The notes beneath the pieces are model-generated. The model saw only the letters and a list, made by a program, of their open reading frames with translations. It searched no databases and had not been told where the DNA came from. The translations under genes and the position numbers were made by a program. From assembly GCA_003278535.1 (NCBI GenBank), contig QCEG01000002.1, forward strand, positions 62,001 through 126,000: a DNA stretch of 64,000 nt. The letters run 5' to 3'. Source of the stretch: Prochlorococcus sp. AG-355-N18. GTDB taxonomy: Bacteria > Cyanobacteriota > Cyanobacteriia > PCC-6307 > Cyanobiaceae. Of this stretch, positions 1-64,000 are shown in pieces (within the stretch, counting starts at the first letter, position 1; every line of letters begins with the position of its first letter).

Positions 1-741
1 ATTATTTTCGAATTCTTCTTTAACAGGCTTACTTCCCATCCATTTCCTGCCAGGTATTCTTACATCTAATTCATTTTTATCACAATTGATTGAAATAATA
101 AGTTTTTTATTTTCTTGATTTAGAACGTTTAAAACTTTTCTACCTTTAATATCTTTATATGATTTACTTTGGATAATTATAGGACCATAAATTTTTTTAT
201 CTAACTCAATTAAGTCATTATTTTTTTTATTTTCAGTTTTTTCATATTTTTCTGAATTAATTGTATTTTTTTTTCTTATTGTGAGCTTTTGACCAATTTT
301 TATTGAATCAGGATTATTGATATTATTAATCTCTATCAGCTCTTCTACTTTTAAATTATATTTGTTCGATATGTCAGTAAGATTTTCACCAGTTTGAACA
401 ACATGATAATTATTAATTAAATCTGATTGTTTTTTAAGATTTTCAGTGGATTCGGAGATAATAAGATTTTGGCCAACAAAGATATAATTTTCATCTTTTA
501 AGTTATTCAATTTAATAATTAAATCTTTATTAATTGAATAGAATTTTGAAATACTTGATATAGTTTCTCCACTTTTTACAATATGAATTTTTTTTATTTC
601 AGTTTTTTCTTCAGTAATTGATTCTTTTCTAGCAATATTCTCAATTTTATTTTTTGCTGAAAATATTTTTTCTTCTGATTTTATCAATGAGTGATTAAAA
701 AAATTAATAAGTATGGCAATTACTAAAAATGCAAATTTCAT
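1..741 (-). CDS. LysM-repeat protein, truncated at window edge
   Basis: Minus-strand reading frame from ATG at 739-741 with N-terminal hydrophobic segment and repeated LysM-like units (IVKSGETISSISKFYSI..N..LKDENYIFVGQNLIIS). Confidence 0.7.
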   Translation of the reverse strand, partial: MKFAFLVIAILINFFNHSLIKSEEKIFSAKNKIENIARKESITEEKTEIKKIHIVKSGETISSISKFYSINKDLIIKLNNLKDENYIFVGQNLIISESTENLKKQSDLINNYHVVQTGENLTDISNKYNLKVEELIEINNINNPDSIKIGQKLTIRKKNTINSEKYEKTENKKNNDLIELDKKIYGPIIIQSKSYKDIKGRKVLNVLNQENKKLIISINCDKNELDVRIPGRKWMGSKPVKEEFENN

Positions 742-813
742 AAAACTCAATATTTATTTAAAGATAATCTTTAAATTTAAAATCGCTAGGTTTTTGAAAA
801 CAATTTAAGTAAT

Positions 814-2205
814 TTAAACCTGAAAAATAAACTTTAAAAATTTCTTTACTCTTTCATAGGGGGGATAACGCAGGTTTGAATCAAATAAAAAACCTTTAAA
901 AGTAATAGATTTTTGATTTGAAAAATTTCGAAAACCTTCTTCTCCATGAAATTTACCAATACCACTTTGCCCAACGCCTCCAAACGGTAAATTTGGAATA
1001 AGGACTGGTAACATCACATCATTTATACAAATAGTTCCAGAGCTGGTTACTTTTGAAATATAATTATGGATTTTTTTATTGCCTCCAAATAAGTAGATTG
1101 CTAAGGGTTTTGATGTTTGACTAATCTGTTTTAAAGCTGATTCCTTATTATTAATTCCAATTACAGGAAGTAGTGAACTGAATAATTCTTTATGCAAAAT
1201 ATCTGTTTCATTTAATTTAGCTCTCAAAATTGTAGGAGATATTTTCAACTTTTTTTTACTAAAAGTCCCCCCAAATAAAATTCTTTTTTCTTTTTCAGAT
1301 TGTTTGAGAATTTCTACAGTTGATGTAAATTGTTTTTTCTCCAATTTTGATAGGTTGTCGGAAATGATTGGATTATCTCCGTAAAAACTTACTATGTATT
1401 TCTTTAATTTTTCTATAAAAATATTTTCAATTTCTTTATCTACAAAAATATGATTCGGAGCCATGCAGGATTGACCAGAATTAAAAAATTTACCCCAAAC
1501 AATTCTTTTTGCAGCCACTTCTAAATTTGCATTCTTGAAAACAATTACAGGATTTGTTCCGCTTAACTCAAGAGTTAATGGAGTTAAGTTTTTTGAAGCT
1601 AATTTCATTATAGATTTTCCAGTTTTAGTACTTCCTGTAAAAAAAATGTGGTCAAAATTTTGTTCAATTAATTTTATGGATTGTTTATTATCGCCCTCTA
1701 CTGTAATTAGGACATCTTTACGGAAATATTTGGAAGTAAGCTTTTTAATAAGTTTTGAGGTCGCAGGACATTTCTCTGATGGTTTTATAACTGCAGTATT
1801 CCCTGCTGAGAAAATATTTACCAATGGCTTTAAAATATAAAGTAATGGATAATTATAAGGACCAAGAATTAAGACACACCCAAGAGGTTCATAAATAACT
1901 TTGGAGGATGATGGAAAAAGATAAAAAGGGGTATCAATCTTTTTTGGTCGCATCCAAGAATTGAGTTTCTTTTTTATAAGTGAAATTTCTTCTTTCACTA
2001 AAAGGATTTCTGAAAGCCCTTCAATTTCAGATTTGCCGAGATCAACAAAAAGTGATTTAATTATCTCTTTTTTATTTTCATCCAAAAGTTTAGAAACTAT
2101 ATTGATATGATGGATCCGCCACTTTATATCTTCAGTTTTACCAGTGAGAACTGTATTTTTTAATTTATAGATGTCTTCTAAATGAAATTTATCAGAAATT
2201 TTCAT
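814..2205 (-). CDS. Aldehyde dehydrogenase family protein
   Basis: ORF with ALDH motifs FTGSTKTGKSIM, LELSGTNPVIV, FFNSGQSCMAP, PFGGVGQSGIGKFHG. Confidence 0.92.
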   Translation of the reverse strand: MKISDKFHLEDIYKLKNTVLTGKTEDIKWRIHHINIVSKLLDENKKEIIKSLFVDLGKSEIEGLSEILLVKEEISLIKKKLNSWMRPKKIDTPFYLFPSSSKVIYEPLGCVLILGPYNYPLLYILKPLVNIFSAGNTAVIKPSEKCPATSKLIKKLTSKYFRKDVLITVEGDNKQSIKLIEQNFDHIFFTGSTKTGKSIMKLASKNLTPLTLELSGTNPVIVFKNANLEVAAKRIVWGKFFNSGQSCMAPNHIFVDKEIENIFIEKLKKYIVSFYGDNPIISDNLSKLEKKQFTSTVEILKQSEKEKRILFGGTFSKKKLKISPTILRAKLNETDILHKELFSSLLPVIGINNKESALKQISQTSKPLAIYLFGGNKKIHNYISKVTSSGTICINDVMLPVLIPNLPFGGVGQSGIGKFHGEEGFRNFSNQKSITFKGFLFDSNLRYPPYERVKKFLKFIFQV

Positions 2206-2361
2206 TTTTTACCTTTGAATAGTAATAAATATATCAGAGGATAAATTTAAAATAACTAGGGTTTTAAGGCAGTTAACTCAAAGCGAATGATTTATGAGAA
2301 ATAATCTAATTTATTAATATTGCTTTTAAAAATTCAAATTTTTCTTGGTTAGTATATTTCT

Positions 2362-3252
2362 ATGAGGGAAGATTTTTCAATTAGGTTGATATCTATAAAT
2401 GAAATACCAGAAGTCACAAACTGGGCAAGGTTAGAAGGATTTTCTCCTGGAATGGATGATTTATCAATTTATAGAAATACAGATAAACAAGGGGTATGGG
2501 TAGCTTGTCTAGACAATAATCCAATAGGCTCTATTGCGTGTATAAAATATAATTCCTCGTATGGTTTTATAGGTTTATTTATCGTTAAAAAAGAATTCCG
2601 GAATAATGGATATGGAGTGAGATTATGGAAACATGCCCTCCAATATTTGAAAAATGTTGATTGTATTGGTCTTGAGGCTGCCCCAGATAGATTAAATGAT
2701 TACGCAAAGTGGGGGTTTAGAAAATCTTCCATTACAAATCGATGGAAATTAAATGGTTCTCAAGATTTGCCATTGAGAAATTTCTATAAAGATCAATTTT
2801 ATTCTTTTAAAGTTGTTCCGGGTAATAAAATTTCTTCTGAATCAGTCTTGATTTACGATGATCAAAGAGAACCTAGTCCCAGACCACATTTTCTAAATGA
2901 CTGGTTGAAAAATTCTCATGGTAATGTCAGTGCAATTGTTGATAGTAATGGGATGTGCCATGGATTTGGCAGGATAAGACCTTGTGTATTGGAGGATAAT
3001 GAGCAAGGCTGGAGAATTGGCCCTCTTTTAGCAGATACCCCACCACTTGCTGAATTATTAATAAGGGAGTTAGTTGGTGATTTAAATGCTCAAATCTTAT
3101 TGGATTGCTCTAATCTGAATCCTTATGCAAATTATCTCTTATCAAGTTTGGGATTTGAGGAAATATCAAAAACTTACAGAATGTATAAAGGCATTCAACC
3201 TCCCTGCCCTATGAATCAAGTATACGGACTTGCCTGCTTGGAACTGGGTTGA
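2362..3252 (+). CDS. GNAT-family N-acetyltransferase
   Basis: GNAT core IGLFIVKKEFRNNGYGVRLWKHAL. Confidence 0.85.
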   Translation: MREDFSIRLISINEIPEVTNWARLEGFSPGMDDLSIYRNTDKQGVWVACLDNNPIGSIACIKYNSSYGFIGLFIVKKEFRNNGYGVRLWKHALQYLKNVDCIGLEAAPDRLNDYAKWGFRKSSITNRWKLNGSQDLPLRNFYKDQFYSFKVVPGNKISSESVLIYDDQREPSPRPHFLNDWLKNSHGNVSAIVDSNGMCHGFGRIRPCVLEDNEQGWRIGPLLADTPPLAELLIRELVGDLNAQILLDCSNLNPYANYLLSSLGFEEISKTYRMYKGIQPPCPMNQVYGLACLELG

Positions 3253-3323
3253 TTTGCTTTAAAGTGCGTATTTTTCTTTTGTTTTTGTAATATCTAAGGA
3301 ACTTTGTTTGATTATCTATAAGC

Positions 3324-3581
3324 TTAACTTTCTGAAGGTTTCAAAATTTTTTCTACAATATCTGAGTTGATTATAGTGATCTCTCCATTATCAATATTGA
3401 TAACTTGAAACAAGGTCCATGAATTTGGATTTCTAGCTCCTCCAATACAGTCAATAACTTGACCGACCCAATAATTTTTATTCTTTTCCTTAGTATTTTC
3501 GCAATTTTCTTTTTTAATTGCGACATAATCACCTCGCCTAACGAAAAGAAACTCAGGAGTTGCGGAGCTCACAATAAACAA
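3324..3581 (-). CDS. DUF3104-like protein
   Basis: RRGDYVAIKKE...WVGQVIDCIGGARNP...LFQVINIDNGEI pattern typical of the family. Confidence 0.65.
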   Translation of the reverse strand: MFIVSSATPEFLFVRRGDYVAIKKENCENTKEKNKNYWVGQVIDCIGGARNPNSWTLFQVINIDNGEITIINSDIVEKILKPSES

Positions 3582-3669
3582 CTAATAGTATATACGTACT
3601 ATACTAAGTTATTAGTTTTGTTGCTGAACTTTGAATTATTTAGCAAACTAGGGGTAATTCAAAAATAAA

Positions 3670-3762
3670 ATGGAATCAACTGAAATTGCTATATTTTCAA
3701 CATTATTGGGGTTAATTTTAGCTTTAACTGACGCTTATATAGAACGAAATATTCCTGGATAA
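3670..3762 (+). CDS. Small single-TM protein (30 aa)
   Basis: Short ORF MESTEIAIFSTLLGLILALTDAYIERNIPG. Confidence 0.4.
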   Translation: MESTEIAIFSTLLGLILALTDAYIERNIPG

Positions 3763-4029
3763 TAAATACTTCTAATTCATTTTCTTAAATTAAATAAGAT
3801 TTAAGCTGGTCTAATATGTCAGCACGGTTGGAAACTAGTTTTGTAAAAACTAAATATATCAACCCTCCCATTGCGAGCCTTCCGTTAATTTTTTCTAACT
3901 GCTTTAGTTTTCTCAAAAGTTACCTTAGCGGTTAAATAAAATTTAAAGGTTATAGAAAATAAAAAAGTATTGATTACTTCAAAATTAAAAAAAAAATTAT
4001 AGAAATATTATTTCAAACAGGAATTAAAT

Positions 4030-4167
4030 TTAAAGCCAAGCTTCTTTCATCTCAAGATAAAGTCTCTCGCTCTCAGCAGAGTTAATTTTGCTGTCTGAAT
4101 AGGATTGTTGCTGCTGCTGCTGCTGCTGCTGAGTTGAGTTAGTATTAGGATTTTGGACTTCGCTCAT
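4030..4167 (-). CDS. 45-aa polyglutamine microprotein
   Basis: MSEVQNPNTNSTQQQQQQQQQSYSDSKINSAESERLYLEMKEAWL; contains a (CTG)7 tract on the + strand. Confidence 0.55.
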   Translation of the reverse strand: MSEVQNPNTNSTQQQQQQQQQSYSDSKINSAESERLYLEMKEAWL

Positions 4168-4283
4168 TAGAGGGGCTAAATATTTGTGTTTATTCTCTCA
4201 TATTTAGAGCTTTTTTTGTCAACTTAAATTCTTAAATTTTTTTTAAATTTTCTTCACTTTTAATTTTCCTGTTTTGAGTGAAT

Positions 4284-4385
4284 TTATTTCGCTACAGTAG
4301 TTTTGGTATATAGGAATTTAACTTCCCAATATACAATTCCTAGGAAGATGGCACTTGCAATAATAATTTCAGAAATGGCTAACAT
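4284..4385 (-). CDS. Small single-TM protein (33 aa)
   Basis: ORF MLAISEIIIASAIFLGIVYWEVKFLYTKTTVAK. Confidence 0.4.
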   Translation of the reverse strand: MLAISEIIIASAIFLGIVYWEVKFLYTKTTVAK

Positions 4386-4532
4386 TTTATTTTTCAATAC
4401 TAATTTAATTTTGGTATCAATTTACACAGAATGCAATAGGTACTAATTACATTATGGATTTTATAAAATCTTATTTAATAAAATAACGCGGCGAAATAAT
4501 ATAAAATTTTAAGTTAGATACATATTTTTTCC

Positions 4533-4967
4533 GTGGGAAATTTCATAAATTCAACAACTCTTATACCTTTAATACCTTTAGTAACCTCTTTTTTTATTCT
4601 TATTTTATTGGCAAGTTTTAACAGAACACTTAACAGGTTAACAAAACCAGTTACTACACTGGTTGCATTATCTTTATTAAGTTCTGCTTTTATAAGCTTA
4701 TATGATTATTTTAAGAATATAGAAGAAGAATTAGTTTTATCTGAATTTCTCAAATTTTTTGAAGAAAAAAATTTAGTTATACATCTCAATTTAGTAAATG
4801 AAAAAATTATAATTTTTTTCTCATTAATAATGATACTAATTATTGGAATATCTTTTTATAAATTGCCTAGAAAAAAAGGTTACGTCTCATTAATGATAAG
4901 CCTAGGATTAATTTCTTCTTCGGTGATACTCTCAATATTGCTTATAGATTTCTCAGCACTAATCTAA
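4533..4967 (+). CDS. Membrane protein, NADH dehydrogenase subunit 5 N-terminal-like
   Basis: Multi-TM, MGNFINSTTLIPLIPLVTSFFILILLASF resembles NdhF-type N-termini. Confidence 0.45.
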   Translation: MGNFINSTTLIPLIPLVTSFFILILLASFNRTLNRLTKPVTTLVALSLLSSAFISLYDYFKNIEEELVLSEFLKFFEEKNLVIHLNLVNEKIIIFFSLIMILIIGISFYKLPRKKGYVSLMISLGLISSSVILSILLIDFSALI

Positions 4968-5473
4968 ACTGTTGTAAGCATTGACAAAGCTTCGTTAAGT
5001 TCTTGGACATGATTTAATTCATCTTGAGCAATTTCTTTTATTTTTTGATCATTTGGATTATCTATTAAATATTTGGAATAAGTTTCAAATGCATGTTCTT
5101 CGATTTTTATGTTTACATCATAAGCATTAGCTGGAGAGAGGAAATAATAAAAAACCATGATCCAGTAATAGACAAGAACAAGGTGTCTCGCAAAAAATCT
5201 ATCAATCCAGAACCTATCACCTCCTCTTTTCTCCATTTCTTTAAGATGCTCAGTTTCGTTAATAGCTTGATAAAAATGTTCTTTCATTAAAATCATTGTT
5301 TTCTCATTTTTAATTCCTAGAGATTCTTTAAAATGAAGAACTGAAAGAAATGCAAAATAAGGTGATCTAGCTATAACTTCTAAAACCCAAAATCTTTGTA
5401 AAGATCTACCAGAGTATATGAAGTCTAAGAAGTTAACTGTGCTATTCAAAATCAAAGAATTTAATTTCTTCAT
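4964..5473 (-). CDS. Plastoquinol terminal oxidase (PTOX / alternative oxidase family)
   Basis: Di-iron motifs LEVIARSPYF, NETEHL, EEHAFETY, DELNHV. Confidence 0.9.
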   Translation of the reverse strand: MKKLNSLILNSTVNFLDFIYSGRSLQRFWVLEVIARSPYFAFLSVLHFKESLGIKNEKTMILMKEHFYQAINETEHLKEMEKRGGDRFWIDRFFARHLVLVYYWIMVFYYFLSPANAYDVNIKIEEHAFETYSKYLIDNPNDQKIKEIAQDELNHVQELNEALSMLTTV

Positions 5474-5628
5474 GGATTTAGTTTTTCTTTAAGTATAATT
5501 ACCCAGCCGCTAGAGGACTATGATGTATTGAAGTAATTAACCAAAAATTAATATTTATAGTCTAAAAATTGTTACTTCCATTGAAATATTTTTTTTTCAT
5601 GCATTAATTGGATAGATAAAAATTTTAT

Positions 5629-5769
5629 ATGACAACTACTGAAAAAATTGCAAATGCAAAAAAAAGGATTGATGAATTAGAAAGACTTATAAAATTTTGG
5701 AATAATTCAGACCATGATGAGGCAAAAATAGTAAATTTTTCAAAAAACATTGAAAATAAAGTTGCTTAG
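5629..5769 (+). CDS. 46-aa hypothetical protein
   Basis: Short ORF MTTTEKIANAKKRIDELERLIKFWNNSDHDEAKIVNFSKNIENKVA. Confidence 0.4.
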   Translation: MTTTEKIANAKKRIDELERLIKFWNNSDHDEAKIVNFSKNIENKVA

Positions 5770-6042
5770 ATTGTGAAGATTAAGGCTAATTAACTTTATC
5801 TACTTAAAGTGATTTAATATCTTTGAGGTTTCGAATATTGTTTAATTTATAAATAGAGCAATTAAACCTATTTTCAAAAACTGTAAGGAAGAAATAATCT
5901 AAAAGAAAAATAAATATGAAAACCTTTTCAAAAAAATATTTAGTTCCGATTAAATTTATACCATGGTTTTTTTGGGTATTTATATCTTTTATGAGTTTAT
6001 ATTTGTGTAAGATAGCCTGGGTAAATTGAATAATTAATGGAT

Positions 6043-6351
6043 CTAGCTTCTTCTTAGCCAACCAGGAGCACCGCCAAACCAATCCGATATATCATCTTCA
6101 TTAGGGTTGAAATAATTTTCTTTATTTAGTCCATCTATCCCAAATGATTGTAAGAGGTCATCAATCCCCCCATTATTTTTCGTACCATTCCTTCTAAAAC
6201 TGTTAGCTTTTTTCAGCCAAAGAGAAATTGTAGAGTTATGGTGTGCAAATTTCTCGACATATATTCTTTCTTCTAATGTAATTGATTTATCTTGAGCAAT
6301 TCTTTTAATTATTCCTTGGATTTTTAGTCTTTTTGAATTACTAAGAAGCAT
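6043..6351 (-). CDS. Hypothetical protein
   Basis: ORF 102 aa with coherent composition and ATG. Confidence 0.6.
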   Translation of the reverse strand: MLLSNSKRLKIQGIIKRIAQDKSITLEERIYVEKFAHHNSTISLWLKKANSFRRNGTKNNGGIDDLLQSFGIDGLNKENYFNPNEDDISDWFGGAPGWLRRS

Positions 6352-6653
6352 TTTGAGATCAATTCATTATTCTTTTTATAGGAAGGATTACTAAATATAT
6401 CTTGTCAATGTTAATTTCAACAAATTAACTATTTTAAGAGGTTTTTAAGCAATAAAAGTCTTAAGACACTAAAAAAAGGGATCAATAAGTTACTTATGAT
6501 ACTTTTATTCATTTATCAAACTTATAATTCCCACAAATTAGATAAAAAAAATCAATCCATTTTCAAAGACACTGTAAAATTTAAGAAAAGTCGACTCAGT
6601 TGTTGCATAATAGTAAATCTGTACTACTATTAGTACAGATGTATTGTTAAGAC

Positions 6654-6860
6654 ATGAAAGTGATTTCATCTTCTCCTTATGCCCCTTTTAATTCAAAAGA
6701 GTGGAATTCTCTAATAAGCAAAAATGTAAAGTTTGAAAATACTCCAATAAAGATTCAAAAAAAATTTTATAGAACTTTTACTCTAAAAAAGATTGAAAAA
6801 GATAAACTTTTGCAAGAGAAGAATGAATTGCACCAACAAATGCAACTCGTATTCGGATAG
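6654..6860 (+). CDS. Hypothetical protein
   Basis: ORF 68 aa. Confidence 0.5.
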   Translation: MKVISSSPYAPFNSKEWNSLISKNVKFENTPIKIQKKFYRTFTLKKIEKDKLLQEKNELHQQMQLVFG

Positions 6861-6950
6861 AAAAATATTAACTAACAATCTTTTTATTGAATATTATTTT
6901 ACGAGATCCAATTTTTTGTTAGATTAGTAGAAATACAAGAAGGATTTAAT

Positions 6951-7241
6951 TTGGCTGTTGATCGAGAACTTTTAAAAGAAGTTACCCAAGAACTTTGGAA
7001 TACTGTAAAAAAACTAAGACCTGAAATAGATCGGCAAACTCGACTTCAATTAGTTTTAAAGGCCTTATTAACTATTGGAGATTTACCAGATCAAATGCAA
7101 GCTGCCATGGTAGTAGGTGTTTGCGCAGAAATGGATAAAAGTGATGTTGATAATGTTGAATCTAATTCACAAACTAAAGATTCAAGCGGAGTTGATACTT
7201 CTACAGGCAGAAAAGTAGTTAGAAGAAGTTCAGCTAAATAA
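6951..7241 (+). CDS. Conserved hypothetical protein
   Basis: ORF 96 aa with amphipathic helices; alternative start (TTG). Confidence 0.6.
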   Translation: MAVDRELLKEVTQELWNTVKKLRPEIDRQTRLQLVLKALLTIGDLPDQMQAAMVVGVCAEMDKSDVDNVESNSQTKDSSGVDTSTGRKVVRRSSAK

Positions 7242-7252
7242 ACTTTAAACGA

Positions 7253-7456
7253 TCATCCTTTAATTTTCTTTGATTCGTTTTTGTGAAGTCTATTAAATAG
7301 GTAATATGAAATTACAAGTAAGAGAGGAACGAATATTGAATGCAAAGTCATCATTAATTCTGTTTGGCCCATTCCTATAAGATTTGACTCGTTTGGAAGT
7401 TGTTCTGACCAAGTGCCAACTAAATGCCAGGCTTGAGGAATTGATAAGAAAAACAT
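7253..7456 (-). CDS. Small membrane protein
   Basis: ORF 67 aa with one TM segment. Confidence 0.55.
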   Translation of the reverse strand: MFFLSIPQAWHLVGTWSEQLPNESNLIGMGQTELMMTLHSIFVPLLLVISYYLFNRLHKNESKKIKG

Positions 7457-7573
7457 ATAAGAGCTATAAGTTAAGTTTATGTTCAGATAAAGATTATCAT
7501 TATTGAACGTTTTTGCTTTCTTTATTCTTATTTCTTAACTAAGTATTTGTAGAGTTATAAAAAATAACTTGAT

Positions 7574-9103
7574 TCATAAATTTATTTTCTTAAGAAGAGT
7601 TTTAAACTCTTTTTTACCAATAATTTTTTCAGCTGCGTAAGCGCCACTTGCTGAAACAGCAGGAATTCCAATACCTGGAAATGTACTTGCGCCGCAAGTA
7701 AATAAATTTTTCACTGGAGTTTTGCAGCCTGGGAAAAGACCTTTTGCTGCAGATAATGCAGGGCCGTAACTACCGCAATAGGTATTGGTGAATTTTTTAT
7801 GAGTGATTGGGGTTCCTAGCATCTTTAAATCAATCCTTTCATCTATATCAGGGATGAATTTTCGCACTGCATTAAGGAATATTGAACATCTTTCTTCTTT
7901 CAAATTTCTATATTCTAATTCCTTTGGATTTAGGTTTTTCCAAATTTCCCAAGGTTCATTTGCGGGAGTATATCCATGAAGAACATGCTTTCCTTCAGGG
8001 GCCATATTTTTATCTAAAACAGATGGGATTGAAAATACGACTATATTTCTTTCTGCGGTTATACCTTTTTCCCACTCATCAACATGTATTGCATGTATTG
8101 GCAAATTTTTAAGACCATCAGCATCAAAACCTAGATGTATATGAAGGAAAGAATCACATTTATTAGGGTTCAAAACTTTTGTATTCCATTTTTTTGAAAT
8201 TTCATTTGGAATTAACTTTTTTAAATTCCAAACATCAGTATTCGTGACAACAGATTCACAACTATAACTAGAACCATTATTCAGAGTTATGCCTGTGGCT
8301 AAATTTTTATTGAAGTTAATTGTCTTTACTCTCGAAGAAAGAATTAATTCTCCTCCATTTTTTTTAAATCCATTAATTAAAGCTTTTACGATAGATTCAC
8401 TACCTCCTTTGGGGTATTCAAGGTATGAATTTGGTTCAAACCATTCGTTAAATAAAGTAGCCATTGCAGCTGTATTTGTATCATGCATTGACATGCCACT
8501 TATTAAAAAGCTCAATAAATTAACCCAATTCCTGAGAAAAGGATCCTCAAGATGATTATTTACTAAATTCCCAAAGCCTTTATTAATTTTTGGTATTTGA
8601 TTGATATTAGGTAAAAATTTTGAGGTTAAATTTATTAAATCTAAGAAATTTATTGATTCGGGAGAAAATGAGAGTAAAGGTATTTCATTTATTATTTGGC
8701 TAAGAGGTTTTATTCCGGAAATAAATGATTCCCATTCTTTAACAGATTTCTCACCTCTTAAAGTTTTAATAGTATGTTTAAAAGGTTCTTCCCCTACATC
8801 AAGATTAAAATTGCCTTCTGGGACAATTACTTGCCAACCTTTGTATTGAAATAGTTCAACTTCTTCATCAAGTAATTTAAGAATCTGCCCTAGGGGATTA
8901 GTTGTCGGCCATTTACCTATTCCACTCCACAATGAAGGACCTGATTCGAAAGTGTAACCATTTCTTCTGAAAGTGTGGGCAACACCTCCAGGCTGGCTAT
9001 GGGCTTCACATATAAGTACTTTTTTGCCTGATAAAGCGAGAATCGAACCGCAACATAATCCCCCTATTCCACTACCTACTATTACGACATCGTACTTTTC
9101 CAT
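7574..9103 (-). CDS. crtH: CrtH-like carotenoid isomerase / FAD-dependent phytoene dehydrogenase family
   Basis: N-terminal dinucleotide-binding VVIVGSGIGGLCCGSILALSGKKVLICEAHSQPGGVAHTF and C-terminal FTCGASTFPGIGIPAVSASGAYAA. Confidence 0.75.
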   Translation of the reverse strand: MEKYDVVIVGSGIGGLCCGSILALSGKKVLICEAHSQPGGVAHTFRRNGYTFESGPSLWSGIGKWPTTNPLGQILKLLDEEVELFQYKGWQVIVPEGNFNLDVGEEPFKHTIKTLRGEKSVKEWESFISGIKPLSQIINEIPLLSFSPESINFLDLINLTSKFLPNINQIPKINKGFGNLVNNHLEDPFLRNWVNLLSFLISGMSMHDTNTAAMATLFNEWFEPNSYLEYPKGGSESIVKALINGFKKNGGELILSSRVKTINFNKNLATGITLNNGSSYSCESVVTNTDVWNLKKLIPNEISKKWNTKVLNPNKCDSFLHIHLGFDADGLKNLPIHAIHVDEWEKGITAERNIVVFSIPSVLDKNMAPEGKHVLHGYTPANEPWEIWKNLNPKELEYRNLKEERCSIFLNAVRKFIPDIDERIDLKMLGTPITHKKFTNTYCGSYGPALSAAKGLFPGCKTPVKNLFTCGASTFPGIGIPAVSASGAYAAEKIIGKKEFKTLLKKINL

Positions 9104-9141
9104 TAAATATTTACTTTACTCTTTCGCAAAACTAATTAGTT

Positions 9142-9252
9142 TTAGACAAATGTATTAGTTGAAGTTGTAATACTAAGTACAACAGCTAGGAAAAATATGT
9201 AAGGGACTGCTTTTAGAGGTATGTATCCTTGACTTTTAGAAATAAAATCCAT
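9142..9252 (-). CDS. 36-aa single-TM protein
   Basis: ORF MDFISKSQGYIPLKAVPYIFFLAVVLSITTSTNTFV. Confidence 0.4.
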   Translation of the reverse strand: MDFISKSQGYIPLKAVPYIFFLAVVLSITTSTNTFV

Positions 9253-9400
9253 TGATTTAGTTACTTTATGTAAATATAATAACGAGATATTGTTCCTTAT
9301 GTGTGCCATTAAATTATTTTTTTGGAAATATTTTGAAATAAAGAAATCTTTTTGGAGATATTTTTAACTAAGAACTTTTTTTATAGAGTTATCTTAGTAT

Positions 9401-9910
9401 TTGATTCTTAGATTAAAGTCTATTATGAAACAATTTCCTGATATTAATGAGATAAAACTTTTAGAAAAAAATTCTCAAAAAAACGGTAGCGGAATTTTAT
9501 ATGAGGAATTGTTAGGAATATGGAAGTTTAAGTATGTATGGGGAAAGGAGTCAGATGAAATCAAAAATATACCCAGTTCTATTCTGCAAGTATTGTCGGC
9601 AAGACTCGAATTAAAAAGTAAAAATAAAGATGATCAAATAAAATACGAAATAAAAAATTCAATTAATTTTGGATTATTAAATATTACTTTTATAGGCAGT
9701 GCAGAATTAAAAGGGCTTAGACCTTTATTGGCTTTTTATTTTGAAAAATTGAAAATTAGTATTAGTAGTTTTCCAGTATTTAATAAGGAATTAAAAAAAC
9801 CAGAAGAAAAAAAAATGCCTTTTTTCTCTCTTGTAGCAATTAGCACTAAAGATAAGTGGTTATGTGCTCGAGGAAGGGGCGGAGGGCTTGCAATATGGGT
9901 TAAGTCTTAA
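9401..9910 (+). CDS. Conserved hypothetical protein (possible PAP/fibrillin-like)
   Basis: ORF 169 aa; LLGIWKFKYVWG..., C-terminal RGRGGGLAIWVKS. Confidence 0.5.
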   Translation: MILRLKSIMKQFPDINEIKLLEKNSQKNGSGILYEELLGIWKFKYVWGKESDEIKNIPSSILQVLSARLELKSKNKDDQIKYEIKNSINFGLLNITFIGSAELKGLRPLLAFYFEKLKISISSFPVFNKELKKPEEKKMPFFSLVAISTKDKWLCARGRGGGLAIWVKS

Positions 9911-9911
9911 T

Positions 9912-10127
9912 TTAGTGATATTCTCCTGGATGATCTACCTTTCTTACCGTAACTTTATCAACTTTTTGTCCATTAAATCTTAAGAGATCATCTCCGGAAA
10001 AGTCATAACCTAAGCGTTGACCAATTAGGGCTACATCATCCGCTGTAGAGGATGATGTAACCTGCTTTTTTAAGTCTTCATCAGATTGCATCTTGATTAA
10101 AAATTTTCTTATTTCAGAAAAACTCAT
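9912..10127 (-). CDS. Nif11-domain-like small protein
   Basis: MSFSEIRKFLIKMQSDEDLKKQVTSSSTADDVALIGQRLGYDFSGDDL matches Nif11 leader-type sequence. Confidence 0.7.
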   Translation of the reverse strand: MSFSEIRKFLIKMQSDEDLKKQVTSSSTADDVALIGQRLGYDFSGDDLLRFNGQKVDKVTVRKVDHPGEYH

Positions 10128-10218
10128 TACTAGAATTTGATTGATTGATGTAAAAGAAATTTATAAAATCTTTTTCTTAGTAAGAACAAGATAAATAGAT
10201 AATTATTATACTATTTTT

Positions 10219-10536
10219 ATGACTTACTTATTCCTCTATATAATTGGCATAATTTTAATTTGGTGGATATATCGTGTTGGTTGGCTTGAGGCGCTCAAAA
10301 CAGTAGTTAAAGTTATAGTCCCCTCAGCGCTTATTATTTTATTTAACATAAAAGCAGGAAGATTACTTTTTAAAAGTCCTGTAGTCGGATTATTAAGCGC
10401 TTTGCCTACCTCTATTTTTATTTTTAGAGGTTCATTGCCTTTAGTTAGTTATATAAACAACTGGATTGAAAATAAAATAAATAAGTATGATGATTCGGAA
10501 GTTATAGATACTGATTCTGTGCCTTTAGATGATTAA
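10219..10536 (+). CDS. Membrane protein
   Basis: ORF 105 aa with TM segments. Confidence 0.6.
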   Translation: MTYLFLYIIGIILIWWIYRVGWLEALKTVVKVIVPSALIILFNIKAGRLLFKSPVVGLLSALPTSIFIFRGSLPLVSYINNWIENKINKYDDSEVIDTDSVPLDD

Positions 10537-10542
10537 TTTAAT

Positions 10543-10935
10543 TCAATCAAAGCCAAGAAATAATTCTTTGTGTACAACAAGAACATCAAATAAAGTTGTT
10601 CCATGAATAGGACTTAATGGGATTTTGTCTATATTTAATGCTTCTGCACAAATTAAATGAGCATCCCATTTTGTATTGTGATCACTTATTTCAATTGACC
10701 ACTCAATTACTTTTTTGAAATGATCTGGCATCTCCGAACCAATTTTTCTGCAAATTTGACATAGAACTGACAAAAGAGGAGGTTTTGATGGCCTTTTTAA
10801 ATCTTTAATAAGAATAGGTTGTGTAAAAACACTTGTATAGCGGATGTAGTCTATCAATTCATATTCTTCTTTAGTAAGAGCTGCTTTATCTAATGCTCTT
10901 TCAAATTCGTCTATGGGGGTTATGGGCCTATCCAA
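10543..10935 (-). CDS. Conserved hypothetical protein
   Basis: ORF 130 aa. Confidence 0.55.
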   Translation of the reverse strand: MDRPITPIDEFERALDKAALTKEEYELIDYIRYTSVFTQPILIKDLKRPSKPPLLSVLCQICRKIGSEMPDHFKKVIEWSIEISDHNTKWDAHLICAEALNIDKIPLSPIHGTTLFDVLVVHKELFLGFD

Positions 10936-10939
10936 GATA

Positions 10940-11206
10940 TTATTTTTTGCTGTTTTCTGAATCTATTTTTTCTTGATTAATTTCGTTGGTTTGATTGCTT
11001 TCTATAGATTTAGGAGATTCATCTTTATCTTCTTCGTTCATAACTTGGTCGATTTCATTTTGAAATTCATTCGATGCTTTTTTAAGACTTTTCAAAGTTT
11101 TACCAAGCTGTTTACCTAATTCTGGAAGCTTTTTTGGACCAAAAATTAAAAGAGCTAAGATAAGTATTACAGTAACTTCAGGCAAACCTACACCAAAAAT
11201 ATTCAT
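10940..11206 (-). CDS. tatA: Twin-arginine translocase TatA/TatE family subunit
   Basis: NIFGVGLPEVTVILILALLIFGPKKLPELGKQLGKTLKSLKKAS. Confidence 0.93.
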   Translation of the reverse strand: MNIFGVGLPEVTVILILALLIFGPKKLPELGKQLGKTLKSLKKASNEFQNEIDQVMNEEDKDESPKSIESNQTNEINQEKIDSENSKK

Positions 11207-11586
11207 AACTGATAACTATTTAACTAATTAGGAAATCTACTATTAAATATAGTCAAATCATGTGAGAATTTCATTCTAGGAAGAGCTTTTTTTAATATTA
11301 AAAAATTTTGAAAAATATTATTGTTATTAATACTCCTTTAAAGAAAACTAACCAAAGTAATTGATAATCACTCAATTTGAATTTTTTTTGGTACCAATTT
11401 ATAAGAGTTTTATGATTGTCTATTAATTTTCTCATTTTCACCGAGATTATTTATTACTAACACTTATTTTATCTTAATTTCTTTTATTATTATTTTATAG
11501 AAATCCTAGATTCAATCTATAATAGATTATTCTATTAAATTTTAATCTTTTTCTAAATTAATTTTTTTCTAAACTATTGAAACCAT

Positions 11587-11853
11587 TTGCTAAATATCTA
11601 CTATCAAAAAAAAATGAAGTACTTATTTGTTGTTTTTTCCCCTTTTTTTCTAATTTATCCAGCTGAAGCCGTTACCACAAAAATGTTTAAAGTATTGGAT
11701 ACGTGTGCAAGATATCGACTAGGTGAGATTAATGCTAATGAGGCTATAGAAAAACTAAAATTAAAATTAACGAATCCTCCCACTATTCAGCCAAAGGACC
11801 TTGTAAAAAAATATTGCTCAGTATTTACTCCAAATGAAAAAATTGAATTTTAA
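11587..11853 (+). CDS. Small secreted protein
   Basis: Signal peptide-like N-terminus, two Cys in mature part. Confidence 0.5.
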   Translation: MLNIYYQKKMKYLFVVFSPFFLIYPAEAVTTKMFKVLDTCARYRLGEINANEAIEKLKLKLTNPPTIQPKDLVKKYCSVFTPNEKIEF

Positions 11854-12154
11854 TCTTAGCAATACTTATTTAATTATTCTTTTTTGAATAATCTTTGGCA
11901 TTGTTTTGTATTTCTTTAATTTTTTTAAAATTAGTTATTTTTAAGTTAAAAATAACTCCCAAAAAAAGAATTAGAAATAAAAAAATATAAATTATTAATT
12001 CCATATTATTGAATTAATAAATTCACCCTAGTTTATTTCAATAATTTTTTAGTATCTTTTAAAACAAAAAAACTGATTTTAATATCAGTTGTATAGTTTT
12101 AAGGCCACAAAAAAAACATATTAACCTCTAATATGGAACTTTATAAGAATTATT

Positions 12155-12604
12155 GTGCAGATTGGAGATAAAATTCCAGAATTTTCTTTACTGGATCAAA
12201 ATGGAGTTAAAAGATCAAATAAGGGTCTAAAAACCCCTCTTGTTTTGTTTTTTTATCCAAAAGATGATACGCCGGGTTGCACTATAGAAGTTTGCGGATT
12301 TAGAGATAAATATGACTTATTTAAAGTATTAGGGGCACAAGTTTGGGGAGTAAGTAATGGAAGTACATCAAGTCATTTGGCATTTGCTAATAAAAATAAA
12401 TTACAATATCCACTACTTTGTGATACGAATGACTCTCTAAGGAAAACTTTTAAAGTTCCTAAAGTATTAGGTTTCATGGATGGTAGGGTAACTTACGTTA
12501 TTGATCGCAAAGGAACAGTTAGGCATATTTTTAGAGATTTATTGAATGGTCCTGAACACATTAAAGAGGCTATTAGAGTACTTAAGGAAATTCAAAATCA
12601 ATAA
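12155..12604 (+). CDS. bcp: Thiol peroxidase / bacterioferritin comigratory protein-type peroxiredoxin
   Basis: FFYPKDDTPGCTIEVCGFRD motif; non-ATG start. Confidence 0.9.
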   Translation: MQIGDKIPEFSLLDQNGVKRSNKGLKTPLVLFFYPKDDTPGCTIEVCGFRDKYDLFKVLGAQVWGVSNGSTSSHLAFANKNKLQYPLLCDTNDSLRKTFKVPKVLGFMDGRVTYVIDRKGTVRHIFRDLLNGPEHIKEAIRVLKEIQNQ

Positions 12605-12671
12605 ATTATTATTCAAATAATTTTAGATTAATAAGTTTTGTTTTATTATAGTTTCAGCTTTTTTTTAATAA

Positions 12672-12944
12672 ATGGAGAAAATGGGAATGCAGGCTGTTGA
12701 TCTTGCTATTCAAAATGGAGTGGATCTTGACGGTACTCCAATCCCTCAAAAAATGCTAGATCTATACAATAGAATTATGGATGAGGAGAATAAAAGACAA
12801 AGGAGTGGGGTTAAAAAATCAATGAGAAATAGATGCGTCAAAACGGGTTCTAAGCATTTTGATAAACAAACATTGAATCAATTATTAATAGACTCGGGAT
12901 GGGAAGGTCTCAAAGAAAAGGAAATTTTATTTTTTTATAACTAA
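12672..12944 (+). CDS. Hypothetical protein
   Basis: ORF 90 aa. Confidence 0.55.
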   Translation: MEKMGMQAVDLAIQNGVDLDGTPIPQKMLDLYNRIMDEENKRQRSGVKKSMRNRCVKTGSKHFDKQTLNQLLIDSGWEGLKEKEILFFYN

Positions 12945-13045
12945 AAAAAATTTTAAATTATCTTAAAAATTATATATGGGAATTTTTAACTTAAATTAAA
13001 AAAACTTAGAACTAATAAAATATTTTTTAGATCTAATTTTTTGAA

Positions 13046-13390
13046 TTATTTAAACCATCCTTTTTTGGTAGTGGATATTATTTTCTCTTTTTCAGCTTTT
13101 GTTTTATTACTTGCTTTTTTGAAAGCCAAGTTGGCTTCTATAACTGTAATTATTGATATGAAAAAAAGACCAGAAATTCCAATTATTTGTTCATTTTGAG
13201 AAGGCTCTGAATCACCTTGTAAAAAAATACCTAAAGCGAACCAAGAAGTACTAGCAGTGAGGGTAAAAAAATAGGGTTTCCATCTTCTTTGATATAAGTA
13301 ACCCGATCCTAAACCAGGAAGAAAATTTAAAATAGATGCTACCCACCCTTTTGAAGATGCAAGTATTTCGTCTCTTGAGGGATAAGACAT
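13046..13390 (-). CDS. Conserved membrane protein
   Basis: ORF 114 aa with two TM segments. Confidence 0.6.
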   Translation of the reverse strand: MSYPSRDEILASSKGWVASILNFLPGLGSGYLYQRRWKPYFFTLTASTSWFALGIFLQGDSEPSQNEQIIGISGLFFISIITVIEANLAFKKASNKTKAEKEKIISTTKKGWFK

Positions 13391-13570
13391 TTATATTAGG
13401 TATTTATTAAATGCGAATTTATATAAGCAAAAGATATTGCTGCACAAATCACCCAACTAAAGGGTAAGAACATTCTTATTTTTTCTTTGTTATTATTCAT
13501 TTTTTAATTATGGAAAATATTTTTAAAATCTGTGGATTTAATATATCCCTTAAAACTATAAGAATTAAAA

Positions 13571-13592
13571 AAGACGGTTTTTAACCGTCTTT
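13571..13592. terminator. Intrinsic terminator (bidirectional)
   Basis: AAGACGGTT-TTT-AACCGTCTT hairpin with A/T flanks. Confidence 0.75.
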
Positions 13593-13619
13593 GAAAAAAG
13601 TAATTTCTCTAAAAATAAA

Positions 13620-13856
13620 TTATTTATCTTTTGAGGTTGAGAGTACTTTAAGTTCTTTTTTTACTTCTTTTTCTCTCTCTTCAAGATGTTTTAGTTGAGC
13701 TTTAAAAGCATCTTCAAGTCTTACTTTTTGTGTTGTAATTTCATCAAGCTCTTCTTGATGTTGGTTTTTCTTTAACTCCTTCATTTCACTATCGGAAATA
13801 ACATATACAGGGCGATATGAAGGTGTTTCAAAAAGAAGATCAAACATTGAATACAT
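13620..13856 (-). CDS. Coiled-coil hypothetical protein
   Basis: ORF 78 aa, charged heptad-like C-terminus. Confidence 0.6.
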   Translation of the reverse strand: MYSMFDLLFETPSYRPVYVISDSEMKELKKNQHQEELDEITTQKVRLEDAFKAQLKHLEEREKEVKKELKVLSTSKDK

Positions 13857-14060
13857 AAGTGACCTTTGAATTAGTACAAATTAAATATCTGATAATTCTT
13901 TGAAATATGAAAGGATAAATACCGAAGATATTGATACGGCAAATACACCGAATTTCGGTTTACCTAACTTAACCGCCCAGTATTTACCGATCGAATTTTA
14001 AGGTATGTTTTAAAGTATTAAGGAGATGATTCTAAAAATCTAAATCAAAAAGAACTAAAA

Positions 14061-14488
14061 ATGGATTTAAAAATTACTAAAACATTAGTAATCCCATCCA
14101 ACGAAATTAAGTGGCGATTTTCCAGATCCTCCGGTCCTGGAGTACAAAATGTAAATAAAATTGAAAGCAGAGTAGAGATTATTTTTAATTTAGAAGATTC
14201 CAAAGTATTAAATGATTATCAGAAAGAAATTCTTAAGAGAAACTTGAAAAATAAATTAGTGAATAATAGCTTACGTTTAGCGGTTCAAGAACACAGAAAT
14301 CAATTTTTTAATAGGCAGATAGCTTTAATGAAATTTAGTTCAATAAAAAAAATGTTTTAAATAAACCTTTTAAATTAAGAAAATATACACAACCCACTAA
14401 AGCATCACAAAAGAAAAGAGTTGAGGTTAAGAAAAAACGTTGCGAATTGAAAAAAAGTAGACAAAAAGAAAAAACATATCAAATTTGA
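14061..14488 (+). CDS. arfB: Peptidyl-tRNA hydrolase ArfB-like (RF-1 domain, SGPGVQNVNK), split by a -1 frame change
   Basis: ORF 14061-14360 carries RSSGPGVQNVNKIESRVEI; after an A8 tract (14345-14352) the -1 frame continues NKPFKLRKYTQPTKASQKKRVEVKKKRCELKKSRQKEKTYQI*, the basic ArfB-like C-tail. Confidence 0.7.
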
Positions 14489-14560
14489 ATAAACTAAATA
14501 AATATTTCCCTCGCAAATTTTAATGAAAGCATATTATTAATTTAATTTTATTTTGGATTT

Positions 14561-14779
14561 TTGAATACAACTAATGATTTCTGGTTAATTGACTCCAATT
14601 TTGTAGGGGTCATGCGTTTCTATAAAGATAGAGATAATTCTGATAAATCTATTGATTATATGTTTATTGAAGAAGGAATTATTATGGGAATTCATGGAGA
14701 AAATCCTCCATTAATGAAAACTAGAAAAAAAATTGTTATTGAAGAAGCAAGATTATTATGGCAAAAATTGTTAAATTAA
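14561..14779 (+). CDS. Hypothetical protein
   Basis: ORF 72 aa. Confidence 0.5.
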   Translation: MNTTNDFWLIDSNFVGVMRFYKDRDNSDKSIDYMFIEEGIIMGIHGENPPLMKTRKKIVIEEARLLWQKLLN

Positions 14780-14837
14780 GGTTGGCAAAAAACTAATAAA
14801 AAATGGTGAGGAAATTCTACAAAAACCTTTTTTAATT

Positions 14838-15044
14838 TCAGAAAATAAATGAACCTTTAGGGTATAGCCTGGAAATTTTTTTCTGCTGTAAATATTTCTT
14901 TTTTTTGATGTCTTTTTCATATCTTCTCAACATCATTAGATAGTTTGTAACTCCAAAAATTATTAAAAACACAATAAACCTTATTCCTGCCTCAAAGTTC
15001 ATATGAATATTAAGCTTTATTTTAATCTGACAATTACTAATCAA
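14838..15044 (-). CDS. Small membrane protein
   Basis: ORF 68 aa with one TM segment. Confidence 0.45.
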   Translation of the reverse strand: MISNCQIKIKLNIHMNFEAGIRFIVFLIIFGVTNYLMMLRRYEKDIKKKKYLQQKKISRLYPKGSFIF

Positions 15045-15064
15045 AAATCAATCCGTATTTATAT

Positions 15065-15925
15065 CTAATTAAAACGTCTAGTAAAAATCTTTTCTGATTT
15101 TACTGTATAAAAAATACATAACAAAAGTAATATTAAAATTGCACTAAAGCTTCCGATTGGGTTCGGAACATTTTGTGTAAAAGGCCCTGCTAAAAAAGAA
15201 GGTGTATTTTCTTTGAATTCTATTAATCCGTTATTTAATAAAAACCAAATGCCCACAAGTCCTCCATGAATTCCTATGCAATTCCATAAAGAACCTTTAT
15301 CTCTAATTTTTACTAACGATAGAAATATCCCAAGTAAAATAAATCCCAAACGTAATCCTGCTATGTCCCAAAAGATCTCATTTGATAAATTATGAACGAA
15401 GCTAAAAATTATAGCTTGCAAAGCTATTGATATTTTTGTGCCATATTCAAATTTTAATTCTTCTAGTAACCAGCCTCTAAAAATTATTTCCTCTGCGAAT
15501 CCAACACCTAATCCTAGTACAATAGAATTTAACAATATTATTGGCGAGAATTCACCTATCCAAGAAATATAATTTTTTTGCAATAGTGGTACCAGAATTA
15601 GAATTATTAAAACTAAAGCAAATAAAATACCTTGAGAAAAATTGACAAAGTTTTTTAAGAATTTGTCTTTTGTTATCCCAAGAATTATCCAAGCACTTGA
15701 TTTGTTTCGTTTGATATAAAACCAATATGGAAGTAAAAGGATAAAAAGTAAGAAAGTAATAATAGTACCAATTAAGGATAAATTTTCTTTTTCAAAATTA
15801 AACAATAAAAGTGGCTGAGATAAAGCCCAGCCAATGCCATAAAGAATAGGAATAAAAAATATAGTGGATAAAAATCTTGGTCTTAAAAGAAAAAAACTTC
15901 TAATTAGTATCATTACATTTTTCAT
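15065..15925 (-). CDS. CPBP-family intramembrane metalloprotease (CAAX protease-like)
   Basis: Multi-TM with FAEEIIFRGWLLEEL and HNL / GIHGG motifs. Confidence 0.88.
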   Translation of the reverse strand: MKNVMILIRSFFLLRPRFLSTIFFIPILYGIGWALSQPLLLFNFEKENLSLIGTIITFLLFILLLPYWFYIKRNKSSAWIILGITKDKFLKNFVNFSQGILFALVLIILILVPLLQKNYISWIGEFSPIILLNSIVLGLGVGFAEEIIFRGWLLEELKFEYGTKISIALQAIIFSFVHNLSNEIFWDIAGLRLGFILLGIFLSLVKIRDKGSLWNCIGIHGGLVGIWFLLNNGLIEFKENTPSFLAGPFTQNVPNPIGSFSAILILLLLCIFYTVKSEKIFTRRFN

Positions 15926-15942
15926 TTTAATTTGGATATTAA

Positions 15943-16140
15943 TTAACCCCAGCCTTTGCCTTTTATTATTCTAAATACTTGTTCAAAAAGTTTTAGCTTT
16001 TTCTTTTTACTATAGTTTATGTTTTTTGAAAGAATAGATAAATCTTTATAAAATTGCCGAGTTATTTTATCTTCTTTATCACTAGGCCATAGTAAGTCGG
16101 AGCCCTCTTCATATTCTTCTTTATATCTCTCTTTAATCAA
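15943..16140 (-). CDS. Hypothetical protein
   Basis: ORF 65 aa. Confidence 0.5.
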   Translation of the reverse strand: MIKERYKEEYEEGSDLLWPSDKEDKITRQFYKDLSILSKNINYSKKKKLKLFEQVFRIIKGKGWG

Positions 16141-16230
16141 ATGTTTTTTTATATCGTAATAATTTAAATTTTACTTATTGCAAATGCTTAAAAGTGATGT
16201 TTATTAAATTTGTGTATTTATTTAAAATTT

Positions 16231-16320
16231 ATGCTTATTAATCTTTCAACTTTAATTTTTACATTATTATCTCCATTGCTTATTTTTGCAGTAATAGTAT
16301 CTGTTTACTTATTTCATTAG
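16231..16320 (+). CDS. 29-aa single-TM peptide
   Basis: ORF MLINLSTLIFTLLSPLLIFAVIVSVYLFH. Confidence 0.35.
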   Translation: MLINLSTLIFTLLSPLLIFAVIVSVYLFH

Positions 16321-16519
16321 GAAGTATTTATCAAATAAACTTAATTAATTTAAGGGTGTATTATGCCTACTTTTTCTAATACAAACGATAAAACTGCAAT
16401 TACCGCCATTAATGTTAAGATCTTGTTCTTTTTGATGAAATCCATAATGAATATTAATAATCTATTTATTAAATTCTTATATAGAATAATAAATAATTTA
16501 AATCATTATATCAATTACG

Positions 16520-16660
16520 ATGGAGCCAATATTTTTAGGTGATTTAGTTCCCTCAATAGCTTCTTCTAAAAAGATTATTGAAAAATATTATAAAGGTATA
16601 AAAGAGGGGGGATTTTATGAAGAACCTACTGGCCGAGATTTTAATTACCCTAATTGGTAA
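16520..16660 (+). CDS. 46-aa hypothetical protein
   Basis: ORF MEPIFLGDLVPSIASSKKIIEKYYKGIKEGGFYEEPTGRDFNYPNW. Confidence 0.45.
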   Translation: MEPIFLGDLVPSIASSKKIIEKYYKGIKEGGFYEEPTGRDFNYPNW

Positions 16661-16845
16661 ATATGCTTACTACAAAAATAACTTTTGCCTTGGCAGATTG
16701 GATTAGAGAGTGGCGTAAGTGCCGGGATAAGAATCCTTCTATTGATGAGTGTGTACAGTTTGTTGAGTGGAAATTGGAAAATTATAAACTTTCTGATAGT
16801 GATAAAAGAATAATTGAATCTATTTTGCTCTATGAATCTGAATAA
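16654..16845 (+). CDS. Hypothetical protein
   Basis: ORF 63 aa. Confidence 0.5.
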   Translation: MVNMLTTKITFALADWIREWRKCRDKNPSIDECVQFVEWKLENYKLSDSDKRIIESILLYESE

Positions 16846-17256
16846 CTAAGGATTATAGACTTTAGTTTTTAAATTTATCTATAAAAAAACAAAGGATCAT
16901 TAAAATCCTCTTACAAATTAAGAAAAAAGTAAATCAGCATATTTACGGATTTACTGAAAATATAAATAGGAGTAATTTATAGATGTTGAGTTCGGAGGCA
17001 ATCTAAATGATTGATAGTCCGCCTGAAATTTAGCAAATTCCAAAATATAGGAAGCGTATTCCTGAGAATGGGATTATTCGAAAATTAAAGTTCAATCAAT
17101 TAGTCTGATAAGACTTCGCTTTATAATTACTAGCGACAATAGGGACCTAAATTATCGAGAGAAATCCCCGAATTCACGTATTCTAGGTTTATGAGTAAAT
17201 AGACTTTAAAATATGTTATTTTATATCCTGTAAGAAGGAAATCAAATATTAAAAAA

Positions 17257-17283
17257 GGACTGTACAAGCAGTCCTTTTTTTTT
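17257..17283 (+). terminator. Intrinsic terminator
   Basis: GGACTG-tacaag-CAGTCC followed by a T-run. Confidence 0.85.
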
Positions 17284-17354
17284 AACAAAATACCTCTAAA
17301 CTAGACTTATTTTTGGATAATATGGATAAATAAAGTGATTAAAAATATTTCAAA

Positions 17355-18305
17355 ATGAAAGATCAAGTCTTGTTTCCAAAAATTGAAGTACGTGAAAAGG
17401 GGTTTTTACAAGTAAGTGATATTCATACTATTTATTGGGAAAGATCTGGTAATCCAAAAGGCAAAAAAATTCTTGTTATTCATGGAGGTCCAGGAGGAGG
17501 GAGTCAACCAAGATATAGAAGATACTTTGACCCAGATAAATTCGATATCATTCAATTTGACCAAAGAGGTTGCGGTTCTTCAACTCCTTTCTCCGAATTA
17601 AAAGAAAATACGACCAATCATTTAGTTGATGATATTGAGAAATTAAGGATCCTTTTAAAAATAGATACTTGGCATTTGTTTGGTGGATCTTGGGGCTCAA
17701 CACTTTCACTTATATATGCGATTAAAAATCCCTCAAGAGTTATCAGCTTAACTTTGCGAGGAATATTTTTATGTAGAAAGTTTGAATTATTGTGGTTCTA
17801 TCAATATGGTGCAAGTGAGATTTTCCCCGATGAATTTGAAGAATATATTTCTGTAATACCAAAAGAAGAAAGAAATGATTTAATAAGTTCTTTTTATAAA
17901 TATCTAACATCATCAGATGCAAATCTTAGATCAAAAGCAGCAGCAGCTTGGACAAAATGGGAACTCTCAACAAGTCATTTAATAAATAAAAAATTTGATT
18001 TTGATAAGTCTGCAGTTAATTCTTTTTCAGATGCTTTTGCAAGGATCGAATGTCATTATTTTATTAATAATATTTTCTTAGAGGATGATTTTATTTTGAA
18101 AAATATAAAAACAATAGAATCGATTCCAATAAAAATAATTCAGGGTAGGTATGACGTAGTATGTCCTGTTAGGAGTGCTTGGGATCTAAATAAAAAATTA
18201 AAGAATTCTGAATTAATTATTGTTGATGATGCTGGTCATTCAATGAGTGAAAAAGGTATTACTATCGAATTAATAAAAGCTGTAAAAGGAATTCAAAATC
18301 TCTAA
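17355..18305 (+). CDS. pip: Proline iminopeptidase (alpha/beta hydrolase)
   Basis: HGGPGGGSQPRYRRYFDP, QFDQRGCGSSTP, LFGGSWGSTLSL, catalytic D/H region GRYDVVCPVRSAW..DDAGHS. Confidence 0.95.
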   Translation: MKDQVLFPKIEVREKGFLQVSDIHTIYWERSGNPKGKKILVIHGGPGGGSQPRYRRYFDPDKFDIIQFDQRGCGSSTPFSELKENTTNHLVDDIEKLRILLKIDTWHLFGGSWGSTLSLIYAIKNPSRVISLTLRGIFLCRKFELLWFYQYGASEIFPDEFEEYISVIPKEERNDLISSFYKYLTSSDANLRSKAAAAWTKWELSTSHLINKKFDFDKSAVNSFSDAFARIECHYFINNIFLEDDFILKNIKTIESIPIKIIQGRYDVVCPVRSAWDLNKKLKNSELIIVDDAGHSMSEKGITIELIKAVKGIQNL

Positions 18306-18328
18306 AAGAGAGAATATTCCTTTATAAA

Positions 18329-18502
18329 TTAAAGGCCATTATCTTCAATATTTTGTGCAATACTCCGAAGAAGTTCGACGATATCAGAATCTTCGCATTT
18401 AGTATCTTCTTTGAGCAAAATGCACTCGTCTCTAATACTTACATTAGTACTCCACCATATACCTGAACTATTGGTATCGTCCCATTCAAATCTTTCAGAC
18501 AT
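18329..18502 (-). CDS. 57-aa hypothetical protein
   Basis: ORF MSERFEWDDTNSSGIWWSTNVSIRDECILLKEDTKCEDSDIVELLRSIAQNIEDNGL. Confidence 0.5.
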   Translation of the reverse strand: MSERFEWDDTNSSGIWWSTNVSIRDECILLKEDTKCEDSDIVELLRSIAQNIEDNGL

Positions 18503-18629
18503 AATTAATAAAATCTAATAAATACATTAAAGCTTGCATTAGTTCATCGTGGATTTATATATTTAATTTCAAAATTTGAAAAACTTTCCTAGGCACTAAA
18601 AGGAATCTATAAATTTCTGACAATAAAAT

Positions 18630-20126
18630 TTAGAAATCTAATTTCAGTTCGTATTGTTTTTCTTTTTCCTCAGAAACAGTTTTTTTATTATTTATATTTT
18701 TTCTAAGCCTTTTTCTAGAGCCATGCTTTAAATAAATTTCTTTAGAGATATCCCAATATCCATCCTTTTTTGTGATTTCCTGAATTTTCTTCTTTGCAAT
18801 TTTAGTGCTATTTGGGATGTCAATTATTGGTCTTATGTAATTAATTTGTTCATATTCTTCTTGATTAAATCTAGATAATAGCCATGGTTCATGAATGAAA
18901 TTAAGTGATATATTCTTTAATTCTGGTATCCATTTTTTTATAAATATTCCTTGAGGATCATGATCTTTTCCCTGCTTAATAGGATTATAAATTCTATTGG
19001 TATTTATAGAAGTAGTTCCAGATTGCATTTGGCATTGGTTCCAATGTATTCCAGGCTCATAATCTACAAATTTATTTGCTAATTCAGAACCTGAATCTTG
19101 CCATGGTAGCCATAAATTATAGCTAGCAAAAGACATTAACATTGCTCTCATCCTGAAATTTATCCATCCATTGAAATTTAATGAACGCATACATGCATCT
19201 ATAAAAGGAAAGCCCGTATTACCTGAACTCCATGAATAAAGTAATTCATTATTTTTTTCTCTAACATTTTTAAAAAAAGGATGGTATTCCCTAAACTCTA
19301 GTTCTGGTTCACTTTCAAGTTTCTGAATAAAATGACAATGCCAAGTTAATCTGCTTTTTAACATCCTGGAATTATTGTTTTTTGATATATTTGCCTTTTT
19401 AAAAATTTCTTTTAATGAAATGCATCCCCAACAAATATATGGGGATAGTCTTGTACAACTATCAAATGATTTTTCTGGGCTAGATATATCTTTTGAATAA
19501 GAATCTAATTTATTACTAAAGAAGTATTGCATTCTCTCTAAACCTTTCTTTCTTCCACCTTGCATTCTTCCTGGACAAGTTTCTTTTTTAAAGGTAAAAA
19601 TATCGTCTGAGGGTATTTCTCCGATATTAAAGTTAATAGAATTAATTCTTAATGGAGCTTTAAGAAAGTTTTTTTCGGAATTTTCTTGCCACTTTTTAGA
19701 CCAATTATTCCTATCTAAATTTCCTCTAAAAACTGAAAATTGTAGAAATTCCTTCCAAATAACATTTTTGCTTAAAGCCCATTCTCTTACTTTTTGATCT
19801 CTTTTAAAAGTAAGCCAATCTCCGGTTTCTTGATGGCTATAAATACCTTTAATTTTAAATTTTGAACTAATTTCATCAAAAATATTAATAACATTGCCCG
19901 TCCTAATAATTAATGGTTGTCCAATCTCAGCAAGTGCATTTCTTAAATCTATTAAACTTTCTTTGCAAAATTGCCATTGTCTATCTGAATGAGTATTTTG
20001 GCTCCAAATATCTAACTCAATAATATAAATAGGTAAAATATCATTATCTTTTATAGCCTCACAGAGAGCTTCGTTATCAAAAATTCTTAAATCTTTCTTA
20101 AACCATAAGATATTTATTTCTTTCAT
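18630..20126 (-). CDS. Cryptochrome/deoxyribodipyrimidine photolyase family protein
   Basis: N-terminal ILWFKKDLRIFDNEAL; FAD-binding region LTWHCHFIQKLES, GFPFIDACMRSLNFNGWINFRMRAMLMSF. Confidence 0.93.
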   Translation of the reverse strand: MKEINILWFKKDLRIFDNEALCEAIKDNDILPIYIIELDIWSQNTHSDRQWQFCKESLIDLRNALAEIGQPLIIRTGNVINIFDEISSKFKIKGIYSHQETGDWLTFKRDQKVREWALSKNVIWKEFLQFSVFRGNLDRNNWSKKWQENSEKNFLKAPLRINSINFNIGEIPSDDIFTFKKETCPGRMQGGRKKGLERMQYFFSNKLDSYSKDISSPEKSFDSCTRLSPYICWGCISLKEIFKKANISKNNNSRMLKSRLTWHCHFIQKLESEPELEFREYHPFFKNVREKNNELLYSWSSGNTGFPFIDACMRSLNFNGWINFRMRAMLMSFASYNLWLPWQDSGSELANKFVDYEPGIHWNQCQMQSGTTSINTNRIYNPIKQGKDHDPQGIFIKKWIPELKNISLNFIHEPWLLSRFNQEEYEQINYIRPIIDIPNSTKIAKKKIQEITKKDGYWDISKEIYLKHGSRKRLRKNINNKKTVSEEKEKQYELKLDF

Positions 20127-20212
20127 AATTTTTTCTTTTAATCCTAGAAAAATAAGATTAAGTTTGTAGGTAAAAAATAAAAAAAATTTTAGAATAACTA
20201 AAAATCAAAAAA

Positions 20213-20836
20213 ATGAAAATAACAAAAAAACTTTGGGAGGATAATTATGAGATTGCTTTACTAAGTTTAAATACAAAATTTGTTCAAAGTTTAAAGAATG
20301 GAAGTCTCCCTAAAAATATATTTCAAGAATATTTAGCTCAAGATTATTTCTTTTTAGAGACTTTTGCTAAGGCTTATGGTCTTGCTGTTTCCAAATCAAA
20401 AGATAAGTACTCAATTAGGAAGTTAAGTGAACTGTTAATGGGCGTTTCAGAGGAGTTAATACTTCATGAAACGTATGCAAAAGAATGGGATATTGATTTG
20501 TCTAATAACTATATAAAAAAAGCCACTAAAAATTATACAGATTTTCTTGATGATACTTCCAAAAGACTTAGCTCCGTTGAAATAATGTTTGCAATGACTC
20601 CATGTATGCGACTTTATTCTTGGATAGGAAAAAGTTTGTATAAGGAGGATTTTGACATTAAATATAAAGAATGGATAATTACTTATTCTGATGAGAGCTT
20701 TGAAAAGCTAGTAGATTCACTTGAAAATCTTATTGAGACTAATAAAGAAACATATGATATTAATCAGGCCAAATATTTATACAGGAGAGCTATGGAATTG
20801 GAGTTAGATTTTTTTAATGCATATTCAAATTTTTGA
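20213..20836 (+). CDS. tenA: TenA family protein (thiaminase II-like)
   Basis: YLAQDYFFLETFAKAYGLA, position next to thiD. Confidence 0.88.
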   Translation: MKITKKLWEDNYEIALLSLNTKFVQSLKNGSLPKNIFQEYLAQDYFFLETFAKAYGLAVSKSKDKYSIRKLSELLMGVSEELILHETYAKEWDIDLSNNYIKKATKNYTDFLDDTSKRLSSVEIMFAMTPCMRLYSWIGKSLYKEDFDIKYKEWIITYSDESFEKLVDSLENLIETNKETYDINQAKYLYRRAMELELDFFNAYSNF

Positions 20837-20885
20837 TTTAAATTAAAATTTATTTATAGTACTTTCAAGAACGAGTTAATAAATT

Positions 20886-21665
20886 ATGTATTCTAAAATT
20901 GCACTTTCAATAGGCGGTAGTGACTCCGGGGGTGGAGCAGGCATACAGGCTGACTTGAGAACTTTCATGGCCCTTAAAATACATGGATGCTCTGTTATTA
21001 CATGTATTACCGCACAAAATAGTATAGAGGTCACATGCGTTCAACCAGTAGAGAAGAATACTTTATTAAATCAGTTTGATACTTTATTTGCTGATTTTGG
21101 TATTGATGCATTAAAAACTGGGATGTTATTAAATGAAAGGATAATTAATGATACTGCTTTAAAATTAAATACATACAAAATAACCAAAATTATTGACCCA
21201 GTAATGGTTACAAGAACTGGTTCTAAACTTCTGGAAGATTCTGCTATTAATGCTTATAAAAAACTCTTATTACCAATTGCTGATTTGGTAACTCCAAATA
21301 TTTATGAAGCAAATCTACTTTCTGGTTTAGAAATAAGGAGTAAAGAAGATATCGAAAATTCAGCAAGAAAAATTATTGGTCTTGGAGCTAAAGCGGTGCT
21401 TATAAAAGGTGGCGGTTTAAAAGATATGAAAGGGACGGATTTTTTCCTTGACTTAAATGGTAGAAAAGAGTGGCTATTTAATAATTTTATAAATACAAAA
21501 AATACTCATGGTAGCGGCTGTACTTTGAGTGCTGCTATTTGTGGTTACAAGGCGTTAGGTTTTGATCTATTTGATTCTATACAAAAAGCGAAATTATTTG
21601 TTGAGAAATCTTTAGACTATTCTTATAAAATAGGCTCTGGTCCTGGTCCCTTAGGCCATCATTAA
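20886..21665 (+). CDS. thiD: Hydroxymethylpyrimidine/phosphomethylpyrimidine kinase
   Basis: SIGGSDSGGGAGIQADLRTF, TNTKNTHGSGCTLSAAICG. Confidence 0.95.
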   Translation: MYSKIALSIGGSDSGGGAGIQADLRTFMALKIHGCSVITCITAQNSIEVTCVQPVEKNTLLNQFDTLFADFGIDALKTGMLLNERIINDTALKLNTYKITKIIDPVMVTRTGSKLLEDSAINAYKKLLLPIADLVTPNIYEANLLSGLEIRSKEDIENSARKIIGLGAKAVLIKGGGLKDMKGTDFFLDLNGRKEWLFNNFINTKNTHGSGCTLSAAICGYKALGFDLFDSIQKAKLFVEKSLDYSYKIGSGPGPLGHH

Positions 21666-21683
21666 TTAATTATAGAAGTGGAG

Positions 21684-21869
21684 TTAGAACCACCATTTTC
21701 TGTAGGGCTTTTTTAAAAATAAGATTTCTTCAGTCTCCCATCCTCCCTCCAACCACTCAAGATGCTCAAGTAATAAAGACTCACTTTCCCTTTTGCTTAA
21801 TTGCCCAATTCTATTAGCAATACCATCGAACCTTACTTTCATCAATTCCTCAATCTTGATGTTATTCAT
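21684..21869 (-). CDS. Hypothetical protein
   Basis: ORF 61 aa, coherent start/stop. Confidence 0.5.
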   Translation of the reverse strand: MNNIKIEELMKVRFDGIANRIGQLSKRESESLLLEHLEWLEGGWETEEILFLKKPYRKWWF

Positions 21870-22278
21870 AGGTTAAATAATAAATTTTTTCTACTCTTAC
21901 TTGTATACATTTTCTTGTCAACGATTTAATTTTATTTGTTTACTAGCATTTCTTAAATATGTATTAAATACAACTTTTTAAAATAGATAGTAATTAAGAC
22001 TTATTCACATAGATTTAATTAAAGACTAATTTATATAAAAATACTTTAACTATGAATAAAGAAGAAACATCAAAGAAAAAAACTATTTTAAATGTTGGCT
22101 ATTGTGAAACGACCTCTGAATGGCTCAACAGAATCATTACTGAACTGGCAGATGAAAATAAAAATTTTGTTGATTTGTCAGTTATTTGTGCTTAATTTTT
22201 TAGGAAATATTGTTTATTTTGATTTTTTTTTTCAGTTAGCTTTTAAGTATAAGAGAAATTTAAAAGATATTTTGTGAT

Positions 22279-22746
22279 GTGATTCCTAATAAAAAAAACA
22301 TAGAAATAATTAAACAATTCAATTTATCTCCTCATCCTGAGGGTGGATTGTTTAGAGAGATAGTAAGGAGTGAGAATTCTCTAAGAAGGGAAGATGGCCA
22401 AAATAGAAACTTTATTACTGGAATTTATTATCTTTTGGAGAGAAATGCAAAAAGTGCTTGGCACAGAGTAAAAAATGCTGATGAAATTTGGATTTATTTA
22501 CGTGGCGATCCTCTGAATTTATGGTGCCTAGATAATGATAATAAGTTAATAAGAAATTTAATTTTAGATTCCAATAATCCAGTAGAAATGATCCCATCTG
22601 GATATTGGCAATCTGCAAAAAGTACAGGCGAATTTACTTTAGTGAGTTGTTGTGTTGGCCCGGCCTTTGATTTTAAGGATTTTGAATTACTCAGAAATAC
22701 AAATCATACTTCTAGATTGGATAAAGCAATAAATGATCTTATTTGA
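22279..22746 (+). CDS. Cupin superfamily (DUF985) protein
   Basis: LSPHPEGGLFREIVRS, TGIYYLLE...SAWHRVKNADEIWIYLRGDPL. Confidence 0.88.
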   Translation: MIPNKKNIEIIKQFNLSPHPEGGLFREIVRSENSLRREDGQNRNFITGIYYLLERNAKSAWHRVKNADEIWIYLRGDPLNLWCLDNDNKLIRNLILDSNNPVEMIPSGYWQSAKSTGEFTLVSCCVGPAFDFKDFELLRNTNHTSRLDKAINDLI

Positions 22747-22816
22747 GACATTTTTTTGTTTATATTTTTGAAATTATCCTCTAGATTTATAAGGCTACTC
22801 AATCAATCTATATTTA

Positions 22817-23194
22817 ATGAATCAAAATTCTGTCAAAACAATTGGTATTAATGATGAACCAAGAAAAGATTCATACTTAGTTTATATAAATCAGGCTGAT
22901 GGATTAAAAGGCATCCTTAATAGGGATTTTGATGAATGGTCGAATTTTGATAGTTGGGATAGTATTTCAGTTCAGCAATGGATTTTTTCTAGAGCTTTAG
23001 AGGTTTTCAGAGGTAAGAAAATTGATATTAAATGCGACTGTTGTGAATATAATGATTTAATCCCAAATGATTTTGAGAGCATTAAAAAAGAAAAATGTTT
23101 TGGTAAAAAAAGTGCTTACATGATTGAAAAAGTTGTAGATGAAATTGTATTAGCTAAGGCAAGAAGAGAAAGTGATGGAACATATTCTGCGTAA
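22817..23194 (+). CDS. Hypothetical protein
   Basis: ORF 125 aa. Confidence 0.6.
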   Translation: MNQNSVKTIGINDEPRKDSYLVYINQADGLKGILNRDFDEWSNFDSWDSISVQQWIFSRALEVFRGKKIDIKCDCCEYNDLIPNDFESIKKEKCFGKKSAYMIEKVVDEIVLAKARRESDGTYSA

Positions 23195-23230
23195 GATTCA
23201 TAAATATATATGGAGTGAAAAATCTTTTAC

Positions 23231-23419
23231 TTACCAGTGAAAATTATCAGAAGAACCAATCGTTAAATTTCTAGTGGACATCTTATGGAACTTAAAGTGT
23301 ACCGAATCACTGAACTCCTTTTCATCTGAGTAATTAACAAGATCCACTGGGTCGATGTTTTCATCGAACCATGCATCATATTCAATATGGTTTGGTTCAG
23401 CAAAATAACTCATATCCAA
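23231..23419 (-). CDS. Hypothetical protein, paralogue of 27573-27773
   Basis: MSYFAEPNHIEYDAWFDENIDPVDLVNYSDEKEF, near-identical family to the ORF at 27573. Confidence 0.6.
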   Translation of the reverse strand: MDMSYFAEPNHIEYDAWFDENIDPVDLVNYSDEKEFSDSVHFKFHKMSTRNLTIGSSDNFHW

Positions 23420-23519
23420 TTAATAGCTTTCAAAAAACATATAAACGGTACAAGCGATACCAAATTAACATTCTTAATTTTTAGATAATCCATATTTTTA
23501 ACTTTTTCATAAAGATTAG

Positions 23520-23855
23520 TTGCTGGAAGATAGGAGAAATATCTATAAATTAATGTCTCTAGATACAACCATGGTTTCTATCCATCCCCACTTCACAATC
23601 AAGGATGGGAAGATGGAGCAGTGCATAGCTCTTTTAGAAGAAATTTTGGTACTAACAAAAGCTAATGAACCTGACTGCCTTTTTTTTAATATCACTACAT
23701 GCGGTTCAGATAAGGCTTATGTAAGAGAGGCATATAAAGATGATGCTGCCGCTTTATTTCATCTCAAAAATATGGGACATATGATCCCCAAGCTTTTTGA
23801 AGTGTCAGATATTACTGTGCAGGTCCAAGGCCCAGCTAAGGAGATGAACCTTTGA
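23520..23855 (+). CDS. Antibiotic biosynthesis monooxygenase (ABM)-like domain protein
   Basis: ferredoxin-like fold pattern VSIHPHFTIKDGKMEQCIALLEEIL...; probable internal ATG (MVSIHPHF). Confidence 0.65.
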   Translation: MLEDRRNIYKLMSLDTTMVSIHPHFTIKDGKMEQCIALLEEILVLTKANEPDCLFFNITTCGSDKAYVREAYKDDAAALFHLKNMGHMIPKLFEVSDITVQVQGPAKEMNL

Positions 23856-23919
23856 AGGAAATACTCCCAGACGCTGATTTCTATGAAGCAATATCTGGAT
23901 TCTGATAAAGGCTGTTTTT

Positions 23920-23960
23920 ATTGACAGTCGATCGCTGGGGGCTTTTAGCCCCCTTTTTTT
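23920..23960 (+). terminator. Recurrent TTGACAGTCGATC motif plus GGGGGC-tttta-GCCCCC terminator
   Basis: Direct inspection: hairpin followed by T-run. Confidence 0.85.
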
Positions 23961-24037
23961 ATTTAGGAATTCAAAATAAATTAATCTTCCCTTTACTTAT
24001 ATCAAGTAGCTTTATTATCAGCACAAAAATTATTTTT

Positions 24038-24385
24038 ATGGCATCAACTTTTTATATTGTTCATCATGAATTTAAGGCAGGAAAAGCTCAAAAATGGTGG
24101 GAAACAGCTTATGCGGCAATGTCACCAGGTGGTGGATGGGATGATGCGGTAGCAGCTAATAAAGAAAAAGGATTTTTTAACCATTCTGCAAATGCCGTAA
24201 CTAAAACTGGTCCTGTATATTGTTTTTGGGAAGTAAAAGAGGGTATTTCTGCTGAAGATTTTCAGGAGTTTATAGATGGACCCTCTGGTCCAGGGTTCGG
24301 ACAAGATGCATTGATGAATATCTGTAAACCAATTGATACATCATTAATGAATGGACAAACACCTTATCCACCAGTTTTTTCTTGA
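24038..24385 (+). CDS. Small conserved protein (DUF3303/ABM-like)
   Basis: ORF; internal ATG MASTFYIVHHEFKAGKAQKWWETAYAAM is preceded by the terminator, so the ORF-track start at 23921 is unlikely. Confidence 0.65.
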   Translation: MASTFYIVHHEFKAGKAQKWWETAYAAMSPGGGWDDAVAANKEKGFFNHSANAVTKTGPVYCFWEVKEGISAEDFQEFIDGPSGPGFGQDALMNICKPIDTSLMNGQTPYPPVFS

Positions 24386-24387
24386 TT

Positions 24388-24428
24388 ATTGACAGTCGAT
24401 CTAAAATAAGTAGCAATTAGCTTTTTTT
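24388..24428 (+). repeat. Recurrent 3' module copy: ATTGACAGTCGATCTAAAATAAG + hairpin/T-run
   Basis: Shared with copies at 23920, 30195, 39960, 40314, 40662, 41932. Confidence 0.75.
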
Positions 24429-24429
24429 T

Positions 24430-24714
24430 ATGACTATTGAAACCACCGTTTTCACCTTTAAACTTTCAAATACATTTGAGGAATGGGTAAAAATGTTTGA
24501 TAGCCCAGAGATAGATGCATTTCATAAAACGGTAGGACTTACTCCTCTATATCGTGGCAAAAGTTTAATTGATCCAAAAGAAGTTATTGTTATTCATCAA
24601 GCTGAAGAAGGTGTGGCTAAGCATGTTTTTTCAGATCCTGAAACCATTAAGAATATAGAATCTGGAGGACATATTTATAGCACAACGAAAATCACAAGTT
24701 GGGTTTCTGATTAG
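24430..24714 (+). CDS. DUF3764-like protein, paralogue of 34214-34519
   Basis: VFTFKLSNTFEEWVKMFDSPE...VIVIHQAEEG. Confidence 0.7.
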   Translation: MTIETTVFTFKLSNTFEEWVKMFDSPEIDAFHKTVGLTPLYRGKSLIDPKEVIVIHQAEEGVAKHVFSDPETIKNIESGGHIYSTTKITSWVSD

Positions 24715-25193
24715 TCTAAAAAGTAACTATGCAAACTTATACAAGGTTAATGCGGAAAAGGAGTTCCATATAAGATCTTTAAAAACTAAATTTGGATATA
24801 GCTGAGTTTAAATATAAGAGTATTTACTAATTAGTTCGACTAAATTATTAATAAGAATCTGAGTGCAAGGGGTAACCACAGGCATAGAAGAAGCATTAGT
24901 AAAAGAGTAATAGCATGGATATTTGGAATGTAATGCTCTTTTAAAATTTGTGTTTTCATAATTTATCTCGCTTTCTTAAGTTTGATTTCTCTTCTTATAA
25001 GCAACGCTATTACAACAACACACATGTTCATTAGAAATACGTCTAATGGCATTTTTTAAAAAAGTCTCTATTTAATTAATAGCAAGATTATTGATCTACG
25101 AATCAAGAGATGATTACAAATGTTTATTGGCTTAATAAAAGGAATTTAAAAATTAAATTTATGCTTAAATATTTCAGAACTTTTAACTATTAA

Positions 25194-25490
25194 ATGGCTT
25201 ATTCAGAAACAAGAATAGTAATAGGTGGTCTAGCTCATGTACCTGTTCTTATTTTTATAGCCAATTTTATAAAAAGTAAGTTTGGAATTAAAACTGAAGA
25301 GACAAAAGATAGCTTAGTTAAAGAAGAGCCTGTTAAAATTATTGAACTAAAAAATACTGTAATTAAAGAAGGAAAAGCAGAAACTTTAAAGGAGCTATCA
25401 AATAAGCTGGATAATATTGAACAGAAGGCTGATGAGGTTTATGAAAAGGTAAAGAAGAAAAAAAAGGATAAGAAGAAAAAAAAAGAATAA
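25194..25490 (+). CDS. Hypothetical protein with Lys-rich tail
   Basis: ORF 98 aa ending KKKKKDKKKKKE. Confidence 0.55.
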   Translation: MAYSETRIVIGGLAHVPVLIFIANFIKSKFGIKTEETKDSLVKEEPVKIIELKNTVIKEGKAETLKELSNKLDNIEQKADEVYEKVKKKKKDKKKKKE

Positions 25491-25676
25491 CTAAATTGAG
25501 ATCCTATCAAGCATCAATATATCTTGAGATTGGATTGTATCTCTCTTATCTTCGTCTTCGGGATCTTTATAAGATTCAATTTCAGCTTGAATTTTTCTCT
25601 TGTAAACTCCTTTGATATAGTCAATTTCTCTACTCTCTTTATTCAAGATTGAGAATGGTGATCTTTTTAAGTTCAT
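25491..25676 (-). CDS. Hypothetical protein
   Basis: ORF 61 aa; C-terminus IQSQDILMLDRISI resembles IEAQNILPLDKISF of ORF 33365. Confidence 0.5.
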   Translation of the reverse strand: MNLKRSPFSILNKESREIDYIKGVYKRKIQAEIESYKDPEDEDKRDTIQSQDILMLDRISI

Positions 25677-25703
25677 AACTTTCTCCTAATAAATAAGTTT
25701 TGA

Positions 25704-25841
25704 TCAGCTCCAGTTCTTATGAGATTCAACAAAGTTATCCAATGTTTGCTGATTCCTGATTTTTTCCTCAAGAAGTTCTTCTTCTGATCTTTCTTCAATC
25801 TCAGATTGATGATCTTCTTTTAGAGTGGATTTGGTAGACAT
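25704..25841 (-). CDS. 45-aa hypothetical protein
   Basis: ORF MSTKSTLKEDHQSEIEERSEEELLEEKIRNQQTLDNFVESHKNWS. Confidence 0.45.
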   Translation of the reverse strand: MSTKSTLKEDHQSEIEERSEEELLEEKIRNQQTLDNFVESHKNWS

Positions 25842-25984
25842 TTGCTCATGAAGACTACAATCACGTTCTAACTAGTCAGGCAAGCTATCCGACTAATAAA
25901 TATGTACGGTTTGAGGAACACCCTTATACGGATAAAGGATCAACAATTGAATTTGAATATGGTTAAAATTGAGGCTTATTTTGA

Positions 25985-26074
25985 TTAGTTTTTTTCCCCT
26001 TTAAAAATCATCAATAAGGGTAGACCAAAAAGCATAAGACTCCCATCAATTAATAAAAAAGTATTATGATTCAT
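25985..26074 (-). CDS. 29-aa TM peptide coupled (ATGA overlap) to upstream 63-aa ORF
   Basis: MNHNTFLLIDGSLMLFGLPLLMIFKGEKN; homologous frame near 50800-50876. Confidence 0.45.
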   Translation of the reverse strand: MNHNTFLLIDGSLMLFGLPLLMIFKGEKN

Positions 26075-26262
26075 TTATCTATTTCTTCGGAGTTATCCCA
26101 ATTAAGGGGTATCCCTTTTTTTACTGGCTCTTTTTTCATATCATTCATCTCTTTTCTGATTTTGTTGTAGTATGCCAACTCTTCTGGATCATCAGAACCA
26201 AGACCATAATTCATGGTCGCTGCAAGATATATTCTGTGCATCCTGTACGACGATAATGCCAT
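26071..26262 (-). CDS. 63-aa conserved protein, duplicated at 50873-51076
   Basis: MALSSYRMHRIYLAATMNYGLGSDDPEELAYYNKIRKEM shared by both. Confidence 0.65.
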   Translation of the reverse strand: MALSSYRMHRIYLAATMNYGLGSDDPEELAYYNKIRKEMNDMKKEPVKKGIPLNWDNSEEIDK

Positions 26263-26507
26263 TTCTTGAAAGAATGTTTTTAAATTCTAAAATATATAAA
26301 TGTTATTTAATACTAATTAGTTTTATTGGGCTATAAACTCGCCTGGAACTTAACTTAGGTTCTCTCTTTTACCAAGCGAAGTAAATTATTTTAATAAGAA
26401 ATAATTATTCTCTAATTTCTGCTCTAATTCGTTTATATTTAGTGGTCTTAAAATTATTTTATTTTTTCAAATTATTATAAACTCAGTTATGGAGATACTT
26501 CTTGTTC

Positions 26508-26554
26508 ATGCCCTCGTCGGGAATTGAACCCGAGACCTCTCCCTTACCAAGGGA
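26508..26554. repeat. attL: partial duplication of tRNA-Thr 3' part
   Basis: 47 bp, one mismatch to 45465-45511 inside the intact tRNA-Thr. Confidence 0.9.
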
Positions 26555-26863
26555 AATTTTTATATACTAAAGTTATTGGTATGACTGATGTTAATTGGTA
26601 TATATTGCTAAGTATTAACTATTTAGTGCGATAACTAGTGCGAAGAGAATTAAAGATAAATAAATGGGCGAGGTACTAGTTCTATTAATAGTTCTACAAA
26701 AATCTTTGATTATATTCAGGCTAACTAAAATAATAATTAAGATTAGGGTAAGCTAAGCCATAACCCCTTGTTAGAACTGAATTTATTGTACAAATCTATA
26801 ATATTTAATGCTATAAATACAGTAGTTACACCTACTTTAGGTCTGTTTTTGAGCAAGAGCTAG

Positions 26864-27235
26864 ATGCAAAGATGGGCAAATCAAATAGTAATGCCTAAAA
26901 GAGCAACTAAACAAGAAACCGAATTAAGAGTTGCACATGCTGCTGAATTAGTTGCTGAAGGACAAGCCTATTCATCTATTACTTCCTTTGTTGCCGCAAA
27001 ATATGGAATCTCAAGAAGAAGAGCCAGGCAGATCACTTCTAATGCTTATCTTTTGCTGAAAGATGATATTGAGGAAGGGGAATTAAATCGCCCTGAAATG
27101 ACAGCAAAATTAGTATGCACTCTAGAAACTGCAATGTTTAGAGCAATGCAAGAAAAACAATATTCAGCCGTTGCAAGTAATGCAAAAGTTCTTATGAAAT
27201 TAGTTGGTTTAGAAGCAAAAACACAAATTAGATAA
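26864..27235 (+). CDS. HTH DNA-binding protein, possible small terminase-like
   Basis: VAAKYGISRRRARQITSNAYLLLKDDIEE helix-turn-helix; terminal location in the element. Confidence 0.5.
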   Translation: MQRWANQIVMPKRATKQETELRVAHAAELVAEGQAYSSITSFVAAKYGISRRRARQITSNAYLLLKDDIEEGELNRPEMTAKLVCTLETAMFRAMQEKQYSAVASNAKVLMKLVGLEAKTQIR

Positions 27236-27572
27236 TTGCTTTTTATTAAAAATATAACTTGCAGAAATTCCTTTCTTTTTGTTTCTTTTTTTTTCTTTTA
27301 AACAATTCATAACTTGCTTATAACTTTAAAATGTGATTCTCATAATGCATTCAATTCTTCTAAAGCAAAGCAGTGGTCTTGGATGCAGTTTTTTAGTGTA
27401 TGCAGCAAGTAAACTAATCATTTTTTTAAATTAAAATAATATTTTATTTTTTCTTATTCGTATCTTATTTAATTCTTAAAGAAGAGTTCATTAAATCTTT
27501 TAAGCTGTAGGTAGCTTCTATATTCTCCTCACACGAAATAGAGAAGCTTTTTCTTTCTGAAATAAATTTGGT

Positions 27573-27773
27573 ATGTCTTATTTTGCAGAGCCAAATTACA
27601 TAGAATATGACCTGTGGTTTGATTCAAATATTAATGCAGTTGATTTAATTAACTATTCAGATGAGAATGAATTTTGTAATTTTACGCATAAAAAATTCCA
27701 TAAGATATCAAGTTTAAATTTAGTTATTGGTTCCTCAAAATATAAACAAATGATGATTTTTTCTTTTTTCTAA
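27573..27773 (+). CDS. Hypothetical protein, paralogue of 23231-23419
   Basis: MSYFAEPNYIEYDLWFDSNINAVDLINYSDENEF. Confidence 0.6.
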   Translation: MSYFAEPNYIEYDLWFDSNINAVDLINYSDENEFCNFTHKKFHKISSLNLVIGSSKYKQMMIFSFF

Positions 27774-27943
27774 TTTCCTTGCAGAGTTAATGCATTCCTT
27801 TATTGTTTTATCTCTCTGATTTGGAAATAGCAGAAGTAATGGATTATTCTAGTCAAAAACTACAAAGCTTTCCTGAAAAAGTTTTTTCTGTTTTTCTCTT
27901 ATTTATATTTAATATATTCCATTAACTTAATTATCTTTGATAG

Positions 27944-28345
27944 TTAAGCAGCTTCTAGATATGATTCTTCTTGTTCAAAATTTGCTTTATTTTCCTTAAT
28001 TTCTTGATTAGCCCATTGTAATAATCTTATAGATAATATTAAGTCTCCATCTAACCATGCTCTAATAGCCATAGCTCTTCTAGGGTCATAAAAATTTTTC
28101 TTTCTATACCAATCAAAAACATTCTCATCTGATTTGTCTCCATTGCATGAAAGACAAGCTGGAACGCAATTTTCTGTTAAGTTTAATCCTCCTTTACTTC
28201 GTGGCAATATATGATCAATAGATTCTGAAGGTTTTCCGCAATATATGCATCTTTTGCTCGTAAATGTATGAATAGACTTTCGCCAAAATCTTAATTTGAG
28301 CTTAGGGCATAAATCCTCTAAAAACACTGCATCATCAATATGCAT
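27944..28345 (-). CDS. HNH endonuclease
   Basis: CIYCGKPSESIDHILPRSKGGLNLTENCVPACLSCNGDKSD. Confidence 0.92.
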   Translation of the reverse strand: MHIDDAVFLEDLCPKLKLRFWRKSIHTFTSKRCIYCGKPSESIDHILPRSKGGLNLTENCVPACLSCNGDKSDENVFDWYRKKNFYDPRRAMAIRAWLDGDLILSIRLLQWANQEIKENKANFEQEESYLEAA

Positions 28346-28642
28346 TAAGATTATTCAATTATCTATATTTATGTCATATGAAATTTAAAAATAATTTAAG
28401 AAAACGTTATCTTTAAGAAATTAAATTATTTTCAAAAACCAATCACAAAATAATTAATTTCAAATAAATTTTTAATTAATTTTCTCATCACTTTTTCTAC
28501 TTTTTAGTTTGAGCTTTTCCTCTTCAGAATTTGGTTATGGGAATAACAATATACATTTAACATTTAACTTTATAACTTACCTTTTCTATATGTGGAGTCT
28601 AGTTATTTAGTTGAATATAATAAGCTAAGAATTTGAAAAAAA

Positions 28643-28876
28643 ATGTCTGATAAAAAGAAAGATACAAAAAAAGATTTTAAAAAGAATAAAGCTATGCTTG
28701 CTTACGGAGTGATACAACTAGGATCAGCAGTTGTATCAGCTGTTGCCTTAGTAGCTATTGCACTAAGCTTTTGCTCATTAAAAAAAGAATCAAAGTTCTT
28801 TAATGAATGTGTTGAAGAAATGAAAGCGACTGGTTCGCCAACAGCTGATGCGGTTCGTTTCTGTACTGGTGGTTAG
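28643..28876 (+). CDS. Small membrane protein
   Basis: ORF 77 aa with one TM segment. Confidence 0.55.
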   Translation: MSDKKKDTKKDFKKNKAMLAYGVIQLGSAVVSAVALVAIALSFCSLKKESKFFNECVEEMKATGSPTADAVRFCTGG

Positions 28877-29033
28877 CATTAGGTAAATTAAGTGTTTCCG
28901 ATATTTTTATAAATAATATTTAACTTGTCTTAGTTCATATTAACCATAAATTAATTTTTTCTTATTTTATCCTTAGTAAAACTAATTAATACGCTAACTA
29001 GACTTTAAATGGTTATAAATTTAGGAAAATTTT

Positions 29034-29186
29034 ATGAGTGGAGATTATGAGACATTAGAAATCAATCAACCTAAGATTTCTTATATTAAAAAAAGATCAG
29101 AAGATAATACTTTATGGCTAGAGGAAATGATTAAAGAAATTGAAAAGATTGAAGATACGAATAACAACATATCTGATGCTGCTTAA
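29034..29186 (+). CDS. 50-aa hypothetical protein
   Basis: ORF MSGDYETLEINQPKISYIKKRSEDNTLWLEEMIKEIEKIEDTNNNISDAA. Confidence 0.45.
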   Translation: MSGDYETLEINQPKISYIKKRSEDNTLWLEEMIKEIEKIEDTNNNISDAA

Positions 29187-29434
29187 TATACTAGGATTTG
29201 TTATTACTGATATTTATTTGAGTAATCGTTTATAAATTATCAACAATACTATTTCTCCACCTATGCCATAAATTGCATGGTATGGGTCATAATGATTCTG
29301 CCAAAGCTCCTTTAAAAATTCCATTAATTTAGTCTTTGGGTCGAGTTAATATCAAGCGTTTCATTTATTTGTCTTGTTGGAAGAATTACCTAAGGAAAAA
29401 ATATTAGAAGAATTAGCAAATTTATTAGATTGAT

Positions 29435-30112
29435 TTAAAATCCTTTATATAACTTTAAATAATAAATAATTTCTGATAAATCATTAATTTTTTGAATCTT
29501 TTCTTGGTTAAATTCATTTATTAATTTATTTAGTATTTCAATATCTTTTGAAAAAAACATTAAATTACATTCCGCTTTAAGTCCTGAGATAGATCCTGCA
29601 TATGAGTCTTCTATAACCCATGATTTCCTAGGATCTACATCCAATATTTTTAATGCTCTCAAATAAGGATCAGGCGAAGGCTTGCCATCAGAAATGAATT
29701 TATCATCTCCAAGAACCTTTGTATTGAATAAATTTAACCAGGGATTTGCAGAGCTTTTTATTTTAAAACTTTCACTACTACTACTTGTTACTAGTGCAAT
29801 AGGTAATTTTGTATTTATACAAAATTTGATTAATTCTATTGCTCCTTTAAAAGGTTTTGCTTTAGTAAGTACTTTATCTACTTTTAACTTTTGAGTAATG
29901 AGTAATTCTTCTATTGTAATTTCTTCATTTATCCATTTGAAAACTTTTTTTGCGCAATCTATTCTTCTTCTTCCTTTTAATTCTAGTAATTTATCGTTTG
30001 TTAAATAGTAATTATATTCTTTTGCGGTTTCATACCAGGCATTAGCTAGTAATGGTTCTGTATCTAGTAATACCCCATCTAAATCAAAAAGAATTGCTTC
30101 TGGTAATTCCAT
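29435..30112 (-). CDS. HAD-superfamily hydrolase (beta-phosphoglucomutase-like)
   Basis: LFDLDGVLLDTEPL, LVTSSSSESF, GKPSPDPYLRA, VIEDSYAGSISGLKA. Confidence 0.92.
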   Translation of the reverse strand: MELPEAILFDLDGVLLDTEPLLANAWYETAKEYNYYLTNDKLLELKGRRRIDCAKKVFKWINEEITIEELLITQKLKVDKVLTKAKPFKGAIELIKFCINTKLPIALVTSSSSESFKIKSSANPWLNLFNTKVLGDDKFISDGKPSPDPYLRALKILDVDPRKSWVIEDSYAGSISGLKAECNLMFFSKDIEILNKLINEFNQEKIQKINDLSEIIYYLKLYKGF

Positions 30113-30194
30113 CTTTATAGAAATATTTTTTTATTTGCTTTTAAAATTTCGAATATCTTTTTAAAGATAGCTTATTAAAAGGAGATAATTGCCC

Positions 30195-30216
30195 CTTATT
30201 TTAGATCGACTGTCAA
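30195..30216 (-). repeat. Recurrent 3' module copy
   Basis: CTTATTTTAGATCGACTGTCAA with adjacent ggagataattgcccctt hairpin. Confidence 0.75.
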
Positions 30217-30272
30217 AAGTATTTAATATAGCGGTGCAAGTAGTAAGCGTTTCATTTAAAACCATAAGTGAC

Positions 30273-30767
30273 TTAATCGCATTTTTTCTTTCGATATATT
30301 TTCTGCATTTCTTTTTGTTCTGATAAAAAATCTTTTTTTTCTTGTTCATTAATTGGATCATATTTGGCTTTAAATTCTTCTATAAGAGCTTGAGCATTTT
30401 GTCTTCTTTCTTCGGGCATAAAATCAAAATCTTCATCACTATAATTTCCACTTTTTAAGATAGTTTCAAACAAATAACATTCACTAGATAAATCAATATC
30501 AAATTCTTTTATTAAGAAATATTCATTACATAAGCTTTCTATTTTATAAGGACTATCAAAAAGATCCTCCCATTTTGTCTCTATTGCATAAATTTTGGTA
30601 ATTTTATCATTAGCAAATTCTTTGCTTTGTTTTACAAATGATATTTTTTGCTGATAATCATTTTTTGATTTATTTATTGCAAATTTAAGGTCTTCGCATA
30701 ATCTTGCTTTATCGTTTCCAAAACCAAATATAAGTGGGAAAACAATAAATAAAGCTAAGCGTTTCAT
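30273..30767 (-). CDS. Secreted hypothetical protein
   Basis: ORF 164 aa with N-terminal signal MKRLALFIVFPLIFGFG. Confidence 0.6.
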   Translation of the reverse strand: MKRLALFIVFPLIFGFGNDKARLCEDLKFAINKSKNDYQQKISFVKQSKEFANDKITKIYAIETKWEDLFDSPYKIESLCNEYFLIKEFDIDLSSECYLFETILKSGNYSDEDFDFMPEERRQNAQALIEEFKAKYDPINEQEKKDFLSEQKEMQKIYRKKKCD

Positions 30768-31109
30768 TTAATCGTTGACTTTTTGGTCTAATAATTCTTT
30801 TCATTCTTTTCTCCTATATGCAGTATCCACTCTCTAAATTCTTCTGCTATTGCATAACTGTCTTCATATCTTTCTAGATTATCCATAAAAGAAATTCTTT
30901 TAGTCGCCCAACAAGTCGCTATATCAATTCTTTTTTTTTGTTTAGTATTTACTGCCAAAATTCATCTAATGCATCAAACACTCTGTTGAGATAATCGTTT
31001 GCTCCTATACATTCCCATTTCCCCTTTTCACCAATCGCACATTTGTAGTGCAGTTCTCTCTTGAGTTGCATTAGTTTATTGGTCATAGCAACCTTGTCTA
31101 GTCTTCCGT

Positions 31110-31313
31110 TCATAGTAATTCCCTAGCTTCTGTCAATATTTGATTCTTTAAAAAAACAAGCGCGTCTAGTTTTTCTTCTTTTTCTTCATAATTTTCAAAT
31201 TTCATTTCCGCAATTTCAACAATTGCTTTATCAACCTTTTTAAGCTGTTTCTTAATAACTCTCTTTTTAACCTGTTTTTTAATAATCCTTTTTGGGATTT
31301 TGGTTGATTCCAT
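31110..31313 (-). CDS. Basic hypothetical protein
   Basis: ORF 67 aa, Lys-rich. Confidence 0.45.
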   Translation of the reverse strand: MESTKIPKRIIKKQVKKRVIKKQLKKVDKAIVEIAEMKFENYEEKEEKLDALVFLKNQILTEARELL

Positions 31314-31845
31314 TGGAATTACCTTTTTTCTTTATAATCTCTTTCTTTTCTTCAAAATGCGAGTCCCTCACTTTAAATTCTGGTTAAATTATCTACATAA
31401 TATCGTTAAGAATATAGATTTTTCAAATCCTGGTCTTTCATCTAATTGGGCCATTGCATCAAAAAGCGGGCCGTCATAACAATAGACTTCAAAGGTGGAT
31501 AAAAGGGCAGTAAATATCCCAATTTTGAATAACCTTTTAAGGTTTGAAAAAGTATTGATATACAAATGCTTTAGTATCCGAATGAAGAAAAAAAATCATC
31601 CTCTTTATATGGAGTTGTATCAATCCATTCTGGAGGATAATCCCCAAGTTTAACGTATTGATAAAGCTTATCTAAATCTGGATCATAATAAGTGTCATTA
31701 ATTCTTGGATCAGTTATTACTTTGCTTGGATGCATAATAATAATTATTTCTACTCTTTCCTTTTAGATTATCTAGATTAAAGCAGCTTTAAATCTCATTT
31801 AAAATTTCCTTTTAATACAAATTTTTTTTAAAAGCAAGCCTTTAT

Positions 31846-32214
31846 TTAAAATTTAATTTTTGTTGTTACTCTGTTTTTATTTTGGGATTTGAATTCAAAA
31901 ATTCCTGTATCAGTAAATATGGTCAATACATCTCCAGATGTTTCTTCAATTGAAATTCCTTCAGACTCTAAATTTTTAACATATACATTACCAATAAGTT
32001 TTAGAGATTTATCATCCTTGTCAAAAGAAAGCTTGTCAGAATAAGCCTCAAAATTACCACTATTACTCTTAATGACTACATTTCCCTTAGCCTCTAAATC
32101 TCCTTCTAAAGTATTAACTTGAGAATCAGATGTAATTGTGTAATTAGTTAATTCCTCAGCAAAAGAGAATTCAGCTAATAGAAATAAAAACGATGCAAGA
32201 AGTACACTTTTCAT
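31846..32214 (-). CDS. LptA/OstA-like periplasmic protein
   Basis: Signal peptide; DSQVNTLEGDLEAKGNVVIKSNSGNFEAYSDKLSFDKDDKSLKLIGNVYV repeats typical of the OstA fold. Confidence 0.65.
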   Translation of the reverse strand: MKSVLLASFLFLLAEFSFAEELTNYTITSDSQVNTLEGDLEAKGNVVIKSNSGNFEAYSDKLSFDKDDKSLKLIGNVYVKNLESEGISIEETSGDVLTIFTDTGIFEFKSQNKNRVTTKIKF

Positions 32215-32568
32215 TTACTCCCAACCCTTTTCTGCATTTTGAATAATCCATTGTGCAAGAACCTTATCCTCTCCATCCTTTAATTTATTTTTATAACCCT
32301 TCATAAAACCAATCCCGTCATTGGCAATTTTTGCTATTGAAATCTCATCTGCTATTCCTCTTTTTTCAAGGTCGGAAAGTTTTAATGATTTGGATCCTTT
32401 AAGAACGACTGATCCACCTCTTACATGGCAGCCTGCACAAACATTTCTAAAAATTGTTTCTCCATCTCTAATTTCAGAAGCCATTAGATATCTATTATGC
32501 AAAGAGGTTTGAAAAATAATTATTAAAGTTATTACAGGAATTACAAATAGAAATTTAAATATTTTCAT
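32215..32568 (-). CDS. Cytochrome c6-like (class I c-type cytochrome)
   Basis: GETIFRNVCAGCHVRGGSVV haem motif CAGCH, downstream GIGFMKGYKNKL. Confidence 0.88.
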   Translation of the reverse strand: MKIFKFLFVIPVITLIIIFQTSLHNRYLMASEIRDGETIFRNVCAGCHVRGGSVVLKGSKSLKLSDLEKRGIADEISIAKIANDGIGFMKGYKNKLKDGEDKVLAQWIIQNAEKGWE

Positions 32569-32588
32569 TTTATCTAGTTGACCTAAGA

Positions 32589-32990
32589 CTAATTTAACTT
32601 GTAATTAGTCTTGATTGTTTTAATTACCGATTTTTTAGGATCTTTATTTGGATAACAATTAACAATTCTATATTTACCACCTTTTCTATCTGTCTCAACG
32701 AGAGTAAATTGAACAAATTTTTCTTTTTCAACATTTGAAAAATCTTTGACTTCTATTTTGATGATTTCTTCATTTTCACTTTCAATTATTCTGGATTTAC
32801 CTCCACAAAGACGAACAGCAGTTTCTTTAGTTACATAAAATAATTTTTTTTCATCAGTAATGGATGATTCACCTTTCGTGATCGAAATTTCATCTTTTGT
32901 AATGGATAAATCATCTTGGGTAATGGATAATTCATCTTTTGTACTGCAAGAAGTAATAATCAGGATAAATAAAACAAGTAGCTTTTTCAT
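32589..32990 (-). CDS. Lipoprotein with 7-aa tandem repeats
   Basis: MKKLLVLFILIITSCS lipobox-like; SITQDDL/SITKDEI/SITKGES/SITDEKK. Confidence 0.6.
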   Translation of the reverse strand: MKKLLVLFILIITSCSTKDELSITQDDLSITKDEISITKGESSITDEKKLFYVTKETAVRLCGGKSRIIESENEEIIKIEVKDFSNVEKEKFVQFTLVETDRKGGKYRIVNCYPNKDPKKSVIKTIKTNYKLN

Positions 32991-33364
32991 GATTTTTTAG
33001 ATGATAAATTCACTTGTAATTGCTTTTAATTGTTTTTTATTTAGTTGGGTAAGATAACTATGAATTTCATTTCTAAATAATCTGTCTTCAACTCTTTTAC
33101 TTTCAAGAATTGAAAATGTAATGAAGTTAATAAGTTGATTTTTGTTCATGTTTATCTCATAGGTCTCTATTGTTAAATTTTAATTAAATTCTTATTAAAT
33201 AAACTTTTGACTAATAGAAAAAATATTTAATTTAAAAATTTAGAAATTTTTTAAACAAATTTATTTTTTACTTAATAACTTCTTAATCCAATTATTTTAA
33301 ATTTAATTATCTTCTATATTTTTACGCCTTGAATATTGAAGACAATCATATAAAAAAATAATAA

Positions 33365-33619
33365 ATGTTAAAAAAAAATTCACCTTCTCCCAAAAACTCC
33401 AATCAAGCCCAAGAAATAGGGCATATCAAATATTCTTATAAAGAAAGTTTTAAAAGAGAAAATAAATCTATTTTGGATGATTCGGAATTTATCGAAAATT
33501 ACAATAACGCCCTTAAATCACCACAATCAAGAAGATTGTATAAAGATACAGAGAATGAAATTCATTTGGACTCAATTGAGGCCCAGAATATTTTACCTCT
33601 AGATAAAATTTCTTTTTAA
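33365..33619 (+). CDS. Hypothetical protein
   Basis: ORF 84 aa; C-terminus related to ORF 25491. Confidence 0.5.
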   Translation: MLKKNSPSPKNSNQAQEIGHIKYSYKESFKRENKSILDDSEFIENYNNALKSPQSRRLYKDTENEIHLDSIEAQNILPLDKISF

Positions 33620-33774
33620 AATTATTTAAATAAAAACTACTTTTAAAGATTTTTTAAATATTTCTTAAATCCGACCTTCTTTTTTTAATGTTAGGTTACT
33701 TCTACGTTCATCCAATTTATTTGGACGCATGACATGAGAATAGGGAACGGGATTCTCATTAACTGCATAAGATC

Positions 33775-33945
33775 ATGAATGAGCTCTCTCAAATAAGAGA
33801 AAAAATTACAAGAGCCAAGAGGCTTTATGAAGCCCAAATCTTGGCAACTAAAAATGGAGAAGTTACTCCATATAGAAGATCAGTCTTTGAAGAAAGAATT
33901 AGTGAAGCACAAAAAGAAATGAGATCGCAAGACACCAAAAAATAA
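33775..33945 (+). CDS. 56-aa hypothetical protein
   Basis: ORF MNELSQIREKITRAKRLYEAQILATKNGEVTPYRRSVFEERISEAQKEMRSQDTKK. Confidence 0.5.
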   Translation: MNELSQIREKITRAKRLYEAQILATKNGEVTPYRRSVFEERISEAQKEMRSQDTKK

Positions 33946-33961
33946 ATTCTTTTGTAAAAAT

Positions 33962-34210
33962 CTATTTTGTATCAGCTACATTCTTGAAGAAATCGCAGTA
34001 AGCCATTAATTCTGATTCGGTTTCGATTTTGAGATTTAAATCATTAATTGCTTTCTTGGTATCAATTCTGTATCCATACCAATCGAGACAAACTTCTCTC
34101 TGTTTTTGGGTTTCAGAAATCTTTTGAGTAGCTATTTTGTTTGAGTTATTAGTACAACTCGCAAGGAAAATAGTTGAGAGAGCTAGTAGTGGGAATAGCA
34201 GTCTTTTCAT
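33962..34210 (-). CDS. Small lipoprotein
   Basis: MKRLLFPLLALSTIFLASCTNN lipobox. Confidence 0.6.
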   Translation of the reverse strand: MKRLLFPLLALSTIFLASCTNNSNKIATQKISETQKQREVCLDWYGYRIDTKKAINDLNLKIETESELMAYCDFFKNVADTK

Positions 34211-34213
34211 TTG

Positions 34214-34519
34214 TTAATCACAACAACTTTCCGTTGTTGCTGAAGAAGTCCAAGATGATTCTTCCATTGTTGAAAGGTCAACTCTATGGGTTGCCATCCA
34301 GTCTCCATTAGCTTCCACAAACTTCTGAACATTTCCTTCTGGAGCTTGATGAATGACAATAACTTTTTGAGGATCTTCCTTACTTATTCCTCTAAAAAGT
34401 GGCTTAATATCAAATTCTGAATGCCTTTTATCTGCTTCTGCACTATCAAATATTGCAGCCCATTCATCGAAAGTGCTTTCAATTTTAAAAGTAAAAACAG
34501 ATGTTATAGAACAAGACAT
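34214..34519 (-). CDS. DUF3764-like protein
   Basis: Paralogue of 24430-24714 (FTFKIESTFDEWAAIFDSAE...KVIVIHQAPEG). Confidence 0.7.
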   Translation of the reverse strand: MSCSITSVFTFKIESTFDEWAAIFDSAEADKRHSEFDIKPLFRGISKEDPQKVIVIHQAPEGNVQKFVEANGDWMATHRVDLSTMEESSWTSSATTESCCD

Positions 34520-34571
34520 AATAAAGATATTGTTTGTATATATAAAATAAATCTATTTTATTAAGGCTTGG

Positions 34572-35108
34572 TTAATTATCTTTAAACGGAATTAAAATAC
34601 CTTTTTTTTCAAATTTGAGCCAACCTTTTTTTTCTAGTATTTTTAAATTTCTTGTTACGGTTACTCTTGTTGAAGAAATTGAATTACCGATAATTTTATG
34701 GGTAAAATTAAATTCTTTTAAATTTAGATAAAAATGTTTATCTTTTTTTAAGCCAATTATTGAGGATAAGTATAAAAGAAATTCTTTTAGTTTTTCTTCT
34801 GATTTTTTTATATCCCTTATTAATAAAAGTTTTTCCAATTGATCAATTCTTTTTAGACTTTTTGTTAATAAGTCTGTAGATGAAAAAAATAGCCCTCTTT
34901 TAATTGTTTTAATTTCGCAAGTTGTCAACGTAATTAATTTAATATTTTCGTAGTTACATAATTCCAAATATATTACAACATTTTTATTTATTATCCCAAC
35001 AATATTTTTCTTATTCTTGATTTTTGATTCCATTATTAATATTCCTGATTTGACTTCTAGAATTGTATTTTCTTTAAATTCTATATTTTGCTTTTCAGGA
35101 ATTATCAT
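34572..35108 (-). CDS. Crp/Fnr-family transcriptional regulator
   Basis: C-terminal winged HTH IGNSISSTRVTVTRNLKILEKKGWLKFEKKGILI; divergent from phn operon. Confidence 0.75.
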   Translation of the reverse strand: MIIPEKQNIEFKENTILEVKSGILIMESKIKNKKNIVGIINKNVVIYLELCNYENIKLITLTTCEIKTIKRGLFFSSTDLLTKSLKRIDQLEKLLLIRDIKKSEEKLKEFLLYLSSIIGLKKDKHFYLNLKEFNFTHKIIGNSISSTRVTVTRNLKILEKKGWLKFEKKGILIPFKDN

Positions 35109-35299
35109 ATTTATTTCTTAAATTCAATCACCCTAAATTTATAAAGTTAAAAATAAATTAAAAATTATTTAATTCCCTAATAAATCTGATTAAAAATTGA
35201 GTAACTCAAAATAAAACACTTAATCAGAATTTAAACTCTTTTTGCGAAAAAGTTAATCTCTTTAGAGCAAGTTAATAATGAAGAATAAATACAACACTA

Positions 35300-36298
35300 A
35301 TGAGAAATTTTTTAAAGATAGTCTTAGGGCTATCAATAATCAGTGCAAGTATTTCAAGTTGCGGAAATAAATCAAATGATTACATTGGAGATTTAGATCT
35401 ATCTGATTGCAATCCAAATAATACTGTTGACAGCAAATATTGTGATCGAGATGGAGATTTTCTTGCAGATTTACCCCTTTCCGAAGATGAATGGATAGAT
35501 CCTGAAACGATTGTGTTCTCATATACACCTGTTGAAGACCCATCCGTTTATGCAAAAGTTTGGGAAGATTTTGTAATTCATATGTCTAAGGTGACTGGCA
35601 AAAAAGTCACTTTCTTACCAGTTCAATCTTATGCTGCTCAAGTTGAGGCAATGAGATCAGGACGTCTCCATGTCGCAGGAATTAATACTGGAAGTAATAC
35701 TGTGGCAGCAGCATGTGCAGGAGCAGTTCCTTTTGGAATGATGGCTAAAAAAGATTTATCTTACGGCTATGAAATGGAAATCATCGTACCTTCTGATAGC
35801 CCAATTAATTCTCCTGCAGATTTAAAAGGTAAAAAAGTTACATTTACATCTAAGACATCTAATTCAGGATTTAAAGCACCATCGGCAATTCTTAAAGGAG
35901 AATTTGGTCTTGAGGCAAATAAAGATTTCACCCCAGTCTTTTCTGGCAAGCATCAAAATTCAATAATGGGTGTTGCAAACAAAGATTATGAAGTAGCACC
36001 AATTGCTAACTCAGTTCTTACAAGAATGGATGCAAGAGGTGTTGTTGATTCTTCTAAAATAAGAACTATTTATAAATCCCAAACCTTCCCAACGACAGGT
36101 TATGCTCATGCTCATAATCTACATCCAGCTGTAGTTGCAAAAGTAAAGCAAGCTTTTTACACCTATAACTGGGATAATTCAACATTAGATAAAGAATTTA
36201 AAAAGGCTGATAGATTCATTTCAATAAGTCACAAGCACGATTGGGATGTTATTAGAAAAATAGATAAGGCTAATGGTGTTGTTTATGATTGCAAATAA
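35300..36298 (+). CDS. phnD: Phosphonate/phosphite ABC transporter substrate-binding protein
   Basis: Lipobox SISSCGNK; PVQSYAAQVEAMRSGRLHVAGINTGSN, DLKGKKVTFTSKTSNSGFKAPSAIL. Confidence 0.92.
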   Translation: MRNFLKIVLGLSIISASISSCGNKSNDYIGDLDLSDCNPNNTVDSKYCDRDGDFLADLPLSEDEWIDPETIVFSYTPVEDPSVYAKVWEDFVIHMSKVTGKKVTFLPVQSYAAQVEAMRSGRLHVAGINTGSNTVAAACAGAVPFGMMAKKDLSYGYEMEIIVPSDSPINSPADLKGKKVTFTSKTSNSGFKAPSAILKGEFGLEANKDFTPVFSGKHQNSIMGVANKDYEVAPIANSVLTRMDARGVVDSSKIRTIYKSQTFPTTGYAHAHNLHPAVVAKVKQAFYTYNWDNSTLDKEFKKADRFISISHKHDWDVIRKIDKANGVVYDCK

Positions 36299-36329
36299 AA
36301 ATTTTTAATCATAAATAAAATCAGACTTA

Positions 36330-37097
36330 ATGCTTAAAACAATAAACCTCAAAAAGGTTTATCCAAATGGAGAAGAGGCGCTTAAAGGAATAAACCTAGA
36401 AATTCCTAATGGGCAAGTAGTTGCTCTTATCGGTCCTTCAGGTGCTGGTAAAAGTACTTTTATTAGAACAATAAATAGATTAGTTGAGCCCACTTCAGGG
36501 AAAGTTTATTTCGCTAATGAAAAAAATGACATTACTTCTTTAAATAAATCTAAATTAAGAAAAATAAGAAGACAAATTGGAATGATTTTCCAGGAATTTG
36601 CTTTGGTAGAAAGATTAAGTGTAATGGAAAATGTCCTTTCCGGCAGATTAGGTTACGTAGGATTTTGGAATAGTTTTTTCAGGAAATTTCCTCAAAAAGA
36701 TATTGAAGAAGCATTCCGTCTGCTTCAAAGAATTGGACTAGAGCATATGCTTGATAAAAGAGCCGATGAATTGTCAGGAGGGCAGAGGCAAAGAGTAGGA
36801 ATTGCTAGAGCTTTGATACAAAATCCAATGTTACTTTTAGTAGATGAACCTACCGCTAGTTTAGATCCCAAAAATTCCAGGCAAATTATGCGATTAATAT
36901 GCGAGTTATGTAATGAAAGAAATCTTGCTGCGATTATAAATATTCATGATGTTTTTCTTGCTCAGAATTTTGCAGAAAGAATAATAGGTTTAAAAGCTGG
37001 AGAAATTGTTTACGATGGCAAGTCAAGTGGCTTATCAGAGACAATACTTACAAAAATATATGGAGAAGAAGACTGGTCTAAAACTGTAGCAAATTAG
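36330..37097 (+). CDS. phnC: Phosphonate ABC transporter ATP-binding protein
   Basis: Walker [25 protein letters not shown], Walker [13 protein letters not shown]. Confidence 0.95.
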
Positions 37098-37108
37098 GAA
37101 TATATTAA

Positions 37109-37906
37109 ATGAATGATAAGAAAGTAATTTGGAAAAGAAAACCGTTAATAAAAAATAGGTTATTAAGAATTGGATTAATTTTGATAATTAGTACTTACTT
37201 ATTATCTGTTTTCCTAACTACCGAAATTGATTGGCAAAGAATTCTTGAAGGGATCCCAAGGGGTAAAAATTTTATATTTGCTTTTTTCCCTCCAGATTTT
37301 ATAACTAGATCTGATGAGATTTTGGCAGGTATTTTTGAAAGTCTATGGATGACTATTGTTGCAACTATTGTGGGGATACTTATTTCTATACCTGTATCCT
37401 TAGGGGCGGCTAAAAACATAGCTCCTAAATTTGTTTATTTCTTATCAAGAGGAGTTATCACATTGTCGAGGAGTTTTCAGGAAGTTATCCTAGCAATATT
37501 TTTTGTTAAGTTAATGGGTTTTGGACCTTTTGCTGGGATGGTAACTCTGAGTTTATCGACAATAGGGTTTTTCGCTAAATTATTATCTGAAGATATTGAA
37601 GACATAAATAAATCCCAAGCTGAAGCAATCAAATCTACTGGCAGCAGTTGGTTTCAATGGGTTAATTATGGTGTCCAGCCTCAAGTTATGCCAAGATTTA
37701 TTGGATTATCTTTATACAGATTGGATATTAATTTTAGAGAGTCAGCGGTAATTGGAATTGTTGGGGGAGGAGGTATTGGTTCTACCTTAAATACAGCTTT
37801 TGATAGATATGAATTTGAGACTGCAGCGGCTGTTCTTATCGTAATTATTTCTATCGTGATGATTGTTGAATATACATCTAGTCATCTCAGGAAATTAATA
37901 AAGTAA
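37109..37906 (+). CDS. phnE: Phosphonate ABC transporter permease
   Basis: PhnE-type permease EAIKSTGSSWFQWVNYGVQPQVMPRFIGLSLYRLDINFRESAVIGIVGGGGIG. Confidence 0.93.
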   Translation: MNDKKVIWKRKPLIKNRLLRIGLILIISTYLLSVFLTTEIDWQRILEGIPRGKNFIFAFFPPDFITRSDEILAGIFESLWMTIVATIVGILISIPVSLGAAKNIAPKFVYFLSRGVITLSRSFQEVILAIFFVKLMGFGPFAGMVTLSLSTIGFFAKLLSEDIEDINKSQAEAIKSTGSSWFQWVNYGVQPQVMPRFIGLSLYRLDINFRESAVIGIVGGGGIGSTLNTAFDRYEFETAAAVLIVIISIVMIVEYTSSHLRKLIK

Positions 37907-38721
37907 TGCCAATAATAAAACAAAAGGATTACAAAACCTGGAAAAAATTTGATCGAAAAAGAGATTTACAAAACTGGCTTTGTTGGTTCTTAGGTACTTT
38001 AATTTTTAGCTTTTGTTTCGGTCTAATTAGTAGTAAAACAATCTGGTTTTATGTTTTTGATTCACATAATGAGGCTTTAGATCTTTTAGGTAGGATGTTT
38101 CCTCCAGAAACTAATTATTTCTTCACTTTAATAAAACCTATTTGGGACACTTTAAATATCGCGACTATTGGTACAACGATTGGAACTTTAATTGCAATAC
38201 CATTAGCTTTTTTATCCGCAAACAATACTACCCCAAGTAAAAAGTTTTTAAGACCTTTAGCCTTATTTTGCATAGTTTCAAGCAGATCAATTAATTCAGT
38301 AATCTGGGCATTACTTCTGGTTGCAGTTGTCGGTCCGGGAGTCTTGGCTGGCATAATTGCTATCGGATTAAGATCGATTGGATTTTGTGGAAAATTACTT
38401 TATGAAGCTATAGAGGAAATTGATGAAAACCAAATTGAAGCTATTGAGGCAACAGGGGCAAATAAAGCACAAATTATGACCTTTGGCATAGTGCCTCAAA
38501 TTCTCCCAGCATTTACGAGTATTTCTATTTATAGGTGGGATATAAATATTAGAGAAGCAACTGTTGTTGGCTTAGTTGGAGCAGGAGGTATAGGGATAGA
38601 ATTAGATGCTCAAATAGGAGACTTAGCTTGGGCTAAGGTATCAGTTATTTTATTAACAATAGTAGTGGCAGTAGTTTTTAGTGAATGGATTACAGCAAAA
38701 ATAAGAAAGGCTATTATTTAG
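37906..38721 (+). CDS. phnE: Second phosphonate ABC transporter permease
   Basis: EAIEATGANKAQIMTFGIVPQILPAFTSISIYRWDINIREATVVGLVGAGGIG; overlaps the previous stop. Confidence 0.93.
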   Translation: MPIIKQKDYKTWKKFDRKRDLQNWLCWFLGTLIFSFCFGLISSKTIWFYVFDSHNEALDLLGRMFPPETNYFFTLIKPIWDTLNIATIGTTIGTLIAIPLAFLSANNTTPSKKFLRPLALFCIVSSRSINSVIWALLLVAVVGPGVLAGIIAIGLRSIGFCGKLLYEAIEEIDENQIEAIEATGANKAQIMTFGIVPQILPAFTSISIYRWDINIREATVVGLVGAGGIGIELDAQIGDLAWAKVSVILLTIVVAVVFSEWITAKIRKAII

Positions 38722-38766
38722 ACTAAATTAAATACTAGTATGAATAGTTAAGTAAAGATAAATTAA

Positions 38767-39777
38767 ATGCAATTTTCTGATAGATATCTAAGTGTTTGGG
38801 TTTTCTTAGCAATGTGTATTGGATCTTTATCCGGTTATTTATTTCCTAATTTATCTCAATTTATAGGCGGATTAGAACTCTCAAGAATTAATCTTCCAAT
38901 AGCAATTCTTATCTGGGGAATGATTTTCCCAATGATGTTATCAATAGATTTCAAGTCAATAATAAATTTGAAATATAAGATTAAAGGATTTTCTATTGTC
39001 CTTTTTATTAATTGGTTAATAAAACCAGTTTCAATGGCAATCATTGCAGCCTCTTTTTTATATTTTTTATATGGTAATTTGATAGATCCTGTACTTGCTA
39101 AAGAATATGTTTCTGGAATGATTCTATTAGGAATAGCGCCATGTACAGCAATGGTTTTTGTCTGGAGTAATCTTGCTAAAGGCGATCCTTTATTTACTTT
39201 AATACAAGTAGCTATTAATGATCTAATATTAATTTTAGCCTTTCCATTATTGTCAAAAATTCTTTTAGGATTTAACAGTATAGATATCCCGTTAGATACT
39301 GTTTTCGGTTCTGTAATAATCTTTATTTTGGTACCACTTTTTCTAGCAATATTTTTAAAAAATAAAATCTATAGCGAAAAAAGAATAAAAAGTATTTTGA
39401 ATAAAAGTAAAAGTTATTCGTTGTTTTTTTTAATTCTTACAGTCTTTTTATTATTCTTTGTTCAATCAAAATCTATATTACAAAATCCTATTCATATAAT
39501 CTTAATTTCAATTCCATTAATAATACAGACTCTTTTTATTTTTTATTTAACTGCTTTTTCAATGAAGTTTTTTAGGCAAAAGTATTCTATTTCCTGTCCA
39601 GGCTCGATGATAGCCGCTTCAAACTTTTTTGAACTTGCAGTAGCTGTATCGATAACTCTTTTTGGTATTAATTCAGGAGCTGCTTTGGCTACCATAGTTG
39701 GGGTACTAGTAGAAGTTCCTTTGATGCTTTATTTAGTAAATATTTCGAAGTTTTCCAAAATATTATTTATAAATTAA
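38767..39777 (+). CDS. ACR3-type arsenite efflux transporter
   Basis: Ten-TM protein, LLGIAPCTAMVFVWSNLAKGDPLFTLIQVAINDLIL motif. Confidence 0.9.
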   Translation: MQFSDRYLSVWVFLAMCIGSLSGYLFPNLSQFIGGLELSRINLPIAILIWGMIFPMMLSIDFKSIINLKYKIKGFSIVLFINWLIKPVSMAIIAASFLYFLYGNLIDPVLAKEYVSGMILLGIAPCTAMVFVWSNLAKGDPLFTLIQVAINDLILILAFPLLSKILLGFNSIDIPLDTVFGSVIIFILVPLFLAIFLKNKIYSEKRIKSILNKSKSYSLFFLILTVFLLFFVQSKSILQNPIHIILISIPLIIQTLFIFYLTAFSMKFFRQKYSISCPGSMIAASNFFELAVAVSITLFGINSGAALATIVGVLVEVPLMLYLVNISKFSKILFIN

Positions 39778-39959
39778 TATTTTCTTCTTCAAGTTTTTTC
39801 TTTAGTTCTAGTGGCATATAAGCAATATCTTTTTAAACTGCATCTATCGCATCTTTATACTTTTGAGGATTATATAAAAGCGTTTTTATCAAGTTGTATT
39901 GACTTTCTATTTCCTGAGAGGAAAATTTACTCATTTTTAAAAACTTATCACTTTTTTTA

Positions 39960-39978
39960 TTTTAGATTGACTGTCAAT
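39960..39978 (-). repeat. Recurrent motif copy TTTTAGATTGACTGTCAAT
   Basis: Sequence match to the other copies. Confidence 0.65.
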
Positions 39979-40031
39979 TTAATCTGTCTTTAAATATCAA
40001 CTCCTAAAATAAATTTAATTTTTAAATTATT

Positions 40032-40289
40032 TTGGGTTACTTAAAAAAAGAATTTATTAAATCACTTAAAGTTAAAGGGTCCATATTTTTAATTGTGTTA
40101 ATTATTGGATTTATTTACTCAAGTCCAAAATCAAAAGTAATTATTGCAAATTCTTTGACTTCTTCCGCTAAATTTTTAAACGAAACTGTAGAAATAACAG
40201 ATAAAGATAGTTGGTTTTCTGAACCTGATTTCATTTTTAGTCTTAGGTTAAAATTACGAGAATTATTGAGAGGAACTCAAAGAGGTTGA
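40032..40289 (+). CDS. Small TM protein
   Basis: ORF 85 aa; related in layout to 40680-40892. Confidence 0.5.
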   Translation: MGYLKKEFIKSLKVKGSIFLIVLIIGFIYSSPKSKVIIANSLTSSAKFLNETVEITDKDSWFSEPDFIFSLRLKLRELLRGTQRG

Positions 40290-40313
40290 GAAGGAGCTAA
40301 ATGCTAATTATGG

Positions 40314-40329
40314 TAGATCGACTGTCAAT
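40314..40329 (-). repeat. Recurrent motif copy TAGATCGACTGTCAAT overlapping stop codon of 40325-40633
   Basis: Sequence match. Confidence 0.7.
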
Positions 40330-40633
40330 CGTGATATCCAACTTTAGAAACAATATTTCCTGAAACAGGGTCAGTAACTCCAAGTTCTGGAGACAACTCT
40401 TCCATAAATCCTCTAACCTCATCAAGGTGAGCAATCATAGCTGGTCTTTGAGCTGAAATAGCTTCTGCACTTTTCCAGATCCCAACAAAACAGTAATCAT
40501 AATCTCCAGTTTTAGCGATATATCTTTGAGTCATCCCCTCAAAACTTGTTTTATCTATTACTTCGAAATACTTATCTACACAATCAGACTTTAATTTAAA
40601 TCGAACAACATTCATGAAATTTTGAGCAGTCAT
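40325..40633 (-). CDS. ABM-like / DUF4937-like small protein
   Basis: MNVVRFKLKSDCVDKYFEVIDKTSFEGMTQRYIAKTGDYDYCFVGIWKSAEAI. Confidence 0.65.
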   Translation of the reverse strand: MTAQNFMNVVRFKLKSDCVDKYFEVIDKTSFEGMTQRYIAKTGDYDYCFVGIWKSAEAISAQRPAMIAHLDEVRGFMEELSPELGVTDPVSGNIVSKVGYHD

Positions 40634-40640
40634 AAAAAAA

Positions 40641-40681
40641 GAGGGTTTTTATACCCTCCAATTTTAGATTGACTGTCAATC
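40641..40681 (-). terminator. Recurrent motif plus GAGGGT-ttttat-ACCCTC terminator
   Basis: Hairpin with T-run on the minus strand; TTTTAGATTGACTGTCAATC adjacent. Confidence 0.8.
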
Positions 40682-40892
40682 AATAAGCAGTTCCTCCTAA
40701 TTTCTCAAGTAATTCATACTTATCTCTTTTCTCATACCACTTATTTAAATCTTCTTCACTTACTGTTTTAGATAAAAATAAGGATATCTTTTCTAAATAA
40801 TCAGCAATATAAATTCTTGAAATTGGGTTTAGAGAAACATAAATTATGGTAATTAAAACTAATAAAAGTTCAACTAGGAGTATGCGTTTCAT
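40680..40892 (-). CDS. Small secreted/TM protein
   Basis: ORF 70 aa MKRILLVELLLVLITIIYVSLN. Confidence 0.5.
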   Translation of the reverse strand: MKRILLVELLLVLITIIYVSLNPISRIYIADYLEKISLFLSKTVSEEDLNKWYEKRDKYELLEKLGGTAY

Positions 40893-40900
40893 TCAGAAAT

Positions 40901-41470
40901 TTAAATTGAAGTTCCTTTTTTGAGCTTTGACGAGGAATCATTTTCTGGAAAAATCTGTTTTATATTTTCTGGAAAGAAAAACTCTAATTGCCTCCTTAAA
41001 TCACCTTCATATAAATAGTCTTTTGTTGAGACTTTAAAAGTATCTCTTACTAATCGAACATTTATTTTTCCCTTTTTACCTGCCTCATTAATTCTTGATA
41101 AAACTAATTTAATTGGCTTATCTTTTGGTCCTTTTATGAGAGAAACAGCTTCATTTATACCCATTCCTTTAGTTGATTTGCCATCTATTTTTATGATTAC
41201 ATCATTTGGTTTAATGTCAGCTGAAGCAGCAGGTGAATCATTTATTACAGATTGAATAGTTAATTCAGCAGTGTCACTATTGAGAAAAAGCCTTATTCCA
41301 ATCCCTGATATTTCCTTATCTTTTTTATGAGATAGTTTTTTATTAGTTTTCACACATCCTGCATAATCTCGTGCTTCTAAACATTTTTTATGTAATTCAT
41401 CAGATATTTCAGCATTAACAGCAGTTGGTAAAGCGAGGGCAGCTAGTAATGGGAGTAGTAAGCGTTTCAT
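40901..41470 (-). CDS. PDZ-domain secreted protein
   Basis: Signal peptide; VINDSPAASADIKPNDVIIKIDGKSTKGMGINEAVSLIKGPKDKPIKLVLSR. Confidence 0.85.
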   Translation of the reverse strand: MKRLLLPLLAALALPTAVNAEISDELHKKCLEARDYAGCVKTNKKLSHKKDKEISGIGIRLFLNSDTAELTIQSVINDSPAASADIKPNDVIIKIDGKSTKGMGINEAVSLIKGPKDKPIKLVLSRINEAGKKGKINVRLVRDTFKVSTKDYLYEGDLRRQLEFFFPENIKQIFPENDSSSKLKKGTSI

Positions 41471-41474
41471 TTAT

Positions 41475-41879
41475 TTATTCAACAATAATTGAGCCTCCCA
41501 TCCCAAAAGGTGCATGAGGAGAACAAACATAATAGTATTTCCCAGCTGATACACCCGTTGTGTTCCATGATAGTTTTCCATCTTGAGTTCCAGGGGTACC
41601 TGATAATGTCCCTTTGGTTACTTGATCACCGCCTCCACGAGAAAATTCAGTCTTTATATAAAACGGATGACTAAACGCATCAACATTAAAAACAATAGTA
41701 TCTCCTTTATTAACAGTAACTGTAGGATCATTCCCACTTACAGATCCATTTTTATCTTTACCACTAAGAATATAGTTTTCTATACTTTCTGCTAAAACAT
41801 CAATAAAGTAAGTCTCTGACTTTGCATTCGCTGGAAATGAAAAACCTAAAAGCAAAGGCAATAATAAAAGTGAACGCAT
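41475..41879 (-). CDS. Cupredoxin (plastocyanin-like blue copper protein)
   Basis: Signal peptide; FSHPFYIKT and YYYVCSPHAPFGMGGSIIVE type-I copper ligands. Confidence 0.85.
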   Translation of the reverse strand: MRSLLLLPLLLGFSFPANAKSETYFIDVLAESIENYILSGKDKNGSVSGNDPTVTVNKGDTIVFNVDAFSHPFYIKTEFSRGGGDQVTKGTLSGTPGTQDGKLSWNTTGVSAGKYYYVCSPHAPFGMGGSIIVE

Positions 41880-41909
41880 AAACTTAAGGAATTTATATAA
41901 ACATATTAA

Positions 41910-41955
41910 AAAAAAAAGGAGCTAATTGCCCCTTATTTTAGATCGACTGTCAATC
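41910..41955 (-). terminator. Recurrent motif plus AAGGAGC-taatt-GCCCCTT terminator
   Basis: Shared ggagctaattgccccttattttagatcgactgtcaatc. Confidence 0.75.
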
Positions 41956-41962
41956 AATTAAA

Positions 41963-42283
41963 TTATCCCATCGCTGCTACTTCTTCAGCAAGTTGTTTAT
42001 TTCTTAGAATAACTTCTTCATCATTAAAAACAGGAAGTACATTCCATTCAACGCCAAATTTTGCTCTCCAAATACCAAAATGTTCAGCCATTTTAAGATG
42101 ACTGTCAGCTTTGCATGTTACGAAAACTTCTCCGGTTTGAGGAGCATGGACTCTACTTATCAATTCAAAGCCGTCAAAATTATCCTTAGGTGCGCCGGAA
42201 GCAATATATTGTTCAAAGAGTTTGTACCCTTCAGATTGCGAAAGAGTATCTGGGATAACTCCATGAACGTGATAGTAAGCCAT
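41963..42283 (-). CDS. DUF3303-like protein
   Basis: GEVFVTCKADSHLKMAEHFGIWRAKFGVEWNVLPVFNDEE. Confidence 0.65.
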   Translation of the reverse strand: MAYYHVHGVIPDTLSQSEGYKLFEQYIASGAPKDNFDGFELISRVHAPQTGEVFVTCKADSHLKMAEHFGIWRAKFGVEWNVLPVFNDEEVILRNKQLAEEVAAMG

Positions 42284-42620
42284 AATTAAAATTCAATAGT
42301 GTAATTTCAATCTAAAAACGATAATTTAAAAAGTATTTAATTTATCTTTAAATTTAGATTTTTATATCGACAGTCAATCATCTATTTACTGATTGATATC
42401 TCTCTCTAGACTTTATCTCAAATAATTTATGATTGGCTTCAGTTGTATGCCTGCAACTGCCTCATGACAACCATGTATTAATCCTAGGACTGGTAATTAA
42501 TTAACAGTCTCAAAATTTGGTCCTCTACCCGAACTTTATTCTTCCTTAAACCGTACATTGTGATACTCATAATAATATGCGTTGGTAGTTAGAACATAGG
42601 TGTAGTAAGTAAGAGGAAAT

Positions 42621-42704
42621 CATGAATAAAAGAGTTCCTTATACAATCATTCCTAAATACCTTAGGACTATTAATGATATAGATAATGGAGCAAATATAA
42701 AGTA
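42621..42704 (+). CDS. 27-aa candidate small ORF
   Basis: GAGG upstream of ATG; MNKRVPYTIIPKYLRTINDIDNGANIK. Confidence 0.3.
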
Positions 42705-42803
42705 ATTTATTGGAAACTTAAGTGTGAAGAGAACCCTTCATATCGCGGCTGCGAAATTTAAAATATTGCTATGCTATTTAGATTAAAATAAAGATTATAA
42801 ATA

Positions 42804-43046
42804 ATGAAAAAAAAAGTTCTTCCTTTTATCAAAAAATACCCAATGAGCATTTTATTAGCGATTATTGCTATTAATTTATTCTCTATTGCTAGCAGTTTAA
42901 GAACAGAAGCTTATTTAAATAGGGAAAAGAATCTTTGTATTAAATATTTAAAACATCAAATAGATCGAGACACTCTTATCAAAAAGCTAAGAATAGTTAA
43001 GCAGGCAAATCCATCTAGTATTTGTGACTCTGTTCTTAAAAGTTAA
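42804..43046 (+). CDS. Small membrane protein
   Basis: ORF 80 aa. Confidence 0.5.
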   Translation: MKKKVLPFIKKYPMSILLAIIAINLFSIASSLRTEAYLNREKNLCIKYLKHQIDRDTLIKKLRIVKQANPSSICDSVLKS

Positions 43047-43049
43047 AAA

Positions 43050-43388
43050 ATGCAATTAAAGTCTTTTACACCATTGGTTGCAGTATTTGGTACTTCATTT
43101 CTTATAACTATTATTTTGATTAAAAGCTTCCAAGTTTTTATGGGAATATCAATATGTCTTTTAGCGATGCTGAAGCTTATGGATATTGAAGCTTTTGGTT
43201 TGAGTTATAAAAAATATGATTTAATTACTTCTCGATTTAAAAATTGGATTTATATCTATCCTTTTTGCGAATTATTAATTGGCTTATGTTTTTTACTATC
43301 TTCACCTCCCTCTTCAATTATTTTTATTGCTTTAATACAGCCCGAACGAACTTTCCTCTGTAATGAAAAGCATCTAGTACAGCATTAA
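43050..43388 (+). CDS. Membrane protein (DoxX/MauE-like)
   Basis: Multi-TM ORF; 3' end overlaps the convergent ORF 43324. Confidence 0.5.
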   Translation: MQLKSFTPLVAVFGTSFLITIILIKSFQVFMGISICLLAMLKLMDIEAFGLSYKKYDLITSRFKNWIYIYPFCELLIGLCFLLSSPPSSIIFIALIQPERTFLCNEKHLVQH

Positions 43389-43554
43389 CATTCCATTTAA
43401 TAGGTGCTGTTCTACTAGCCCCAAGAATGTAATGTTCTCTTTCTATTAAAAAGCCATCTTCATAGCAATCTCTAAATTGCTTTAAGTACCATTGGCTAAC
43501 TCCTAACCAGTAGGCTGCTTCACTTGTTTTAAGCCATCTCTCTTCAGTTGTCAT
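43324..43554 (-). CDS. Excisionase-like HTH protein
   Basis: WLKTSEAAYWLGVSQWYLKQFRD; adjacent to integrase. Confidence 0.6.
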   Translation of the reverse strand: MTTEERWLKTSEAAYWLGVSQWYLKQFRDCYEDGFLIEREHYILGASRTAPIKWNVNAVLDAFHYRGKFVRAVLKQ

Positions 43555-43578
43555 TTTTTACCTTGAATGAAATATTAC

Positions 43579-43767
43579 TTAGCTGTCGCTGTCTTTCCTA
43601 AAACGACTCTTAAAACCATGCTTCAACATTGGCGTAGCCGTAGATAGGTCATGGCCTTTATTAATATGGTCAGCCGCTTCAATAAAATCCGCAGTTGATT
43701 TAGCATCATCATTGGAACGCTTCCTTACGGAAACATTGTATTTTCTATTAAAGCGACTTTTAGCCAT
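43579..43767 (-). CDS. Small basic protein
   Basis: ORF 62 aa between integrase and HTH protein. Confidence 0.5.
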   Translation of the reverse strand: MAKSRFNRKYNVSVRKRSNDDAKSTADFIEAADHINKGHDLSTATPMLKHGFKSRFRKDSDS

Positions 43768-43963
43768 ATTAATTCTGGAGAATTGTTGTTAGTAGTAACA
43801 GCAACCCTGACCTCGTCTATCCACCTTGCCAAAGGTTTATACAAGTAATTCAGAATCTATTTGAAGATCAGAGTCTCCCGTAGTTGTTCATAAGTTGGCA
43901 CAAATATAGCCTCGTTTATCAGTTCTTATAAGTACTAAGTTATACATTCGAAATATTTAATTT

Positions 43964-45325
43964 TCATAATGTAATCCTCTCTTTGTTATGTAGATCAAAG
44001 GCTCTTTCAACACTCATTTCATCTGTATAACTTGCGTAACTTCCATTGTGAACATCAACTGTGTGACCCATTGCCTCGGCTGCGTCTTTAATAGATATTG
44101 GATACCTAGAACCTGTATGACATTGATGGGCAAATCTATGCCTGAGACTATATGGAGTTATATCAGAATTAGTCTTTTCAATTTCTTTCCAAATTGGATG
44201 TTTTTTTAATTTTTTAGTAAATGCTTTGCCTACTTCGGCATAACTATTTTTGTCCTGTACTAAACTAATTTGTTTTAATACTGTTGCTGGTAGTTTTACT
44301 AATTCTGAATCTAATAAGCTAATTAATTTATTACCTAAATTAGGTTTATCAGTTAAGTCCATAGCAAATACTCTTCTTGAGTCTCTATCTTGGTTAGTCG
44401 TATTTAAATTATTTTTTATATGGCCTACATATAACTTCCCACCTCTGACTTCAAGTTCTGCAAGTTCAGATAGTCTTAAACCAAAAATTGATATTAATCC
44501 TGTAGCTAAAAACATCTCAGGGTCACTTGATTCAAGATCATCCAATAATCTCAATAAATCACTTTCTTTTACATAAGGAGTTAATGAGGATTTTTTAGAT
44601 TTTTTAGAAACGCCTTTTAATTCTTTTCTGTAGTCATCTTCTGGAGGTTGCCATCTTTTATCATTCATTGAATGTCTTTTGATGCCATAAGTTAATATGT
44701 CGCACCAAGTATCTAGATATCTTTTTTTCTGATCTGGGGTGATATTTTCCCCTAATTTTGCAGCACATAATTTTATTAATTCTGTACCTGTATTAGGTGC
44801 TGGCCTCTTATTCATTACCTCTAAAAATATTTGAATCCTTGTGAAGTATTTTTTCTCTGTTCCGCTTGAAAGTGGTCTTTTAGTAGCCAAAAATTGGTCA
44901 ACTTTTGTGGCCTTTAATTTTGCCTCATATTCTTTAAAAACCTTATCGTATTCTTTTTGTGGATAGAAATGTTTTGGTGGAACTATTAGAAAATCTTGCC
45001 ATGCTTTATTAGGTGCTGTTATATCATCCCCAATAAATTTAGACTTCCATCTTCTACCAGCATCACTAAGTGGAAGGTTTTCTTTAACTACTAAAGGTTT
45101 TATAAATTTAATTGCATTGAGGACATCTATACCAGAAGATTTCTTCCATTTAATAGGAAGTGTCACAGAGGTTCTTTTGTTGGCTTTACCAAGCCCTTCG
45201 TTGTAAACATATAGGATTTTAGTCTTGCCACTTGTCTCGCCATTTACAAGCCATCCTTGCCCAAAATTAGTGCGAACGGAATCTCTTAAGTCTGTTTCCC
45301 AAGAACCATTACTAATACTGGCCAT
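43964..45325 (-). CDS. Tyrosine recombinase (integrase)
   Basis: IFGLRLSELAELEV, TPYSLRHRFAHQCH, EAMGHTVDVHNGSYASY (R..HxxR..GH..Y). Confidence 0.93.
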   Translation of the reverse strand: MASISNGSWETDLRDSVRTNFGQGWLVNGETSGKTKILYVYNEGLGKANKRTSVTLPIKWKKSSGIDVLNAIKFIKPLVVKENLPLSDAGRRWKSKFIGDDITAPNKAWQDFLIVPPKHFYPQKEYDKVFKEYEAKLKATKVDQFLATKRPLSSGTEKKYFTRIQIFLEVMNKRPAPNTGTELIKLCAAKLGENITPDQKKRYLDTWCDILTYGIKRHSMNDKRWQPPEDDYRKELKGVSKKSKKSSLTPYVKESDLLRLLDDLESSDPEMFLATGLISIFGLRLSELAELEVRGGKLYVGHIKNNLNTTNQDRDSRRVFAMDLTDKPNLGNKLISLLDSELVKLPATVLKQISLVQDKNSYAEVGKAFTKKLKKHPIWKEIEKTNSDITPYSLRHRFAHQCHTGSRYPISIKDAAEAMGHTVDVHNGSYASYTDEMSVERAFDLHNKERITL

Positions 45326-45464
45326 TTAATTAGTGCTATTAGTGCGAATATTAGTGCGATTTACCCAATATGTCCATATATTCACTTATAAGTACTTGAA
45401 GTGGAGTGTATATTTTCTTCTCTCTAAATTCTTTAAAACCCCTGCGGTAGTTCGGCTTTTGGGT

Positions 45465-45537
<73 letters not shown>

Positions 45538-45608
45538 AATTTTCAAGTGGGCCGGGTTGGACCAGATAAGATTACCAGCAGCACAGTAATTCTGAAGTGT
45601 GCAGAATA

Positions 45609-45637
45609 AATTTAGACGGCCTTTATGTGACTGTCAA
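45609..45637 (-). promoter_or_regulatory. Candidate promoter for tRNA-Thr
   Basis: Minus strand TTGACA-N17-TAAATT. Confidence 0.6.
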
Positions 45638-45685
45638 ATTATTTCTAGGGAGTGCTATCAGAAAGGCTTAGTCCTCTAATAAACC

Positions 45686-45877
45686 TTATTGAAGCTTATC
45701 GATCATTTCATCATGAAGTCTCCTCATTAATATTGTCATCAATATTCTTTCTCTACTTTCAAGTCTGAACCAATTTTGAAAAGATAATCTTTCAAAATTA
45801 AGTTCTTCCCTTATAGATATAATTTCACGCATTAATTTAGTTGAATCTTCTTCATCCACCAATTTCTTCCCCATCAT
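45686..45877 (-). CDS. Hypothetical protein
   Basis: ORF 63 aa overlapping upstream gene (operon). Confidence 0.5.
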   Translation of the reverse strand: MMGKKLVDEEDSTKLMREIISIREELNFERLSFQNWFRLESRERILMTILMRRLHDEMIDKLQ

Positions 45878-46100
45878 CTATTTCTATTTCGTCATCAATA
45901 AAATTGTTGATCCATTGCTCCATAGATTCTTTTTCATTATCTTTATGGAGAATTTCAATTTTATTTTCTAAAATGAGAATTCGATTTTCAAGATTTTTAA
46001 AGTCATTTTTAACTGAGTAAAAGAATTCCCTATGAGAGGCAAGTTCTTCAGTAATTAGTTTTTTAAATCTTATGAATTCTTTTGCTAAGGGTAGATTCAT
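45852..46100 (-). CDS. Coiled-coil acidic-tail protein
   Basis: ORF 82 aa, NNFIDDEIEIDDGEEIGG tail, overlaps neighbours. Confidence 0.55.
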   Translation of the reverse strand: MNLPLAKEFIRFKKLITEELASHREFFYSVKNDFKNLENRILILENKIEILHKDNEKESMEQWINNFIDDEIEIDDGEEIGG

Positions 46101-46828
46101 TTGCTTAAAAGTAAGTCACTTGAATCGATAACTTCATTATTAGTTCCCTTATATGCCTCGGTACATCCGTCTTTAAACTTACAAAAACGACAATTATTGG
46201 ATGATGGTTTTGCCTTTGGTATGTCTGACTGTCCAGCTATAGTTAGGACGTCTTTAATTTTTTGTCTTATAGGATCGGGTAGAACTTTATTAAGAGCATC
46301 ATCTCCTTCAATAGCAATATAACCAGGATTATCATCTAAGCTTTCATAACTTTTTGATCCATTGCTGTAGTAAAGACCAAACCCTTCTATTGTTGGCATT
46401 CTCTTTCCAGCTGCTCTTGCGGCACCCTGCAAAAGGATTGCATATAGGCCAATCTGGACTAAATGCCAATCTCTTTTTTTGCCAGATTTTGCGTCATAAA
46501 TAAATATTTTCCCTTCTGGATTCTTTCTTATTAAATCTGGCGTCCCAAATAATTTCATGCCGCATAGATTTATTGACTGCAATGGAAGCTCTAAATCAAG
46601 TTCAGATGATGGATATTTATTTTTAAGATTTAAAGCTAAATCATTAAGAACGGCTGTATGTTTAATTCTCCACTGCGCAAGAAATTTATCATCCGTTGGT
46701 GGTTTATATTTTGCAGCTTTCCAGAGTGCTAAATCGCAACTGTTACTAAAACTTGTTGCCTCAGCAACAGTACTTGGGCCAAGGCACTCATATCCGGATG
46801 CCTTTTTTGTGAATAAGGAAAAGTTCAT
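46097..46828 (-). CDS. PD-(D/E)XK nuclease, Cas4/RecB-like
   Basis: GTPDLIRKNPEGKIFIYDAKSGKKRDWHLVQIGLYAILL and C-terminal CRFCKFKDGC cysteine cluster. Confidence 0.82.
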   Translation of the reverse strand: MNFSLFTKKASGYECLGPSTVAEATSFSNSCDLALWKAAKYKPPTDDKFLAQWRIKHTAVLNDLALNLKNKYPSSELDLELPLQSINLCGMKLFGTPDLIRKNPEGKIFIYDAKSGKKRDWHLVQIGLYAILLQGAARAAGKRMPTIEGFGLYYSNGSKSYESLDDNPGYIAIEGDDALNKVLPDPIRQKIKDVLTIAGQSDIPKAKPSSNNCRFCKFKDGCTEAYKGTNNEVIDSSDLLLSK

Positions 46829-47373
46829 TTTTTAAAGTGTAAATTTGGTATACAAACAGCTAATGCCATAGGGAGGCCTAACTTATGAGACTGCTCAGAA
46901 AAAGTAATAATCAAATTCTCTACAAATTCTTGGCTATCTGAAATATTGCCTTCTAAGATCTTTGGCTCGCCGATTTCAGCGTCATTTTGAGATTGACTAC
47001 TTTCCTCACCCATCTCTTTAGTTGAGTTTGAGGTGTCCTCATAATCCAATTGATTTAGAAATTTAATCGTTTCTTTTGGTTGTAATTGAATTGGACTTAA
47101 CCTAAAGCCATTTTTTCGCTTTTCTAATGTGACTTTTTGGCCTAAAAGATTAGCAGCAATTTTTAGGTTGTAATCTCTCAAGTCAACAAGAAATACATTA
47201 GGCTCTCCCGATTCCTCATCAATTGATCGTCCATTAATAAAGTCAGCTCCGAAAGGACTTTCTTTAATATCTAAGAAAATTCTCTCCACTATTGCTGTAG
47301 TAGTAAAAGATTCTTTTTTTGCATCTAATAAAGAATCTTGAATAAAATTGTCTAAATTTTGTTTAATCATCAC
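46825..47373 (-). CDS. Hypothetical protein (operon with Cas4/RecB-like nuclease)
   Basis: ORF 182 aa, 4-bp overlap with 46097-46828. Confidence 0.6.
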   Translation of the reverse strand: MMIKQNLDNFIQDSLLDAKKESFTTTAIVERIFLDIKESPFGADFINGRSIDEESGEPNVFLVDLRDYNLKIAANLLGQKVTLEKRKNGFRLSPIQLQPKETIKFLNQLDYEDTSNSTKEMGEESSQSQNDAEIGEPKILEGNISDSQEFVENLIITFSEQSHKLGLPMALAVCIPNLHFKK

Positions 47374-47584
47374 AACCGTTATTTGAATATGGATTATGAG
47401 GAGTTTTAGACCAAAGGTGCATCCATTTATCTAATTCAACTGAATTAGCTTGGCCTTCTTGATTATTTTCTGAAGAAATAATTTCTTTTGGATTCTCTTC
47501 AGCAATAAAATTATTGGGACCTAAAGTTGTCCTTTTGTTTAATTTGTGTCCAAAAGTTATTTTGAACGAATTAAAATAGTTCAT
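47363..47584 (-). CDS. Hypothetical protein
   Basis: ORF 73 aa, overlaps next gene. Confidence 0.55.
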   Translation of the reverse strand: MNYFNSFKITFGHKLNKRTTLGPNNFIAEENPKEIISSENNQEGQANSVELDKWMHLWSKTPHNPYSNNGCDD

Positions 47585-47610
47585 GAGTGCTCATGGATAA
47601 TGTTTACTCA

Positions 47611-47651
47611 GCCCAATAGGGCCGTGCTAGGGAGAACCACCTCCTTAGCAC
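47611..47651. promoter_or_regulatory. Tandem hairpins in leader of 47584 operon
   Basis: GCCC-aata-GGGC then GTGCTAGGGAG-aaccac-CTCCTTAGCAC. Confidence 0.6.
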
Positions 47652-47660
47652 ATCAACTTA

Positions 47661-47705
47661 TTACATGTGTAATATGATGATTTAATAAATTTACTACAAG
47701 TGTAG
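47661..47705. promoter_or_regulatory. Twin palindromic operator candidates
   Basis: TTACATGTGTAA (47661-47672) and CTACAAGTGTAG (47694-47705), 33 bp apart. Confidence 0.55.
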
Positions 47706-47903
47706 GAATTACTTATTAATTATTTACGTTTCGACACATTCACGTTTGCTAAATATCATATTTTTTAAAAAATGTAAGAGGATTATTGATTTTGTCTATT
47801 ATTATGGGAACTGCATTTATGACGATCTACGTAATGTAGTAATTTTAATTTGTTCTCTACTGCATAAATAGATATTATTTGAATAAGATATCTCCTTTTA
47901 ATA

Positions 47904-49418
47904 GTGATTTCTCAAAATTTTTTATATAACTACGGTATTAATGAAGTTAAATCTGTTATTAAATCAGCAAGAGCTTGTCGTAGAAAATTGTCAATTCTTG
48001 AAAGTACTTTATATAGGTTCGAGGGAGAATCTGATTTTGAAATGATTAAAGAAGATTTGGTTTATCAAGTCCAAGAAATTGAAAATGAGGAGGGGTATAA
48101 AGCTTTTTCTTATTTCTTTGGTATTACCTATGAGGAAGATCAGAAAAATAATAATAGTGAAGCAATTTTTTCAAATGTTCCACCCCTTTTGGTTGTAATA
48201 GAAAATATTCCAGATGATGCATTACCATCACTTCCTTGGTTTGAATCGAATGTTAATAGATATCTGTATACAGAAGCAAAAGAGAAAGAATATCTAAATT
48301 TAACTCCTGAAGTAAGGGATATGAAAGTTGAATCGCAGAATTTAGAATTTTTTAAAAGAATTAGATTAGATGAAATTCATGAAGCTGTTATAAAAAAGAT
48401 GCAAGATAGAAATTTTAGTGTTAGGGCTTCAGAAATTTTTAGTCTTTATGTGTCTATCTTGATAGCTAATGATCTTGGTCTTGAGATTTCAACAAAAGAT
48501 ATGGAAGCAAACTTTAATATTGATTATAAATTTGAAACTTTTCCGCATGTAAAAAAATTATTTAATTCCTACTACGAAAAAATAAAAAACAATATCCAGA
48601 ACCAAAAAATAATTCCAATTACACTTGAACCTCAAGATGATTTATGGATTGAATTAATTGAAGAAATAAGACTTATTGGTGAAAAGATGAAATTTCTTAA
48701 GAAACAATATGCTGATAAATTTGTACAGCTAAAAAGTCTAAATACTATACAAACACTTTGTTATGAAATTAAGGAATTTTTATTCTTACATTTTGCAGGT
48801 ACTTCCGAAATTCCAACAATGAGAGAAATTCAAAAAAAAGATAAAGGACCAAGCTTAATAAAAAAAATTCAAGCAGGTGATGGTGGAGAGAAAAAAGGTA
48901 TTGAAGTAATTAAGGATGCGTACAAAATCTTTTTAAAGGATCAACAAATAAAATCTGATATTTTCAAGAAAAATCATGACTTTAATCCCTCTTTCGATGT
49001 ACAAGGCAGACTTTATCAAGAAGTATTTAAAAATCAAATTTTTAGTACAATAAGTAAATCTATTCGGGAATCAAGTTTTAGTTCTACACAATGGGAGCTT
49101 ATTAGAGAACCAAAAAATAATTTCGATTTACATTTAAAAAACTTAGAAAGTGAAGAGGAGATTCTTATATTGATAAAAGCAAAATTAGATGAAGCAAGTT
49201 TTAAAGGGCTATATTCTACATTTTTCGATTTTAAATCTTTAAAGGAGAGGAAATTCCTAATAATTTCTAAATTTAATCCAAAAATTCAATCTGAAAAAAA
49301 ATTTGTTAAAGAAAAAGTATTCGCCCTTTCTCAAAAGTCTGGGGTGGAAATTGAAGTCATTTCAATTATTGAAATTGAGGAGTTTTTTCAAAAACTTTCT
49401 AATTCTAAAGAGGATTAA
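47904..49418 (+). CDS. Large accessory protein with possible nuclease-like C-terminus
   Basis: ORF 504 aa; GRLYQEVFKNQIF...NNFDLHLKNLESEEEILILIKAKLDEASF; GTG start. Confidence 0.55.
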   Translation: MISQNFLYNYGINEVKSVIKSARACRRKLSILESTLYRFEGESDFEMIKEDLVYQVQEIENEEGYKAFSYFFGITYEEDQKNNNSEAIFSNVPPLLVVIENIPDDALPSLPWFESNVNRYLYTEAKEKEYLNLTPEVRDMKVESQNLEFFKRIRLDEIHEAVIKKMQDRNFSVRASEIFSLYVSILIANDLGLEISTKDMEANFNIDYKFETFPHVKKLFNSYYEKIKNNIQNQKIIPITLEPQDDLWIELIEEIRLIGEKMKFLKKQYADKFVQLKSLNTIQTLCYEIKEFLFLHFAGTSEIPTMREIQKKDKGPSLIKKIQAGDGGEKKGIEVIKDAYKIFLKDQQIKSDIFKKNHDFNPSFDVQGRLYQEVFKNQIFSTISKSIRESSFSSTQWELIREPKNNFDLHLKNLESEEEILILIKAKLDEASFKGLYSTFFDFKSLKERKFLIISKFNPKIQSEKKFVKEKVFALSQKSGVEIEVISIIEIEEFFQKLSNSKED

Positions 49419-49422
49419 TTTA

Positions 49423-49806
49423 ATGAAAAAATTTCTATTAGTACATTTACTTTTAGGATTCATGATTCCTGCAAATGCAGGAATTTATTATTACCCTTTT
49501 TATCAGGACGGTATAAAAGTAAAATGTGGCGATAATCAGCCAAGACATTTGATATCCTTTAAAGCTGGAAGGGCTATGCTGTTTGAGGATGATGGTGATG
49601 AAAAGTATAAATTTCCAAGAACTTTTTTATTTCCTGAGAAACCTGACAAGAGATATAAGTACTTTCCAAGTACAGCAGGTACCAAATGTAGTTCCAGAGA
49701 ACTATCTAAAAAAGAAAGGGAATTTTATATAAATAAGGCAAAGAATGTCTGCTATGGGAGGGACTTAGCTACCAGAAACAAATACTGCTACGGGTGGAAT
49801 CGATAA
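49423..49806 (+). CDS. Small secreted Cys-containing protein
   Basis: Internal ATG gives signal peptide MKKFLLVHLLLGFMIPANAG; ORF-track start at 49303 overlaps the upstream gene. Confidence 0.6.
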   Translation: MKKFLLVHLLLGFMIPANAGIYYYPFYQDGIKVKCGDNQPRHLISFKAGRAMLFEDDGDEKYKFPRTFLFPEKPDKRYKYFPSTAGTKCSSRELSKKEREFYINKAKNVCYGRDLATRNKYCYGWNR

Positions 49807-49995
49807 TACAAAATTACTTCTTGCGGACATTTGTTTCATTTGGCAATATAAGTAACCGACTCCATAATTGGCACATCTAACTTAGATGTTACCCTTAATG
49901 GCCAGATAGAACCGAAGGAATAAAAGTCAGGGATTTTCTAATATTTTTCTTTCGGTTCAGCTGTTAAAAAGCTTCTACACACATACTGATAGACA

Positions 49996-50781
49996 ATGAA
50001 AATTATTAAGAGACTCAGGTCGCTGCCGGGCGATTCTCTGGGCGTTATACGCCGCACTCCGCCACTTGTTTTCGCAATGGCTGTCTTATCTCTCGGAGGA
50101 TTTATAGGCGCCTCCACGGTCCTTGTGAGAGGGTTCAGAACGGTTGAGAATACTATCACTGTTACTGGTGCAAGTACTGAAAGTTTTGAGAGTGATATTG
50201 CAAAATGGTCAGTCCAGGTAAAGACATCAGGTACAACTCAGATTGACTCATTTACCAAGCACAAGCAGTCCATTAATAAGACGATGGAATTCCTTAAAGC
50301 CAATGGAATTGAGGACAGCGTAAAGCAGGATGTTTATCTTGGACCTGCGAGTATAAGTGAATATAAAACCAAGCATCCAAAGACTAATGAAATTATTAGA
50401 ACTGAATGGATTACTTATCAGAATATTGAGATTGAAAGTAGGGATGTTTATAACATCCAGAAGACTCACAGTCAGATAACGGAATTGCTTGGTAAAGGGG
50501 TAAGGGTTAAACCAAGCCGTCCTGAATTCACCTATTCAAAGCTGGCTGATAAACGCGTTGATATGCTTGCGAAGGCAGCAAAGGATGCAAGGGTTAGGGC
50601 TGAAGCTATCGCTCTACAGGCAGGCTCTGAAGTAGGTGGTTTAAAGAGAGTGAATACTGGAGTTTTTCAGATAACTGTTCCGAATTCCACGAAGGTAAGC
50701 AGCTGGGGTTCTTATGACACTACTACTATCAAGAAAGATATTACTGCGGTTATGGGAGTAACTTTTGCTGTTAAGAAGTAA
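49996..50781 (+). CDS. SIMPL domain (DUF541) protein
   Basis: ENTITVTGASTESFESDIAKWSVQVKTSGTT..., ARVRAEAIALQAGSEVGGLKRVNTGVFQI. Confidence 0.88.
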   Translation: MKIIKRLRSLPGDSLGVIRRTPPLVFAMAVLSLGGFIGASTVLVRGFRTVENTITVTGASTESFESDIAKWSVQVKTSGTTQIDSFTKHKQSINKTMEFLKANGIEDSVKQDVYLGPASISEYKTKHPKTNEIIRTEWITYQNIEIESRDVYNIQKTHSQITELLGKGVRVKPSRPEFTYSKLADKRVDMLAKAAKDARVRAEAIALQAGSEVGGLKRVNTGVFQITVPNSTKVSSWGSYDTTTIKKDITAVMGVTFAVKK

Positions 50782-50872
50782 CTTATGGAGCCTTTTTTTC
50801 CTTTAAGAATCATCAACAAAGGCAGACCAATAAGCATCAGACTCCCATCAATTAATAAAAAAGTATTCAGAT

Positions 50873-51076
50873 TCATTTATCAATTCCATCGGGGGTATCC
50901 CAATTAAAGGGTATCCCTTTTTTAACTGGTTCTTTTTTCATATCAGCCATCTCTTTTCTGATTTTGTTGTAGTAGGCCAACTCTTCTGGATCATCAGAAC
51001 CCAGACCATAATTCATGGTCGCTGCAAGATAAATTCTGTGCATTCGGTATGACGATAGTGGCATTACTGAAGACAA
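50873..51076 (-). CDS. 67-aa conserved protein, duplicate of 26071-26262
   Basis: Near-identical protein and flanks. Confidence 0.65.
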   Translation of the reverse strand: MSSVMPLSSYRMHRIYLAATMNYGLGSDDPEELAYYNKIRKEMADMKKEPVKKGIPFNWDTPDGIDK

Positions 51077-51276
51077 TTTCTGTTAAATATATATGAATTT
51101 AAGGCAAAATGCTGACCTCTGAGATCTTAGTTATACCAGTCAATTGCGCAACCCCTCCATAATACACGGGAGGAAGGGGTAAAAGACAAGAAATTTAGAG
51201 GGGACTACTTACTGGATGTGTATACATCATCATTGTAAGTAGATGCAATAAAGCATAATCAACCACAACTAAAACA

Positions 51277-51341
51277 CCTATATAAGGTACGTGGGTATGT
51301 GTGTAAACACATAATGCACGTACTGTATATAGGTACCTATA
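51277..51341. other. Extended hairpin and palindrome (candidate structured RNA or DNA site)
   Basis: CCTATATA-agg-TACGTG-gg-TATGTGT-gtaa-ACACATA-atg-CACGTA-ctg-TATATAGG followed by palindrome TATAGGTACCTATA. Confidence 0.6.
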
Positions 51342-51380
51342 AGGTGATGGTGAGTATATTGTTTAAAACTGATTGGTTAG

Positions 51381-51533
51381 ATGAATAGTGAAGTAATACA
51401 TAAGGTAAGTGAGCAGAGATCAAGGAATATGTCTGCCATTAAATCAAAGAATACAAAGCCTGAAATCAAGGTAAGAAAAGTTCTACATTCTATGGGACAT
51501 AGATTCAGACTTCATTCAAAAAGAACAAGTTGA
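51381..51533 (+). pseudogene. Truncated Vsr-type (very short patch repair) endonuclease
   Basis: MNSEVIHKVSEQRSRNMSAIKSKNTKPEIKVRKVLHSMGHRFRLHSKRTS* = Vsr N-terminus only. Confidence 0.82.
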
Positions 51534-51893
51534 TGAAAAAATATCTCCAGAATTATACAGATTAAAAAGGAATCCTATTCTCATGAGGAGAATATTGGAA
51601 CAGATATCTGAACGGTTTTATCTAAGTATGAGAGGTCTTGAAAAACCTTGATGAGGAATTGTCTAACTCAAGGAATCTTTTTGAACAAAAATTTTTTTTG
51701 GAGAGGAATTTTCATAATTCATAAAAAATCAGATCAAAAATTAATTATAAATTTTTTAAAAGTTTCATATGCTCTATCACTTTCAAGTAGGCAAGTGCAG
51801 TTCTGGAGGTTGTCAGAGAGGTTCGGAAAGGTTGAATTGGAATCAATTATAAATTATCTGAACTATATAAAAATACTGATTAAAAATTTATAA

Positions 51894-52766
51894 GTGAAGA
51901 TTCAAAAGCCATTGCTTGCCGGCAAATTTGATTCTGAGAAGGCTAAATTTCCCTATGCAGCAACACCAAAGATTGATGGTATAAGATTTCTGATGGTTGG
52001 GGGAGCTGCTTTAACAAGGTCTTTTAAACCAATTAGAAATGAATACTTACAAAAAATTCTTTCCTCTAATTTGCCTGAGGGTATAGATGGAGAACTGACT
52101 TCTGGATCAACTTTTCAAGAATGTAGTTCCATTATGCGTATTAAAGGTGAACCTGATTTTAAGGTTTGGATATTCGACTTTGTGAATCCTAAAGGGGAGG
52201 TCAAGCCATACAAAGAAAGAATGGATGAACTTCGTAAGTTTGAGAATTTTAATATTCCCTCTTATGAAATTCTTTTCCCAACAATAGTTTCAAATCAAGA
52301 ACAGATTGATCACTTAATGATTAATAATCTCAATGCAGGTTATGAGGGCTTAATGTTGAGAGATCCAAATGGGATATATAAATTTGGTAGAAGCTCAGTA
52401 AAGGAGAATATTCTATTAAAAGTTAAGGAATTTATGGATGATGAAGCCGAAATTATTTCCTTTAGAGAGAAAATGATTAATACAAATGAAGGCCTGAAAG
52501 ATAATTTTGGTAGAACTAAGAGATCAAGTTGTCAGGATGGATTAAAACCAAGCGGGACGTTGGGGGGACTTATTTTAAGAAATTCTGAAGGATTCGAGTT
52601 TAGTTGTGGAAGCGGATTAAACGATGCTCTTAGAGATGAAATATGGAAAAATAAGTCAAAATATCTTGGCAAGTTAGTTAAATATAAATTTATGTCAAAG
52701 GGTAGAAAAGATCTTCCCCGACATCCCGTTTTTATGGGATTTAGAGATGAAACTGATTTAAGTTAA
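51894..52766 (+). CDS. ATP-dependent DNA ligase (phage-like, single catalytic core)
   Basis: ATPKIDGIRFL active-site KxDG, EGIDGEL, GYEGLMLRDP, LLKVKEF; GTG start. Confidence 0.88.
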   Translation: MKIQKPLLAGKFDSEKAKFPYAATPKIDGIRFLMVGGAALTRSFKPIRNEYLQKILSSNLPEGIDGELTSGSTFQECSSIMRIKGEPDFKVWIFDFVNPKGEVKPYKERMDELRKFENFNIPSYEILFPTIVSNQEQIDHLMINNLNAGYEGLMLRDPNGIYKFGRSSVKENILLKVKEFMDDEAEIISFREKMINTNEGLKDNFGRTKRSSCQDGLKPSGTLGGLILRNSEGFEFSCGSGLNDALRDEIWKNKSKYLGKLVKYKFMSKGRKDLPRHPVFMGFRDETDLS

Positions 52767-52837
52767 TCTCAATAAATTTTTATATTTTCAACAAATTAAA
52801 AAATTCCTATCAAAATATCAATCTTCAATATCTAATT

Positions 52838-54160
52838 ATGGAAAGTCAGGAACAAAATAATCACAATCTATCAAGAGGTTTTCTTGACAGTGCAATCCAA
52901 TTAAAAAAAGAGTGCAAATTTTCAGAAGCTATTGAGTTAATAAAAAAGGCTATTGAGTTAAATCCATATGAAAGCTTGAATTTTTTTAATATAGGACATT
53001 GCTTCCATTTACTGAAAAACTTTGATGAAGCAATGCACTACTACAAAATTGCGATTGATTTAGATCCAAGGGATTCTTCTTCATATAATAATCTTGGTTG
53101 CTGTTTAGAAGAAAAAGGTTTGTATCAAGAGGCAATTGCTAATTATTCAATTGCAATAAGACATAACCCTAAGAATTTTGATATTTATATGAATCGTGGG
53201 GATATGAGAATGAAAATTGGAGACTACTATGGAGCTATTTCAGATTATTCTATCTATCAACAAAACTTTGCGACTTCACCAAATGTTTACTTAAAAAGAG
53301 GCTTGGCTAATTTAAAAGCAAATTTCAAAGGCAAAGCATATAACGATTTAAAAATGGCCGATGCTCTTGGTAGTGAGAGTGCAATGAGAATAATATCAGA
53401 GCAAAATCTATCATCTTGGGCTAATTCCTCATCATCTAATATTTATCAAAGAGATAATTATGAATCTCTAAATGAATCAAGACCTTTTTATCAAAGAAAC
53501 AGCTATAGATCCTACCAGGAACCAAATTATAATTCTCAAAGAAATTATCATGAATCAATTAGATATCAAAACTACTCATATCATCCCAGATACTTTTCTT
53601 TGTCTGAATTATATAAAAATGCAATTAAAGATTCACCTCGTAACAATGAAATACCAAAATCTAATAATAATGAAATAAATCCTACTTCTCTTAAAGATAA
53701 ATATGTTGTTATTACTGGAACTATCCCTGGAATGACAAGAAAGGAAGTTGAGCTGCTGGTGCAAAAAGCTGGTGGAAATATAAAGGGATCAATTACAAGT
53801 GCAACAAATCTTTTGATTGTAGGAGAGGATGCTGGAAGTAAATTAAATAAGGCGAGGGAAAGATCTATTCAAATTATTGATATAGATGAGTTAAATTCAC
53901 TTATAGCAGTTAAGAGTACTCTTGAACTTTTGCATTTATGGAGTGAACTTGATGAAGAGGAAACATATCAAAAATTAAAAAAAGAATCTGTATCATTAGA
54001 AATTTTAAAATTATTAGTTAAATGTAATATCAGTAAAATCAGAAGAGCTGCCTTGTCAAACAAGAATATTACTCTCGATATTTTTTATAAATCTAGTGCT
54101 TTTTCAGATTCGACGAATAAATTATGTAAGTTTTTTCTCCAAAAATGGGGACAATTTTAA
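52838..54160 (+). CDS. TPR-repeat protein with BRCT domain
   Basis: Four TPR units at N-terminus; LKDKYVVITGTIPGMTRKEVELLVQKAGGNIKGSITSATNLLIVGEDAGSKLNKARERSIQIID BRCT. Confidence 0.88.
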   Translation: MESQEQNNHNLSRGFLDSAIQLKKECKFSEAIELIKKAIELNPYESLNFFNIGHCFHLLKNFDEAMHYYKIAIDLDPRDSSSYNNLGCCLEEKGLYQEAIANYSIAIRHNPKNFDIYMNRGDMRMKIGDYYGAISDYSIYQQNFATSPNVYLKRGLANLKANFKGKAYNDLKMADALGSESAMRIISEQNLSSWANSSSSNIYQRDNYESLNESRPFYQRNSYRSYQEPNYNSQRNYHESIRYQNYSYHPRYFSLSELYKNAIKDSPRNNEIPKSNNNEINPTSLKDKYVVITGTIPGMTRKEVELLVQKAGGNIKGSITSATNLLIVGEDAGSKLNKARERSIQIIDIDELNSLIAVKSTLELLHLWSELDEEETYQKLKKESVSLEILKLLVKCNISKIRRAALSNKNITLDIFYKSSAFSDSTNKLCKFFLQKWGQF

Positions 54161-54210
54161 GAATAAAATTTTATTTGGAATCACTTTTAAATAATGAGAA
54201 CTATATATAA

Positions 54211-54446
54211 ATACGCAGGTTGCTTCTAGCAAAAAAGGCCTCTGACGTTTCGTCGTGGTAGCAGTAAAGCTAGTCAATCATCATCGGCTGTCGATGTCTC
54301 TCAGCGTGTTATAGCACATATGCACCTATAACATTACGCTGAGACGACTGTAAACAGTCCGTTTGTTATAGGTGCATATGTGCTATAACACGCCTACAGT
54401 GATCAACACCGATTACAGTTAGATAGGTAGAAGTAACTTGCGTTAT
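54211..54446 (+). ncRNA. Retron msr-msd non-coding RNA
   Basis: 15-bp a1/a2 stem (54213-54227 / 54429-54443), AGC after a1 (branch G 54229), GACG-TTT-CGTC hairpin, TAGC..GCTA and CATCG..CGATG hairpins, 30-bp perfect msd stem, RT downstream. Confidence 0.85.
54304..54393. repeat. 30-bp perfect inverted repeat (msd stem) with 30-nt spacer
   Basis: GCGTGTTATAGCACATATGCACCTATAACA / TGTTATAGGTGCATATGTGCTATAACACGC. Confidence 0.97.
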
Positions 54447-54464
54447 ATTTAGAAAACGGAAGTA

Positions 54465-57245
54465 ATGAATCCTACACAATCTACAAAAATAGTTTTTGCG
54501 GCAAAATTTAAAGCTCAAAAGTTTGATATTTTTCTCCTTCAAAGAATTTATAAATCGGATTCAAAATTATTAATAAAAGTAAATTCTAGTTATTCTTCTT
54601 ATTGGGAGTCTTATAAAAAACCTCATCTGGCTTATTGGGGAAATATCAATAAAAAAAATGGATCAGAGCAAATTGATGAATTAATATCTAGTATTAAAAA
54701 TATTGAAAATAATAATAAGGTTTCAAAATTTCTTGAAAATATTTTAAATTCCTATCAACTTAATTCTCTAGAAAGTAATGGACTTAATCAGTCAATAAAA
54801 AATCTTTCTTCAGTAATTTCTGAAGCCCAATTAACAAATTTTGTAGATGGAATAAAATCACAAGATTCCGATTTGAAACTTACTTTATCTTCGGCGCAAA
54901 ATATATCTGAAAAAGTTCGTTTATCAAAGATATTAAAGTCTAATGACTTTAAACTTATTAAAATACTTTTAACAAAAGCTCCTTTAATTTTTGGCTATTG
55001 GGGACCATTTAAAACTGTTTTAAAGTATTTAGATCCTAAAATCTTGCCAAGAGAATTTGGGATTGCATTAGGGCGCCTATCTCTTGCAAAAGGTTGCAAT
55101 CCTGAAGCTGTAATTAATTACAACCTTTTTGCAGGGATTGTAGATATTGAAAATATTAATTGGCTTTCGGAAATTATTCCATGTCCTAGTGTTCTAACTC
55201 TAGATTATATGTTGAGGCGAATGCGTAGGGCGCTAATCAAAATAGGAGTGAAAGATTTAAAAACTTACTCAATAATTTCCGCGAACGCACTAATTAATTG
55301 GGATAAGGAAATCGATTCAAAATCGTTTATTCCTGGCTACATAATGGGAGGAAAAGTTTCTATTCTTGATAACAAAAGTAGATATGTAAAAGTTCCCTTA
55401 TTACAAAATAAATCTAACTATCCTTTCCCAGATGCTTGGAAAAATAATTTAGATGTAGTAAAAAAAATATTTAACTCAATAAGAAATTCTCCCGAAATTT
55501 TTACTTTTTGTTGCCAGGTATTTTTAGATCAAAAAGAGAATATTCCAACTTTAAATAAAAATAATATAATCTTAGCTCTCAAGAGTAAAGATCATAAAAT
55601 TGTAAATCTTGCTTCTAATTATATCGCAGATTTTCCAGATCTCTTTTCTAGTTTAAACGATTCTATGTGGCTTAATTTTTTCTCTTCTGAAAATATTGAT
55701 CCTATTAAAAAAGTAGTTAAAGAATTAATTTCTAGACCAATTTTAACTCAAAGTTATGTTGGAATAATTAATGGAATAAAAAAATTATTAGATAGCAAAT
55801 ATCATTCTCAAAATTTATCTTTAATTGGGCCAGTTTCTCTTCTTTATTTAAAATATAATTTTTCAAATCAATATTCAAACCTTTTAAGGCCTTCAATTAT
55901 TAATTCATTAGTTATTGAATCAATAACAGATTTTTATGATCTTGATAAACTTGATGATGAATATCTTTTGACAATTACAAAAATAAATATTTTTGATATT
56001 TTAGAAGCTTACTTAAATTTACTAGAAAAAGGAAATATATCCCTAGAAAGTTCCAAAATTCTAAGTGAAATAATATTCGAGCAAACAAAAAAGATACCTT
56101 TTAATGATCAAAAAATAAAACTTTCTTTTGAATGTTTTAAATATAAAAATATTGATGCTTTCAATTTTGGTTGGTTACTAATAGATGAAATTTCTAATTG
56201 GGAGGATGTTGAATATCTTTTATGGGATGAATTGCGGAAAAACATCTTCGTATCTTCTAAATGGAAAAAAGAAAGTTTGAAATTAATTCATCAATTTTTA
56301 AATAGAGCATCGAATTTAAATTCTTATTTTCTAGAACTTTTTACTGATAAATCTTGGAATTTTGTTATGAACTATAAAATATTTTTCGAAGAAGGAGAAG
56401 TTGATTTTAGAAATCTAGTTTGGAAAGCGTTAGGCCAAAATAATAATCAAAACATTGCCCAATATATTTTTAACGAAACAAATTTCATTAACCAAATTGG
56501 AAATATAGTTACGCAAGAGCATCTTGCTACAACAAATTCTGTTCAACAGGAAATGTTATTGAAATATATAAATCAGAAACCTGAAAGAATTAATACTGAT
56601 CATAATTTTGCAATTGGTTTACTAAGGATTCCTAATCGAAATCTTCAAGAATGCGCCCTAAACCAGATGAAAAAAGCAGATTTAATCGAAAAATATTGGA
56701 TTATAATTGCTGAAATTGGGTTGCCAATACCATTAGAAGCTATTCGTGAATTAATTAATTCGATAAATATAAAAAGAAAGTTCTCTGAGTATGTAATGGC
56801 CTGTTTAGATAGCATCGTTCCAGACGTTAGAGATATGGGTCTTACCTTTTTAAATAATCAATCAGAGAAAATTGATGATGAATTTTTGTGGCCTGCATTA
56901 ACTGAATCTGATGATCCAAAAGTTCAGTCAAAAGTTGTAGAAAGAACATTAATTAAAGATTGGAACGATACTGAGGAATTTGATTCATTTGATAGACGTT
57001 TACTTATAACCAGAAGAAAAAATCGAAGGGCTAAAGAACTGGTTAAATCAAGAATTACTCAAAATAAAAAATTAAAACAAGAAAAAATTATTTCCCCTTT
57101 TCGTAAAAAAGCTCTAATTGAACTTTCAAAAGGAACTAACTCCCAAGATAAAGCTTGGGCATTGCGTAATATTGCCATTCTTATGCTGAATGGTATTACG
57201 TTCGATGGAATACAAATTAAAACTGAAAATGGAGCTAAAAACTAA
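54465..57245 (+). CDS. Retron-associated 926-aa alpha-helical repeat (ARM/HEAT-like) protein
   Basis: First gene after msr-msd, overlapping stop/start with SWIM gene; helical repeat-like sequence. Confidence 0.65.
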   Translation: MNPTQSTKIVFAAKFKAQKFDIFLLQRIYKSDSKLLIKVNSSYSSYWESYKKPHLAYWGNINKKNGSEQIDELISSIKNIENNNKVSKFLENILNSYQLNSLESNGLNQSIKNLSSVISEAQLTNFVDGIKSQDSDLKLTLSSAQNISEKVRLSKILKSNDFKLIKILLTKAPLIFGYWGPFKTVLKYLDPKILPREFGIALGRLSLAKGCNPEAVINYNLFAGIVDIENINWLSEIIPCPSVLTLDYMLRRMRRALIKIGVKDLKTYSIISANALINWDKEIDSKSFIPGYIMGGKVSILDNKSRYVKVPLLQNKSNYPFPDAWKNNLDVVKKIFNSIRNSPEIFTFCCQVFLDQKENIPTLNKNNIILALKSKDHKIVNLASNYIADFPDLFSSLNDSMWLNFFSSENIDPIKKVVKELISRPILTQSYVGIINGIKKLLDSKYHSQNLSLIGPVSLLYLKYNFSNQYSNLLRPSIINSLVIESITDFYDLDKLDDEYLLTITKINIFDILEAYLNLLEKGNISLESSKILSEIIFEQTKKIPFNDQKIKLSFECFKYKNIDAFNFGWLLIDEISNWEDVEYLLWDELRKNIFVSSKWKKESLKLIHQFLNRASNLNSYFLELFTDKSWNFVMNYKIFFEEGEVDFRNLVWKALGQNNNQNIAQYIFNETNFINQIGNIVTQEHLATTNSVQQEMLLKYINQKPERINTDHNFAIGLLRIPNRNLQECALNQMKKADLIEKYWIIIAEIGLPIPLEAIRELINSINIKRKFSEYVMACLDSIVPDVRDMGLTFLNNQSEKIDDEFLWPALTESDDPKVQSKVVERTLIKDWNDTEEFDSFDRRLLITRRKNRRAKELVKSRITQNKKLKQEKIISPFRKKALIELSKGTNSQDKAWALRNIAILMLNGITFDGIQIKTENGAKN

Positions 57246-58888
57246 TGATTTCTTTCAAAGGCAACTTTACTCAATCAACTGTAAATTCAAATACTAATGA
57301 AAGTGCAGTTACTTTTGGTACTGATATTAAAAATTCAAATGTCTTCTTGAGTACAGATATAAAAGTTAAACCTGGTGTGGCATTCTCAAAATTAATGCTG
57401 GTATTAGGAAGAATAGTAAGGATGAGAGATGCTGGAGTAAATAAAGATCACTCAGCTTATCAGGAATGGGTTCAAGGCGAATACTTTAAAGAATTGCCTG
57501 GTTTTATGAGTTCACAATTAAAACAGCTTCCTAAATTAATAAAAGAAAGAGAAATACTTACGCAACAATTAGAATTTTATGATCAGATTATAAAAAAATT
57601 TAATTCAAATTATTTCCCCGAGCAAAGAAGGCGTTTTTGGAGTTGGCTTTATACACATAATAGAGATGCATGGTATGTTCTCGACCCAATAGTAAGTGTT
57701 CAGCCTGATGCGACATTTTTTGAGGCTTTTTCTCTAGATGAGTCAACTTATGCAAGAGTAGCTCTACCGCATGAGGCAACAACCGGTGAGAAAAACTTTA
57801 ATTGTGGAACTACAAATATTGACTTTAGTACTTCTCTTGAAAGAGAACTTTCTAGAACTCGTTCATATCGACCACTGCATTTAACCGTTGGCAAAGATGC
57901 CGTAGAGTTTGATACTGGAATATCAAATACAATAGAGAAAAAAATTGATCTACCAGAAACTTGGACTAAGGGTTTGGTTGAGGTTCAGGCTGCCTTATCA
58001 CTTGCACCTGTTGAAATTAAAATTTCATCATTAGCACTTGCCGATGTACTAGGAAGATTAGAGGCCCAGCGAGAAAAGGAAGGACCAAGATCACTAATTT
58101 TTGAACTTATTCCAGATGAAAAACCAAAAGTAATTGTTGAACCTTGGGGGGACGTTTTCATAATGTCTGATATGCCTTTTAAGGGGGCAAAAAGCTCTAG
58201 AATTAAAGTATGGGGAAGAAGAAGGTTGAGAGTATTAAAAGAGATACTTCCTTTGGTAAATAATGTGAATGTCAGATTAATCGATTCTGGAATGCCTTCA
58301 TTCTGGAGTGTAGAGATGGAAGGAATTCAATTAATAATAGGACTTTCTGGATGGACTAGTTTAGATTGGGCGGCTAGGGCGCGTTTTTCAGCGATGATAC
58401 CAGCTGCTGAAGAATCCAAAGAAACAATGGAAAAAGCTGCATATTTTTTAAAAACAAATTTAATCATTGAGGATGGAGAACTTGCCAAATATTTAAATAA
58501 ATCTCCAATGGAATCAAAAAGAATCCTTCAGCATTTATGTTTATCTGGAACGGCAATGTATGATCCTGAGTTTAGGAAATATCGTTATAGAGAACTTTTC
58601 CCTGATTTGGATTTCGAATCTAAATCTCAAACTGGTATTGAAGAAATTAAAGGCATTGAGTTATTCAAAAGAAATGCAGTCAGAATTTCATCAGATAGTA
58701 TTAATGAAAAAGAACGAACTATAAAAGCAACTGTTATTTCAAGAGAAAGGATCTGCTCTACTGTAATTAGTCGTGATATTGATAGTCGTATTACTCAAGC
58801 ACAGTGTAGTTGTTCATATTTTAGATATCACAAGCTTAAACAAGGTCCATGTAGACATATCGTTGCATTAAGTCTTGCTGGAGAATAA
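57245..58888 (+). CDS. Retron-associated SWIM zinc-finger protein
   Basis: C-terminal CSCSYFRYHKLKQGPCRH (CxCxnCxH SWIM) in 547-aa ORF. Confidence 0.85.
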   Translation: MISFKGNFTQSTVNSNTNESAVTFGTDIKNSNVFLSTDIKVKPGVAFSKLMLVLGRIVRMRDAGVNKDHSAYQEWVQGEYFKELPGFMSSQLKQLPKLIKEREILTQQLEFYDQIIKKFNSNYFPEQRRRFWSWLYTHNRDAWYVLDPIVSVQPDATFFEAFSLDESTYARVALPHEATTGEKNFNCGTTNIDFSTSLERELSRTRSYRPLHLTVGKDAVEFDTGISNTIEKKIDLPETWTKGLVEVQAALSLAPVEIKISSLALADVLGRLEAQREKEGPRSLIFELIPDEKPKVIVEPWGDVFIMSDMPFKGAKSSRIKVWGRRRLRVLKEILPLVNNVNVRLIDSGMPSFWSVEMEGIQLIIGLSGWTSLDWAARARFSAMIPAAEESKETMEKAAYFLKTNLIIEDGELAKYLNKSPMESKRILQHLCLSGTAMYDPEFRKYRYRELFPDLDFESKSQTGIEEIKGIELFKRNAVRISSDSINEKERTIKATVISRERICSTVISRDIDSRITQAQCSCSYFRYHKLKQGPCRHIVALSLAGE

Positions 58889-58889
58889 T

Positions 58890-60284
58890 ATGAAAAATCA
58901 AGATACTAGTCTTAATCCTGAGTGGGCGAGAAGAATTAAGCAGGTTGGTATGCGAGCTTTTGAAGTTGAAGAAATGCTTCGTCTTGGATTCCTTGAGCCT
59001 AATGACTTAAATATTGAAGAGTTTGAAAAAGCAGCTTTAAATTTAAAGGATATAAGAAATAAGTTAGAAAAAACTAATATAGAAATTGAGTCATTAAATA
59101 ATGTTGACATTGCGATTGATAAAATAAGATCTAAAAGAATTAAAGATGTAAAGATAAAAGCAGAACTTAGAAAAAATAATAAAGAAAAAGAAAAAACCAG
59201 AAGATTAGAAGAGAATAAAATTAATCGTATTAATTGCCCAAATTTTCTTGGAAGAGAAGTTTCCAATAGACTTAAATTTATTGGCGGAGACGAAGAATTA
59301 GTTAAAAGAAATGGGTTGCCAAAAATTATTTCTTTTCTTGATTTGTCTTCAGCTTTGGGATTAGATCCTAAAGATCTTCAATGGCTTGTTTATAGCAGAG
59401 AAGATTCTTCTATAGATCACTACACACGTTTTTATATTCCTAAAAGATCTGGAGAAAAAAGACTGATTTCTAGTCCAAAACCAATCCTTAGAAAAGCTCA
59501 AAGTTGGGTATTGAATGAAATTTTAGAAAAAATAAAATTACATCCAGCAGCTATGGCATTTAGGTCGGGAGTATCTATTCTAGATAATGCTTCATTGCAT
59601 GTGAAAAAAGAAATAGTTTTACGTATAGATCTTAAAGACTTCTTCCCTTCGATAGTATTTCCCCGAGTCCGCGGTTTTTATGAATCACTGGGATATAACC
59701 CTGGAGTTGCTTCAGTTTTGGCATTACTTTGCACAGACAGTCCAAGAGTACTTTTGAAGCAAGATGATAAATCATATTTTGTTGAAGTAGGCGAAAGATG
59801 TTTACCCCAGGGGGCATGTACTTCTCCAAATCTTGCAAATTTAATATCAAATAATCTTGATAAGAGAATTTCTGCTTATGCAGAAAAATCTAAATGGATT
59901 TATTCAAGATATGCTGATGATCTTATCTTTTCAACTAAAGAAAAAATTAAAAATCCAAATGGTTTGATTAACGGCATTTCTAAAATAATTTCAAATGAAG
60001 GATTTATAGTTAATCAAAAGAAAACACGCATAATGCGGAAGTCAAACAGGCAAATAGTTACTGGTTTATTAGTTAATGATGAAGTAAGGTTAACTAAAAG
60101 AGACTTACATCGTTTCAGAGCATTTTTTCATAATTGTAAAATTAATGGAATAGAAAAAGTTTCTAATGAAATCGGAAAAGATGCTATGTCAGTTGCAAAA
60201 GGTTATTTATCTTATGTAAATATAATTTCACCATCTACTGCAAATAAGTTTCTTAATTTAAATCCTTGGTTATCAATTAATTAA
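58890..60284 (+). CDS. Retron-type reverse transcriptase
   Basis: VLRIDLKDFFPSI, DNASLH (NAxxH), LPQGACTSPNLANL, YSRYADDLIFS, RQIVTGLLVND (VTG). ATG at 58890 preferred over TTG at 58875. Confidence 0.95.
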   Translation: MKNQDTSLNPEWARRIKQVGMRAFEVEEMLRLGFLEPNDLNIEEFEKAALNLKDIRNKLEKTNIEIESLNNVDIAIDKIRSKRIKDVKIKAELRKNNKEKEKTRRLEENKINRINCPNFLGREVSNRLKFIGGDEELVKRNGLPKIISFLDLSSALGLDPKDLQWLVYSREDSSIDHYTRFYIPKRSGEKRLISSPKPILRKAQSWVLNEILEKIKLHPAAMAFRSGVSILDNASLHVKKEIVLRIDLKDFFPSIVFPRVRGFYESLGYNPGVASVLALLCTDSPRVLLKQDDKSYFVEVGERCLPQGACTSPNLANLISNNLDKRISAYAEKSKWIYSRYADDLIFSTKEKIKNPNGLINGISKIISNEGFIVNQKKTRIMRKSNRQIVTGLLVNDEVRLTKRDLHRFRAFFHNCKINGIEKVSNEIGKDAMSVAKGYLSYVNIISPSTANKFLNLNPWLSIN

Positions 60285-60294
60285 ATTATTTTAT

Positions 60295-60690
60295 TGATGA
60301 CGGTCTATGTCCTGATTTAGACACTTTAGCAAATGGAAGATTTGCCTATATTACGATCAGTGATTTTTATAAACTTTTTAAAAATAATATAGTAAATATT
60401 TCATTTGGAATTGGTTATGAATTGGATTGGGTTGAAAGTTATACTGCCCAGGCAAATGAATTAAAAAAATTAGAAAAATTTATTATTAAAAACTTGCGAA
60501 TATTATGATTATCTATTTATTGAAAGTTATTTAACTGATGTTGATATAGGCATGTTAGGAAATAAAATCTCATTTAAATCAAATTTCAATTCCAAATCAT
60601 TATTTTTAGATTCTGAGGTTAAAGTCTTTGAAGAGTTTTTAAAAATTACTTTAAGTAACATATTTATATACTTGAAAGTGCATATAGTTT
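60295..60690 (+). pseudogene. Frameshifted, start-less remnant
   Basis: IDDGLCPDLDTLANGRFAYITISDFYKLFKNNIVNISFGIGYELDWVESYTAQANELKKLEKFIIKN then +1 frame TCEYYDYLFIESYLTDVDIGMLGNKISFKSNF...; 3' end uncertain. Confidence 0.5.
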
Positions 60691-61835
60691 TTTAAATATT
60701 CCAGTAATAATGTATATGAAAATTTAAGTTGTTTTATATCAAAATCTTTTTTACTTTTTAAAAAATTTCTATATGAAGATTTTTCATCAAATCTCCCTGC
60801 AGAACCAATAATAGTTATTGTTTTTTCGAGTTTATTTATAGCCTCTTCAAAGTTTTCTAATTCATAATTACATAGTCCTTGTAAATAATACAAATAAATA
60901 AACTCCTCTGAATCATAATCAAAATAATTTAAATCCTCTTTTTTTGATTCATTTAATATTAATATACAATTTTTAAAATAAAATTCTGCAATATTTAAAT
61001 CATTTAAGGCATGTTGAAAATTTCTTAATTCATATATACATAAACTTTTTATGTAGTATTTATTTGCCAAATAATAAGTAATATCAAACCTTTCATTATT
61101 TGTTTTTGGAATAGAATTTTTACAAAATTTTATGCCTTTATTTAAAAAATTAATTGATTCAGTATATTCCTTCTTTTTATATCTATAACAACCATTGATT
61201 AAATAAAATAAATCAGCCTCAGAAGATTTATTAATAAATTTTAGAAGTGAATTTAATTTAGATAAATTATTTGATAAAAAACTATATTTTACAGATATAT
61301 TCCAAATATACCTTTCAAGTTCTGGAAATTTATTTTTGTTATATAAATGTTCGATTAAATTTATATGTCCGGAAAATCTTTTTATTCTTATTAAATTTTT
61401 TTCATATAGTTTTTTATCTTCTTCATATGGAAATAATAAAAAGTTTGTAATGAAATTATAATCAACAATACCAAAGCCAATAATTAAATCTTTTATTTCT
61501 TCAATTATTTTTTGTTTATATCCTTGTGAATTTAGTTGACTAGATTTATGAAAATCTAATAAACATTCTGCAAGTGGGAATGAATATAACTCTTGTTGGT
61601 TCTCTTCTCTTTTAATATCGAAACAAATTTCTTCTCTTTCTATAAGTTTTTTTTTAGTTAAACCTCTTAAAAAATAAGCGTCAGCATTACTTTCATTTAT
61701 GTTGATTGCTTTATTCAAATAATGAATAGCATACATAAGATGATCATTATCAATGCAATCACATGCATATTCAAAAAAATTATCTTCTAGTTCTTCCGAA
61801 TTTTCATATCTTTCAATTAAATAATCCATTATCAA
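60651..61835 (-). CDS. TPR-repeat protein
   Basis: AIHYLNKAININESNADAYFLRGLTKKKL and further TPR-like units. Confidence 0.75.
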   Translation of the reverse strand: MIMDYLIERYENSEELEDNFFEYACDCIDNDHLMYAIHYLNKAININESNADAYFLRGLTKKKLIEREEICFDIKREENQQELYSFPLAECLLDFHKSSQLNSQGYKQKIIEEIKDLIIGFGIVDYNFITNFLLFPYEEDKKLYEKNLIRIKRFSGHINLIEHLYNKNKFPELERYIWNISVKYSFLSNNLSKLNSLLKFINKSSEADLFYLINGCYRYKKKEYTESINFLNKGIKFCKNSIPKTNNERFDITYYLANKYYIKSLCIYELRNFQHALNDLNIAEFYFKNCILILNESKKEDLNYFDYDSEEFIYLYYLQGLCNYELENFEEAINKLEKTITIIGSAGRFDEKSSYRNFLKSKKDFDIKQLKFSYTLLLEYLKNYMHFQVYKYVT

Positions 61836-61838
61836 ATT

Positions 61839-62714
61839 CTATAAGGATAAATTTCTGAATCTTGTAAATTGAGGTTCAAAAAGTAATTTAACAGTACCAA
61901 CAGGGCCATTTCTATGTTTACAAATAATTAGTTCAGATATTCCTCTATCAGTAGTTTCTGGATTGTAGTATTCATCTCGGTAAAGCATTGCAATAAGATC
62001 TGAGGTGCCTTCAAGAGATTTAGTTTCTCTTATATCTCCCAACATTGGTCTTTTGTTGTATCTATATTCAATAGTTCTATTTAGCTGTGATGCTACAAAA
62101 ATTGGGACATCTAATTCAACCGCCATAGATTTTAACTTTATTCCAATTTTGCAAAGTTCATCATCTCTTGATGTTATTAATCTATTATCATCAAGTTCCA
62201 TTAATTGAATATAATCAATAACTATTAGTCCAAGTTTTTTATCTTTTGATTGTTCTTTAATCTCTTTACAAGTATTTGTCATTTCTTCAATTGAAATATT
62301 TTGTTTATCGAATATATAAATTGGCAATTGACTTAATGAGTTTATTCCTTCTCCTAGTAATGGCCATTCATCTTGTTGTAATCTTCCAGTTCTTAATCTA
62401 CCGCTTTCAATTCCTACTTCTAGAGATAATATTCTATAACCTAATTGTTCCTTGCTCATTTCTAATCCAAAGTAGCAAACTGGGAGACTCTGAGATTGGG
62501 CAACATTTTTAGCCATGTTAATCAATAAGGAAGTTTTACCCATAGAAGGTCTTGCACCTAAAACATTTAAGCTGCCTCTTTGAAGGCCTTGTGTCATAGC
62601 ATCAAAATCATAAAAGTTTACTGGTATTCCAGCTGTGCTTTCTCCCAATGATCTTTGTTCTATCTGATTAAATAATTTATTTAAAATCGAATCAAACTTA
62701 CTTTTTTTTTGCAT
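61839..62714 (-). CDS. DnaB C-terminal-domain helicase
   Basis: GARPSMGKTSLLINMA, FGLEMSKEQLGYR, LIVIDYIQLM, KRPMLGDIRETKSLEGTSDLIAMLYR; no N-terminal DnaB domain. Confidence 0.92.
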   Translation of the reverse strand: MQKKSKFDSILNKLFNQIEQRSLGESTAGIPVNFYDFDAMTQGLQRGSLNVLGARPSMGKTSLLINMAKNVAQSQSLPVCYFGLEMSKEQLGYRILSLEVGIESGRLRTGRLQQDEWPLLGEGINSLSQLPIYIFDKQNISIEEMTNTCKEIKEQSKDKKLGLIVIDYIQLMELDDNRLITSRDDELCKIGIKLKSMAVELDVPIFVASQLNRTIEYRYNKRPMLGDIRETKSLEGTSDLIAMLYRDEYYNPETTDRGISELIICKHRNGPVGTVKLLFEPQFTRFRNLSL

Positions 62715-62773
62715 TGAAAAAAATATTCTATATAAATATTGTTCTCACTAAATATCATAGATTCCAAATTTTA

Positions 62774-63307
62774 TTATTTCTCCTCTAAATCTTTACTTTT
62801 TAGTATTTGATAAAGAGAATCCTCCAATGTCAATTTTTTTGCAGCTGATCTAAATTTTTTTAAAGCTACATTTTCTATTTGCCAAATTCTTTGGGTTGAA
62901 AGATTTAGTAATATGCCTATCTCTTTAAGAGTCTTATATTTGCCTGGAATTAATCGATATTTAAAAATAAATTTTTCTTTATAATTTAATTTTTCAAAAC
63001 ATGATTGAAATATTTTTAAAATTCTTTTATTTTCTAGTTCCTTTTTTTTTTCAGAAACTTCTGATTTAAGTATTTCAAAAATATTTGTTTTTTCATCCAG
63101 TTCTTTATATTTTTTGAAGTCCTCTAAAGCCTCTTTGTGCTTATTAAGTTTTGTTTTAGCTACACCCCTAAGCCAATAGATCTCGTTTTGATAAGGGCAA
63201 ATATTTATAGCTAGGGAATATAAAAGAATTGCTTTTTCATAATCATATTTGGAAATTTTATCCTTTGCTTTTTTTATATAAATAAATGGTATTTCATTGA
63301 TATTCAT
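62774..63307 (-). CDS. TPR - sigma-70 region 4 fusion protein
   Basis: N-terminal TPR (ILLYSLAINICPYQNEIYWLRGVAKTKL) and C-terminal TLKEIGILLNLSTQRIWQIENVALKKFRSAAKKL. Confidence 0.82.
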   Translation of the reverse strand: MNINEIPFIYIKKAKDKISKYDYEKAILLYSLAINICPYQNEIYWLRGVAKTKLNKHKEALEDFKKYKELDEKTNIFEILKSEVSEKKKELENKRILKIFQSCFEKLNYKEKFIFKYRLIPGKYKTLKEIGILLNLSTQRIWQIENVALKKFRSAAKKLTLEDSLYQILKSKDLEEK

Positions 63308-63316
63308 AATATGAAT

Positions 63317-64000
63317 TTATTTTTGGATTTGATTATTTAGAATTTTTTTCGCTAATTCACAGTCAAGCTCTGCAGATCTTCTTAGATCATTAAAAGCTTT
63401 CTCATATTCTCCTATTGAATCATAAGCATGAGCTCGATCTACATAGCAAAGGCCTAAAGCCTCTCTTTCTAAATTATCTCCACTTAAAACATTTTTTTCG
63501 TAAATATCTATAAAAAAGCTAAAATCTTTTATTGATTCAGATAATTGCTTTTTTTCTAAATAATATTTTCCTCTTTCAAAATATGATCCAATAATAGAAA
63601 TATTATCAGGATCAAGTTTAATAGCTTGATCTAGATCTTTTATGGCTTTTTCAGGTTTATCAAGAAAATTTAAAACTATACCTCTTCTGTGATATGCAAT
63701 TGCATTATTTTCATCAAATTTAATAGCTAAAGTGTAATCGTCTATGGCTCCATCATCATCTTTAATTAAAAATTTATTTAAACCTCTTTCTAAAAATAAT
63801 TTAGATTTAATATTATTTAATTTTAAATTTTTATCATTTATAGCAATAGCAGAACTATAGTCATCTATTGCCCCTTTGTAGTCTTTTAAAAACCCTTTAA
63901 TATATGCTCTTTTTTGATAAAGAATTACTTGATTTGGATTATTTTTTATTGACTCTGTATAATCCTGGAGGGCTCCTTTTAAATCGCCATTATCTGCTTT
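63317..64000 (-). CDS. TPR-repeat protein, truncated at window edge
   Basis: Repeated AI.DY..AI..D..N..AY..RG pattern on minus strand, open to window end. Confidence 0.75.
   Translation of the reverse strand, partial: KADNGDLKGALQDYTESIKNNPNQVILYQKRAYIKGFLKDYKGAIDDYSSAIAINDKNLKLNNIKSKLFLERGLNKFLIKDDDGAIDDYTLAIKFDENNAIAYHRRGIVLNFLDKPEKAIKDLDQAIKLDPDNISIIGSYFERGKYYLEKKQLSESIKDFSFFIDIYEKNVLSGDNLEREALGLCYVDRAHAYDSIGEYEKAFNDLRRSAELDCELAKKILNNQIQK

Follow-up and report, generated by a model that had tools for sequence, protein, structure and literature searches.

Does a Prochlorococcus genome carry a complete retron and, if so, to which type does it belong, on what kind of DNA does it travel, and what would it do for its carrier? 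These questions are raised by positions 54168-60284 of a 64,000-nucleotide stretch of contig QCEG01000002.1 from Prochlorococcus sp. AG-355-N18, which we call the window; all coordinates follow its numbering, and positions past 64,000 lie on the same contig beyond the window end. Retrons are characterized, in the general terms of PMC12548924, as systems of a reverse transcriptase (RT), a noncoding RNA (ncRNA) and an effector that kill infected hosts, and streamlined marine microbes, Prochlorococcus among them, are generally credited with few intracellular defences (discussed in PMC12409356). A preliminary description, made from the letters of the window, had read the locus as a type XIII retron, a reading that is borne out by the RT and SWIM profiles, the RT phylogeny, the four-part linkage that relatives retain and the covariation of the ncRNA. 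The locus is a real, intact and rare type XIII retron, in a variant form and on a mobile tRNA island; the divergence of the variant, the tRNA-Thr integrative element with its empty sites, and the rarity go beyond that description. Elsewhere in the window, a Glutamine-II riboswitch (33702-33759) and a Yfr8 RNA (16985-17210) fit a Prochlorococcus-type genome.

Gene content and arrangement

Three genes follow the ncRNA on the forward strand: a HEAT/ARM-like accessory protein of 926 aa (54465..57245; PADLOC HEAT-ARM_XIII, 1.5e-9), an accessory protein of 547 aa with a winged helix and a SWIM zinc finger (57245..58888; PADLOC SWIM_XIII, 8e-152; PF04434), and a retron RT of 464 aa (58890..60284; PADLOC RT_XIII, 1e-140). 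The HEAT stop and the SWIM start overlap by one nucleotide in TAATG at 57243-57247, and the ATG of the RT at 58890 lies 1 nt past the SWIM stop. Given this overlap and the one-base gap, HEAT, SWIM and RT appear to form one translational unit, and the open reading frames and junctions agree with the overlapping or near-overlapping stops and starts already reported for the 926-aa, 547-aa and RT genes. No promoter better than chance was found upstream of the retron. The three reading frames are intact and under purifying selection, with dN/dS between the window and its relative G769 of about 0.33 for HEAT, 0.15 for SWIM and 0.16 for RT, and similar values between two further relatives, G117 and G321.

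Assignment of the RT to type XIII

Among the PADLOC profiles the RT matches RT_XIII with 468 bits, compared with 297 for the next model, and retron RTs dominate its matches in PADLOC, NCBIfam and the PDB, where the nearest solved relative is the Ec86 RT (1.7e-40). The expected NAxxH (N233, A234, H237), YADD (Y341-D344) and VTG (V390-G392) motifs are all present, and an alignment of 10 type XIII RTs shows no variation in them. A PADLOC run, which had been proposed as a check on the locus, returned 468 bits for RT_XIII, 504 bits for SWIM_XIII and a weak 35 bits for HEAT-ARM_XIII. A phylogeny of 35 RTs (six picocyanobacterial, 20 other type XIII and nine others from the same searches) places the six picocyanobacterial sequences on one branch (support 100/99), neighbouring freshwater type XIII RTs; this branch joins the other type XIII sequences at 100/100, apart from the nine others. 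Placement within the retron clade, likewise a proposed check, is with type XIII; because few RTs of other retron types are in the tree, the profiles carry most of the weight in assigning the type. A related RT from a Flavobacteriales MAG (L003, 33% identity) forms a long branch outside type XIII.

SWIM and HEAT accessory proteins

The SWIM protein is well captured by its PADLOC profile (SWIM_XIII, 504 bits), and the SWIM finger noted earlier at its C-terminal end is recognized by PF04434 (6e-7). Its predicted model, with a mean pLDDT of 54, contains a winged helix (wHTH) at residues 392-448; the predicted winged helix together with the zinc finger makes a nucleic-acid target likely. When this model was compared with the PDB using Foldseek, all 50 of the 50 matches listed were sliding or checkpoint clamps (best E 1.9e-6, probability 1.00), and among the named top matches to viral models almost all were clamps as well; both searches use the one poor model, and TM-scores were below 0.5. 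The SWIM core of type XIII retrons may thus, tentatively and on model evidence, be sliding-clamp-like (PCNA/DnaN), in which case the effector could mimic a clamp and, once released by the retron, poison or bind replication forks, a possibility that we consider rather doubtful. At the sequence level the relation to clamps is unsupported, as a profile comparison of SWIM with 18 DnaN proteins gave no similarity.

The HEAT protein gives a local match of 35 bits (1.5e-9) to HEAT-ARM_XIII, and its counterparts in relatives give 26-46 bits. It occupies the place in the operon expected of a type XIII HEAT/ARM or WGR-HEAT protein. Its model (pLDDT 68 for the whole protein and less at the N-terminus) shows four strands and a helix at the N-terminus followed by an all-helical solenoid, which supports the helical-repeat character proposed for the 926-aa protein; a fold search with it retrieved generic HEAT solenoids only. 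Profile-profile comparison with WGR-HEAT proteins was unconvincing (probability 7%), and a WGR domain is not detectable in the picocyanobacterial protein by sequence, although the predicted N-terminal strands and helix could be a degenerate WGR. The Pfam family DUF7194 fell below its cut-off and was dropped, and a comparison of HEAT with DUF6493 found no profile similarity. Sequence searches found no solved relative of either the SWIM or the HEAT protein.

Structure and conservation of the ncRNA

The structured RNA reported ahead of the genes stands, with a fold of -106 kcal/mol and z = -9.25 (0 of 200 shuffled sequences as stable); the start at 54168 does not, since the ncRNA (msr-msd) proper spans 54214..54442 on the forward strand, as delimited by its fold, by the covariance model and by compensatory substitution among relatives. 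The a1 arm (CGCAGGTTGCTTCTA, 54214..54228) pairs with its 15-nt partner a2 (54428..54442) in 15 of 15 positions, two of them G-U, and this helix 1 covaries. Directly 3' of a1, in a UAGC context within TCTAGCAA, which is invariant in five picocyanobacterial relatives, lies the predicted branching guanosine (54229), a role that we infer from retron anatomy. Two covariance-model helices follow, msr stem-loop 1 (54239..54258) and msr stem-loop 2 (54259..54272); the GTTTCG (GUUUCG in the RNA) of the former is invariant in picocyanobacterial relatives, and the ncRNA of L070 has a similar motif. The msd consists of a hairpin whose 5' arm (54304..54332) and 3' arm (54365..54393) are perfect 29-bp complements that covary, with an extended base stem beneath.

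This fold is conserved in relatives through compensatory change. Both sides have changed in 30 of 74 pairs, which none of 500 shuffles reached, and in 18 of the 24 pairs of the msd long stem; 88% of cells in the alignment are paired, as against 31-43% after sliding by one to three columns. In the upper msd stem, complementarity is kept though the sequence has been rewritten between lineages. Interrupted or perfect dyads occur in the msd arms of the window, G769 and L035 (p 0.004-0.02 each) and are absent from G117 and G321; dyad symmetry, suggestive in three of the five ncRNAs, was accordingly rejected as a general msd feature. No Rfam family matches the ncRNA, and the microRNA matches returned were long-stem look-alikes below the gathering score.

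The tRNA-Thr integrative element

In five relatives (G387, G353, G202, G383, G017) the left and right flanks are joined directly at tRNA-Thr, so that about 52.7 kb have been inserted here. The insertion begins at a 47-bp 3' remnant of tRNA-Thr(GGT) (26508..26554) and comprises two tandem units, of which the right one (about 33.7 kb) bears the retron. A full tRNA-Thr(GGT) copy on the reverse strand (45465..45538) forms the left border of this unit, within a 96-bp repeat (45466-45561) identical to 79267-79362 in the native tRNA-Thr/tRNA-Tyr pair (79266-79430, beyond the window end). Each unit has its own recombinase: a tyrosine recombinase on the reverse strand in the left unit (43964..45325; PHROG integrase, 4.7e-8) and a PF00589 recombinase in the right unit beside the native tRNA-Thr (78161-79153, beyond the window end; 6.9e-23). 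The copy at 45465 also includes the 3' end of tRNA-Tyr (45539-45561), which would fit recombination of the right unit at tRNA-Tyr or its arrival with a tRNA-Thr of its own.

Around the retron, the element encodes a DNA ligase-like protein (51894..52766, forward) and, directly upstream of the ncRNA, a TPR-BRCT protein (52838..54160, forward), both of which are also linked to the retron in G769, as well as a DnaB-like helicase (61839..62714, reverse) and a sigma-region-4 protein. The left unit carries nutrient-type cargo at 34572-39777, namely a phosphonate-type ABC transporter (PF12974, 3.5e-60), a Crp-like regulator and an SBF-family permease. Beyond the window end (L039), the retron-bearing unit encodes two large TPR-CHAT proteins at 65143-68304 and 71414-74740 (CHAT 5e-70 and 7e-58) and has a Zn-peptidase-like gene, possibly further defence or protease cargo.

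The unit combines a tRNA-adjacent tyrosine recombinase with directly repeated tRNA sequence and an empty site in relatives, and on this comparative evidence of mobility the retron is cargo of a tycheposon-like tRNA-Thr integrative unit. The copy in G117 sits between tRNA-Pro 3' remnants; with tRNA-Thr here and tRNA-Pro there, the islands that carry the retron are anchored in different ways. In G117, the 45 kb at 1045000-1090000 (L065, L036, L067) contain about eleven partial copies of tRNA-Pro and form a heavily accreted island around that retron.

Distribution among relatives

Of the 266 genomes of the genus, five have an RT_XIII match; a sample of 400 genomes from the family added one more. 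Within the genus the RT and the ncRNA coincide completely, both being confined to G000, G117, G321, G769 and G862. The covariance model was built from five ncRNAs and four of the five matched genus genomes supplied it; the informative outcomes of the scan are the match in G862 and the lack of any match in the other ~260 genomes. Linkage of the three genes with the ncRNA, whose absence from relatives had been named as a refutation, is kept in the order ncRNA-HEAT-SWIM-RT in G010, G117, G321 and G769, with 34-85% protein identity (34-77% for HEAT). All three frames are intact in the window, G117, G321 and G010, and in G769 up to the point within the RT gene where its contig stops; contig ends interrupt the G862 copy, probably an effect of assembly.

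An orphan retron-type ncRNA occurs in G116, a genome of a neighbouring genus that is ~89% complete (G116:C9:17700-17933; L131:7700-7933). It scores 90.6 bits against model R1, lies outside the building set of that model, and is accompanied by no gene for HEAT, SWIM or RT in the 20 kb read; it may be a relic or a stand-alone RNA. Scans of IMG/VR with the SWIM protein and the ncRNA motif, and tblastn of phage records, returned no viral relatives.

Proposed function and alternatives

The reading that we consider highly probable is that of a complete type XIII retron in its picocyanobacterial variant, carried as cargo by a tRNA-Thr element, in which a SWIM/HEAT pair held by msDNA would be freed on infection and lead to abortive infection. 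By analogy with established retrons, the RT would copy the msd of the ncRNA that heads the operon into DNA, priming from the 2'-OH of the guanosine directly after a1 (about G54229), and the product would be branched msDNA carrying a 29-bp hairpin. The RT, the msDNA, HEAT and the winged-helix/SWIM protein would assemble into a single complex that keeps the SWIM/HEAT pair inactive. Infection would interfere with the msDNA or with the complex and free the pair, which may then act on nucleic acid or replication and stop the cell, protecting kin and the element; SWIM, HEAT or both are candidate effectors. The analogy covers msDNA synthesis, the priming site, the complex, the trigger, toxicity and phage defence.

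A true retron might instead serve mainly the mobile element, through superinfection exclusion or competition with other elements or satellites at the tRNA hotspot, and not host anti-phage immunity. The setting in a tRNA-Thr integrative unit, the G117 relative between tRNA-Pro remnants and the frequency of tRNA-Thr remnants in the genus are consistent with this alternative, which we regard as possible though well short of probable; to our knowledge of the literature, the retrons tested so far act against phages, and the interests of host and element overlap so far as to be inseparable by sequence. Less plausible still is a non-defence role in which msDNA and a DNA-binding SWIM/HEAT pair regulate gene expression or the replication of the element: the predicted winged helix, the msd-arm dyads of the window, G769 and L035 (not shared by G117 or G321) and the element's own DnaB-like helicase and sigma-region-4 protein would suit it, but a patchy occurrence in 5 of 266 genomes fits defence cargo better, and PADLOC counts the family among defence systems.

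That the retron is decayed and inactive seems very improbable. Decay may well happen in the group, as the orphan ncRNA of G116 suggests, and the G862 copy is interrupted, if probably by assembly; against this stand the intact frames of the window and its relatives, their low dN/dS and the compensatory changes in the ncRNA. An RT of another class (DRT/Abi, DGR or group II intron) would share the common RT fold, and TIGR04416 (56 bits) and Drt2 (36 bits) do match, far below their cut-offs; with retron RTs dominating all profile and PDB matches, both NAxxH and VTG in place and an msr-msd fold upstream, we give this explanation almost no credence.

An intact retron under selection on a mobile tRNA island is a concrete, portable defence candidate, and it offers a starting point for asking how defence passes between streamlined cells. 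The picocyanobacterial variant, a compact three-gene cassette of 6.1 kb, also provides a second, divergent reference for the poorly characterized type XIII, through its msd covariation and ncRNA-first operon. Our literature search found no experiment on any picocyanobacterial retron and no open-access paper on the mechanism of type XIII.

Comparison with known systems

The retron type itself is known; the locus is a variant of type XIII in which the ncRNA heads the operon and the partner proteins have diverged strongly. Canonical type XIII loci of freshwater cyanobacteria (L040, L041, L043) and of a Methylobacterium bullatum plasmid (L070) resemble it in their RT_XIII and SWIM_XIII proteins, in having a large protein of HEAT type, for which the variant gives a weak profile match, and in an msr-msd-like ncRNA of ~240 nt, in which a G-rich-stem msr hairpin comes directly after UAGCAA or UUGCAA and a long, extended base stem underlies the msd hairpin. 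They differ in their order (WGR-HEAT, SWIM, ncRNA directly after SWIM, other ORFs in some, RT), whereas in the variant the ncRNA comes first and the genes abut, and in their big protein, which scores 836-1268 bits against WGR_XIII where the picocyanobacterial HEAT protein reaches 35 bits to HEAT-ARM_XIII and has no sequence-level WGR. Neither ncRNA model finds the loci of the other, the freshwater model R2 missing the window, so that anatomy, and not score, is the ground for regarding the two ncRNA classes as homologous. The ncRNA lies upstream of HEAT in 5 of 5 picocyanobacterial loci, whereas the canonical loci compared have it between SWIM and RT, and other RT_XIII loci directly before or after RT; because its position varies among these as well, it marks the variant and does not define type XIII. 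Many freshwater cyanobacterial RT_XIII genes (L042, L044, L046-L049, L052-L059) have no detectable SWIM or WGR-HEAT within several kb, and their partners may be elsewhere or different.

With the experimentally studied Ec86/Eco1 and its kin, the locus shares an RT homologous over the catalytic part and an msr-msd RNA closed by a1/a2, but its accessory proteins differ and its RT has an N-terminal extension of ~130 aa. Stand-alone plasmid pairs of a SWIM zinc-finger protein and DUF6493 (L080, L081) have a SWIM protein 21-23% identical beside one or two large proteins and, unlike the picocyanobacterial retron, no RT or ncRNA annotated alongside. The element resembles the tycheposons and tRNA-targeting elements of Prochlorococcus, as PMC10872708 describes them second-hand, in its tRNA-flanked cargo, tyrosine recombinase, partial tRNA repeats and empty sites; by that description their published cargo consists mainly of nutrient genes, whereas the cargo of the window includes a retron.
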